Assembly: GCA_964058805.1 (NCBI GenBank)
Contig: CAXKVV010000152.1
Location: forward strand, 1 to 64,000
Reading direction: 5' to 3'
DNA length: 64,000 bases
Origin: Schoenoplectus triqueter
Lineage: Eukaryota; Streptophyta; Magnoliopsida; Poales; Cyperaceae
Positions 1-64,000 of the stretch are shown here, piece by piece. A program made the translations under genes and the position numbers. The notes under the pieces are model-generated. The model saw nothing but the letters and a program-made list of their open reading frames with translations, was not told where the DNA came from and did no database searches. Each line of letters begins with the position of its first letter. Position 1 is the stretch's first letter.

Positions 1-2313
1 GAAAAAATCAAGGCATATCTGCTCAACCCTCCAGTATTGGCGGCGCCCATACCCGGGAAGGAGCTCATTCTATACACGACCGCCCTGGATGGATCCTTGG
101 GAGCTTTGTTGGCACAAGAAAACCAGGATGGTAATCAAAATGCGCTATATTACTTAAGTCGCATGATGGTGGGGGCAGAACACGGGTATTCACCGATTGA
201 GAAACATTGTTTAGCCCTAATCTTCGCGGTGAAGAAATTGAGGCATTACATGCTAGCCCATAAAATCATATTAATATCCAAGGTGGACCCTCTCAAATAT
301 CTGATGACTCGGCCAATGCTAACGGGGAGGCTGGCCAAGTGGGCTATCATCCTCACTGAATTCGACATCACCTATACACCGCAAAAGGCGATAAAGGGGC
401 AGGCGCTAGCAGATTTCCTGGCTGCACACCCGATCCAAGACGACTCCCCATTAAAATGTGACTTCCCTGATGAGGAAACCCTACATGTTGAAGAAGGAAG
501 TCCTATATGGGAGATGTACTTTGATGGTGCTTCTTCAATCAAGCCAATCGCGGGCCCGGGAGTCCCAACTGTGCGAGCTGGCGCAGGACTAGTCTTCGTA
601 ACCCCGGAGGGCGGGATAATACGACATTCTCTGGCTTTAACCGAACCATGTACAAATAATGAAGCAGAGTATGAGGCACTCATCGCCGGACTAGAGCTTT
701 CATTGGAGCTGGAAATCAAGGCTGTGCGTATCTTTGGGGATTCACAGTTGATCATAAATCAAATAATTGGCGAATATAAGGTCCTAAAGCCGGAGCTAAT
801 ACAATATCACCAAAAGGCCATGGAACTAATGAAGAAAATCCCGTACGTGTCCATCGAGAAGGTCACGAGGGCCGTGAATGGTGAAGCAGATGCGTTGGCC
901 AAACTCGCCAAGGAGCTGGGTGAACCAACAGAACCGGAAATCCACATCATCGTCCGCAATAGGAGACCATTATCATTGTGTCAAATAACAGATGATGCGA
1001 GTAATGAAAATGCCGGGCTAGAAAAAATGGAATGCCAAGAAGCAATGATAACTGAAGACGATGATTGGAGACAGCCATTCATTGAATATTTCCGGCATGG
1101 CACCCTCCTTAAAGATAAAAGGATAGCTGATCAACTAAGAAAGCGGGTACTACGGTATGCATATGTGGGCAATACGCTATACCGTAGATCTTATAATCAG
1201 TTATGGCTAAGATGTGTATCAGGGCCTGAAGCCGGGCAAGTTATGAAAGAAGTTCATTCTGGACTATGCGGAGCACATCAGTCTGGGCCGAAAATGAAGT
1301 TAAAGATCAAGCGAATGGGATATTATTGGCCCACGATGGTGGCTGATTGTGAAGAGCATGCAAAGAAGTGCCGCATGTGTCAGATACATGGCCCTTTTAT
1401 ACATCAAGCGCCAAACCCGTTGCACCCCACGGTAGCATCCTGGCCATTTAATATGTGGGGCACAGACATAGTGGGGCCCATAGACCCTCCGACGTCGAGA
1501 GGTCACCGGTTCATCCTGGCGGCGACATATTACTTTACAAAATGGGCCGAAGCCATCCCGCTCAAAGAAGTCAAAGCATCCGATGTGGTCAAGTTCTTTA
1601 AGACGCACATCCTCTACCGATTCGGTACGCCGCAACGGATAATATCCGATAACGGGACGGCCTTTAAGAGCTCCAAAGTCTATGCCCTGGCGGAGCAATT
1701 TAACATTGATTGGAGATTCTCGTCCATTTACAACCCGAGAGCCAACGGCCTGGCCGAAGCCTTTAACAAAACCCTAATCAACATCATGAAGAAGACCGTA
1801 GACGGCAACCAACGAGACTGGGATAATCGTCTACAAGAGGCATTATGGGCTTATCGGACCACATACCGAACGCCTACGCAAGCTACCCCGTATTCTCTGG
1901 CTTTTGGGGTTGAAGCCGTCCTCCCTCTTGAGGTAGAACTACCGTCATTGCGGGTGGCTATGCAAAACGATATGACCATGGACGAATGCCAACAACTTAG
2001 ACTGGACGAGTTGGATGCCATGGACGAGAAGAGATTAATAGCCCAGCAGAACCTTGAAATATATCAGGCAAAAATGGCAAGGGCATATGACAAAATGGCG
2101 CGAGTCAGGGCATTTCAGCAAGGGGAGCTTGTTCTTGTCCTTAAGAGGCCGATTATTGGCCGGCACATCGGCCCGAAATTCTCTCCGAACTGGGAAGGGC
2201 CATATGTAATTGAGAAGGTATACGAGGGCGGCGCATACCAACTCATAGACCATGAAGGTGAAAGGCCCATGCCACCGATTAATGGGCGATATCTGAAGAA
2301 GTACTACACATAG
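1..2313 (+). CDS. pol: Pol polyprotein, C-terminal part: RT end, two RNase H domains, integrase
   Basis: Open from base 1 to TAG at 2311-2313 (770 codons), so the true start is upstream. Residues 1-25 are the RT-RNase H junction. Residues about 26-146 are the RT-linked RNase H, but the usual first catalytic Asp is lost (TTALDGS in place of DASD-like). Residues about 168-305 form a second, complete RNase H with YFDGASS, NNEAEYEAL, FGDSQ and GEADALA supplying D, E, D, D. Integrase follows: an HHCC zinc finger (HSGLCGAH ... CRMCQ), then the DDE core WGTDIVGP, SDNGTAF and GLAEAFNKT, and a C-terminal GPY/F-type module (WEGPYVI). No chromodomain is seen, as expected for Tat. The frame has no stops, so the copy may be fairly young. 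It would function in the cytoplasmic particle (RNase H) and nucleus (integrase). Confidence 0.93.
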   Translation, partial: EKIKAYLLNPPVLAAPIPGKELILYTTALDGSLGALLAQENQDGNQNALYYLSRMMVGAEHGYSPIEKHCLALIFAVKKLRHYMLAHKIILISKVDPLKYLMTRPMLTGRLAKWAIILTEFDITYTPQKAIKGQALADFLAAHPIQDDSPLKCDFPDEETLHVEEGSPIWEMYFDGASSIKPIAGPGVPTVRAGAGLVFVTPEGGIIRHSLALTEPCTNNEAEYEALIAGLELSLELEIKAVRIFGDSQLIINQIIGEYKVLKPELIQYHQKAMELMKKIPYVSIEKVTRAVNGEADALAKLAKELGEPTEPEIHIIVRNRRPLSLCQITDDASNENAGLEKMECQEAMITEDDDWRQPFIEYFRHGTLLKDKRIADQLRKRVLRYAYVGNTLYRRSYNQLWLRCVSGPEAGQVMKEVHSGLCGAHQSGPKMKLKIKRMGYYWPTMVADCEEHAKKCRMCQIHGPFIHQAPNPLHPTVASWPFNMWGTDIVGPIDPPTSRGHRFILAATYYFTKWAEAIPLKEVKASDVVKFFKTHILYRFGTPQRIISDNGTAFKSSKVYALAEQFNIDWRFSSIYNPRANGLAEAFNKTLINIMKKTVDGNQRDWDNRLQEALWAYRTTYRTPTQATPYSLAFGVEAVLPLEVELPSLRVAMQNDMTMDECQQLRLDELDAMDEKRLIAQQNLEIYQAKMARAYDKMARVRAFQQGELVLVLKRPIIGRHIGPKFSPNWEGPYVIEKVYEGGAYQLIDHEGERPMPPINGRYLKKYYT

Positions 2314-4048
2314 CCCGGAGCGGGGCCGACAGAGTAGTATCTATTGTAAATAAATAAGGAGGGAATAAGTGTTCGTTTACACACACGTGCACGAAACACA
2401 AACCCATGTCTAACCTCCACTTTTGCATATAAAATCCCAAAAACCCTACTAGTGCATATGTAAATAGAATGCATCCAAAAATCCAAAAACACACAAACAC
2501 ATTTAGCCCTATAAAAATAAAAAATATAGGATAAGAGAATTCAACGCCAAAACCACGCGAGAATGTAAGGCGAGAGCTTTGGTGTTTGGGCCCATAATAC
2601 AAATACCACTGGGTTTGTCCATTTGATACAGAATAAACACAAAAATGGACAGGGTTTGCAGTTTGTCCCTCAAACTATCTGTTGCCCAATGACGAAAGTT
2701 GCTCATATTGGTCGCCCGCGGCGCAAGCCAAGGGATAGGTCGAGCAAATTGGTGGCTAGTAAATAGTCGCTTCCGAGGGCATATAAATAAATAACTCTCG
2801 TATTATTAGTAGCATGTATCATTAATAACAAAATTTGCCCTCTTCTAATAAAATAAAAGGATATATATGTAAAACAATAAAAACTTACTTTCCTACTCAT
2901 AAAAAATAAAAAAAAAAAAATAAATAAATAAAAATAATAAAACATTTTCAATAAGGGGTTGCCACCTTTGTCCCCGACACCACGAGTGTTATACAAAGCC
3001 AGGTTGGGCGCATTCATCCGTAAAAGCACCACACGCCCGAAGAAATGGTGTGTCATAATCCCACGACATATCATGGAGGGGTCAGACTAAGGGTTTACGC
3101 TTGTACCCGACATTTCATGTTAAACAAAGCGGCTCGCTTAAAGAAGTGACTCAGGTCATGGAGAGCGGACCTACCCGATGAAAGCCTGTCTCGCAGGGAT
3201 GCGTGATGGATGTTTGAGGGTAGCTAAAATATAAAAAACCAGGTTGGGTACATTCATCCGCAAAAGTACCACACACCCAAGGAGGTGATCTGTTTCTAAT
3301 CCCAAAATAGATCATGGAGGGGTCAGGTTAAGGGTTTATGCTTTTGCCCGACATTCAGTGTCAAATAAAGTAATTCGCTTAAAGAAGTGACTCAGGTCAT
3401 GGAGAGCGGACCTACCCGATGAAAGCCTGTCTCGCAGGGATGCGTGATGGATGTTTGAGGGTAGTACCCCCACAAAACAAATTGAGTGGAGATGAGTGAA
3501 CGTGAGTTTCCACTTTAGCACGCAACGGTGCACAAATGAGGGGAGAGTGGGTGAGCTTCCACAAATAAAAGTCAATTAAATATATAAGGAGCATCCACAA
3601 AATGGTGTTATCAATTGCATCCATAATCCAATTGGTACTGGTAAGTTTATCCATCAGTAATAAAGGGATAAACGGGTTTATTCTGTACCCGGCCTAGAGG
3701 TCAATACAGACAGGTTCGGTATCCGTAAAATACCACGGTTACTTGAGTTTGTATTGCATGAACATGCATAGAATGAATGTAATAGGATGTTATAAGATTT
3801 TCCTTTTATTATGTTTAGACGCTGCGAAAGGATGAAGCAGTTGTAATAGGGCGCTTTTGCAAATAAGATTGGAGGTGCACAACATGAATGGATGAAATAT
3901 TTCCTCGCGCTGCAGAGGAAGCGATGAAGGGATAATAATAATAAAGGCAAGCATCATCCACAACAAGAGATCAAAATGATAAATGTCAACACATCCTATA
4001 TCAAGTATGGCAAAAAGAAAAGGAGAAAGAAGAAATAAAAAGTGCAAT
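2314..4048 (+). other. Non-coding spacer between integrase and the antisense gene
   Basis: No credible sense ORF follows pol. The spacer is A-rich in places (2890-2945 is nearly pure A/T) and holds the 240-bp tandem repeat listed separately. Short frames here are broken and resemble no family. It probably forms the 3' untranslated part of the sense transcript and the downstream flank of the antisense gene. Confidence 0.6.
2993..3465 (+). repeat. Two-copy tandem repeat, period about 240 bp
   Basis: A unit beginning with CCAGGTTGGG and ATTCATCCG at about 2998 recurs at about 3238. Both copies continue through GATCATGGAGGGGTCAG-like text, CCCGACATT and a well-conserved stretch from AAGAAGTGACTCAGG to GATGTTTGAGGGTAG (ends about 3226 and 3464). 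The second half is nearly identical; the first half has diverged and carries small indels. Tandem repeats between integrase and the 3' LTR are common in Tat elements. Confidence 0.85.
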
Positions 4049-7000
4049 CTATGGGCCCAAAAAGCGGGACTCCAACTCTAATAGCACGGTGCTGATGGTC
4101 TCCAAATGAGTATGGAGAGAGTGCCTATCCTCCTCCGAAGCTGCCTCGAAGTCCAAGAACTGAGTGAAGGCACTATCCCGAGCACTCGCGTGAATCTGCA
4201 GCTCTGGGAGACGTCCCGCTAGATGTCGGGAGAAGCCCTCCACCGATAATCTGTGGTCCTCTAGCTCCTGCACGAGCAGTCGAGCGGGCCCACCACTAAC
4301 TCCCATGGAGCGGAGAGTGGCACAAGAAGAGAGCCGCTGAAGATAGCGGAGTCGAGCGGCCTCCAAATGTCTGCGCAGCTCATGAATCTCCAACTCGCGC
4401 TGATATACGAGAGAGCTCGCATCCTGGTAAGCCCTAAGTAGCTCCTCACACCTCCTGGAAATGAAAGTGCTCTCGAGACGAGGTGCAATGAGTAGAGCTG
4501 GCGCGATAGTATCCCGCATCAGCCTATACCAATCGAAGGAGAAGCCGCCGGGCAGAGAACCCAGAATCTCAAAATCTAGCGGGTAGCCTCCGAAGAAGGT
4601 GTCTCGGAGTGCATCCCCTAGCGCGGCCAAGGCAAGCTGCACATCCCTAGATGAAACATCTGCAAGTAAAATAAATGGTTTAGACAAATTGTTATAACCT
4701 AAGAAGAAATAGAAGGAAGGGAAGATCTAACCTATTGTCTCGTCGCCCGAGACCGGCGGGACTGAATCGGGAATAGGGATGTCGGTCGCCTCAGGAGGAC
4801 CTGCAGGTGCACTAGACCCGGCTGCAAAAATAAAATGGAAGGCATAAGTACATGAAAAGTAAAATACGGGCAAATGATAAAAGAAATATAAAGTACCGGA
4901 GGAAGCATGAGGCTCAGCGAGACCCTCGCCAGCCGGAATCTCCATCTCTGGGCTGTGGAATAGCTGCTCCACCAGCTAACCCTCCTCCAACTCCGAGTCA
5001 TAATCGACTGCAACCCGCTCAGTCGAGGCTCTGCCATCTGTGGCCATGAGAGGCTGCACGTCGGGAGATGAAGAAGTATGAGATGGCCCTCCCTCGATCA
5101 GTAATGGCTCGTCGCCTGCGGGCTCGACAGCCAATGGACTCCCCTGCTCTAAAAAAGCCTCCTCTGGTAGTGCAAGAGTGAGCACTGGCCCCAGAATCAC
5201 ATCAAATGAGTCACCATCTCCAGTGGGTACCAGCAAAATCGACGGTGAAGCAGGACCGTCATGGAAGAAAGGCTCCGAGCGGTGAGGAGACGCCATGTCA
5301 TCGGCCTCAGGGTCTGTAAAATATACATGTAAGAATGAAAATACTAGTGCATGCTGGCAACTAGGAATTAAATGAAGCACACGAACCTGCGACGACAAGG
5401 TCGGTGCAAAACCCTGGAATAGCAGTGCTCGCAGGCACCGATAGATCTGCTATGATGTCGTCTCGGGCCGCTTCTACAGGAGACGTCCCATGAGCTGAAA
5501 AACAAACCCTAATCAGAGATGTAAATGAAGTGCGCCCGAATAAGGATAGGCGAGTCAATAAAGAAAATCACCCGGAGTGGGAGAAGGAAAAGAAGATGGA
5601 GAAGACGGCTGAGAGGCGCCGTCTCGATCCCTCCCCATAGCAGCTGGAGCCGGTGGCTCGACATGTGGCTGAGAATGAACGCCAACTACTCGTGGACGAG
5701 AGACCGAGAACCCGGGCTCCGCGTGATCATACTCATAAGCCAGCTCTGAATCAAAAGAGAATTGGTCGAAATGAGATGAAGCTTATCGAAAAGAAATAAC
5801 CTAAAGGGTGATGAAGCATACCTGTGAGAATGGTCCTAACGGGAGCATGAGAAAACCGGCTGTCTAAACCTTGAAAGTCGACAGGCTCTGCAGCAATGGC
5901 CGGGAAAGGGCTGCGATCACGCGAAACGGTGCCATCTAATAGAGGCTGGCCATCTCGTGGACATGTACTCCGGACGACCACCGGAGGGGTATATGACTGA
6001 TAAGAGCGAATGGTCTCATAATACCACTGCTGATAACGCCTCGTGAAGGTGGAAGTCCTAGAGGTGGATACCATCTGATAGCGAGTGCCCGTGCCTAATC
6101 GGAAGAGGTGAGTGTAGCACCATCCGATACCCTCCAAATCGGCCGCCAGTGATATAGAGCGGAGAAGAGGCGCTGGAATATCCTGATCCAAGCCGAACTG
6201 ATGTGCACATCTATGTGGCGAATAGGGCTCGATGAACATATAATCGCCCAATCTGAGAGGAAGAAAGCCCTGACGAATACTGATCAGGTGCTCCAAGTCA
6301 ATAGGCCTGGCTCGAATGCTAGAAGAGTCAGAAGAGGGAACTCTGCTGTCAATCACCATCCTGTCAGCAACCCTAGATGTCCCACGGGCCACTGATCTGT
6401 CTCGGGAGAAGCGTAGATGGTCTCGACTCCTGAAGAATCTATACCGGGCAGCCTCCGGAGTCAATGAAGCTGGCTGCACCCCAGCTAAGTCACTCAATAA
6501 GGGTAGACGATCTCGTAGCGTGACCGCCATGCCGGGATCATATGAGCCAGACCAATGTAAATGGAGCCATCCGCTAATCAAATGCCACGGGATCAGCTCC
6601 TGGCACTGTGAAGGACTACGAGATGAAGTCAGACCGCGGAGGCACCTATAAATGTTGGCCAGTACAGGCACGGCCAAAGAAATCCTGTCGCCACGCGCGA
6701 TCAGGCTCGCCATAATGAACACCGAAGGCCGAATGGTGTATGCGGGGGAGCTAGGTAATAAGAAATAGCAAATCCACCAAGAGATGAAGGCGGTCAGATA
6801 AGTCTCCCGATCCACGTCATGTGAACACAGGGTATCCTGAGATGGGATAGGGCCGTCATGATGAATCTCGAGCCGACCTGTACCAAATGGATCTCTGGTG
6901 GAAGCCAGACCCGTAGGGCGAGTGTGGACCCGATCGGTGAAATAGGCGATCCAATGTCTGAACGGAACTCCGGGATGCCCCCTCCGTAAATGATGGTAAA

Positions 7001-7700
7001 TCTCATAAATCCTATGCAAAGAAGGCGGGAATCGAGTGAAGTCCCCCGAGTCAGCGGGCGAGACCATGAACTCGTCATAGAAATGACCGAAGATCGGCAG
7101 CCCGGTCAACTGCTGTATCTCTAGGAGGGTCGGAGTCAGCTCCCGATCGTCAATGAATAGAGTGTTGGTGGAATAGTTCCACCTCTCACAAAAAGCCCGT
7201 AGCCAGGGTGTGTCGATATGATAATGAAACATCGACAAGAAAACCGAGTCATATATCCCGGCTCGCCTGAGCAGAGTCCCCTCCCGCATGAGCACATACC
7301 GGGTCCACTCTAGCTGATATCCATGGCACTCTAAGGGAGTGATGAAGGGAGCAGTAGTCCACCTGTGAGCCTCCCCGTCGATAATCTCCTTGCCCAGGAG
7401 ATGTGTCAAAGGAGCTATGGAAGCAACGCCTAAGGGCTGAAGGGGCATGATGTCATGAGGCTGATCATCCCTGAAAAATAAACCGCCGCCTCGCGGGTAG
7501 ACAGGAGTCGCTCGGATGGCTGAGACGAGAGGAGTCCAATCGCTGGGATCCTCGTAAAAAGAATGATAATGACTCAAGGGGCGACGCGGAATGGCGTCAT
7601 GAGATAAAACTACAATACCCGAAGAAGAGAAGACGTCATGAGAAATGAAATGATGAATAGTAAGGAATAATGCACCAAGACAAGCCTTTCGAGCGTTCAA
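4049..7700 (-). CDS. Six-exon antisense gene with a plant mobile domain (PMD)
   Basis: Antisense to pol, between integrase and the 3' LTR. Exon 1 (7700-5822) encodes a PMD-type domain: residues about 100-220 carry WTRYVLMREG, LRAFCERW, TFH-like TLFIDDRELTPTLLEIQQLTGLP and later HWIAYF. Five further exons can be joined with GT-AG borders: 5745-5572, 5494-5387, 5313-4897, 4821-4732 and 4659-4049. The introns are 76, 77, 73, 75 and 72 bp and all are phase 1. The middle exons are Pro/Ser/acid-rich; the last encodes about 200 residues with helix-prone Leu/Arg/Glu text. Joined length is about 1090 codons. One in-frame TAG lies in exon 4 (4978-4976); reading continues in frame past it, so it is a nonsense mutation or the protein ends there. 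No ATG precedes the PMD in exon 1, so the start is unclear. PMD genes in gypsy elements are known; the function is not. Transcription would have to come from the LTR's minus strand. Confidence 0.75.
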
Positions 7701-7708
7701 GACTCGTC

Positions 7709-7724
7709 TTGGTGGGTGGCTCTT
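7709..7724 (+). other. Possible polypurine tract before the 3' LTR
   Basis: A G-rich run, TTGGTGGGTGGC, sits just upstream of the LTR start TG at 7725. Plus-strand priming of Ty3/gypsy elements uses a purine tract in this position. It is interrupted by pyrimidines, so the call rests mainly on location. Confidence 0.45.
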
Positions 7725-7912
7725 TGTTTACCATTGAAAAATTTCAAGGATGAGTAGATGAATAAATGAAATAAATTGATGATAAATCATAAGAAAAGGG
7801 GGAGAAGAAAGAGAGCAGTGGAAAGGTGGCCCACTGATCAGGAAAAGTCGCTGCATAACCCCGGAACAAATCCATTAGTCCCACAATGGAATGCTGAGCG
7901 CAAAGTGAAGAG

Positions 7913-8166
7913 TATAAATACCCCGCTATTCTCTATCCACTCAGCATGTGTGACACCCAAGAAGATCGAGGGAGAGAGGAGACCTCTTGGGTGTCACCAT
8001 GTGATTTTATCTTTTCTGACAAGTGGGACCCACATGGCAGTCCCTTATGAGCAGCTCCAATGACATGGACCTAGCCTATCTTTGTTAAGAAAGCTAACTA
8101 ACCCGGAACAGAGGTTAAGCATTAATCCCACAAGGAAATCCTAAATATGGGGCAAGGATATAAATA
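7913..8166 (+). promoter_or_regulatory. Duplicated LTR promoter: two TATA boxes
   Basis: TATAAATA occurs at 7913-7920 and 8159-8166, each followed by ACCCC or ACCCA and a C-rich stretch and each preceded by ACCCCGGAACA or ACCCGGAACA and ATCCCACAA-like text. The two 246-bp-spaced segments are diverged tandem copies; the downstream parts share GACAAGTGGGACCCAC-like text. The solo LTR has only one (19902-19909), whose downstream GACCCTCGGGAGATTT matches the second copy. Inferred to be the U3 promoter of the sense transcript. Confidence 0.65.
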
Positions 8167-9177
8167 CCCAGCCACCTTCTGCCCATTCGAAGTGACTGAC
8201 CCTCGGGAGATTTAGGAGAGAGAAAATCTCTTGACGGGTCAGCCATTTGATTATATTTTCTCTGACAAGTAGGACCCACTTGACAGCCCCTTGTAGATGA
8301 ACCTAATAGCATAGCCTATCTGATGAGTCACCCATGTGACCATTTTCACTGACAGGTGGACCCCACACCTCAGTGACCTATTGAAGAGGGTCAGAATTGA
8401 ACCCTAGAAATCTGCCTTTGAAGCTAACCCTAGAAAGGAGCTGAAGCAGTATAATCCCTACACTACATGAAATGATGTCAATGCCAAGCTAGCATTTTGA
8501 TGCAACTAGTTATGAGAAATTCCAAATGTGATTTTGCTTTCAAGGCTGACCTGGTGCCAAAGCTGCGAGCAACCACCTAACCATGCTTTGATTTGTGTCA
8601 ATTACTGATAAGTAGTCAGTTCTTTGACCAAGTCACCCTCATGTTAAGGGATTGAAAGTCAATTTCACAAGACTGATCAGGTGCCAAAGCTGGGAGCAAC
8701 CATCTGATCAAGTCTAGATTTGTATCAATTGCTGATAAGTAGTCAGCATTTGATCAAATCAAGCCCTAATGGATATCAATATAAGTCTAATTGGTATTTA
8801 GTTAGGGTGGTTTCTGCAAAAGGGAGATAATTGGCAGAGACATTGAGCTACAATTGAGATCAGGGATTAATTCATAAAGAATAATAGGGTTTTATGAATA
8901 AAAGAATTTTTAATCCAGAGAAGGAGGGGTAAAAATGGAATTAAAAATTACAGGGATGATCATCATGAATTTAGGGATTTTTGGTGAAATTTTCATGATT
9001 TTTGGATAAGTGGAGCTATCAGAATAAATTCAGGGAAAATAAAGGCAGATTAAATAGATTAATCAAAGGCTGAGATTTGATCAGAGCAATCCTGGGTGCA
9101 AGTTGGGGATAACAGCAGCTCTGGGTACAAACTGAGTACAAAAAACACAGGAGGTATAAAATAATCGAAGAGAGAGG

Positions 9178-9600
9178 GTGTGCCACGTGGCAGCCTCTCA
9201 TTGGGCCATGTCAGCAAGTGGGCCCCACCCAGGTATGAGTCACTGACAGGTGGGCCCCACCTTAGTGCCACGTGGCAGACAGCCAGTGGGCCACCTCACC
9301 ACCCTAGTGCCACATGGCACCACACCAGAGGTCCACTTAACCCAACCCTGTGCCACATGGCACAGCCAGAGGAGGCCACCTCACTACCCCAGTGCCACAT
9401 GGCTCTACCTGACAGGCCCACCTCATTCCTACACTTACCACATGGCAGCACCACAGCAGCACACCTCACTCCTCATATGCCACATGGCAGTCTGCTAGCA
9501 AAACACCTCAGCAGGCTACACTACAACTATTAACACATGGCTGTATCTCATTGGTCCAATTAGGCAATATGGGCCCCAGGGGTGACACATGGCCCTTATT
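9178..9600 (+). repeat. Array of CACGTGGCA/CACATGGCA palindromic motifs in the LTR
   Basis: About nine copies of TGCCACRTGGCA or its shortened forms occur here, spaced 30-60 bp and separated by GGCCACCTCA or GGGCCCCACC-like text. The first copies contain the palindromic G-box core CACGTG. The homologous array in the solo LTR is at 20918-21330. Several weak open frames cross it because of its codon-like spacing; I do not regard these as genes. Confidence 0.7.
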
Positions 9601-12329
9601 AATAGAAGCCACCTCAGCATGGATTAACACTATAACAGATGATTAATAGATTGATTAAACAAGTGGACCTATCAGAGTGTGCCAAGTCAGATTGATTAAA
9701 TCTAAGCAAGGGGTTAACTAATCCACAGCTGGACTAATGGGCCGAGATTCATATACTTACATGTGGGGCCCATTTGTCAGGTTTATGAATGTATAGCTCA
9801 CACAGGCAATCATGCACCTAGCCTATACACAGATCTAATCAGAGATTTAAATCAAAGGAAAGAAGTGATGTGTACCTGGCTCATTTGTATTACGCCTCTG
9901 ACTGTGGGTCCCACCTAGCTGTGGACTCTGTGCGCCGGACGCACCCTCCTCTTTCTCTTCTCCTTCTCCCCTCCCTCTCTTCTTCCTTCTTCTCGACGAG
10001 GCAGAAGGCGCCATTAGAGGTGATCAAGCTCTCCAAAGCTCGCAACTCCAATTCCTTTCACCCAGAGTTAGCCTATACATGGGAGAGTATGTGCAATTGA
10101 TCAGAATTGAAAAACAACAAGTGAATAAGGTGATTGAGAGAGATGAATACCTCGGGCAATTGATGAAGCACTTCAATTCCTACTTCAGAATCCAAAATTG
10201 ATGGTGCAAACCTTCTCCACTTGCTTAGGCGACGCTGTAGATGAAGAAAGAAGCAGCAATTAGGGGATGAATTGAAGCAATTGAGAAGGAATGATAAAAT
10301 CGGGCAAATTGATGAAATTTGAAACCTTGCACTCTCAGCTCGAATTACCAATGCTGGCAGCCTCTATGCACCCTCACGATGCTGTTTAAGTGATGGAGAT
10401 TATCAATTGGATGGTGGAGGTATGTTGTTGGCCAAGAGATGGAATCGGGTAATAAAGCTTTGAGCTTTGGAAGAAGATAACAATGGCAGAGGATGAATGA
10501 ATGCCCTAGATACATTGGAATGAGTATATATAGTATGTTTAGATGTTCTAGAAGGTTCTAGCAGCATATGAGATGTGAGTCAAACATGGTCAACAGCCAA
10601 AGGTTTGAACTTTGGATTCGCTTGAATGGGGCCCACATCATAACAGAAACAATAACAGAATTGAAGAACCATGTTCATGAGCCAAGGGAGTTCAATTGAT
10701 GGTGTATAAGTGGTGTATGGCTCTAATTCATTTGGTACACCATCTCAATTGCTTATATAAACCAATTACACACACAGAACAAAGGAGGCAATACACACGC
10801 AAGCATAGAGCATATAAACACCCATTTGAGAGCTAATAGTGAGAGACAGAGAGAAAGAGAGCAAGAATAGGAAGAAGAAGTAACAGAATCGATTGATCTC
10901 AGTTGCAAACTTGAGAACTCGATTGAATTTCTTCAATCCTTCAAGAAGAGAGCTCTGTCACTCTTGGATCACAATCAATTAGTGATTTGGAAGCTTGATT
11001 TGTGGTAATTCAAAGGAAAGGTATGTAATTTAAGCTTCTATTGAAATAACAGTGTAATTTCCAGTGAATTTTCTATTGTTCTTTCAATTTTCACCTTTCT
11101 ATTCTTTTCTTTGTGAATTTCTTGATTTGATCCTTGTATTTGCTTCATTTCTTGAATGAATTTTGATCACAGGGGTTGTAATTGAGCTGGTTAAATCGAT
11201 TGATCTCGGTTAAAACCTGAGAACTCGATACCAGTGAAGATTCTTGGTTTGATTCTTTGTTTAAACGTCAAATTCATCTCAGTTTGTGTTTGTATCTTAT
11301 GTATTCAAGGTTGTAGTGTTGTTCAAAGTCGATTGATCTCAGTTTCAACTTGAGAACTCGACTGAATTCATGATTTTCTGCATGTTGCCGCGTCGTACCA
11401 GTTCAATCTAGTTCCAGACTTGAGATTAGGGAAGATTGCATGCATAATTGGATATAGCTCAGTCATAATTGTCATTATAAAGCATATTAGGTGCATAAGT
11501 CGCATTGAGAGTGGATGAATAGTCGGAATTTTGAGTAAAAGACGATCGGTATCGGGCGATGCTGCACTGTGTCAATTTCATTAGCTCATAATGTAATTAT
11601 CATACAAATTAGATATGTAATGTCAGCTAGATTTCTATAGACATGTTAAACGATGCATTACCAACTCTGAATTGCCAGAAACATCGTTAAATTTGGTTAC
11701 AATTCGTGTCTATACTTTCGGTACCGAACTGCACCACTGTACCCCGAGTAGCATTTGTCAAGTATGATTCATTGAGTCAATTAGAGCTACAATAGTCATG
11801 TTAATTCATGTCAGCATACATAAACGATGTAAACAGGGTATCTAATTGTACAAAGTATTGATCAATTCCATTGAATTTCTAAGAATTGAGATTCGGTACC
11901 GATTGGTACCAAATCAACCCATCTGGCATTGGCATACCATGCGATTCACCGCACAGATCATTAATCAAACGCTGTAGATCGACCCCTCACGGCAAGACGA
12001 CCCTGAGGCAGTCTCCTGATCGGAGGGAGATGGCCGCAGTCGCCGGCGTCGCCAATAGCACGAATCTTGGAACTCATGTTGACTGGGGAGTCAGAGAATC
12101 GCAGCAGCACGGATATTGACGCGCGTGTGTGAATCTTGAAGGGATCGGACGCGCGAAGCAAAGCGTCGCATTAAACAGAGATATGAATATGAATCTGGGC
12201 CGTCCATCTAATACGAATTAATCTTGAGGCATATCCGGCGGCCCAAATAAGAATAGAACTATCTGAAAGATGATCGCTAATCTTGGAGCAAATCTGGCGG
12301 CCCAGATTAGGCCCATTAATTAAATAATA

Positions 12330-13560
12330 ACAGAATAGTAATAATATGGAGTAAATAAATGATTTGAAAATGCTATTGAACTCTAAATTGACTCAAATTT
12401 ATTTCTAAAATTTTCTTATTTTTCATACTATTTTTCTATACAATAATATTCCAGTTTTAAAAATGTAATCATGGTAAAACAATTTAAAAGCAAAAGACAT
12501 TACATATATTGATATAGTTGACTTAGCTTTGACTTGCCATTTTAAATACTATAAAAATTCCAAAAATACAAATAAAAATCATAAATAATAACTAGATATA
12601 TTTTAGTGATTTTTCAAGTGATTTTCTATTAAATAATAATGATGATAGTAATATGCTATAATAAATGATGAGATTAGCTATATTCTTTGATAAAAAAAAT
12701 AATAATAATAATAATAGATATTATATTGACATTTTCTAAAAAAAAAAAGAATAAAAATAATAATAATAAAAAAATATATACAAAACATACTACTATACAT
12801 TTTCTTTTGTAATAAAGAATAATAATATAGTTTCATGATATGAATTGTATTCCTTTTGTTATTTCTATACAAATATACAATAAAAATGCTTTTGATGAAT
12901 AAAATGTAATAAAATAATAGTTATAATAAAAACATAATGAATTTCATCTCTTATGACTAGTAATAAAAATCTTGTACTTTTATATGGATAATAAATAGAA
13001 ATAATAAAAATAGATATAATGAATAGTATAATAAATAGAATAGAATATTAGTAATGGTTTCTTTTAGCTATTATAGATAAAAAAATATAATAAAATAATA
13101 ATGGTGGTAAAATAGTATAGCTAACCACCTTTTAATTTTGTAAATGATTTTTACATAATGAATAGTATTACAACATAATAGAATATAATAATAAAATTCT
13201 ATTACTTTAGCTATTATGAACATTTTAAAAATACAAATAAAAATTATAGCCATTTTATTTTCTATTATTTTAGTAAGTGATTTTCTATAGAATAAATGAA
13301 GTTTAGAAATAATAAAAATAAAATTCTACTATCCCAAAAATATTAATAGCTACCCCTTTTCCTATTATTTTTGTAAATAATTTTCTACATAGACAAATAG
13401 GGTTTAAGAAATAAAAATAATAAAAAATAATAATAGTAATATAATAATTGTAATAATAATAATAATAATAATAGTAATAATAATAATAATAAATAAATGT
13501 ATCTTCATAATAGACTTTGTGCATTTTTGAAATGAATAAATATGCTCACATAAGGAGTGT
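12330..13560 (+). repeat. A/T-rich, TAA-microsatellite section of the LTR
   Basis: Almost only A and T, with short runs of (TAA)n, for example 13445-13495. The same section is present in the solo LTR at about 23880-25140, so it belongs to the element rather than to a later insertion. No gene is seen. Confidence 0.8.
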
Positions 13561-13589
13561 AGAGCCACATATGAATATTTGTACACATT

Positions 13590-14760
13590 TAGAATGATTA
13601 GTCAAGACGAGAACACCTTGACGGAGGATAACTAAGGTTGTAATAACAACATGAGAAGATACGTCGAGACAAGAACATCTCGACACTTGATGAAGAATAA
13701 TAAGATACGTTGAGACAAGAACATCCTAACGTAGAATGATTAAGGCTTCGATAGCAGCATGAAGAGATATGTCGAGACAGGAACATCTTGACACTTGATA
13801 TATATTGACTCTGAAGAAGAAGAACATTACGATGTCCTAGATAGGTGACATCTTAATGACTCGCTGCCATGAGCAAGTAACTCATGATTGAATACGCTCA
13901 CACAAGGGGTGTAGGGCAATATAGTAATTTTGCACAAGTAATGCAACATATAGAATGGCTAGTCGAGACAAGAACATCTTGACGTTCGTTGAAGATTGAC
14001 CAAAGCTACGACATCAGCATGGAGAGATATGTCGACTTTGAAGATGAAAAACATTACGATGTCCGAGCGAAGTGACATCTTAATGACTCGGTGTCATGAA
14101 CAAGTAATTCATGACCGTTTGAGCTGGCAAGACTGAACTCGTTCATCGACGAGTTTGTCTCCCAATTCATTCCCCGAGAATGTGAGATTGAATCGGTCTG
14201 TTGGTAGATTCATCCACAAAACAGTGAATGTGAACCGTTCTGTAGGTAGGTTCCTTCACTAACACATGCCTCAATGTTGAACTGGCCCAGCGCTTCAGGT
14301 TTGACATTGTGTGCAATTGTGTTTCCTAGGTTTATGAATCGGCTTAGTGCTACGAATTCATGATCTAGAAGATCAGTGAGAAGAAATACGTGGGCCATAG
14401 CCACCCTTCTCCTGATTCACCAACCTCAAGATCAACCGGCTCAGCGCTTCGAGTTGTATTTTGTGTGATTGGTTGTTGACTAGTTAAGATTGAACCGGTC
14501 TGTTTGTAGGTTTATCTTCTAGATCAACGGAGGTCGAGTCGGTCTGTATGTAGACTCACCTCAAGCCCCCTATGAAGAGATTAACCTGGTCTGTTGGTAA
14601 GGTTACATCTCGAGGAGGCATGGACTGAACCGGTCTGTTTGTAGGTTCGTCCACCATAGGATAAAACCGATCTGTTTGTAGGTTTTGTCTTCCCTAGATT
14701 GAACCGGTCTGTTGGTAGGTTCATCTTCCGTAGATCCATTTTTATAAACTTAGACGACCA
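13590..14760 (+). repeat. Minisatellite-like repeats near the LTR 3' end
   Basis: Two arrays. The first (13590-14080) repeats GTCGAGACAAGAACATCTTG with spacers that include CAACATGAGAAGATA-like text. The second (14183-14735) repeats a core close to CGGTCTGTTTGTAGGTT about ten times with 25-70 bp between copies. Both are present in the solo LTR (25280-25800 and 25927-26520) but with different copy order, which indicates expansion or conversion after the copies separated. Confidence 0.75.
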
Positions 14761-15044
14761 CTTGCCCATCTCTTAACTATACTATTTGCTTCTCTCTTTC
14801 AAAGATCCAGAGGTGCCTCGAGGTTCGTAGCCCAGGGTAATTAACGGTGGGGGCTTGCGCCCACCGGAATCTACAAGAACTCACAACCACTAAAAAACCC
14901 CCTGAATGTGCATCCCAATATCTCTAAACGGCAGAATCGGCCGACACCCATACAGATGCACGCTCGGGAGGGATCTCCGTGTCCTTCTTCCGCAGAACCC
15001 ATCGCCCGGCGGCGGTGCGGCGGCGCGCGAAAAAGGGTCGCACA

Positions 15045-17700
15045 GTCACCGATTGGAGATCAGGCAATGGAGTCAGAATCGATTGAGTACGATGAGTTTA
15101 GTGTCGGTCCTGTCAGACACATCTGTACGGTGGATCTCTGGGCGAGTCAGTACCGTTTGGTCCATCGGTGCCAATTCGGTACAGTCAAGTCTTGGCCTCA
15201 ATTCACAGTGTTTAAGTGCTCAATTGAGTTAGTTCTTCCTAAAATCTTACGACTTTAATGTCAATTCTTAGGCCAAGGATTTCAATTGAAATTAAAAAGT
15301 TAAAGAGAAAGATGTTCTTATATTTGCTCTAATAGTGTCGAATTTAGTGTAAAGCAAACATCTATTGGTTCCTTAAGCCCTTACTCACTGTCTCAAGTTT
15401 CATTACTCTCATGAATTGCTGATGTGATTTACCTATGTACATTGACTTAAATTGAAACTCATATTATCAGCCTCTCACGGTTTGAGCTAGATGCAATCTT
15501 CCAAATGTGTTCCCTTGTGAAAGTTTATTTATAAGTAATCAAATCAGAAACTGCATGTTTCACTTGTTATTTTCATTCGGTACAATGATGCTCCCTTCTC
15601 TCTTTAGGTTTAGCATCATCCCTTCCAACCTTGGTTGCCATGATGCTCTATACTTAAGCAACCAAGTCATAACTGAGACTAGGAGGCACTTAGTGCCTAC
15701 TACCAGTCGGTTGTGGAGGTAGGAGTACTATAAGCACTTCGACTACCCATGTATTAGTCCAACTCTTTCGATTAAATCTTATGAATGATATTTCAGGAAA
15801 GGAAAGATAAAAGAAAGTAAAAGAAAGGAGGAGATAGGCAAGATAACAAATCAAAGAATGCAAAGAAAAGAAGAATCTCATATCTTTACTAATAAGAAAA
15901 TTCCTTCAAGAGTTACATTTTTTTTTAAAAAGTTACGACACCTAGCTTAGGATGTGTGGCAAAGAGTGATGCTTGTGATGCTCTAATTTGATCTAATTGA
16001 GATATTCCAATGAATCTACTATCAATTGGTCAAATTATCTTCTTATCTTCTTCAGGGCCTTGATTGATCTTCTATTTTCCTTCTTTATTGCTAAAATTGG
16101 ATCACCTGGCAGAGTTCTTTACTAATCTCACTGGATTCTCGGATCCAGGGAAGACAAGTGTATAGAGGCTGTGGAATGGATGTAATGAACTGGGGGCACT
16201 CAATTGCTGCCTAGGGTTTATATAGGGAGCTAGCAGTGGACAATCGTGTTTTTATTTCCCCCAATCTGTGTTTCCTGAATACCACGAATTGTTGAAGTGG
16301 CAATATCTCATCCCTCCATCCATCAAATGAATGGTGTAGATTGAGTCAATTTGTGTTTGTTGTGAGTGAATTCTGAGGTTTGGATTGCCAGCGTGGCATT
16401 GTGATCACAGCTCAACCCTTCCCTACTCCGTCTTATTGAAACACCAAACGAATTAGCCTCTCTTACTGACTTTCAATCCTGTACACCAACTCCACTATGA
16501 AGATCATGCAAAAGAGGCTTAACTTATGTCAGTAACCGCCTTAAAAGAATCGTGGGACCCACACGATGTCCTCTGAACCACCAATTCGTCTCATCACTCT
16601 TCAAAGCATCCGATTGAACTCTATACCTGATTTCTTTTCCCTTGAATGTGAGTGACTTATAGTCCAACTAAAAATAAATTGTTATAGTGTGTTCTCCTCA
16701 CCGAGAGCTTTCGAACGGTATATTATTTGTCAAGTTTCGTTACTGATTGACCCTTTTGCCATTTTTTTCATTGGCTTTTGTTCAAAACCGGGTCAGCAAA
16801 GGGATAATTCACAACAGCAGGGAAGGAGAGGGTTCTTCTGTCTATGTGGGGCCCGGTGGCAGCGACAGAAATGAAGAGGGAAGGGTAGTGCATGTCGGTG
16901 GACTCGGTGTTCATGGATGACCCCACATATAATGATTAATGAGTGACAAATGAAATGGACCAAGTCCATTCAGTATTTCCTCTTTTCTTAAACTCCTCTC
17001 CAACGCCATTTAGGTGTCTCTCTTTTTTTTTTACCCCCAGTTTGCACCCAATGAAGTATTGTCCCCAAGTTGCACCCACAAAGGTCTTTGATCAAATCCT
17101 AGCCTTCCAATTAGTCTGATTTTCTTCTTCGAATTGATTCTAATAGATATGTTCATTCAAAAATTATGAAATTTTCATCAAAGTTATCTAAATTCATGAT
17201 GAACATCTCTGTATTTTTTAAATTCTCATTTTAACACTATCTCTTTGTACTAAAAATTCTTTGATCACGAAAACTTTGTTTTTCTCTTGAATAAATCCCA
17301 GATAAAACTCTGTTTTTCAATTGTAGCTCAGTGTCTCTACCAAATAAAATTCCTCCTTGCAGAAACCACCCTAATTAAACACCAATTAGACTTGTATTGA
17401 TATTTATTAAGGTTTGATTTGATCAACAGTTGATTACTTATCAATAATTGATACAAATCCAGACTTGATCAGATGTTTGCAACATTGACACCTGATCAGT
17501 CTTATGAAATTAACTTTTAATTCACTTGTATGAAAGCAAAATCACATTCAAATTTTTTTGTGATTGGTTGTATCAAAATACTGGTTTGGCGTTGACACAG
17601 TTCCTGTACAGGGATTGGATTGCTTCGGTTCTTAGGGTTTGCTTTGATGGTTTGATCTTGACTTTTCTTTTGAGTTTCTTCCTTCGATCTGTCAGGGGTA
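15045..17700 (-). mobile_element. Diverged inverted fragment of a related giant LTR
   Basis: Read on the minus strand, 17530-17050 follows the same order as the intact LTR at about 8480-9130: the segment with GAAAGCAAAATCACA, the repeated CTGATCAGGTG-like text, TCTAATTGGTGTTT, the purine-rich TTTCTGCAAGG and GGGTGCAA motifs all recur with many differences. 15085-15190 resembles the CGGTACCGATTGG section of the LTR near 11900. This suggests that the Tat element inserted into an older, inverted member of its own family. The fit is clear at 17030-17620 and weak elsewhere; 15250-17000 has no recognisable gene. Confidence 0.5.
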
Positions 17701-17741
17701 AACACTATGTGATGATATTTTGTGAAACACCATGGATTTGG

Positions 17742-18058
17742 CGCTTCAACAAAAATATCTAATTTCAAATTAGCTCTGACCAATCAAACCATTTAATCTA
17801 ATCTCCATATGAAAAGATATTAGCAATCCAAATATTTTTTTTTAATAGATTAGCTATTTTTTTGGATGTGAAGAAAATCATTGTTTCGGACGAACCAAAT
17901 TCTCAAATCAAGATATTTCTCCCCATCTGAAAAATAGCAAATTAATTCTAGAAAAATATAAAATTTGGTTTGCTAATATATTTTCATATAGAGATTAGAT
18001 TGAACAGTCTTGATTGGTTATACCTAGTTTGAAATTAGATATTTGAGTACGAATAGAG
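17742..18058. mobile_element. Foldback (inverted-repeat) MITE
   Basis: Arms at about 17752-17815 and 17985-18045 are reverse complements: AATATCTAATTTCAAATTAG and ATCTAATCTCCATATG on the left match CTAGTTTGAAATTAGATAT and CATATAGAGATTAGAT on the right. The centre is A/T-rich with no coding capacity. Target duplication is not clear. The build is like the foldback elements at 29.4, 30.8, 49.6 and 57.3 kb, but the ends differ. Confidence 0.55.
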
Positions 18059-18394
18059 ATTAGATTGAACACTAGATCCATGATAATTCGTGAAGCATCA
18101 TAACATAGTTCATAGTAATAATAATACAATAATATAAATACTAATAAGAATACATAATATTTTTTTAACTCTTGATAAAACATTAAATAATTTTTAACAA
18201 TACAGTATTTCTTATTTATGTATAAATAAAGCGATATTGGTCCTAAATAAAGTGCTACCAAGAGAATTTTGAACGTACTTCCACTTGCTTCTTGTTCTGT
18301 ACCGAACCGAATAAACTAATAATGGTACCCGTCTTGTGTACCTATTTAATTATGCATACATGTCACGGTCATATTATTTGCTATTTTGGCAATT

Positions 18395-18815
18395 GATTGA
18401 AAACCAAGATAAAATTGAACTTTATAGTACTCGCAAATTTGAAACAAAGTAAAATATTAATTATACTTTCGCTTTTTCTTCAAAATGAACAGGCGGAAAC
18501 AAAAATATATTTTTATTTCTTACAGATGAACATGATATTTTTTTTATTCACTTTCCGAAGGAAATTTATTTTCCACGAACGTGCTTTACTCTCCAAACAG
18601 TTTTGACTTGGAATTCTAGTTCTTCGTCTCATCTAATAAAAGATAATAGACTACCTAATTCATTTCTATCGAAAACTGGTTTGTCAAGACTCAAGAGTCA
18701 AGATTTTCATCATTATATCCGGTATGTTTGCATATATCCGGTACATGTGAAAAATAATGATGTATTGTACAATGTTAATTATATGTCCAAATAAAAGTTA
18801 TCAAATTATATTAAA
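18395..18815 (+). repeat. Copy X of the PKS upstream block start
   Basis: About 420 bp from ACCAAGATAAAATTGAAC to TATGTCCAAATAAAA match 27178-27560 closely and 34995-35300 more weakly; part is also seen in reverse at 53860-53990. Shared landmarks are AACAGGCGGAAAC, TTTCCACGAACGTGC and GGTTTGTCAAGA. No gene is encoded. It is a stray piece of the duplicated PKS flanking DNA. Confidence 0.8.
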
Positions 18816-18858
18816 TTAAATAAGCTGCCAAAAATCAAACTGAGGCTTATACCCAGCT

Positions 18859-19053
18859 GCAAGCGGATGTGGAATCACAACGTGCTGAAATAGAAATCCA
18901 ACGCAAAGCAATTGAAGCACAGAATGAAGAAATGAGACTAAAAATTCAAGATGAAGTGCAGCGACAAGTATCAACGATTTTTACAAGCATCGCTTCTGAA
19001 AACTCTTTTATTAACTTCGAATCAAGTGCGCCAATTGATGCTTCGATAGAAAA
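18859..19053 (+). pseudogene. Coiled-coil exon, probably from a plant transposase
   Basis: An open stretch encodes LQADVESQRAEIEIQRKA and then EEMRLKIQDEVQRQV, a charged heptad-like coil of about 65 residues. It is bordered by a plausible acceptor (TTATACCCAG) and donor (GAAAAAGTAAGT). C-terminal coils of this kind occur in transposase-like proteins of CACTA (Ptta/En/Spm) elements. No upstream domain is left, so it is an isolated relic exon; the family assignment is an inference. Confidence 0.45.
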
Positions 19054-19901
19054 AGTAAGTAGTATCAATTTACAAAAACTAAAGTAGAATTTGTATGGCT
19101 GGTATCCTAGAGTAGCTGCTTAGTCTTGAATAACCTATGTTACTGTAGCATGAATAAATTTATCTTGACAGTTGTCCATCTACCTTACTTTGCCTAAGAG
19201 CTTATCAGTGTTGCCATATTATTTTTAGCAAAGAGTAAGTAAAAAAGTATAATTAACTTATTTCTTTGTATGCTCATAGGTTCATGAGAAATGACTTCAT
19301 TAGAATACGCTTTAAGAAAAGTTGAAGTATCCAGAGAATAAAATTATCTTTTATCTTCTTAAAGTAGTTATAGGATTCAAATAGTTAAGTAATGATTAAT
19401 GTTTTTTTTTCCTTTTTACATAGGTCCATAGGCTTTATTGATATTTTATCCATGTGATCATCATAATGAATAATTAATGAAAATTTGTATTTTTCAATCA
19501 TTATAATTGTTATTTTATTTCGTTTTTAGCATAAAATTTTAATGTGTTTAAAAAATAGTATTTATAAAAATATCCATATCATTTTCAAATATTTTATATA
19601 CAATAATATAAAATAATAATATGAATTAGTGATAAAAAGAATTGGAAAAAAATATATTTGTTGCATATGAAATTTTGTCATTGTCATAGTGACAATATAA
19701 TTCTCAACACTGTTTACCCTTGAAAGATTTCAAGGATGAATAGATGAATAAATGAAAATAGATTGATGATTAATGATAAATCATAAGAAGAGGGAAAAGA
19801 GAAAGTAATGAAAGATGGCCCACTAATCAGGAGAGGTCGCTGCTTAACCCCGGAACAAATCCATTAATCCCACAATGAAATATTAGGGTGAAAGACGAGG
19901 A

Positions 19902-19909
19902 TATAAATA
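19902..19909 (+). promoter_or_regulatory. TATA box of the solo LTR
   Basis: TATAAATA followed by CCCC, in the same setting as the two TATA boxes of the 3' LTR. The neighbouring ATCCCACAATG and GACCCTCGGGAG text is conserved. If still active it would fire to the right, through the A/T-rich end of the LTR towards the PKS locus. Confidence 0.5.
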
Positions 19910-22900
19910 CCCCACCACCTCCTACTCATTCGAGGTGGCTGACCCTCGGGAGATTTCAGAGAGAGAAATCTCCTGATGGGTCAGCCATTTGATTACATTT
20001 TCTCTGACAAGTGGGACCCACCTGGCAGTCCCTTGTAGATGAATCTAACAACATAGCCTATTTGGTGAGTCACCCATGTGACCATTTTCATTGACAGGTG
20101 GACTCCACACCTCAGTGACCTATTGAAGGAGTCAGAATTGAACCCTAAAAATCTGCCTTTGGAGCTAACCCTAGGAAGGAGCTGAAGCAGTATAATCCCT
20201 ATGCTACATGAAATGATGTCAATGCCAAGCTAGCATTTTGATGCAACTAGTCATGAGAAATTTCAAATGTGATTTTGCTTTCAAGGCTGACCTGGTGCCA
20301 AAGCTGTGAGCAACCACCTAACCATGCTTTGATTTGTGTCAATTACTGATAAGTAGTCAGTTCTTTGACCAAGTCACCCTCATGCTAAGGGATTGAAAGT
20401 CAATTTCACAAGACTGATCAGGTGCCAAAGCTGGGAGCAACCATCTGATCAAGTCTAGATTTGTATCAACTGTTGACATGTAATCAACTGTTGATCAGAT
20501 CAAGCCCTAATGAATATCAATATAAGTCTAATTGGTATTTAGTTAGGGTGGTTTCTGCAAGAGAGAGATAATTGGCAGAGACACAGAGCTACAATTGAAA
20601 TCAAGGATTAATTCATAAGGAATAATAGGGTTTTATGGATAAAAGAATTTTTAATTCAGAGAGGCAAGGGCAAAAATGGAATTAAAAGTTACAGGGATGA
20701 TCATCATGAATTTAGGGATTTTTGGTGAAATTTTCATGATTTTTGGATGAGTAGAGCTATTAAAATAAATTCAGGGAAGATAAAAGCAGAATAAATGGAC
20801 TGATCAAAGGCTGAGATTCAATCAAGGGTTCATCTGGGTGCAATTTGGGGACAGAGACACATCTGGGTGCAAACTGGGGATCCTAAGCACACCTACACCG
20901 AATCAGGGAAGAGAGAGGGTGTGACACGTGTCAGCATCTCATTGGGCCACCCCATGCCACGTGTCAGCACCCCATTGGTCCACCTCAGCCATGTGGGCCC
21001 CACACCCCTACAGACCTGACAAGTGGGCCCCACCTATGCCACATGGCAGTCAGCCACTGGTCCACATCGATAGCCACCTCATACAGCAGCTAGACAAATG
21101 GCAGCATGCTATAAGGCCACCTCAACAGCCCAATGCCATGTGGCCTCCCTTATTGGTCCACCTCACTACTGTGAACCCCACTATACCATAAGACGACTGA
21201 CAAGTGGGCCCCACTGGGTGCCACATGGCATACACTCACTGGTGCCATGTCATCATACAGTGTGTACAAGGAGTGACAAATGGCTTCCTATGATTGGTAC
21301 AGGTCAGCAGATGACAACACACATGGCATTACTAGGCAGGGCCACATCACTCACCATTTACAGATCATTAGTGTTAAGGATTTGTTTAACAAGCAATCAA
21401 CCAATCAGGAAGAGCCACCTCAGCATATTAGCACTAATCAATTGCTAACCTCACAGACTTAAACGCTTAAACCTTACAGATGGGACCCAGTAGTCAGATG
21501 AATAAGGCTAGGATCACAAGCTAGAGATATAAACCAAGTCCATTCATCCTGTCTATCCAACTCAGCGCAAATGAATTCAAACAAAAGAGGAAAAGGAAGG
21601 TGAACCTGGTGCATGAGCTCTATGCCGCTGCCCCTCTTCTCTCCCGTGCGTTGGTGCGTGTGTGCCGTGCGCATCCAAGCTGGCGGAAGGACCTTCTCCC
21701 TCCTTCTTCTTCTCGCCATTGCCCGAGTCCAGCACAGCTCGCATTCTTTTCTTTCCTTGGCGCCTCACCATGATTGAAGGTAATCTAAGAGAGCAGTGAT
21801 GATCAAGCGATAGAATAAAGGATATTATTAGGTCAATTGAGAAAATGAGATGAACAGAAGTGGAAATTGAGTTAGTACCCGAAATTGAGCTAAGGAAAGA
21901 AATCCAATTGGTGCTCTGAATATCAAATTGAGTTGCAAAACAACTTCCTTGAGCTAAGGCGACGCCGATTGATAAGTGATTATGAAGCAATTGAGTCAAA
22001 AGAGGGTTCAAAGATCGAAAATTGCCAAAAGCAGTAGCAAAGAGATAAGTACAATTGATGCTTTAGGGATCAAATTGCATTGTTAAGTGGCATCTCTAAG
22101 GTGAGGCGACACTAATGGAGGTGAATGAGCGAGACAATTGAATGAAATGATCTGAAATTGATCAAGAGAGAAAACGAGGCAGAAACGTGATTTTTGAATT
22201 GAACAAGCCTCAGTGCAATTGAGAGTGAAGAGTTGTTGACAGTGATGAAGGGGTGTTTAAATACAATTCAGCAGTGAAGGGGCCGCTCATCCAATAGAAC
22301 ATGTGCTCAATTGAAGTCAAATTAGCCACGGCACAGTCAAAGGGAATAACAGAAACAGTTATGCAGCTGCAGCAACAAACACAAACCCATCTTGGCCGTT
22401 GATTGAATTAGAATGAAGGGTGAGGATGTATCCAAGGTGGCAATCCGAGTGGAAGGCAGCTAACCAATCACAATTGGGATTAATTGGCCTAATTAGCCTA
22501 TATAAACCGAAAATTAGCAACAGTAGCACATATACATCCATTAGCAGAGCAATTGAGAGTATCTACACACTTACACATACGCTAGTAGTCATCAATTACA
22601 GAGAGGAAGAGAGATTACAAGGAAATTAATCGATTTGAATTACTATTCAGATTAAGAGGTAACTGTTCATGCATTCAATTGGCACTTTCCTTTCATTCTC
22701 TGTAAATGAATTTAGGACTTTAACATAGCTAGTTAGGTAGTCAATTGATTTCTTTTCTGTTCTTGCTACTATTCTTTAAGAATTTGCTATATTCTTTCAT
22801 ATTTTCTTTTCTTTGCTTTTGTTCTTCCTTTGAATAACCCTAATCAATGGCAATTGACTGAATCCAGTGAGCCACTGGCCCAATCACAAAGTGATTGGTG

Positions 22901-25040
22901 AGCCTTTAGGCCTGGACCAGTCACAATTATCAAAATTTTACAATTTAAATAACATTGCATCTGTTCCTTTATGATTTTTCATTTTCAATCGATTTCTTTG
23001 CTTATATCTGTCTAATTGATGAAAGATAATGACTTGCTATCTTTTGAGTATCTTAGTTGCATGATTCTAATTGAATAGATGAGCCAATTCTTACAATTTC
23101 AAAGAAATGCACTGATTCCAGCACAAATCGATATACTGATGAAATTCCAGAGATGAATTAGCTCCAATTGATCACTATCTCAGCGAGCCACTGGCCCTAG
23201 CAACGTCTGGGTGAGCCTTTAGGCCTGAGAGTTGTTAATAGGATATGAAAACATCTCAAACTGAGAAAGAATTACAGCCGGTACCAATCGGTACCGCACA
23301 CCCGCAATACACAGTTGCTTCAACCCGGTTAATAGCACACAAGAAGCCTTATACTCATCCCAGATTACACATACATACTAGGGCGATGCTTAATAGTTGT
23401 ATAATTGTCAAGAATTTCAATTGAATTCGATGAATTTGATGAAGAAAGGATCTTGGTACCGGTTTTGATTAATACACTAACTGACATTGTTGTATAAGTA
23501 TCAACCACCGTATGGATCTTTGATCAGACGATATAGAAGGACTCCACGCACTGAGACGATATCAACGTGCTGGTCTGATCGGAGAAAGGGAGCTCCGACC
23601 GCCGGGAACGCCACCTAGCACAGATCTTAATGCATCGGAGAGTCAGAGACTGAAGGGATCCCTTCTGCACGATTCTTGAAGCGTTCACCAATCTTGAAGA
23701 ATCTTTAATGAGTGAGATCTGGCGAGAGTTCGGAAATTTAAACGAGAGAAGATCTGGGCCTTATATATATTAAACACGTATCTCAAATAGATCTAACGGC
23801 CCAAATATAAATGAAACATTTGAATAAATTAAGCGCCAATCTCGGAATAGATCTGGCGGCCGGAATTAGGCCCAATGATTAAATAATAACAGAATAGTGA
23901 TGATATAGAATAAATAAATGATTTGAAAATGCTCCTGAACTCCAAATTGATTCAAATTTGTTTCTAAAATTTTCTTATTTTTCATACTATTTTTCTATAC
24001 AATAATATTCCAGTTTTAAAAATATAATCATGATAAAACAATTTAAAAGCAAAAGACATTATCTATATTGATATGTTTGACCTAGCTTTGACTTGTCATT
24101 TTAAATACTATAAAAATTCCAAAAATACAAATAAAATCATGAATAATAACTAGATATATTTTACTGATTTTTCAAGTGATTTTTCATGAAATAATAATGA
24201 CAATAGTAATATGCCATAATAAATAATGAGATTAGCTATATTCTTTGATAAATAAAAAAAATAATAATAGATATTATGTTGATATTTTCTGTAAAAAAGA
24301 ATAATGAAAATAAATAGCACAAAATATACAAAATATATACTATCATGATAATAGATAGTAAATTCATTTTCTTCTATAATAAAGAATGATAATATAGTCT
24401 TATAATAAAATGAATTGCATTTCTTTTGTTATTTCTATACAAATATACAATAAAAATATTTTTGATGAATAAAATGCAATAAAAATAATAGTTGTAATAA
24501 AAATATAATGAATCTCATCTCTTATAGCTATTTTCAAATAATGATAATGATAATAATAAAAAAAATCTTATATTTTTCTATAGATAATAAATAGAAATAA
24601 TAAAAAAATATAATGAATAGTATAATAAATAAGATAGAATATTAATAATGATTTCTTTTTAGCTATTATAGATCCTAAAAATAAAAAAATTAAATAATAA
24701 AAGAATAATGTAGTTAATCATCTTTTGATTTTGTAAATAATTTTTACATAATGAATAATGTTTCAATATAATGAAATATAATAATGAAACTCTATTACTT
24801 TAGTTATAATAAATACTCTAAAAAATATACAAATAAAAATAAGAGCCATTTTATTTTCTACTATTTTGTAAGTGATTTTCTACAAAGTAAATAGAGTTTA
24901 GAAATAATAAAAATAAAATTCTACTATTTTAGCTATTATAAAAATCCCAAAAATATAAATAAAATTCTAGTTAATAGCAAACCCATTTTCCTACTATTTT
25001 TATAAATAATTCTTCTACATCGATAAATAGAGTTTCAAAA

Positions 25041-25042
25041 TA

Positions 25043-25121
<79 letters not shown>

Positions 25122-25132
25122 GTAATAATAAT
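25041..25132 (+). repeat. (TAA)n microsatellite in the solo LTR
   Basis: About 30 nearly perfect TAA units. The corresponding place in the 3' LTR (13445-13495) has fewer units with interruptions. Confidence 0.9.
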
Positions 25133-28100
25133 AACAAGTAAATGCATCTTTATATTAAGAAATAATAATGGAAGATATTATATAATAGGCTTTGTGCATT
25201 TTAGAAATGAACAAATAAGCTCACATAAGGAGTGTAGAGCCACATGAGAATGTTTGCACACATGATATAACCTTTAGAACGATTAGTCAGGACAAGAATA
25301 TCTTGATGAAAGATAAATAAGGTTGCAATGGCAACATGAGAAGATATGTCGAGACAAGAACATCTTGACGTAAAATGGCTAAGGCTTTGATAGCAACATG
25401 AGAAGATGTGTCGAGACAAGAACATCTTGACGTAAGATAACTAAGGCTTCGATAGCAACATGAGGAGATATGTCGAGACAAGAACATCTTGACACTTGAT
25501 GAAGAATAACCAAAGCTGTGACATCAACATGGAGATACATGTCGACTCTGAGGAAGAAGAACATTACGATGTCCTAGAGAGGTGACATCTTAATGACCCA
25601 TCACCATGAGCAAGTAACTCATGACTAAATACGCTCACACGAGAGATGTAGGGCAACATAGTAATTTTGCACAAGTAATGCAACATGTAGAATGATTAGT
25701 CGAGACAAGAACATCTTGACGCTCGCTGAAGAATGACCAAAGCCACGACATCAGCATGGAGAGATATGTCGACTTTGAAGAAGAAGAGCATTGTGATGTC
25801 CGAGAGAAGTGACATCTTAATGACTCGGTGTCATGAACAAGTAATTCATGACCATTTGAACTAGCAAGACTGAACTCATCTGTCGATAAGTTTATCTTCT
25901 GGCTCATCTCCCGAGATTGTGAGATTGAATCGTTCTGTAGTAGATTCATCCACAAAACAGTGAATGTGAACCGTTCTGTAGGTAGGTTCCTTCACTAACA
26001 CATACCTCAGTGTTAAGCTGGCCCAGCGCTTCAGGTTTAACATTGTGCGTAACTGTGTTTCCTAGGTTTATGGATCGGCTTAGTGCTTCGAATTCATGAT
26101 CTAGAAGATCGGTGAGAAGAAACACGTGGGCTATATCCACCCTTCTCCTGATTCACCAACCTCAAGATCAACCGGCTCAGTGCTTCGAGTTGTATTTTGT
26201 GTGATTGGTTGTTGACTAGTTAAGATTGAACCGTTCTGTAGTAGGTTTATCTTCTAGATCAACGGAGGTCGAGTCGTTCTGTAGTAGACTCACCTCAAGC
26301 CCCTCTGAAGAGATTAACCTGGTCTGTAGTAAGGTTACATCTCGAGGTGGCATAGACTGAACCGATCTGTTTGTAGGTTCGTCTTCCATAGGACAGAACC
26401 GATCTGTTTGTAGGTTTGTCTTCCATAGAATTAAGTAGAGATTGAACCGATCTGTTTGTAGGTTCGTCTTCCATAGGGTTAAATAAAGACTGAACCGATC
26501 TGTTTGTAGGTTCGTCTTCCATGGACCCCTTTTTATGAACCCAGACGACCACTTGACCATCTTTTAACTATACTATTTGCTTCTCTCTTTCAAAGATCCA
26601 GAGGTGCCTCGAGGTTAGTAGCCCAGGGTAATTAACGGTGGGGGCTTGCGCCCACCGGAATCTACAAGAACTCACAATCACTAAAAAACCCCCTGAATGT
26701 GCATCCAAATCTCTCTAAACGACAGAATCGGCCGACACCCAGCAGATGCACGCTCGGGAGGGATCTCCGTGTCCTTCTTCCGCATCCCATCGCCCAGCGG
26801 CGGCACGCGAAAAAGGGTCGCACAAACACAATTAAAAATATGTCAATCAATCTCATTATTATTAGCTATATAAGAGCATCATATTTTTTTGACATAGTTA
26901 CTAGATAACTGTGTCATGAAAACTTCACTAATTAAAAATATTCATGACAAAGTATAATGTCACAAATTCGAAATATTTTTATTGTGAATTTTTTATGTCA
27001 CAATTATTATGATTATTAGTGAAGAACCTCAAAATCATCACAAATATAATAGTGAGGCTCGTATTAAGGACGACCAGTGACAGACAAAAAAAATTATCAC
27101 AAAAATATTTTTGTATTGGAATTTGATACTTTAAGTGATGAATTTGTTGTTCACAAAAACCTTTAATTTTTGTAGCGAACCAAGATAAGATTGAACTTTA
27201 TAGAACTTGCAAATTTGAAACAAAGTAAAATATTAATTATACTTTCGCTTTGTCTTCAAAATAAACAGGCGGAAACAAAAAAATATTTTTATTTCTTACA
27301 AATGAACATGATATATTTTTTTATTTTCACTTTCCACAGGAAATTTATTTTCCACGAACGTGCTTTACTCTCAAAATAGTTTTGACTTGGAATTCTAGTT
27401 CTTCGTCTCATCTAATAAGAGAATAGACTACCTAATTCATTTCTATCGAAAACTGGTTTGTCAAGACTCAAGAGTCAAGATTTTCATCATTTTATCCGGT
27501 ACGTGTGAAAAATAATGACGTATTGTATAATGTTAATTATATGTCCAAATAAAAATGATCAAATTAGATTAAAATATTTTGCATATTAATGTCTTGTATA
27601 GGATGTCATTTTTATTGTATAGAATGTACAGTTATAATTTTATGATCTCAGTGATTATCTGAATTTTATAGAATTATATATTAACTCTATTGATTTCCGG
27701 ATAACACAAGATTTCTATGTTGTCATAAATATGAGATATGAATGATTATAAAGCTTGTTTCATAAAAAAATTAATAAACTGGAGGTGTCCGTTTTTTACT
27801 TAAACGGAGAAGATATCATGTACTTGAAAAGGAAATTGAATTGCTATATACATGCGATTTCTACGGTATTGAATTGAATTAATTCACAAGTTTAATTGAC
27901 CATAGTTTTCTAACCACTACCAAATGCCGTATGATTCCTATCTGTTAAAAGAAATTAACCGACTTTTATAAAACAACTGAAGTATAGTCGGTTAATAATG
28001 ATTATAAAAGGCACGTATATGTTTAATTTTTTAGTCACAATCCGATTCAAAGTTTGTGAAATGATGTAAGATAAAAAAAAAAGACTATTGAGCTATCAAT

Positions 28101-28384
28101 TTATATCCATTTCTCTTGATCTTTACACTGGATTTTGAGAAAAGCCACCGTAATAATTAAGAAATTCGGTGACTAATTAATAGAGTTGTATTTCTCTAAA
28201 AGAATCATACCATGAAACTCAGTTCTATCAAAAAAAAGGAGATCGACTAACATTCCTTCGGAACAAATCTCTTAAAAAATCTCCTTACCTAACTTTCTAT
28301 TTTGGATAAAAATGGTACATCCTCTGTAATTATGTTTTCATTTTTGGCAAAAATATATGTCCATCTACATAATTGAATCAGATA

Positions 28385-29000
28385 AACAAGTCAAGTATTT
28401 ATATAAATGAGACAAATATTCATATAAGTGAGTCAAGTATTTAGATATATAACTCAATTATTTAGATATGTGATTTAGGCATTTAGATATGAGACTCAAA
28501 GATTTTAAAATGAGGTTAAGGTATTTAGATATATAACTTAGGTATTTAAATATATGACTTAGATAAGTAGATATGTAATTTAGTTATTTAGTAAAAAACA
28601 ACGAGAGAGAAAAAGAGTCTCGGAAAACAAAGTCACATGAAAAAAACTGATAAACATTACATGAGTTGTATGAGAAAACACGTGTGGTAGATGAGAGAAA
28701 AAAATAACAAACATCACAAGAGAATTAGGTATTTAGATAGATGAATCAGGTATTTAAATGAACTAGTTATTTAGATAGATGAGCTACGTATTTAGATAGG
28801 TGAATTAAATATTTAAATAAAAAAAGACAAACATCACATAGATTGTACGGGACAACAGTTGTGATAGTTAAGAGAGAAGAAAAACCTCAAAAAATAAAAA
28901 ATAACTTGAGTATTTATATATATGTCTCACGTATTTAGATAAATGAACTAAATATTCGGATAAGTGAATTAGATATTCAGATAAGTGAACTGAGTATTTA
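28385..29000 (+). repeat. Degenerate minisatellite based on TATTTAGATA
   Basis: TATTTAGATA or TATTTAAATA recurs every 20-25 bp with GTGAATTAGG- or ATGACTCAGG-like spacers, in clusters at 28390-28590, 28730-28820 and 28920-29000; a further cluster is at 29885-29960. Between the clusters, longer text such as ACAAACATCACA is also repeated. No coding signal. Confidence 0.7.
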
Positions 29001-30185
29001 AATAAGAAAACGATAACATAACATGGATTATATAGAGAGTCGTGTTGTACGGAAAAATGCATGGAGGATATTTTTGAGGATGAAGGCTTGGGAAATAAAT
29101 AAAAAATTTCTCTTTTGAAAATTGAGAACTTGATCCATAACAAATTTTGATAGCAAATTTCATCATACGGAACATCTGCATTCGGACGTCTTAATTGAAG
29201 TCTATACTTATAGTTTGCATGCATATACAACTTTTTGTTTAAGCTCACGAAATACCTCCGTGAGGTTAGCTCAAAAAATATATCAAATGATCTCCCAATT
29301 TTGATTTTTCAATCTCAATAAATTCTTCATATTAAAATCTTACGGGATACAAAAATTTGAGATGTTTTGAGTTTTCTAAGTCGCTCTTTTCATTTTTTTT
29401 AAATAATGTACAAACATTGAATATATATAGAGTAAATCTAAGGTGAGCTTAAGCTCACGGAAGACCTCCGTGAGCTTAGCTCAAAAAATATATCAAATGA
29501 TCTCCAAATTTTGATTTTTTACTCCCATTAAATTCTTCATATTGAAATCTTGTGGGGTACAAAAATTTAAGATATTTCGAGTTTTCTAAATCACTCTTTT
29601 CAATTTTTAAAAATCAGCTCCAAAAATAATAATAAAATATTCAATATTTGTACATTATTTTCAAAAACTAAAAAGAATGACTTAAAAAACTCGAAACATC
29701 CTAAATTTTTGTACCCCATAAGATTTCAATATGAAGAATTTAATGAGATTGAAAAATCAAATTTTAGAGATCATTTGATATACTTTTTGAGCTAAACTCA
29801 CAGAGGTCTTTCGTGAGCTTAAGCTCGCCGTAGATTTACTCTCTCTCTCTCTTTATATATATATATATATATATATATGTCTCATATATTTAGATAAATT
29901 AACTAAATATTTAGATAAATGAATTAGATATTTAGATAAGTGAATTGGATATTTAAATAAAAAAAATGACAACTTCAGATGGATTATTTAGAGAGCCGTG
30001 CTGTATAGAGAAACGCATGAAAAAATATTTTGAGGATGAAACCTTGGGGATAAAAAAATTTCTCTTGAGAACTTAGATGCATAATAAATTTTGATAGTAA
30101 ATTTCATCATACAGAACATCTGCATTTGTACGTCTTAATCGAAAATCTATAATTATAGTTAGCATGCATCTACCACTTTTTGTTA
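28912..30185 (+). repeat. 330-bp tandem duplication separated by foldback elements
   Basis: 28912-29237 and 29867-30180 are homologous from TATATATATGTCTCA through GAGGATGAAG and ACGTCTTAAT to ACTTTTTGTT. The DNA between them is a partial foldback element (29237-29410) followed by a complete one (29429-29842), so the two units were probably adjacent before these insertions. Confidence 0.7.
29429..29842. mobile_element. Foldback element in a TA repeat (Micron-like), family 1
   Basis: The ends AGAGTAAATCTA and TAGATTTACTCT are exact reverse complements, and the arms continue with GAGCTTAAGCTCACG and AGACCTCCGTGAGC paired to AGGTCTTTCGTGAGC. Length 414 bp, palindromic almost throughout, flanked by short TA and TC runs. 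A partial copy of the left half lies at 29237-29410. The structure and target resemble the Micron elements described in rice, which sit in (TA)n; the sequence family itself I do not recognise. Confidence 0.65.
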
Positions 30186-30504
30186 GAAAGAAGGTTGAAA
30201 TGTTCTTTTATGCTTTGAAAAGTCAGTGATGGTGATCAATTCATCATTTTTTTAAATGACAGCATGATGCTTTTATTAAGAATTATTTTATAAATAGTAA
30301 GAAATTAATTACCTGCTATTACTATATTAGTTATATTTTCTAAGAAAAGATAAAAAATAATTAAAGACAAGGATTTCTGTCGTTAGTACGTTTAGAACTT
30401 ATCAATAAGGAATCTGCTCATTGTGCGAGCCTTCAATTTTTTCATGAATTTTCTAATAAATTGTAAAATAATAAATTGTATTTAATGAATGTAACGTCAG
30501 CAGT

Positions 30505-30660
30505 CAACTAGAAATATGAACCACTAATTTAACGTAATGTATCGGTGGTTGACATGCAAACTTAATTAAGAAACATCGCACACGTAATTAATCAATCATT
30601 TTCTTTTTGGACCTTTCAGATGTGTAAGCAGCTAATTTCATATCTAATAATTTTCGTTCG

Positions 30661-30755
<95 letters not shown>

Positions 30756-31345
30756 TAAATTTACTGTGAGATTAAGCTCACGAAAAACATCCGTAAATTT
30801 AGCTCAAAAAATATATTAAATGATCTCCAAATTTTAATTTTTCACTCTCATTAAATTCTTCATATTGAAATCTTATGTGGTACAAAAATTTGAGATATTT
30901 TGAGTTTTCTATGTCACTCTTTTCAATTTTTGAAAATCAGCTCCAATAATAATAATAAAATATTCAATATTTGCACATTATTTTCAAAAATTAAAAAAAG
31001 TGACTTAGAAAATTTGAAACATCCCAAATTTTTGCACCCCATAATATTTCAATATGAAGAATTTAATGAGAGTGAAAAATCAAAATTTGGAGATCATTTG
31101 ATATATTTTTTGAGCTAAACTCACAGAGGTCTTCCGTGAGCTTAAACTCACCGTAGATTTACTCTATATATATATATATATATATATGACAGCGAACGAA
31201 AATTATTTGATATGAAATTAGCTGCTTACACATCTGAAAGGTCCAAAAAGAAAATGATTGATTAATTACGTGTGAGATGTTTCTTAATTAAGTTTGCATG
31301 TCAACCACCGTTAAATTAGTGGTTCATATTTCTAGTTGCAGAGTA
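30505..31345. repeat. Long inverted repeat around an (AT)n tract and a foldback element
   Basis: The left arm (about 30505-30664, from AGTCAACTAGAAATATGAACC to TTTTCGTTCGCTGT) is the reverse complement of the right arm (about 31184-31345), with a roughly 10-bp gap and few mismatches. Between the arms lie a pure (TA)n tract of about 88 bp (30664-30752) and the family 1 foldback element. A transcript would fold into a hairpin with a 160-bp outer stem and a nested stem. No gene. Confidence 0.8.
30753..31164. mobile_element. Foldback element, family 1, second copy
   Basis: Begins GAGTAAATTTAC and ends GTAGATTTACTC; the arms carry the same TAAGCTCACG and GAGCTAAACTCAC motifs as the copy at 29429-29842. 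412 bp. It sits at the right edge of the long (TA)n tract, again in a TA repeat. Confidence 0.65.
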
Positions 31346-31374
31346 TTTCTAACTAAAATAGTGTATGTAGGGTC

Positions 31375-34300
31375 CACTACTAGAATTGTTGTTATTACCG
31401 TTGAATGAAAAACGCTTGTTCCATAGAGTCAAGTACGGAAAAGTCGTCATTTCCGTGAATTACCCACAGAAAGGCTTCCACGATACTATCATCGTCAGAA
31501 CAAATATTATTTCCAAAGAATACCACAGAGATAATCCTTTTTCAAGGAATTAAGCACGGAAATTATTCTACAAAATAGGTTCCCATCTGAGTGCTCCGGT
31601 TCTTAATTCCGTAGTAAATATTTGACAGTTCCGAGGAATTGAGCAACGAAATAACTCATATTATTTTCATGGTTTTTACTTCCATGAAAATAACTTTAAC
31701 AAGTCACAGAATAACTCTACTCATCCATATTATTATTTTTCTATTATTAATTAATTTACGTAGATTTTAAGAAAAAATACAATATGTGAACCCATTATTT
31801 CTATCAGTAAAAGCATATTTCCGACAGTAGTATGTTTGTCAAGAGATCTATTATTTATGGAAGTAACACCACTTATTCTGGTAGTAAAACTCATTCCTGC
31901 ACAAAATAGCATCCCTAATTTTTATTTTATTTTTCAATTGTCAACTGATGACAAATTAAAACAATCAAGCATTAAAAATAACTTCAGAAAAATAATATAG
32001 CATATAAAAACACAAATTGGAAGTACATCAAATCAAAAAATATAGGTATTGAACTGCCAAAATATAAACCCGTATATCAACTGCTATATTGCTATAATTG
32101 AAAAGCTGTTTGTCTGCTATATTGCTATAATTGGATATTCTATTACCAAAAAATTAAAAACCGTTAACCATACCAAACCTAACTACTGTATTTGTTGATT
32201 GTCCGAGTTCGATCCCCCGTACCATCGGTTCATGGCTGCCTCGCCTATTGCAGCTTGCGTTACAAGTGTTTGTATCCCTCCCATCACATTTGATTGCGAC
32301 ATTGAAGATAATCTCTAGTATAGAACAAAAAAAATACTTAGGATCTTTTACTTTGAAGCATCAGTATAATTAAACAACCTATATTTATAAAATTGGGTCA
32401 TTTGTATCTCTCTATTTTGAAGCATGTACAATACAGTTTTTTCTTCTTGCCCTCAAGCATGACTAATATAAATTTGTAATATTTACCACTAAACGCATGC
32501 TTAAACCCAATATTGAAAATTGATCAAACCTTAGACATAACAACAAAGTTGAATCTATATGTTTTGTTCTTACTTGGTGCAGAGGCATTTGCATTCCAAT
32601 AAGTGCACTGTAAGGAAATGCCATGTGACCCTAAGTAAATAATATGAAAATATTAATATTACGATGATATTCTTTTATGACTGCATAAGAGCCCTGAAAT
32701 TTGTCATAATTCCTTTTTAGAAAATATATATAATTTTTAGTGAAACATGACAATTATCAACATTCATACCTATCTATTATATCAATTTCAGCAAAAGTCT
32801 TAAAACACAAACTAAATCTACAGACTTTGACATACATGAATCTCACAATACTAGTCCACTCCAATGTTAAAAATTATGAAAACCTTACACAACTCCCGTC
32901 AAACACCATCACTCATTCAAAATTGTTAAAAATTATACTTACCTGAAATAAAGGCATATGTTATCCTTGAGTTGGTTGAGAAATGAGACCATGAGCTTAC
33001 AAGCACAACATAAAGCGAACAACAAAAATTAGTATTGTGAAACATCAAAACCTGACTTGTTTGCACTCAATTCCCACTATAGAAAGCTGAAAATTCACCT
33101 GAGATAAAACTCTGCCGTGACATTTCCTGCTCGATATTTAAACTGTTCATTCATTAATAAAACAACACAATAGCAATTTGATGAATACATTAATTAATCA
33201 ATTACTGAGTTAATAAAATCTACTGATCTCCATTTGTATATAAATTATAAATTAACAATAATTTTTATTTATCAAAAATTGGATCTCCAAAGTATCTCTT
33301 GTGGTCTGATCAAATATGCGAAAACTTTTAAATGGTCCTGAAATGAGGTTCTAAATGGTCCTATGATTTGTTTTATCTGTTTTTTCAGTGCTGAACTCTT
33401 CTGGGACCACCGGCCACACCTCTGACTGCTGATTTGGCGGTCTTGATTGAACTACCTTTCCAAGACCTCTTCCCTTGCGCTTACGCACTTCATTGCCTGC
33501 CCCAGGTACTTCTGTGTGTGTGGAATCGTGCTCCAATGCAATAGAGTTATGGACGAGGCCCTGTTGGGTGTATTTAACCCTTTTTCCCTTGGTAGAGAAG
33601 ACTTTGTACCAGCCATATGAAGAAATATGTGTCATAAACAGCACGAAAGAGTGTTTGATTAAGGCAGAAAATAGTATATATGTGTTGTTTGAATAGAAAT
33701 TAAAGTATCAAAAGTTATTTTGGGGCAAGCTAGCATATATATTACCAGTACAAAGAAATAACTATTTATATAGTAATGCTAATATTTCTATGCGGCATAG
33801 ATTCTTTAGTTTTCACTTGAGTCCACACTAATATTTGTTCTTCTGTTAGAAGAGCAAATATGACACCAATTGTAAAAATAAAATTAGAGTCATTATTTCT
33901 GTGAGTAATGTCAATATTTCTGTGAGTAATAATAAAAATAAAGTCAAATTGCTCAAATTCCAGAAAATAAGGTTTTCTAACAGAAGAAAAGGGGCACGGG
34001 GCTCAGTTCTTGGCACCGCGAGATGACACACTAGGCTAGGAAAAGAAAAGAAAGAGAGTACCAGAATGTCAAGGCGATGACAGGGAGGAAGGTACAAGAA
34101 GGGGGGCTTGGCCAAGATTAGCCCGAGATTGTATCGACCGTGTCGAGGCGACCACAAGTGGGGAGGCGAATGGTGGTCAGCAAAGTGGGTAAGCCGAGGA
34201 AAAAAGATGCTGGGATGAGCGCTCGACGACCACTAATGGCTGAGTGGTGAGGGTTTCACAGTGGAATCCTAACTTGGAGATGAGAATGATGGGGAAATGA

Positions 34301-34749
34301 AGGCGGAGAGCTAGCTTGGAGTATATATGTGTACTCTTTTTCAAAAGATGTCTCCGTTTTTCTAATTTTAGGACCCTGAAATTGCTTATGGACCATTAGA
34401 TTTATGATGTGATGCATTTCTGGGCGTTACGATTATCATTTTATGGTTTCTCTCTAATGCAATTTATTTATGGGTGAAATGATTAGGGGGAGGGGGGATT
34501 TCCAGTGGACGAAAGTGAGAGTTTTGACCTCCCTCCCAAAAATTTCACTCTCGTTGTGTTTTTCAAACATATAGAAAGTTCTGGAGTATTTCCGTGAAAA
34601 GATAAATTATATTCCGTGCAAATTTCTTCCGTGGACTTGTTTACAGAAATGATGAGCGTCATGCGCCAATCTCCTTATTTCCGTAGAACCCAGATTTACC
34701 ACGGAAAAAATATCAACTAACCACGATAATAACTCAAATTCTAGTAGTG
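31375..34749. mobile_element. CACTA transposon remnant, 3375 bp
   Basis: Terminal repeats CACTACTAGAATT at 31375 and its reverse complement AATTCTAGTAGTG ending at 34749. Flanking triplets are GTC and GCC, a 3-bp target duplication with one mismatch. Near both ends short motifs such as TTTCCGT and ACGGAAA recur in alternating orientation, typical of CACTA subterminal regions. Inside, only scraps of coding sequence remain on the minus strand (33644-32180), so it is non-autonomous now. Its presence in arm A and absence at the matching place in arm B suggests insertion after the locus duplication, although arm B lacks further DNA there. Confidence 0.75.
32180..33644 (-). pseudogene. Remains of a CACTA-encoded gene
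   Basis: Two open pieces on the minus strand lie between the CACTA ends. One (33644-33354) encodes about 97 residues including VRKRKGRGLGKVVQ, a basic stretch. The other, about 32310-32185, begins MSQSNVMGGIQTLV and ends at TAG. They might be exons of one CACTA accessory gene. I see no transposase core, and function is unknown. Confidence 0.35.
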
Positions 34750-34994
34750 GCCATGATATATGCTATTACAATTTTATGAATAAAGATTACTTGCTATAAG
34801 AAAGTTTTCCCGAATTTAATGTAATGTCAACAGTCAAAATTATTTGCAGGTATTTCCATCCTTCAAATGGATAAGATCATTTTCTCCATCAATTGCAATT
34901 AGTCATGTTGCAGAGATGAAGATATCCAGCACGTGCGTCTGTATTTTTATTTTGAGTTCACATATTTATTTATTCCCGTTTTTCTTTTTTGACA

Positions 34995-35330
34995 ATTTAA
35001 AACCAAGATACAATTAAACTCTATAGAAGTTGAAATTTGATCTAAAGTTAAATATTTTACTTTTGCTTTTTCGTCAAAATGAACAGGCGGAAACGAAAAT
35101 ATGTTTTCACTTCTTTACAAATGAACATTAGATTATTTTTTTCCTTTACACTTTCCACTCGAAATTTATTTTCGAGTTACGTGGTTTACTCTCTAATATT
35201 TTCCACATATAATAAGAGAATAAACGACTAATTACTGTTGAAAACAGGTTTGTCAAGAATGAAGGTTTATTTTTTTCATTTTTCATAGGAATTGTCGTAA
35301 TCACAGGTACGTGTGCCACTTCCCGGCGGC
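34995..35330 (+). repeat. Upstream block start, copy next to the PKS1 promoter
   Basis: Starts AAACCAAGATACAATT and shares AACAGGCGGAAAC, the TTTACTCTC segment and GGTTTGTCAAGA with the copies at 18395 and 27176. Its reverse-complement counterpart in arm B is at 53860-53990. It continues to the right into DNA shared with arm B (35400-35470 pairs with 53690-53620). Confidence 0.7.
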
Positions 35331-35607
35331 ATATGATTTTTTCTTTTCTACTTAAACTACCTAATCTTAAAGCCGTTAACAAGTAAAACAAATCGGTATA
35401 TACGTATACCATGCAACGAAGTTTCTTGTGACATCGTGTGCATACAACTTTGTGTGTGTAAAACAATCCGTACCACGATCAATTTCCAAAATTCAAAGGC
35501 ATGATCACGCTGCTTAATTTTGACTGCTGACATTACATTATATCACTAATTAGCTACAGTTGTTCAACCGAAGCAAAGATAAGCACAATATTATTGGGAT
35601 TTATTCA

Positions 35608-36057
35608 GTATATCCCAGGGCGGACCCAATGTAATCCAGGGGGGGGGGCACGTGCCCCCCCTGGATTTTGAAAAATAGTGTTTTTCGGTAATTGACTTCC
35701 CCTGAAAAAATTTTTTGCCCCGCCCCCCTGAATTGTCTGGTTATTTTTATTGAGAAAAAATATTTAATACCATGCATAATGAAATAATTATGCAAAGATA
35801 TCAAAATATAAAGTTACTTAGTCGAAAACTTTGTTCATCAACTTGATTATCTATTACTTTGAGCTTTATTTTATTATTATTTTAATATATAAAATATTAT
35901 TATTTAATAAAAAAAATTATTAGTTAAGTATATATATTAAATTATTAATTTTTTTATTTAGTACCCGATTAGTTAATGGGTTTGAACCCGATAAACCATT
36001 ATAATCCGATAATTACCCTCCCCTAATTAAAATCCTAAATCCGCCACTGGTATATCC
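35608..36057. mobile_element. hAT-type MITE with perfect 8-bp target duplication
   Basis: The element spans 35616-36049 (434 bp), starting CAGGGCGGACC and ending AATCCGCCACTG, imperfect terminal inverted repeats. GTATATCC flanks it on both sides (35608-35615 and 36050-36057). A G-run followed by CACGTGCC and a C-run makes a small hairpin near the left end. No coding capacity. It lies about 200 bp upstream of the PKS1 TATA box. A related, more diverged copy in reverse is at 41528-41925. Confidence 0.9.
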
Positions 36058-36236
36058 TGTATTTGTTTTGAATTGTAACATATGGGTAGAGGCAGTGCCA
36101 GAAATTTAAGCCAACAGATAGTGAATTAATTAATTTTTTTGATCAAATCGCGAACTAATTAATAGTGTTGCGTTGAGTGCGACATTCATTGAATTTACAT
36201 CATTTGAGTTTGTACAGTGTATTCTTCATTTCTTCT

Positions 36237-36571
36237 ATTTAAACCCTTCGTATACCACTAGCTACTCCAACACATACTGGAAGCAATCCAATAATATACA
36301 CACACCCAACAATATTTACTATACTTGTCACTCCAAAGGTATTATTTTATAGTTGTTGTGTTACCATGCATATATGTAGCAAACTAGCAATCTTACCATG
36401 TTTGTCGTTGTGTCACTACTCACCATATATAAACGCATTTAACAAATTTGTTGTTATGTTACAGTAATGCACTTACCGTTTTTTGTGTTTGTGCCACAAC
36501 AACTGCCTCTTTAGGGTTCCGTCACAGTTCAAGAAAAAAAAAACAAGTGCATCTCAATATATCGGTCACTG

Positions 36572-36620
<49 letters not shown>

Positions 36621-36746
36621 GAGTTGCAAGCGATATTCTTATTATATATACACGTATATATCATGGGTTTCCACAATTAATTCCTATTGTTTTTCCATTT
36701 AATATATATCAGAAATATTACTAACTATATATAATCTGTATAATAG
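36237..36746 (+). promoter_or_regulatory. PKS1 core promoter and leader intron
   Basis: A TATTTAAA box (36237-36244) followed by CCCTTCGTATACC is identical in context to the box upstream of PKS2. A short leader exon would run to 36338, where CTCCAAAG is followed by GTATTATTTT, a splice donor conserved in PKS2. The acceptor is at 36745-36746 (TATAATAG), 13 bp before the ATG. The leader intron of about 408 bp contains a (TA)n microsatellite. Conservation in the two copies supports the reading; transcription start is inferred. Confidence 0.65.
36571..36618 (+). repeat. (TA)n microsatellite in the PKS1 leader intron
   Basis: About 20 TA units in a row. The PKS2 leader intron has only short TA runs at the same place (52770-52785). 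Confidence 0.9.
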
Positions 36747-36759
36747 GCCGGGGAAGCAA

Positions 36760-38099
36760 ATGGAAATTTTGAACGAGATACGTGAGGAACAGAGGTCTCA
36801 AGGAACAGCGACAGTGCTCGCAATTGGCTCGGCGACTCCCTCTAATTTCATATACCAATCCCAATATGCCGATTATTTCTTTCGTGTTACGAAGAGCGAG
36901 CACCTTAAAGAACTCAAGCAGGAGTTTCAAAAAATATGTAAGCTAGAAATCCAACAAATTAACACACACATTCATAATAGAATTTTTACATCACGTACAT
37001 GCATACATTAACACATTCACACATGCACATAACTAACATTAATTCATCATCCCAATTTATAGGTGATGACACAAAAATCAACAAACGTCACTTTCACCTC
37101 ACGGAGGAAATGCTCAAAAAGCATCCAAAAATAACTTCAAATAAGGATCAAGAATCACTTGATGCTCGACAAGGCATAGTATTAGGTGCGGTGCCTAGGC
37201 TCGGCCTCATGGCGGCAGAGAAGGCTATTAAAGAGTGGGGCCAGCCAAAGTCGAAGATAACCCACCTACTTTTTCACACCACAACAGGTAGTATTGACAT
37301 GCCTGGTGCTGATCGTCAAATGGTAAGGCTCCTTGGTCTCTCTCCCTCTACCAAGAGATCAATGATGTACCACCAGGGCTGCTCGGGCGGTGGCACGGTG
37401 CTCCGTCTTGCCAAGGATATAGCCGAGAATACTCGATGCACTCGTGTCCTTGTTATCTGCTCAGAGATTTCTCTGACAACCTTTCGTGGGCCATCTGAGG
37501 CGAACAAAGATACTCTCCTACCTCAAGCAATTTTCGGAGATGGGGCGTCTGCTGTGATTGTGGGAGCCCAGCCGGACCTATCAGTTGAGCGTCCTATTTT
37601 TGAAATCATTTCAGCATGTCAAACCATCCTTCCTGGCACAGAGGATGCAATGGTGGGACACATCAGACAAGACGGTCTCACATTACACATGTCACCTCCT
37701 ATGCAAAAACATATCTCAAATAATATCATCAGTATTCTTTCAGAGATCATCGAACCACTCGGGATTATTAATGACTGGAATTCAGCCTTTTGGGCCATGA
37801 ACCCAGGGTGGCCCACTATCCTAGAACAATTGCAGTCAGATTTGGTACTTGACGAGGAAAAGCTTAAGGTGACGAGGCATGTGCTTGCCAATTATGGCAA
37901 CATGATGAGTGCAACCATATTTTTCATGCTTGATGAAATGAGGAAGCAGTCGGCCGAAGAGGGAAAGGCATATGATGGACAATACGGTGTCCTTTTAGGA
38001 TTTGGTGCAGGAATCACCATGGAGACTACCATCTTGCGCGCCAATAAGTACAATGCGCGCAATTTCACTGAATCAGAGGATGACGTATGGACAATTTAA
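36760..38099 (+). CDS. Type III polyketide synthase 1 (chalcone synthase family, His-to-Asn variant)
   Basis: Two coding exons, 36760-36937 and 37063-38099, joined across a 125-bp GT-AG intron that splits the codon of Cys60, the intron place conserved in the chalcone synthase family. Product 404 residues (family usually 390-400). Seen: TATVLAIGSATP near the N-terminus, DARQGI, GQPKSKITHL, DMPGAD, nucleophile Cys166 in YHQGCSGGG, gatekeeper-type Phe217 in FGDG, catalytic Asn339 in YGNMMSA, and GFGAG at 372-376. Odd: Asn306 (MNPGWP) replaces the catalytic His of HPGGP; the CHS Ser338 site is Met341; GFGPG has become GFGAG; one residue is inserted at 136-137 beside the cavity (TTTGSIDMPG). The family condenses malonyl-CoA onto a starter CoA in the cytosol, so substrate and even activity are open here. 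The frame is intact and has a close paralogue at 51294-52632. Confidence 0.9.
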
Positions 38100-38175
38100 T
38101 TGACTACATGTATTCTCGTAATAAATTAATTAAGCTCATATGGTATAATGAGCAAAATTAATACTAGCTATTTGA

Positions 38176-38656
38176 ACGGATGGAATACCCGCAAAAATAT
38201 TTGTATTTTGTTTTGGTGCAGTCGTTTTCATTTCAAACGATGTAGTTTATATTCAAATTTTTGCAATGGTGTGCACAAGATCTGTTAGTAAGATTTTATC
38301 ATGATGAATTTAGAGTTTCTTTCTGATCAACCTTATATCAAGAACGTAGTGCCAGTATAATAAAAATGGCGGTGAAATTTACTTATCAGTATTGACATTT
38401 TTTTTTATAAAATCAACACTAAAAATAAACAATCGGTGTCAGTTTTGTTATAACACCGATACTAATATCTTAAGCGTAATTTTTGTTTTGTTATCCGACA
38501 CAAAACTGACGATAGTAATTAGCATTTTGTACTTAATTATGTAAATATTTTTCATCATAATTATAAAGAGATCGATTGCAACCATATAAAGGAAAAAATA
38601 ACAAAATGAGGTTTAGCCCACTAGTTATCTAGGGACTAATATACCGGGTCAACAAA
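38176..38656 (+). repeat. PKS downstream block, copy 1
   Basis: From CGGATGGAATACCCGC to ACCGGGTCAACAAAAATG this matches 42452-42957 at roughly 95% by eye, in the same orientation. A weaker, inverted relation to DNA downstream of PKS2 is limited to the GGTATTCCATG text near 51200. No coding function. Ends lack TG/CA and target duplications, so these are not LTRs. Confidence 0.85.
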
Positions 38657-39030
38657 AATGAGGTTGAACTCACTCTACCCAAAACCCTTTCTTGACAAAT
38701 TGGATAGTTCTAAACTGATTTAACTGAATAGTTCCGTATGGAGTTGGCAAAAATTGATCATAATCCGTCCGACTCATTCGGATGTGAATTTAAATTCTGA
38801 CTTTTCAAAAATCAAATTGATCCGACACAATTATATCCGATTTGAAATCAAATAACTTACAATACAATTAAAATCAATTTAAAATTGAAAAAAATCAATA
38901 CATGAATTAACTTGACTAGATCAAATTTCTTCCGGTATCGATGGCATGAAGTCAAACCCGAAACCGATCCGGTCCATCCAAAGCTGAACTTGACATGACA
39001 CATTTCTTTGCCGCATCTAGTCCATTAGGT
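38657..39030 (+). other. Intergenic DNA downstream of PKS1
   Basis: No gene. A segment around 38665-38740 (ACCCTTTCTTGACAAATTGG, GTTCTAAAC) is matched on the opposite strand at 59985-60060, so it belongs to the duplicated PKS flank. Confidence 0.55.
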
Positions 39031-39472
39031 CTTTTTGTTGAAAATATAAACTTAATTAATATTTTCTTGAAGTTTGTTGTCCAGTCAATATAATTTAAGG
39101 CTGATTCATTAGGAATTTTAACAGACCATCCGAACTTTGTTTTAGGTATATGAGCTATGGATTTAAAGCTCTTAAAGTCTAGTTTTTAATGGTTCAAGTT
39201 TCAAGTAGATTGGAGTTTTCTAGAGATAGGTCAGATTTGACTGGGCTACTTAGTTTTCTGTTTTTATATTTATTATGAATTTTAGAGTTTTCCTTTGATG
39301 TTTTGGCTCTATAAATAGAGTTGTAATATGTTACTTTGCAAGACAATGCAAGAAAGATAATATAATAGAGAATTACAAAGAGTCTTTCAGATAAGAAATT
39401 GTTTATTTCCTCTATCTCTTATCTCTACCACTATATGAATTGTATCCATTATTAAATATACTCAACACTTTT
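39031..39472 (+). mobile_element. Copia-like solo LTR with CTTTT target duplication
   Basis: TGTTGAAAATATAAAC starts at 39036 and TATACTCAACA ends at 39467 (432 bp), with TGTTGA and TCAACA as short inverted ends. CTTTT flanks it at 39031-39035 and 39468-39472. A TATAAATAG box lies at about 39311. Size and termini fit Ty1/copia LTRs. The matched flank in arm B (59950-59985) shows no such insertion. Confidence 0.88.
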
Positions 39473-39990
39473 ATCAATAGACATAAGGATGATATCTCTT
39501 ATCTATGACATTTTACTATTTTCCACTCATCTCCTCACAAGTTGCTACTATTTTCTACTTAGCATATAAGTTCTGTTGTCCTTTCACAAGGAAGGAATGA
39601 GGCTGAACTGACTTGATTACCATGTTTTAATGTTTAGCAGTGCGCACAACATTTCCATATATCCGTCATACTTTGACAAAAAGTCTACACTTATAGTTAG
39701 CATATACAATTTTTTGTTCGACAGAAGGTTAGGAATATTCTTTTATGCCTTTGAAAGTCGGTGATGGTGATCAATTCATCATTTTTTTATAAAAAAAATG
39801 ATGATTAACATATACAACTTATCCAATGTGTGCTGATAGCATGTTAACCAGTGCTTTATTAAGAATCATTTTATAAATAGCAAGCAATTACCTACTATTA
39901 GTATATTAATTTTCTTTAAGAAAAGATAGAAAATAATTACGTACAAGTATTGGATGTCTTCCGTTGTTTGTTTAGAACTTATATTGATGA
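39473..39990 (+). repeat. Fragments of PKS flanking blocks
   Basis: 39480-39600 (CATTTTACTATTTTCCACTC, then CTTTCACAAGG) matches arm B 59940-59845 in reverse. 39680-39990 matches 30140-30420 directly (TATAGTTAGCAT, GTCGGTGATGGTGATC, AAGAAAAGATA). The second is the start of another upstream block that no longer leads to a PKS gene. No ORF. Confidence 0.75.
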
Positions 39991-40293
39991 TTCTGAAAGC
40001 AACTCGAACTCTAATTATACGTACTATCTCCCAATCCCATGTATTAGTTTCTCCGATGCCAATCTTTCACACATTTTTATTATGAAAACACTTATAGTTA
40101 GATAATGCTCAATTAGCATGTCATATTCTTGGAATAATCGCATGGGGAGATAAAATTACGTAATAGTGTGAGTAGTTTGGTATAATTTGGTAATTAATTC
40201 TAATTGGGATAAATGTCTGCATGAACACACCCCCATCTTACTTTGTAATATATATGAAATGAGCCATGAGAAATGAAAAAAATTATGTTAAGA

Positions 40294-41950
40294 CACTACA
40301 ATAGGAAGTATCTTAGATAACATATTTTAACAATTCTTATAAGTCAAACTCAATGTAAAAAGAGTCAATGACATTACCCAAATATTGAGAACTTTTTATA
40401 TAATAATTTTTAATAAAAAAATATTATTAAAATAAAGTCCTGACATACCAATAAGTTAAATATTTCTTTAACAATGATTTCTCAAAAAAACCATAGTTAA
40501 ATACCACTTTAACAATGATTTCTTATAAAGAACTATTATTAAAGATAGTATTTAGCTGCAATTTTGATAAAAATTTATTGCTAAATGTTGATATTTGAAT
40601 TTTGGTTCTCATAGAAAAGAATCCATCAATGGTATTCTACCATTTTGCTCCCCAAATTGCTAGATTTATTAATTTCACCATTTGTTCATCCCGATTCAAC
40701 GATCCACAAATCAAAATTAAAAAAATCAAATCTCATGGAATACCAATTTTGTTCCTCAGTTTCATATATAAAAGTGAGGTGAGGGATAGAGAAAGAGAAA
40801 GAAATAGAAAAAGGAAAGAACCAAAAAACAATAAAATCGAAATTCGGCAATTTCTATTTCAGAAGACAATATTTTTTATAAGAAATTTCGATTGAAGCAT
40901 TTTATGTGGTCATGAAAATCTTGCAACGAACTCCGGCGATCTTCGTGGCAAAAAAAAAACTCACTTGACCCTGAAAAATATATTTGAAGTTTCAATATTT
41001 TTTTTCATTTTTTTTCTTATAAATTGTGTTAATATTGATATCATTAAATGATTAAGATGTATTGTTGAGTAAATATATTTTTTATCGAATTGAGTAATTT
41101 TATTTACAACCAAGGCGTGAGGCAGTGGAATCCAAACCCTTCTTTCAAGAACACCACATTTTAGCAAAGAAAAACATAATATATAATAATGTCTGTTCTT
41201 ATATAATTAATTTACCTTCATTTTTCATTGTGTACTAATTGTTCTTGGTTAAAGTTATATTTTTTTAAAATGACATTTAACGATAATTTTTAACTAAAAA
41301 TAATTGCTAAAGCATACTTTAATAATGATTCTTAGCTACAAATATTATTAAAGATTCATTTATTATTATTTTTTTAACTAAGAGCTATTGCTAAAGACTC
41401 TTTTAGCAATGATTCTGAGGTAAAAATAGTTGTTAAAGGTACTCTTCCAAGAATATTTTAATAACACAATTTAGCAATAGTTGTTTATACTTTTTATAAT
41501 ATTTCGCTTCAAAATCGTTGTTGAATTCAGGGGCAATTATCGGATTGTAATGCTTATCGGGTTCAAACTCATTAACTATTCGGACACTAAATAAAAAATT
41601 AATAATTTAATATATATATTCTTACCTAATAAAAACTATTAAAATAAAAATATTTTATATATTAAAAATAACAACAAAATAAAACTCAAAATAATAGATA
41701 ATCAAGTTGATGAAGAAAGTTTTCCTCTACGGAACTTTATATTTTGACATCTTTGCATAATTATTTCATTATGCAGGATATTAAATATTTTTCTCAATAA
41801 AAACTCTCAGACAATTTAGGGAGGACAAAATAAATTTCAAAAAGAACAAATTACAGAAAGTATGATCTAAAAGTACTATTTTTCAAAATCCAAAGGCAAC
41901 CCCGCCACACATATAGCAGCCCCTGGTTGAATCTCTTTTTCTAACACAAT
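40294..41950. mobile_element. Non-autonomous CACTA fragment
   Basis: Begins CACTACAATAGGAAG at 40294 and carries repeated TTAGCAATGATT / AGCTATTGCTAAAG-type subterminal motifs near 40330-40560 and 41270-41500. Its middle (40600-40960) is related to the middle of the CACTA element at 58065-59346 (CCATTTGTTCATCC, the purine run after TATATAAA, GATTGAAGCATTTTATG). No right terminus of TGTAGTG type was found; the right part is interrupted by the hAT MITE at 41528. Confidence 0.5.
41520..41933. mobile_element. hAT-type MITE, second copy, inverted
   Basis: 41528-41925 starts CAGGGGC and ends AGCCCCTG, flanked by GTTGAATT and GTTGAATC, an 8-bp duplication with one mismatch. The interior is the reverse complement of the MITE at 35616-36049 with many changes (shared AATAGATAATCAAGTTGATG, TTTGCATAATTATTTCATTATGCA split here). 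Confidence 0.75.
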
Positions 41951-42450
41951 TTAAATTAGGGATTGTAATTAATTAATTAATATCCAAACAAAGAAAGAGA
42001 CTTTCTTTTTTAGAAAAATAATTGACTCCATCCCCACTCGTGATAGGCGGGGGCCTGGGAATCTAGGCTGCCGGATGGCAACTTCACCAATCCCACAAAA
42101 TGATTAATTTAACTGGACCGAAGAATTCGATCACTAATAACAATTAGCTCAGTCCGTGTAGATACGCACACTGTAATCCACATGAACTGTAAAACTGTAA
42201 ATTTTGAGTGCTTTTATAAGATATAGTGTGTTCTCACTTCGGAGTTCTAATGACATGGGACTAATGAGACGCATTAGTCCGGTTCCGGAAATCCTACTAT
42301 CCCATTCATTGATTGGTTTAATAAATGATCAATTGATTTTTAGATTTTTGACATATATTTGCGTCTTGAGAATTTTATCATTTCTTGAATTGGATGTCTG
42401 ATGCTTGCTCAATCAATCAATTGTTTTTTTTTCCCAAAAAAGTAAATTGA
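41951..42450. other. Unassigned intergenic DNA
   Basis: A moderately GC-rich stretch around 42025-42110 (GATAGGCGGGGGCCTGGG) lies in A/T-rich DNA. I recognise no gene, repeat end or RNA gene. Confidence 0.4.
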
Positions 42451-42957
42451 GCGGATGGAATACCCGCAAAAATATTTGTATTTTGTTTTGGTGCAGTCGC
42501 CTTCATTTCAAACGATGTAGTTTATATTCAAATTTTTGCTATGGTGTGCACAAGATCTGTTAGTAAGATTTTATCATGATGAATTTAGCGTTTCTTTCTG
42601 ATCAACCTTATATCAAGAACGTAGTGCCAGTTTAAAAAAAAATGACAGTGAAATTTACTTATCAGTATTGACTTTTTTTTTTATAAAATCAACACTAAAA
42701 ATAAATAATCAGTGTCTGTTTTGTTATAACACCGATACTAATATCTGAAGCGTAATTTTTGTTTTGCTATCTGACACAAAACATTATTATCCGACACAAA
42801 ACTGACGATAGTAATTAGCATTTCTGTACTTAATTATGTAAATATTTGTCATCATAATTATAAAGAGATCGATGGCAACCATATAAAGGGAAAAAATAAC
42901 AAAATGAGGTTTAGCCCACTAGTTATCTAGGGACTAATATACCGGGTCAACAAAAAT
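42451..42957 (+). repeat. PKS downstream block, copy 2
   Basis: Near-identical direct repeat of 38176-38656. Differences include an extra 20-bp repeat of the CCGACACAAAAC text near 42770-42800. It ends where the LINE sequence begins, and no PKS gene precedes it; the DNA on its left is unrelated. Confidence 0.85.
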
Positions 42958-43383
42958 GGATATTAAACAAGCTTTCCTTCAATTGGCCAGTATGCTCACA
43001 GCTGATGATAAAATTAGGGCCGCAAATCTATTATGGTGTATATGGAAGGCTCGTAAGCAGAGGTCTTGGAGGGGAGAAGGATGAATCCACTCGCAGTAGT
43101 CCGACAGGCACAGGCTATGGTAGATAGCTCCCAGAACCTGCCAACCGTTGAAAAATGATTGGGCACTCCTCATGTTCTCCCGAAAGGAAAAAAAAAGTAA
43201 TATTAGTTGATGGCTCTTGGGACCAAACGAGGAGGGCAGAGGCAGCCATTGTCGGGTATGACATAAAGGATAAAATTGAAGCAATGAGGTGTTGGGCTTT
43301 CTTTGCAGTAGACGCCTTCTGTGTAGAAGCCAATGGGGCCTGGAAAGCTATAAACGGGCTCCAGACAGATGGACTAGCGCATG

Positions 43384-46300
43384 GGGGTGGGTAGGCCTGT
43401 CAACGAGACCCGTTTACCCGTTATTCCGTTCCGTTTCGTGGACACGGAACGGTAAACGGAATGAAATTTTGCTTCGTTTGCGAAACGAAATGGCAGACGC
43501 AAATGGTATTGGTTTCGTCTGCGAAACGGAACGATTAATGCAAATTGATTCTGTCGTTTCGTTAATTTTTGTTTGCGTTTAGAATTCAACGGAGCTGCAA
43601 TTCTAGCGATTGCAGGGTTAATATCAGCGGAGAAATAGATAGGTAAAAAAACCCTAGGTTGGTGGATCCGCCGCTCATTCCCGTCTCTCTCTCTCTCTCG
43701 GGAGAGAAATCTTTGTCTGTCGTCGCCGTCGACCCTTGAGTGATCTGTCGGCTTGGCCGATCTGTTCGACTGTTCCCCCTCCTTGCCATCTCATCATTTC
43801 TTCGTTGTTTGTTTCCCCTCCTAGCTCGCGAAATGAGGCTGTCGGTTCCTTATTTCGATGACAGATCTGACCAGAAAATCTGACCAGAAAATCGTCACCT
43901 CCGGTTGTGTTAAGGAAAAGGGAAACCATGGAGAACCCTTACTTATATATGGCTTGGAGGGAGAAAAAAGGAAGAACCGAAAGAAAGAAAAAAAAAAGAG
44001 AGAGGCCGGAGAGAAAGTAAGAAAGAAGGAAAGGAAAAGAGAGAAAGGAAGTCAAGGTCAGTGAGCAAATCTTTAACAGAAGGTATTTTTCTTCTAATTT
44101 CTATTTCTTTTCTTCGATTTTTTTGTTTTTTTGTTATTTTTCTTTTGCTTTTACAAGTCGCATGTCACTGATTTTTTTTTTCTTTTTGTTCTTGCTACTG
44201 TCTATGCAGGTTTGCTTTTTTGCTATCAGTTTATTTCACTCTAACTATTGATCTTTGACTTGGCTAGCTAAGGATGAGTGATGAAGACAGACAATTAGGG
44301 TCAGGGACTGTCAGTGAGCCTGATATCTCATCTAATGAGTATGAACTTGAACTCCTTTTTCTTTACTTGACTAGCTTGTTTGAGTTGCTTTTTGAGAACT
44401 ATAAATGTTTGAAAGATGCTCACTGGCAGAACTTGCTTGTTTAGAAATTACTTGTTTGAGAAATTGCTTGCTTATAAATTGCTTGTTAGAAATTGCTTGC
44501 TAGAAATTACTTGTTAGAAATTAGACTTATTTAGAAATTGCTTGCTTAGAAATTACTTGTGTACTTGCTGGTTTAAGCAAGTATGTGCTTGATCTGAAAT
44601 TGAAATTGATACTATGCTTAATCTGAATGAATTGCTTGTTTAGAAATTGCTTGTATCGTGTCCTCATTTTCTTGGCTTGGCTTTCTATGACTTAGCATGG
44701 GCATGGGGCTAAATCAAGAGACCCAAGAGGAAATACAAAGGATACAAACTGATGCAAACAATGACCCTACAGATGGTGTTAATGCACCAGAATCAGAAAG
44801 ACCCTAAAAAAAGAGGAAAACTAGGACAACACTAACCTCTGATGTATGGAAACATTTCAAAAAGGGGCATGATCAGGAAGATGGCAGCTATGATGCTATA
44901 TGCAACTATTGTGGGCAAGTCTTTAAGATAGGTTGTTAAAGGAGCACCAGCTCCTTGAGGCACCACATAACTAAAAGTTGCAAGAAAATTCCTCACAACA
45001 TCAGGCACAAACCTGATGCCATGCAAAAATGGTTGCAGGCTAGCAATACAACAACAGGTACAAACCTAATTCTAAACAGGTACCAACTATATTTCTTAGT
45101 TGCATGTTCTAACTTAAATTATTTCATGTTAGGAGGGCAATCTCCTACTAATTGGGTGTTTAATCAAATGAGGTGTAGAAAAGGCCTTGCAAGAATGGTG
45201 ATTGCACACGAATACCCATTCTTAAGTGATTTACAACACTTTTTTAAAATGCCCTCAAGAAATACTATTAGAGCTGATTGCATTGGTATTTATGAAGAGG
45301 AAAAAGATCTTTTGTATAAGTTGTTTAGCAAGTTAGAATGTAAATTCAGTTTTACTAGTGACTTGTGGACAAGTAAGGGCAAAGATAGGGGTTTCATGAC
45401 CCTTACAGTTCATTACATAGATGACGATTGGCATTTAAGAAAGAGAACAATCACATTTGCCCCATTGCCCAGTCCCCACACTGGTAAGCAAATAGCTGAT
45501 GCTATTATGGAAAAACTGGTACTATGGAACATGGACCAAAAAGCTTTCTGTCTTGTCCTTGACAATTCCAGTGCAAATGATGCTTGCATTAACAAAATCC
45601 TCAATGAAACATCTATTAAAAATACACTTCCAGTTAAAGGGGTAGTTTTTCATCAAAGATGTGGTTGTCACATCTTGAACTTGATTGTTCAAGATGGATT
45701 GGCTGTGCTGGATGGTGAGATAAGTTTGATTCGGATGCGATGAAGTATATTCGTCATTCGCAATCCAGGATGGAAAAATTCAAGTTGGCAGTAGCTCAGG
45801 TATATCTTTAAAAGTTATCTTTCTAACATTGTGTACTTATCTTTGGATGTTATTTTTCTAACATTATATGATTATGATGCATTGTAGGTTAATGCTCCAG
45901 ATAAAAAGCCTGCCTGGGATGTCCAAACAAGGTGGAACTCCACATATTTGATGTTGGAGTTAGCCTTGGAGCTAAGGGAGGCCATTAGTAGATATGCTGC
46001 CCTTGATAGAAGGTTTATTCTAAACTCATCTGAAGTTGATTGGGACAAAATGAAAGCTCTAATGGAGTGCTTGAAAATATTTTATGATGCCACACTAAAG
46101 TTGAGTGGCACCAAGTATCCAACACTTAACTTATTTTTTCCTGAGTTTTGTGAGATATATCTTAAAATAAAAAAATGGAGAGTAGTCCACATTCATTCAT
46201 AGTTCAGATGAGTTTAGAAATATTTGCAAAATAGAATAAGTATTGGGCCAATGGGAATATGTTGTTAGCAATTGCTTGTGTGCTTGATCCTAGATATAAA

Positions 46301-47944
46301 CTGGCTGTTGTTGAGTATTATTTTGAGCAGATGTACCCTGATGACTCTGCCAACTTCATTGCCAACTTGAGAAGTTGCATGGATGCATTGTTCAAAGAAT
46401 ATGTGGAATCACATTCAAGGTTGCACAACCAAGCTGGCAGATCAATACAACAAATGAGGTATTGATCTTACACTTGGATTCTTTATTGTTTAGTTGAAAT
46501 TAAAATTGATACTATGCTTGATCTGTACTATGCTTGATCTAAATGAATTGAGTATTGTTAATAGGCAAACTACTAGCCCAACACCTAGGGTTAGTGATAC
46601 AAGGGCTGGGTTGAAGGATCACTTGAGGGGTAAAAAGACCTCTGAACCAATAAAGTCAGAACTTGAGGATTATTTGACTGATGGACTTGATGAAGCCAAT
46701 CTAGATGATGAATTCGACATCTTGACATGGTGGAAACTAAAGGCTCCTAAGTACCCGGTACTTTCTCGGTTAACCCGGGACATACTTGTTGTCCCAATCT
46801 CCACAGTTGCTTCTGAATCTACCTTCAGTACTAGTGGTAGAACTTTGAACCCAGTAAGAAACTCTTTGAATGATGAAAGTATTGAAGCACTTATATGTGC
46901 TCAGGATTGGTTGAGAGCTTCAATTATCGGTACACTAACTTGATAGAACTTATTTCTATATCATTCTGAATCTATTATATGCATACTTACATTCATTGTT
47001 GTTCAACCATGTTTCAGAAAATAGAGGGTACTTTGATGATGTCCTATGTCTCACTGATGAAGAGGCACTCGGTGATCGTGTCTGTGTCAGTGAAGCCTAA
47101 GAATCTGTCAGACCTTTCTATCTCTCAGTAGTCCTATTTTGTTCCCTTTTGGTTGCCTTGATGGCTAGGTAGTTCTGGTAGTTGCTTGATGACTTAGTAT
47201 AGTTGCCTTGTTACTTGTTGTGTTGTTGCTCGTAAGCATGACTTGCTATATGACTTGCTTAAATTTGATATATGACTTGCTCGTAAGCATGACTTGCTAC
47301 TTGATGAATTCTTTATGTAGTTTGATATATGACTTGCTTAAATTTGTATGAATTTGATGCATGACTTGCTTAAATTTTTCTACATTTTTGTCCAATTTAT
47401 GTTGTATTTGATGTATGCTTGAATTCATGCTTGAATATATGCTTGAATTCATGTTTGAATATATGCTTGAATTCATGCTTGAATATATGCTTGTCAAATT
47501 TATGTTGTATTTGTATGAGTTTGATATATGCTTGAATTCATGTGTTATGTTAGAAATTGCTGATTTGTATTTGAATTCATGTATTTATTTGTATTTGATG
47601 TATTTATTTGAATTTATTTGTATTTGTGTTATGTTGTATTTGAATTCATGTGTATTTATTTGATGAATTCATGTGTTATTAGAAATTCATGTGTATGTAT
47701 TTATGTTATGTTGTATTTGACTGGCGTATTTAGAAATTGCTGAATAAAACGATCACATATCTTAACCGTTCAAACTGTTTAAATCGTTTAAGAAAACGAA
47801 ACGGTTAACAGAAGAAAATTTGGTTGCATTTGCTTACCGCAACGAATAACGAAAAAAAATAATTAATCGTGCAGTTAACGCAACGATTAACGCAAGAGGT
47901 CACTTTCGTGACTGTTTCCAACGTTTGACAGGCCTAGGGGTGGG
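43384..47944 (+). mobile_element. hAT (Ac-like) transposon, 4545 bp, with 8-bp target duplication
   Basis: 43392-47936. It begins TAGGCCTGTCAACG and ends CGTTTGACAGGCCTA, terminal inverted repeats. GGGGTGGG precedes it (43384-43391) and follows it (47937-47944), a perfect 8-bp duplication. Subterminal GAAACGG/ CGTTTC-rich text lies at both ends. Tandem TTAGAAATTGCTTG repeats at 44440-44660 and ATGCTTGAATTC-type repeats at 47405-47480 flank the transposase gene. Inserted into the RNase H part of the LINE. Confidence 0.93.
44273..47100 (+). pseudogene. hAT transposase (BED finger, RNase H-like core, dimerisation domain), broken
   Basis: A possible first exon at 44273 reads MSDEDRQLGSGTVSEPDISS. 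From 44697 a BED zinc finger is readable (SDVWKHFKKG, CNYCGQVF, LRHHITKSC) but has in-frame TAA codons at about 44805 and 44937. The following open frame to 45743 holds FSFTSDLWTSKGKDRGFMTL and HQRCGCHILNLIVQDGL, conserved in Ac-like and RICESLEEPER-type transposases. Further pieces follow (NAPDKKPAWDVQTRWNSTYLM at about 45892; ACVLDPRYKL at 46280), and the C-terminal hAT dimerisation domain at 46690-46940 (LSRLTRDILVVPISTVASES). A last exon near 47018 ends with FDDVLCLTDEEAL. The nonsense codons show it is no longer functional. Confidence 0.85.
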
Positions 47945-47974
47945 ACTATTATGGCGTCAGATTGTCTAATGTTG

Positions 47975-48621
47975 GTGTAGGCTAGAGTTATAAAAAAACC
48001 CGGACGGGTCAGACCCGACCCGCGACTCGTCCCGCCCCGACCCGTGACCCAACCCGTCAAACCCGTGACCCGTTAGAACCGACGGGTCTAGCACGGGCCC
48101 GGGCAAAAAAATTTCAAAAAAACCCATGCTAGACCTGACCCGTTTTGGACCCATCCCGACCCGCCCAACCCGTGCAAACCCGCCCCGACCTGTCCCGGGA
48201 ATCCATGCAAACCCGAGAAAATTCAAAATAATTCAAAAAAATAAGGACAAAATTAATTTTTTTGGTAAAAAAAATATAAATAATTATATATTTTAAATAT
48301 TCTTAATAATTATTTTTGAATTTTTCGGAAATTTTGAAATTTTATTTGAATTTTATTGGGTTATTTTTGAATTTTGAAAAAAAAAAAACCTTGGACCCGA
48401 CCCGACCCGCCCCACCCTTGGACCCGTCCCGCCCCGCCCCGTTGACCGGTCCGACCGGACGGGTCTAGGACGGGTCGCGGCCAAACCCCCCAAAATGGAC
48501 CCGTCCTAACCCGTCCCGTGAAAACCCGTTGACCCGTCCCGACCCGTCCCGCCAAAACCCGCCGACCCGTGCAAACCCGTCCCGACCCGACCCGACCCGT
48601 ATTTAATACTCTAGTGCAGGC
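47975..48621. mobile_element. Short hAT-like element rich in CCCGACCCG repeats
   Basis: 47983-48613 (631 bp) starts TAGAGTTATAAAA and ends TTTAATACTCTA, imperfect inverted ends. It is flanked by GTGTAGGC and GTGCAGGC, an 8-bp duplication with one mismatch. Both outer thirds are dense arrays of CCCGACCCG / ACCCGTC words; the middle is A/T-rich. Weak frames on the minus strand arise from the repeats. It interrupts the LINE RNase H only 39 bp from the larger hAT. Confidence 0.8.
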
Positions 48622-49121
48622 GGTCCAGAACAAGAATATGGTATTGCTGGGGCGATCCTAAGAATTATTGAGGGGCTTACAAAGCTAGGGGACCAAGTCC
48701 AACTGATTCAAATAAGGAGAGAAGCGATTAAGCCAGCACACCTTCTGGCTAATTGGATTCGTCGAAGAGGTGGTGCCCAGCACGGCGCAGAAGCGATGGA
48801 CCGGGTGGCTGGCAAAGAAGAGTATAAACTGGGAATAGGAAGCCATTTTTTTAGGGAACCAGATTAGAACCTGTAAAACTAATGTATGTATGTGTTTGTT
48901 AAATCAATAGTGTGGATGGCAGAAATGTGTTAGAGTCCTCCGCTGGGCTAGTAACCAAATTTGTATTATGAACAAGTTAAATAAGAAATTCAGCCTACAG
49001 GCATTTACCCCTCAAAAAAAAAGGAAAAAAACCTAGAAACTAACGGCAGATCATAATTGATTTCAAAGGATAGTATGAGGCGCCAATAGGAGAAACATGA
49101 TTATTTTAATGAAATTATGAC

Positions 49122-49790
49122 AAGATCTTGAAGTGTCTAAACTTTTAGGGCAAGGCATTGAAGGAAGGAAAAATCCTTAAAAGTTTAGGCATGATATTAT
49201 TAAACCACAAGTATACTATATATATATAGAGAGAGAGAGTTTGGCTACGGTGCTATGCGTAGCACGGATGATCTGTGTGCTACAGACCGTTTCTACGTCT
49301 TCAAAATTTAAATGTTCGATCTGATTGGTCAAAATTTTTTATATGAAAATATAGTTGGAGACTAAATTTTATATTTTTTATTATTTTTTAAGATAGCTAG
49401 AAAATAACTTCTTTTGAATGGCTCATAATAATTAAATCAAGTGATTTTCAAGATCTTGATGTGTCTAAACTTTTAGGGCAAGGCATTGAAGGAAGGAAAA
49501 ATCCTTAAATGTTTAGGCATGATATTATTAAACCACAAGTGTACTATATATAGAGAGAGAAAGAGAGTTTAGCTACGGTGCTACGCGTAGCACGGATGAT
49601 CTGTGTGCTACGGACAGTTTTTATGTCTTCAAAGTTTAAATGTTCGATTCGACTGGTCAATATTTTTTATATGAAAATCTAGTTGGAGACTAAATTTTAT
49701 ATTTTTAAGATTTTTTATTATTTTTTAAGATAGCTAGAAAATGACTTCTATTGAATAGTTCATAATAATTAAATCAAGTGATTTTTTAGT
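49122..49790 (+). repeat. Tandem duplication (about 328 bp) including half a foldback element
   Basis: CAAGATCTTGAAGTGTC at 49122 recurs as CAAGATCTTGATGTGTC at 49450. Both copies go on through TTTAGGGCAAGGC, the TA/GA run, and the left half of a foldback element (GGCTACGGTGCTATGCGTAGC). The first copy stops at the element's centre (about 49445); only the second has the right half. Confidence 0.8.
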
Positions 49791-49962
49791 TATCTTAAAA
49801 AATAGTAAAAAAATTTTAAAAAATATAAAATTTAGTCCCCAACCAGATTTTCATATGAAAAATATTTTGACCGGTCGGATTGACTATTTGAACTTTAAAG
49901 ACGGAGAAACGGTCCGTAGCACACGGGTCATCCGTGCTATGCGTAGCACCGTAGCCAAACTC
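49565..49962. mobile_element. Foldback element in TA/GA repeat, family 2
   Basis: GAGTTTAGCTACGGTG at the left pairs with CACCGTAGCCAAACTC at the right; inside, CTACGCGTAGCACGG forms its own small palindrome. The 398-bp element is palindromic to its centre and flanked by TATATA. No coding. Confidence 0.7.
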
Positions 49963-49972
49963 ATATATATAT

Positions 49973-50342
49973 AGTCCGACTACGGTGTTTTACAAAGTAC
50001 AAGAGCATTGTGTGATTTGCGTTCTATTCTTAATTTTAAGTCAGAAATGATTGATCTGAACCATTCAATCTAATATTCATATCAAAATTTATTAGGAAAT
50101 CAAATTTTATATTTTTTAGAAATTTTTTCTATTTTTTATGGTGAGGAGAAAATGACTTGATCTGAAATTTCTGGTTCACACAAAAATAACGGTTTTCCCC
50201 CTATCCAAAAAAATAGCAAATAAATTCCAAAAGATATAAAATTAGATTGAGCGGTTTGGATCGATCATTTCTGACTTAAAATTAATAATAGAGCGCAAAG
50301 CACACAATGCTCTTATACTTTGCAAAGCACCGTAGCATAACT
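49973..50342. mobile_element. Foldback element in TA/TC repeat, family 3
   Basis: AGTCCGACTACGGTG at the left and CACCGTAGCATAACT at the right are imperfect inverted ends; TTTACAAAGTACAAGAGCAT pairs with ATGCTCTTATACTTTGCAAA. 370 bp, between a TA run and a long TC then TA run (50343-50391). It shares the CTACGGTG core with family 2 but has a different interior. Confidence 0.65.
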
Positions 50343-50343
50343 T

Positions 50344-50391
<48 letters not shown>

Positions 50392-50392
<1 letters not shown>

Positions 50393-51293
50393 CCTATGGT
50401 GCTACACGTAGTTAATGATTAAATTTACTATGGACTCAAAAATATAGTAAAAACATTTTCAAATATTGATTTATGGGTCTCAATAAATCCTTTATATCAA
50501 AATATAATTGGATATAAAAAAATCTATTTTTCTAATTTTTTAAGTATTAATTTTGGATTTTTAAAAATGACCTATATATTATATATTATATATTATTTTA
50601 TTACTATTATTAAATCATCTTAAAAATACTCTGATCGGCGTGTGTCATGCGATCATGAAATGCTTTTATTATGTATTTGTTGAATTAATTACTTTTATTT
50701 TTTGTATTTGTGTACCTAATTCTGCTATAATTTTAACATACATGATATATAAATGTATATATATTTGATAATTATTTTCTCATTAATTTCTAGCTAAATA
50801 GTATTATTGAATATACAATATCGACTTATATTGTAAAATATATTATTGATTTTTCATAAATGACAATTTCATTCTTTCAAAAAATTTATGTATTTAACTA
50901 ATAGTGTCGGATTTTGATGAAATATCCGATAATAATTATCATATTGACATTAATTTTCACAGCTTTTGTCATTTTTTTTCCATAATTTCAGTTACATCAG
51001 TTTCAGATAATTTGTCCAACACAAAGGGCTCAACAATCCAGCACTAATTCAAATTCTGGACTATGGAATCATACAAAAATTTGAATTTCAAATTATAACA
51101 TTTGAAAAATGACAAACATCCTCCTCTTTAATTTATTAGTTACTTGGAGTACAAAACATGATGAGAACTACACCCAAACAAAATACAAATATTTAACGGG
51201 TATTCCATGTGCTCAAATACCTAATATAAATTTAGCCCATTACACCACAAGAGCTTAATTAATTTATTACGAAAATATATGTATATATTTCAA
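50392..51293. other. Intergenic DNA downstream of PKS2
   Basis: No gene. 50392-50410 (CCTATGGTGCTACACGTAG) looks like one end of a further foldback element of the family 2 type. The remainder is A/T-rich and shares only short text with the region downstream of PKS1. Confidence 0.4.
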
Positions 51294-52632
51294 TTAAATT
51301 GTCCAGACATCATCCTCTGATTCAGTGAAATTGTGCGCATTATATTTATTGGCACGTAAGATGGTAGTCTCCATGGTGATTCCAGCTCCAAATCCTAAAA
51401 TGACACCATACTCTTCATCCAATGCATTTCCTTCTCCAGCCAACTGCTTCCTCATTTCATCAAGCATGAAAAATATGGTTGCACTCATCATGTTGCCATA
51501 ATCGGCAAGCACATGCCTCGTCACCTTCAGCTTTTCCTCATCAAGTGCCAGATCTGACCGCACTTGTTCGAGGATAGTGGGCCACCCTGGGTTCACGACC
51601 CAAAAGGCTGAATTCCAGTCAGTAATAATCTTGAGTGGTTCGACAATCTCTGAAAGAGTACTAATGATGTTATTCGAGATATGTTTTGGTGCAGGAGGTG
51701 ACATGTGCAATGTGAGACCGTCTTGTCTGATATGTCCCACCATTGCATCGTCTGTGCCAGGAAGGATGGTTTGATATGCTGAAATGATTTCAAAAATAGG
51801 ACGCTCAACTGACAAGTCCGGCTGGGCTCCCACAATCACAGCAGCCGCCCCATCTCCGAAAATTGCTTGAGGTAGGAGAGTATCTTTATTCGCCTCAGAT
51901 GGCCCACGGAAGGTTGTCAGAGAAATCTCTGAGCATATTACAAGGACACGAGTACCTTGAGTATTCTCAGCTATATCCTTGGCAAGACGCAGCACCATGC
52001 CACCACCCGAGCAACCCTGGTGGTACATCATTGACCTTTTGGTAGAGGGAGAGAGACCAAGGAGCCTCACCATCTGACGATCCGCGCCAGGCATGTCAAT
52101 ACTACCTGTTGTGGTGTGAAAAAGTAGGTGGGTGATCTTCGACTTTGGCTGGCCCCATTCTTTAATGGCCTTCTCTGCTGCCATGAGGCCGAGTCTCGGC
52201 ACTGCACCTAACACTATGTCTTGTCGAGCATCAAGTGATTCTTGATTTTTATTTGAAGTTATTTTTGGGTGTTTTTTGAGCATTTCCTCTGTGAGGTGAA
52301 AATGACGTTTGTGGATTTTTGTGTCATCACCTACAAATAAGGATGAAGAATTAATGTTACTTATGTGCATGTGCGAATGTGTGAATGTGTGATGTACGTG
52401 ATGTAAGAAATCTACTGTGAATGTGTCTGTTAATTTGTTGGACTTCTGGCTTACAGATTTTCTGAAACTCCTGCTTGAGTTCTTTAAGGTGCTCATTCTT
52501 CGTAACACGAAAGAAGTAATCGGCATATTGGGATTGGTATATGAAATTAGAGGGAGTAGCCGAGCCGATTGCGAGCACTGTCGCCGTTCCTTGAGACCTC
52601 TGTGCCTCACGTATCTCATTCAAAATTTCCAT
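51294..52632 (-). CDS. Type III polyketide synthase 2 (paralogue of PKS1, same His-to-Asn change)
   Basis: Exons 52632-52455 and 52330-51294 with a 124-bp intron splitting Cys60; the product is 404 residues, aligned to PKS1 without gaps, about 30 differences. The nucleophile Cys166 (YHQGCSGGG), Asn339 and GFGAG are kept, and Asn306 (VNPGWP) again takes the place of the catalytic His. Differences cluster at 273-321 and 356-370; residue 97 is Asp (DARQDI), the usual family residue, where PKS1 has Gly, so PKS2 looks closer to the ancestor there. Near the cavity, 171 is Met instead of Thr and 304-305 are VV instead of AM. Convergent with PKS1, with 13.2 kb between the stop codons. Its promoter and leader are also conserved. 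Expected to be cytosolic; substrate unknown. Confidence 0.9.
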
Positions 52633-52640
52633 TTGCTTCT

Positions 52641-53202
52641 CCTGTTTGACAAATTACATATAATTAGTAACATATTTCTGATATATAGTAAATGAAAAAA
52701 CACAAGGAAATAATTTTGGAAACCACTGATATATATACATGTATATATAATAAGAATTGCTTGGCAACTCCGTACATATATATATATTCAAAAAAGAAAT
52801 GTCATGAACTACACATACAGTGACTGATGTAAAACAACAATAAATATGAGAAGGCAGTTTTTTTTTCTTGAATTGTGAACGGAACCCTAGAAAAAGGCAG
52901 TTATTTTGACACAAGCACAAAGATGGTAATTAAGAGCATTACGGTAACACAACAACAAATTTGCTAAGTTCGTTTATATATGGTGAGTAGTGACACAACG
53001 ACAAACATGATAAGATTGCTAGGTTACTAAATATATTCATGGTAACACAACAACGCCAAAATAATACCTTTGGAACGACAGGTATAGTAAATATTGTTGG
53101 ATCAGATGTTTGTTTCAAACGAAACACACGGATGAAAAATGTGTGTTATTGGTTTGCTTTCAGTATGTGTGAGTAGCGAGAGGTATACGAAGGGTTTAAA
53201 TA
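52641..53202 (-). promoter_or_regulatory. PKS2 core promoter and leader intron
   Basis: On the minus strand: TATTTAAA at 53202-53195, a leader exon ending CCAAAG at 53068, donor GTATTATTTT at 53067, acceptor CAG ending at 52642, then AGAAGCAA before the ATG at 52632. The order and words match PKS1. The leader intron is about 426 bp. Confidence 0.65.
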
Positions 53203-54184
53203 GAAGAAGTGAAGAATACACTGCAATTCAAATGATGCAAATTCAATGAATGTCGCATGCATTCAACGGGTGCCACGTTGCTGTTTTCAATTCTATTAAC
53301 GGTACATCGATATTTCCATGGCCAGTCAAACACAAGTTCAACACTTGATTAATTTATTCAGGATCTGTTGGCTTAAATATCTTGCACGGCCTCCATCCGT
53401 AAATTACAATTCAAAATGCTGTTTGATGACTCTATGCATATAATTGAGCTGCTCGATCAATTTTAATGTAACTCAGTAATCCACATGCCAATAAAAAAAA
53501 AATACTAACGAAGCATTTTTGGTAGTTCTCACGTATACCTTGTAGTGCTGGTCATTTTTCTGCACTATATATATATATATATATATATACTGAATAAAGC
53601 CCAATAATATTGCGCTTATGTTTGCTATACTAAGACCGTCCCAGGTTTATTCTTTTCTACGTTGATGTTGGTACGCACACGATGTTACTAAGAAACTTCG
53701 GTGGTAGCAATTTGTGTGGCAGCTTTAAGATTAATTAGATTGTTGAAGTAGCTACTAGCAAGAAAAGTTAAGTACGCAAATATATATGCCGCCAGGAAAC
53801 TATTTGGGGAAAATCTACCTGTCATGTCACACGTATCTGTCAAAACTATATGGCACACGTACCTGTCAAAAACAACAATTTTTATGAAAAATGAAGAAAA
53901 TCTTGGTTCTTGACAAACCAGTTTTCAACAGAAATGAATTAGGTAGTTTATTCTATTATTACATGTGACGAAGAACTAGAATTCCATGTGGAATTAAAGG
54001 ATCTGCACAAGGGACAGATTGCTTACTAACAAGTTCTAAACAACCAACGACAGAAATCCATGTCCGTAATTACTTTTTATCTTTTCTTATAAAGCGTTGC
54101 CTATAATCATTTCACAAAAATTGTATCGATTTGTGTCTATACGATTAAAGATATGCGTGCCTTTTATAATCATTATTAACCGGC
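53203..54184 (-). repeat. PKS2 upstream block, arm B proximal part
   Basis: Reverse complement of arm A pieces: 53690-53620 with 35400-35470, 53990-53860 with 35220-35330 and 27400-27500, 54100-54000 with 30340-30430, and 54187-54160 with 27975-28000. It lacks the hAT MITE, the CACTA element and the inverted repeat found in arm A. No coding. Confidence 0.75.
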
Positions 54185-55569
54185 TATCACTACAACACAG
54201 ATCAGTATTTAACAGTGGTTTTTTGGGGTCATTAACAACGATTCTACAACCGCTGTTATTGATCATGCTGTTAATTTATATAAATAACCGCTGTAGAAAA
54301 GGGTGCTTTGAGTTAAATTTGTGTATAAATCAATAGCGGTTATTAGCAGAAAACCGCTGCTAACATTACGTCTCAACAGCGGTTATATATAAAAAACCGC
54401 TGCTAACATTTATTTAGCAGCGGTTATTTACAAATAACCGTTGTTGTTCTCGACTCAACAGCATTTTTTTATAAATAATATATGTTAGCAGTAGTTTTTT
54501 TGTAAATAACTGCTATTGAGGCGTAATGTTAGTAGCGGTTTTCTGCTAATAATCGTTGTTGATCTTAAAAAAATTTGGGTTTATTTTATTTTCTGTGACT
54601 AGCTCACATGCTAGCCATATAGAATTTCATTCATCGAATTCACACACATACAATCGATACAATAATCAATTCTATTCAATAAACAATTCACACAGATATA
54701 AGACACACATACATAAATATAAATTAAAACATAACATAAATAATCACAACAAATGTATACATCACACCACAAAAAGTATTGCATATATCCAACAAACATT
54801 AAAGTATCTCGTACAATCTCAGAATATAGACTTCAAAAATTCTACCAGTCATATTTTTACCTGCTGGAGATCCTCAGGCGGCAAAGACACAAATGATCTG
54901 AGAGACTGCAAAAAGTAAAAACATACATGGTTAGTAATTTTATAATCCTAGGGTAAATGAACGAAACTAATTAAGTAATTATTATCTTACAAATTATACC
55001 TTTGGAAGATCTGTCACCGGGTCCATATGCTTTAGGATTATGTCAATCATGTTTCGCATGACATAATACCCACACTCACCAGTGCCCTTACTTGGACTCT
55101 AATACAGGAAAAAATTAATTTGAATAACCCTATAAGTAGTGATTAATTAATAAGTTTAGCAAATCCTTAAAGAAATTTGTTTATCATTTCGTAATATGTC
55201 GAAACTGTAATATACGCAATTGTCATGCATATCTATTATTGCCCTTGAGTTGTCAATAATGTCGTGTTGCACTGAAATCAAATTAAATCAAGTGATTAGT
55301 AAATTAATAAATAAGTATGCATATAATTTATAATCAATTACAAGAAAATATATGTTTCCAAATGATATCTGAGAACTAAATCAGATGGATTCAACAGATA
55401 GTTCAAAGAGTCAACATAATGAACAATCTTTTTCTCAAATGACACAATCAGAAGAATTAAATGTGATCTACAATTAAAGTTATCATCAGCAATATATAAA
55501 GAAAGCTTGGACAAATAAAAACATGATTGTATAAGTAGATTACTAATTATGGATACTTAAGTTCATTAT

Positions 55570-56050
55570 TACCCGGTACAATAAGGCGCTAAGATGTAAT
55601 AGTGAGGCTTTACTATCCCGGCAATTAAGATGAGATACTTGGTCGCCCCCTCCGAGTACAAATCGAGACTCATTGTGCAGATAACTTTTGGATCCATAAA
55701 TAAAAACTTATCGCTTACCAAGAATTTATCCAACTTGTCCTTGCAATACCTGCATACATTTGTATAACACAGCTATGATATCACTAACTATATTTGACTA
55801 AGTTATTAGATTTGGAAGTACGTACATGCACCATATCTGCATGATCTGAATGCCGAGCCACTCATTCTTGTCGACCTCCATGATGTCCGTCAACCTAAGA
55901 GCAATGAGCTTCTGATAGTCCTCATGGTTGAAAAGCCCCTTTTTTGTAATTTATCTCCCAAGAAGTGCAGGGTTGTCCCATAAGCATCCGGTGAAGGTTG
56001 TGGTTGGGCTTAGGTAATCCGAACATTACTTTATCTAGAATCATCGGTGG
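55570..56050 (-). pseudogene. Ulp1-like (C48) protease fragment of the CACTA element
   Basis: On the minus strand, one piece near 55930-55828 reads EDYQKLIALRLTDIMEVDK, then WLGIQIMQIWCM, and after a likely intron (about 55827-55750) YCKDKLDKFLVSDKFLFMDP and YYILAPYCTG before a stop near 55571. The order WCMY, F.DP and PY.xG resembles the N-terminal half of Ulp1-type cysteine protease domains carried by some plant CACTA and MULE elements. The catalytic His and Cys region is missing. Confidence 0.5.
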
Positions 56051-56239
56051 CATCTCAACATTTGACCCTACACTTGGTGCCTTTGCCGCATCCTTCCTCT
56101 TCGCCGCACGTACCGGCTTCTCAAAGGTATTCTCCTACGCATAATAATGTATTGGTTAGCTAGTGCGGGTTTGAAGTAAAAAATAAGTTAGTATAAATAT
56201 TATATGATACCTGGCCGGGAATTTTCTCTGCTTTCATAC

Positions 56240-56806
56240 TCAAAGGACACAACATTCTTCTCGCCCTATACGTCGACTCGGGTAACTCATTTTTTTCTGA
56301 GAGCATTTCTCATAAAAGATCGAGCAAGGAGTCAAAACTCTTGTCACTTCATCCATTTTTTTCTTCAAATTATACAATTTAAAAGTAGCAGGCATTTTTG
56401 AAAATTTTATACAACCGGGAAATAAGGGTATGTTTTTTTCCATAATCAAAGTTCCAAACAATCCAGGAGTATCAGCAAAATTAGGCTCAACATGATCAGT
56501 CATCATTTCATCTAGTTTATCATTAATACACTGATCATCAAAATTTTGTACATTAATTTCAGCATTTTCAACCACTTCTTCCCGCACATCAGAACTTGAA
56601 TCTACATCTACTGCATTATCATCACTATTAGTGTTTGGTACTGTCCTGATAGGCCATACAATATTGCACGTGTCTTCCTTGGACTCTCCGTGCTTCACCC
56701 ATTGAGTGTAACCCAACACAAACCCACGAGCAATCAAGTGACCTAAGAATATTCTGGCAATCAATGCAAGGGCACAGGATAGAACGAGCAGCATGATAAG
56801 CCTCAT
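56240..56806 (-). pseudogene. TNP2-type CACTA transposase, N-terminal fragment
   Basis: The 188-residue frame holds HLIARGFVLGYTQWVKHGES, the end of a transposase-associated domain, then an acidic linker and PLFPGCIKFSKMPATFKLYNLK, which matches the PLYPGCTKFSKL-type motif after that domain in TNP2-like transposases. The catalytic core that should follow is absent. The first Met lies in a hydrophobic stretch and is probably not the original start. Confidence 0.65.
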
Positions 56807-57306
56807 TTATATATTATATTCAATTAGGGTTTTATCTCATCCCTATCGGATTAATCTCGAATGGGTACCGACCTAAAATAGTTTAAGTAACAGTATAATA
56901 TTTGGTTTCTACAAGACTATTTCTAATCATGAAATGCACTAATTAACACATAATATAATACAAATTAAAAATACTAAATTAATTTTTCCTTTTTATTAGT
57001 TAAAGTTCAAGTGTCGACCTTAAATCAGATTGCCACTCCGAACCGCTGTCGCTGCCGCTCTGAACCGTTGTCGCTGCTTTTTTGTACCGCTGTCCTTGTC
57101 GCTCTGACCCACTACCTCTCTCGCTACATCTTGTTTTTTATCCCGCTCTCGGAGATGGATGTAAATAGATGGAACAAGTTAAATAAGAAAGAGAGACCAA
57201 TTTTTTTGAGTTTGGGAAGTTGTTGGACGAGCTGAATAAATTGAGCTCGTTAATGGTGTTGGTGCTGGCGGTTGTAGGGTTCTAGAACGAGTGAGAGAGA
57301 GAGGCT

Positions 57307-57343
<37 letters not shown>

Positions 57344-57345
<2 letters not shown>

Positions 57346-57738
57346 TGAGGCTATGGTGCTTCGCGAAGCATAAAACCTCCCGTGCTTCGCGTCCGTATCT
57401 CAAATTTGAAAGTTCATATGCCCGATCCAAACCGTTGAACATGATCTTCATATTGAACTATCTTTGGAGATCAAAATTTATATTTTTTTGAATTTTTTTT
57501 CTATTTTTTAGATGGGTACAAAATCGCTAGTTTTGGATGGTGCAGAAATCGTTAGATCAGCAAATTTTATACTCATTTAAAAATAGCAAAAAAAATCAAA
57601 AAAATATAAAATTTGATCTCCAAAGATATTTCAATATGAAGATCATGTTCAACGGTTTGGATCGAGCGTATGAACTTTCAAATTCGAGATACGGACGCGA
57701 AGCACGGGAGGTTTTGTGCTTCGCGAAGCACCATAGCC

Positions 57739-57743
<5 letters not shown>
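57344..57743. mobile_element. Foldback element in TA repeat, family 4
   Basis: AGTGAGGCTATGGTGCTTCG pairs exactly with CGAAGCACCATAGCCTCACT; arms continue with CTTCGCGTCCGTATCTC and extend to the centre near 57545. 400 bp, flanked by (GA)n plus (TA)n on the left and (TA)n on the right. Nested inside the CACTA element. Open frames across it are by-products of the palindrome. Confidence 0.75.
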
Positions 57744-57774
<31 letters not shown>

Positions 57775-58061
57775 TTTAACAGCGGTTATTACAAATAAAC
57801 CGCTGCAAAATAATATTTTACAACGGTTGTACAGGAAAGCCGCTGTAGAATGCAAAGATTTAATGCAGTGGTTATTACTAAATAACCGCTGCTAATTTTT
57901 TAACACAGTTATTTAGTAATAACCGCTATTAAATCTTTACATTCTATGGTGGTTTTAATTTTAAAATCGCTGTAAAGTTAATTTAGCAACAGCTCTTTTA
58001 AAAAACCGCTGTAAATGTGCGTTGTTAAATCCCTTATTCTTGTAGTGTATAGTACTTCACT

Positions 58062-59349
58062 TGTCACTACAACGAAAGGGATCTTTGCTAACACTCAATT
58101 ACTAATGGTTTATTAAGAAAAACCTTTAGCAGAGAAGGTCAATGGCATTGTGGTAATATTTGATAATATTTTGATAACGGTTATAAATAAATTTGTTACT
58201 GAAAAGAGTGTTTTTCGGATATTTTTTCGGCGGAACTTTTAATAACGATTTTTTTTAAAAACCGTTATTAAATATAAAAGATCAATAACGGTTATTGTTT
58301 AACAACTGTTATTGATTGTTTCAGTAATAATTTCTGAGTATAAACCGTTATTAAAAGTTTCTAACCCTAGCACTGCATATTTCTAGGGCGTCTATGCTCA
58401 GTCTTTGTTGTTTGTTCTATTCTCCACCAATGATATTTGCTCCCACGGATTGTGAGATATTTTCATCTCACCGTTCGTTCATTCTAATCCAGCGATCCAA
58501 AAAATAATTTTCAAAAACTAAAATTCCACAGATTACTAACCCCTTTCATCTATTTTCATATATAAATTGAGATGGGAGAGAGAGATAGAGAGAAGAGATC
58601 AGATAGAAGAAATAAAAATCGAAATTTGATCATCTCAAGTTCAAATAGCCATCATTTTTGATAGGAAACTCCGATTGATGCATGTTACATGGCCACGAAA
58701 AGCTCATAACGAGATCTACAGTCATTACTACCATTTTTGGGGCCAAAAAATCTCATCCTAACCTTCAAAAACGCATTTGAATTTTTTTTCTCTTCTTTTG
58801 TGTTTTGTTTCTGTTTTTTTCTTATAAATTGTATAATTTTTCATATTATTGCATGAGCAAGATATACGTATTGTTGAGTAAATATTTTTTTCATTTGATG
58901 AATAATTATATTTCTTTCATATTAATTATTGAATGAATAAATAATATGTTATATTATTGTTCTTTAGTTATTTAATCTCTTTTCTTTCAATATTTTAGTT
59001 CAAGAACGTTAAAAAAAATAATATTTTGTTTTATTTAAAAAAAAAGTAACAGTTACCAAAAGTGTTTAAAAATAAAAAAATAGTTTCAATAACGGTTATT
59101 TTGAATAAACCGTTAGAAAAGTGTTTAAAAAATAAAATAAAAAATCTGTCTCAGTAACGATTTTTATTAACAACCATTATTGATTATAATAGTTTCAGTA
59201 ACGGTTTTTAATAAAAAATCGTTACTGAATGTTAACAAAACGCAACGCAATTTAATAACGGTTCTTATAAGTTTTAGTAACCCCTCATTCAATAACGACT
59301 CATGAACCGTTATTAAATGGTAAAGAATGTTTTTTTTGCTGTAGTGTGT
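58062..59349. mobile_element. Non-autonomous CACTA element, 1282 bp, with TGT target duplication
   Basis: 58065-59346: CACTACAACGAAAG at the left and TTGCTGTAGTG at the right; TGT at 58062-58064 and 59347-59349. Subterminal words AATAACGGTTATT and AACCGTTATT are repeated near both ends. The interior (58360-58760) has no transposase and is related to the CACTA fragment at 40600-40960. Its empty site is also preserved in arm A, 11 bp from that of its neighbour. Confidence 0.88.
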
Positions 59350-60205
59350 TTTATAATTAAGTCGGTCAACTTTTTATAACGTATAATAATGAATCGCATG
59401 GCATTAGGTGCCGTGGTTAGAAACTATGGTCAATTAAGCCATTGACTTGATTCAATTCAATACCGTAGAAAAAAATATGTATAGCAATTCAACTTTGAGT
59501 TTTCAAGTACTTAATATCTTTTCCATTTAAGTCAAAAATGGACTCCTCCAATTTATCAAAGTTTCTGTGAAACAAACTTTGTAATCATTCATATGTCATG
59601 TTTTATGACAACTATATAAGTCTTTAGTTTTCTTGAGAACCAATAATTTCATAACACATTAAAATCATCGCTGAATCATAAAATTATAAATGTACATTCT
59701 ATGGATTAAAAATTGCACCCTATATGACACATTAATGTCCAAAATATTTTAATCTAAATGTGATCACTATAATTTGAACATATAATTAATATTATCCAAC
59801 AGTGCAAACTACTAAACATGATAATTAAATCAGTTCAACCATACTCCCTTGTGAAAGGACAGCAGAACCTATTAGCTAAGTAGAAAGGTGTGAGGAGATG
59901 AGTGGAAAATAGTAAAATATATAGTAGATTAGAGATGCAATCCTAATCTCTATTAGTAAATCGCCTACTGGGTCTATACAGATAAAAAAAAAGTTTAGAG
60001 CTATCCATTCTGTCAAGAAAGGGTTCTCAATTGGGTAAAACAATTTGGAACGATCCATTCTGGTCACCATCAATCTTAAGATTGTTTTACACCCACAAAG
60101 TCGTAGGCACACTATGTTACTAAGAAACTTCGGTGGTAGCAATTTGCGTGGCAGCTTTAAGATTAATTAGATTGTTGAAGTAGCTACTAGCTAGAAAAGT
60201 TAAGT
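59350..60205 (-). repeat. Arm B distal upstream block and remains of another PKS unit
   Basis: 59350-59790 is the reverse complement of arm A 28030-27560. Beyond it, 59845-59940 and 59985-60060 match DNA downstream of PKS1 (39600-39480 and 38740-38665, reversed), and 60095-60200 repeats the PKS2 upstream text at 53675-53770 (GATGTTACTAAGAAACTTCG). So a promoter piece is joined almost directly to a downstream piece, as if a PKS gene between them had been deleted. No ORF. Confidence 0.7.
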
Positions 60206-60721
60206 TTTGCTCAACAAACTCTTTATATTAAAATCCTCTGGAGTACAATATTTCCCATTTTTAGAGCTTTTTTTAAGTATTTATTTTCGATTTTTTTTCA
60301 AAATTAAAATCGACTCAGATCCGATTCTATTATAGATACTGTTATACAATTAATATTTTAATATCCGAGCCGAACTAGAACAAAATCTCGTATTATAATT
60401 GGTAGGATATGGGTATGGTTCAAATTACTCAATCCAAAATCGGACCCAACCCAATACCAATATCAATACCCTATATTATACTAATAAAAAACATATATAA
60501 TTTAATGAATACAAATGAAAGCGGTAAAATGGGGAGTAAATCAAGAAAGGGAATATTGTGATTTGTGAGTTTATTTAGATGATTACACTTTTCTTTAATT
60601 GGCATTTCAAAATCTCCATCATTGTTCATGTTCCTCTCCCTTCTGATTTGAAATGAAAAATTAAGAAACAAACTTTAATTTCTAATTACTGTTGTATTAT
60701 TTTAATAGTAGACTTTTTATT

Positions 60722-61400
60722 GGATATATACCCCTCAACACATTCCAATTTGGATATTTACCCCTTCAAATTTAAAAATAAGATATTTATCCTTGAAAAT
60801 GTTAAAACCTTATATATTTACCCATAATTAGTATTATCCTCATAAAAATTAAATTAGCAATAAATTAACATTATAATATAATAAAAATACCGCTCTATAT
60901 TTTTTTATCATCCATACAACTTGTACCGCAACAAAATCAATGACAATGCATTGAATTATTTCATTTTGCTATGCACATTGTATGCTGCTATATTGCTATT
61001 TATCATTACTCTTTCTCCTTGAGCTCTAACTATGTCTCAAATAAAGTAATAAATTTCTACGAATTGGAACTAACACAATAAAAAACTAGTACAAATTAGA
61101 CCTGACCGTAACTAGTGTCTACCCAATAAAAATAGTTCCATAGTTATGATAATTTTGTGCATCGCTGAAGTAATAAAATTAGTAAGAAGATTTATATATA
61201 AATAAAAAATACCTTGAATCATCAGAAGGGGTAATTTTATCTTATTGTAATTTTAATTAATTGTTAGTTTGATTTTTATGAGGATAATATTAATTATGGA
61301 CAAATATCCAAGATTTTGACATTTTTAGGGAGAAATACCCAATTTTTAAATTTAAGAGGGTAAATATCCAAATTAGGATGTATTGAGGGGTATATATATC
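60722..61400. mobile_element. Foldback element with arms of about 140 bp
   Basis: The left arm (60722-60862) and right arm (61258-61400) are reverse complements with scattered mismatches: GGATATATACCCCTCAACAC pairs with a right end reading GTATTGAGGGGTATATATATC reversed, and TTATCCTCATAAAAAT pairs with ATTTTTATGAGGATAA. The 395-bp centre is A/T-rich and without coding. No clear target duplication. Confidence 0.75.
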
Positions 61401-62270
61401 TAATTTTGATTTTATATTATATCTCCCAATATTGTTTTATGTAGACTTAATTGAAGACTGAGAATGTCTAATCAGAAATTCTTTTACATTCTGACAGCTA
61501 AGAAAATGAGGCTCTCTCCACCGCCTCCATTTTATACTCTAAAAAGATCCTCCAGCTTTACAGGCTTAGTATGGAACTTTGGTACTCCACAAGGCACTAT
61601 ATTGTGTCTTCTACCAACTCATTCTCTTCACAGACACTCAGTCGACAGGTAAGACAGGTGGAGGAGGCACTTCAACAGTTCAACTCTTACAACCTGAGTA
61701 TGGCTCTATGTGCACTTTTAATGATCATGTTTTATAATAGAAAACAAGAAATAACAGGATCTTATCTCATTTCTAATTGATATATATTTTGGTATCTTTC
61801 TTGTTTTCCATTTTTTTTGACATGTTCCAGGTAAACACCCAGCATATATATCTGCGATTAAAACCCTTCGCCTCCGAGGATGGTAACGCCTTGAACCGCT
61901 GCACTAAACAGTTGTGTTTTTCATATTCAAAATGTTTTCATGTGATCCAAGCAATATCCTTTCATAGATATACAAAATAAAATAATTCATGGGCTGTATA
62001 ATTGCTCTTATGTTTAATTTTTGCTCTTTACTTTTGGGTTAAATACAGTTCTTCATTTTATATGAGGGGACATGATGCAAGAGAGTAAACCCCCATTTTC
62101 TTTCATTGTCATTGAGCTGCCATATGAATGTGGTTTGTTTCGCAAATTAAGGAATAGTTTTGAAAGAATGATAGAATAGTGGTTTTTTAGAAGAGTGGTA
62201 TTCTTGACTATTTGGAGGAGCAAAAATATCATTTGACAATTGTTAATCAAAATAGTTAACATATGAATAA
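61401..62270. other. Unassigned DNA, weak coding-like patches
   Basis: 61464-61650 is open for 62 codons (MSNQKFFYILTAKKMRLSPP) and less A/T-rich than its surroundings; a possible donor follows at 61650 (CGACAGGTAAGAC) and a possible acceptor at about 61829. It matches no family I know. It may be a relic exon or chance. Confidence 0.25.
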
Positions 62271-62274
62271 TTAT

Positions 62275-63072
62275 GATACTAACGATGATGATGATCATCA
62301 TAATAATAATAGTAAAGCAATAAAAATAATAGTAGTAATAATAATAATAATCATAATAATATAATTATTATTATTATCGATAATCATAATAAATAATAAT
62401 ATTCATAGTTGTAATTATAATGATATAACAAAAATATAAACATAATCATTATATAATATAATAATAATAATATAATTATAATCATAATAATAATATAATA
62501 ATAAATAATAATAATTTTAATAATATAATCATAATATAATCATAATATAATAATATAATACAACATAATCAAACAATAAGAATCATGATCATGATAATAA
62601 TAATCATAGTCATAATCATACTAATATAATAATATAACCATAATTATAATATAATAATATAATAAAAAATTATAATCATAATCATAATATAATAATAAAT
62701 AATTATAATCATAATAATAATAATAATATAATAATAATCTTAATCATAATCATAATCATAATAATATAATAATATATAACCGTAATCACAATATAATAAT
62801 ATAATAATAATAATAATAAAAACAATATAATCATATTTATAATTATAATATAATAATATAATAATAATAATAATAATAATTATAATATAATAATAATATA
62901 ATCATTGGCATAATAATAATATAATCATATCATAATAATAATAATAATAAATAGAATAATAATAACAACAAATAATAATCATAATATTAATATAATAATA
63001 TATAATAATAATAAATCATAATCATAATATAATAATATAATATAACATAATCAAATAATAATTATTATTCCG
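62275..63072. repeat. 800-bp A/T repeat of TAA and ATAATCAT words
   Basis: Almost entirely ATAATA, AATAAT and ATAATCATAAT in irregular order, with rare C and G. No gene. A simple-sequence expansion. Confidence 0.9.
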
Positions 63073-64000
63073 ACGAGAGCCAATCTTATATACCACCTGT
63101 AAGTTGGTATATCAAATTAGCATTTTTTTACTTAGTCTAAAATTCATTTGACAAATTCATTGTGTGAATAATAATTCTATTTTTAATTTTTTTTTATTCT
63201 ATGGAGTGTCAAACACACTTGTAGGATAAATGTTGTAGTTGGCAAAACCGAGAAAGGCTTTTCTTAGGGCTTGAGAGGCCTTTTTGGGCCGATGCCTCGG
63301 AGGCCTATCATCAACCCCCGAATTAGGCCTAAAGGGATTTGGGTAACGCTTTTGAGTACAAGTCTCTCAACAAACAGGGAAGAGAGAAGAGGGTTCTGAC
63401 TTCTGAATTGGCAGTTTCTTTCGTAAAGAAAGAAACAGATTGGAGGAATAAATTTTCTGAGGACAATTATATTTTCCAAAGACTTTGCACATCATCAGAT
63501 CGATACATTAAAAGTGAAATAATTTCCTACCATCTTTTGATAAGATAAAGCGAACAAATTGTCCTTTCTGAATATTAAAACTAGAGAATATCTGAGCCAT
63601 AGGATGTATATTAAAACTAGATAATATCTTTTTGGTGTATATTAGATGTATATTAGAAATATATATTTGATCATCTTTCTGAAACAGTTAATTCTGGTAA
63701 TGTCTTTCTATCATGCCTGGATTAAACAAATCAAGAAAAAGGTAGCACCTTTCCTATCCATCCTGGATTAAAAAAAAAAATCAAGTGAAGTGAGTTTGGA
63801 ATGTAGCTTTTAACAGCTCACCAACTAAACTTGCAAGGTTTTGGTTAAAATTAACAAAGCTAAGGATTCGCTCCCGAGTTTGAGGGAGGAAAATGGAAGA
63901 GAATTAAAGGGAGGTTAAAATTATTACAACCCAGACAGATAGATTACATTTCTTGAGAAAATGAATAGAGATATGCACTTCCCAATACCCCTCTATTTAC
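63073..64000. other. Unassigned DNA at the window end
   Basis: A G/C-richer patch at 63240-63400 (GAGGCCTTTTTGGGCCGATG) stands out, but neither strand gives a recognisable protein, and no transposon ends are visible. Confidence 0.3.

Follow-up and report, generated by a model that had tools for sequence, protein, structure and literature searches.

Chalcone Synthase-Like Genes with Asparagine at the Catalytic Histidine Site in a Sedge Genome

Introduction

Type III polyketide synthases (PKSs), which in plants include chalcone synthase (CHS), belong to the same superfamily as the non-elongating ketosynthase (KS0) domains of modular PKSs. According to a kingdom-wide analysis of plants, every type III PKS shares a conserved Cys-His-Asn triad (PMC8133574); neither Cyperaceae nor Carex is mentioned in the main text of that analysis.

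Among the closest described counterparts of the genes presented here are laboratory-made mutants of alfalfa CHS. Replacement of His303 by Ala, Asp, Asn or Thr is reported to abolish malonyl-CoA decarboxylation, with H303Q as an exception in which some activity is left, and the Kd for CoA or acetyl-CoA is reportedly not significantly affected in Cys164, Phe215 and His303 mutants (PMC6274091). A crystal structure of H303Q (1d6i) is among the listed PDB entries. In the trans-AT modular PKSs, KS0 domains such as Art14KS4 keep the Cys and have Asn in place of the first His; condensation is predicted to be lost from these domains, and transthiolation has been proposed in its place (PMC8302727). A natural cluster of fungal type III PKSs also lacks the catalytic His, which is changed to Asp (H303D), and has lost Asn336 as well (N336S) (PMC12559476). 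Among plant CHS-family genes, OsCHS19, 26, 27 and 31 of rice lack triad residues, and these have short frames that their authors judged to be non-functional (PMC7312121).

The genes described here encode proteins with the type III PKS fold that lack a defining feature of the family, the catalytic His. They form a clade that shares the H303N change with one of the alfalfa mutants, but whereas the mutants have a single change in an intact CHS, many pocket residues of the clade are changed too, and it represents a natural H303N enzyme with the rest of the pocket adapted. Like the KS0 domains, the clade combines Asn for His with a retained Cys, but KS0 domains are parts of modular bacterial PKSs that handle chains between carrier proteins, while the clade consists of free-standing plant proteins. 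The fungal cluster is similarly natural, but differs in both the replacing residue and the fate of Asn336, and unlike the rice genes, the clade is full-length and under purifying selection.

No published NPGWP family, named for the motif that replaces HPGGP, was found in the literature searched, in which this string turned up only in papers titled on other subjects, and a search for H303N together with chalcone returned only the review PMC6274091. A full-length plant type III PKS clade without the His was likewise not found in the literature searched, which was mostly outside subscription papers; its novelty is unproven.

Gene Structure and Copies

The window, i.e., the whole stretch of 64,000 nucleotides that was analyzed, corresponds to the initial 64 kb of contig C149. 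It carries two type III PKS-like genes, A and B, which face each other:

36760..36937, forward strand: gene A exon 1, codons 1–59 plus one base of codon 60; GT-AG intron follows, spliced frame open over 404 aa
36938..37062, forward strand: gene A intron of 125 bases, lying within the Cys60 codon
37063..38099, forward strand: gene A exon 2 with stop, carrying every catalytic position; PF00195 and PF02797 above cut-offs
38043..38096, forward strand: C-terminal tail of gene A ending in EDDVWTI, with a similar acidic-Trp end in aligned relatives
52455..52632, reverse strand: gene B exon 1
52331..52454, reverse strand: gene B intron, 124 bases
51294..52330, reverse strand: gene B exon 2 with stop

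Each gene has one GT-AG intron, located in codon 60 (Cys60), and encodes 404 amino acids followed by a stop. In an earlier, sequence-only reading of this DNA, the coordinates given for the observation, 37063..38099, take in exon 2 of gene A but not exon 1. That reading put the differences between the two copies, both open over 404 codons, at about 30 positions; comparison of the two gives 31 differences over the 404 residues of the proteins and 95 over the 1212 bases of the coding sequences, and both frames are intact. Exon 2 of gene A matches the N- and C-terminal Chal_sti_synt domains of Pfam with 237 and 154.7 bits, respectively (cut-off 27).

The fold, the two domains, the length and the intron in the Cys60 codon are shared with plant CHS. 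The C-terminal tail of the clade is not present in CHS; it has a conserved acidic-Trp end (EDDVW or DDAW), and model confidence is low in this part.

In the 82 Mb (2086 contigs) in which copies were counted, the clade is represented nine times: by A1–A3 and B1–B3 on C149, by one copy on C199 and by two on C271. All nine read NPGWP, and eight are intact with 404 residues. The exception is C271b, which has lost its frame in exon 1 and has a stop in exon 2. HPGGP is kept in the ordinary CHS genes, of which C1201 carries two, and in a diverged paralogue on C1950, and there are also short partial matches on C614, C1593 and C1950 (near 21.9 kb).

On C149, the A(+)/B(−) pair occurs three times, about 44–52 kb apart, with A at 36996, 88668 and 133174 and B at 51819, 102562 and 151454. 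A2 and A3 are near-identical and A1 is older (dS 0.05), while B1–B3 are almost identical. Copy A3 (L034:453-1781) has a 117-base intron without an in-frame stop, and an unspliced message would give a product of 443 aa.

Relatives and Origin of the Clade

Among the 153 different database proteins listed as relatives, which come from two lists of 120 each, five have Asn at the His303 site: P0001 (97% identity), P0002 (78%), P0003 from Rhynchospora pubera (77%), P0004 (76%) and P0005 (78%). The statement of the sequence-only reading that both intact paralogues carry Asn is therefore true but too narrow, as the residue is found in eight intact copies and one broken copy in this genome and in these five proteins. 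Since relatives that are only 76–78% identical, including the one from Rhynchospora pubera, share the Asn, it predates the duplication that gave rise to A and B, as had been suggested. P0001, P0003 and P0005 are annotated plainly as “chalcone synthase”, and pathway predictions in sedges may go astray as a result.

In P0002 and P0004, which come from contigs of 1412 and 1600 bases, the frame continues across the exon junction with no intron in between, suggesting that these sequences are RNA-derived. The N-terminal residues of P0001 are intron-derived, so that its values at positions 55 and 58 are meaningless; they were masked only in the invariance test for CoA contacts and cavity described below.

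The alignment consisted of 153 rows, 13 with Asn (eight from this genome and five from the database) and 140 with His. C271b was left out here and in the invariance test described below; nine listed proteins, all of which carry His motifs, were left out of the alignment because of their length. Because the His-bearing rows are close relatives, mostly named CHS, the alignment is a sample of these and not a survey of all type III PKSs. The His-bearing rows include CHSs from Rhynchospora, Carex and Juncus.

In both trees that were made, the Asn rows come together as a single group. A quick tree of 46 rows gave the clade an SH-aLRT of 100, and the stem of the clade measured 1.03 changes per site compared to a median end branch of 0.073, but this tree joined long branches. 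A more careful tree of 37 rows, from which C1950 and the Cannabis enzyme were omitted, retained the clade with 100/100 support. On the evidence of these trees, the His-less clade has a single origin. The genome’s own CHS was placed among the sedge and rush CHSs in both trees. A sister relationship between the clade and the sedge and rush CHSs was not rejected (p-AU 0.187). P0003 points to the sedge group for the host plant, and this clade of former chalcone synthases likely belongs to that group.

A scan of genome contigs for bacterial relatives gave 37 pattern matches, none of which was a relative. The type III PKS models P0123, P0124 and P0125 of Musa troglodytarum, which are long and multi-copy, read HPGNW for HPGGP.

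The Catalytic Site

The positions that bear on catalysis are as follows, with residues numbered as in the genes and their CHS equivalents:

36922..36924, forward strand: Glu55 codon of gene A, at CHS Lys55 (CoA clamp)
37275..37277, forward strand: His131 codon, corresponding to CHS Cys130; a new His, present throughout the 13 clade rows
37371..37373, forward strand: His163 codon, corresponding to CHS Gln161; a new His, present throughout the 13 clade rows
37380..37382, forward strand: Cys166 codon, at CHS Cys164; nucleophile position kept
37800..37802, forward strand: Asn306 codon (AAC), at CHS His303
37899..37901, forward strand: Asn339 codon, at CHS Asn336, kept
51591..51593, reverse strand: Asn306 codon (AAC) of gene B
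52011..52013, reverse strand: Cys166 codon (TGC) of gene B

A position check in gene A and the alignment bear out the original observation that Cys166 and Asn339 are kept, that Asn306 stands at CHS His303, and that both A and B read NPGWP. HPGGP or HPGGK stands at this position in the CHS of the genome itself as well as in rice CHS and the Cannabis enzyme. In CHS numbering, which is used from here on, position 303 is Asn in 13/13 clade rows and His in 140/140 others. A misalignment or a hidden His was excluded because the HPGGP of CHS aligns to NPGWP without a gap.

Several residues of CHS are retained. Each of the 13 clade rows has Cys164, Glu192, Gly256 and Asn336, and 12 of them have Phe215; Met137 is also shared with CHS. 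The clade differs from CHS in small indels and in a set of substitutions of its own: Thr133, Ser165, Gly166, Ser194, Pro211, Asn303, Met338 and Ala375 are all fixed (13/13), and CHS Gly306 is replaced by Trp, Phe or Met. Met338 replaces a Ser of CHS, and Ala375 replaces the Pro of the GFGPG loop, which is thereby lost from every intact row; the broken copy C271b reads GFGTG. In P0002, P0003, P0004 and P0005 (4 of 13 rows), Gly163, which adjoins the nucleophile, is replaced by Asn or Ser; the window genes have Gly.

Two histidines are new to the clade. His130 is present in all 13 clade rows and in none of the 140 His303 rows, of which 139 have Cys there. His161 is also found in 13/13 clade rows, while the His303 rows have Gln in 136 cases and His in four. 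The sequence-only reading had named a His elsewhere in the fold as something that would refute its own claim; the two new histidines, fixed at positions 130 and 161, would be the candidates for such a His. Secondary-structure prediction for P0004 puts both of them at or beside the termini of strands (127–132 and 157–162), with the second just ahead of the Cys. The predicted structure of this full-length relative has a pLDDT of 82.1, compared to a middling 69.3 for exon 2 of the gene alone.

The clade also has the changes M59I and F165S relative to CHS, which are the same as in an Arabidopsis CHS mutant (6dxe, listed in the PDB with M64I, F170S and others). We take the 6dxe numbering to be offset relative to CHS, such that M64I/F170S equal M59I/F165S, and its mutation set presumably concerns cysteine reactivity.

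CoA Contacts and Cavity

Positions 55, 58, 62, 269 and 308 are described as CoA-tunnel or substrate-contact residues (PMC11093982, with its K268 taken as CHS Lys269). None of the five is invariant in the clade, although 229 of the 363 columns used as background are (Fisher p = 0.007), while the same positions have a 96–100% majority in 139 His-type rows. The basic residues of the CoA tunnel, Lys55, Arg58 and Lys62, are generally absent: position 55 is Glu in ten rows, Asn in one and a gap in two; position 58 is Lys in eight, with others in the rest; and position 62 is Asp in ten, with Glu, Lys and a gap in one row each. The exceptions are P0002, which keeps Lys62, and P0003, which keeps Arg58. 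The His-bearing C1950 paralogue also has Asn62 and Pro269.

By comparison, 11 of 15 cavity positions are invariant in the clade, which is no more than the background of 229/363 (p = 0.59), and constraint on the catalytic pocket is therefore unproven. Compared to the CHS of the genome itself, 8 of 20 functional positions are conserved in the clade, against about 58% of the remaining positions (p 0.10–0.16). Since the His-bearing C1950 keeps only 10 of the 20, pocket change by itself is not diagnostic. In the aligned sequences, the signal is the loss at the CoA contacts; the cavity figures by themselves give none.

Selection After the Loss of His

The ratio dN/dS was determined by the NG86 method, with 95% intervals from bootstrap. 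Between the window genes, for which the sequence-only reading had called for this comparison, it is 0.140 (0.083–0.218), far from 1. Among the A, B/C271a and C199 lineages, it ranges from 0.11 to 0.17, with dS of 0.23–0.28, and for B against C271a it is 0.17–0.18. The intervals are 0.082–0.204 for A–C199, 0.068–0.189 for B–C199, 0.093–0.340 for B–C271a and 0.085–0.516 for A1–A2. Genes A and B diverge by 0.121 in the intron and by 0.27–0.36 in flanking sequence. Purifying selection acts on the His-less genes at the protein level, and the eight intact copies have neither the relaxed selection nor the broken frame of a pseudogene; C271b is broken.

These ratios and the eight open copies agree with the earlier proposal of a changed role rather than fresh decay. 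That the genes are functionless, decaying duplicates is very improbable, for although one C271 copy is broken and the copies of the array are recent and perhaps under little scrutiny, decay of the eight intact copies is contradicted by frames open over 404 codons and by dN/dS of 0.11–0.17 between lineages, and identical residues occur in relatives at 76–78% identity.

Proposed Function

The favored role for the clade is that of a cysteine-based acyl-transfer enzyme or hydrolase that does not condense. We give a probability of roughly 0.4 to the reading that the proteins are non-condensing Cys enzymes derived from former CHSs that would have lost malonyl-CoA decarboxylation. A non-condensing cysteine enzyme is the best single reading because Cys164 and Asn336 are retained and fixed. 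Polyketide building is predicted to be lost in the clade. Of the examples that the sequence-only reading offered, condensation without the His is disfavored by the behavior reported for the H303N mutant, and CoA loading of the ordinary kind by the loss of the CoA contacts.

In the proposed mechanism, Cys164, tuned by its altered surroundings and possibly by His130 or His161, would attack a small acyl or phenolic substrate. The group held on the Cys would then go to water or another acceptor, and no carbon–carbon bond would be formed. Given the lost CoA contacts, a CoA ester bound in the usual way is probably not the donor. The clade would thus be a type III counterpart of the KS0 domains. Against this reading stand the cavity positions, which are no more invariant than the background, the pocket changes in the His-bearing C1950, the replacement of Gly163 in four relatives, and the retention of Lys62 in P0002 and of Arg58 in P0003.

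Nearly as likely is a second reading, that of a regulatory pseudoenzyme. The CHS fold would then serve as a binding or regulatory partner that, for example, pairs with true CHS or holds a flavonoid or another ligand, and Cys166 would be non-catalytic. CHIL is described as a regulatory auxiliary for CHS (PMC6629762), but has another fold, and the fold of the clade is that of CHS, not CHI. Cys164 and Asn336 are invariant in all 13 rows, which speaks against a pseudoenzyme, although they could have been retained by chance.

It is unlikely that the clade still comprises condensing type III PKSs, in which His130 or His161, together with a water molecule and the Asn at position 303 (Asn306 of the genes), replace His303, or which use substrates that need no malonyl decarboxylation. 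The fixation of both new histidines, of which His130 is absent from the His303 rows and His161 rare among them, would fit such a replacement, as would their predicted placement at or near the strand ends and the residual decarboxylation that H303Q is said to retain (PMC6274091). However, the replacement that the clade actually has, H303N, is said to abolish decarboxylation in the same source, the CoA contacts are unconserved, and His161 by itself is present in ordinary CHS rows.

The non-condensing reading can be taken further, to a sedge CHS-derived family that would be the first plant enzymes of the type III PKS fold to work with neither the catalytic His nor CoA, using a rebuilt Cys-His-His site (Cys164 with the new residues His130 and His161) to move or cleave an acyl group on a non-CoA substrate. 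This extended version is quite improbable. A constrained, tandemly multiplied and full-length clade without the His would reveal other uses of the CHS fold.

Genomic Context and Introns

None of the listed matches to the methyltransferase family PF00891 (at least 25) or the acyltransferase family PF02458 (at least 23) is on C149, and on these matches a gene cluster with tailoring enzymes was rejected. Eight ORFs of the window outside A and B were compared to Pfam, which gave the following matches:

5751-7727: plant mobile domain
44940-46943: hAT dimerisation region
56240-56806: weak, sub-cut-off transposase-associated match

The two ordinary CHS genes (L032, C1201:1000-9000) have a second intron directly before the sequence ISDWNS. 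At this spot, the His-less clade has no intron and one extra residue. An unusual intron in the second exon, in Alpinia, is named in the title of PMC3036070.
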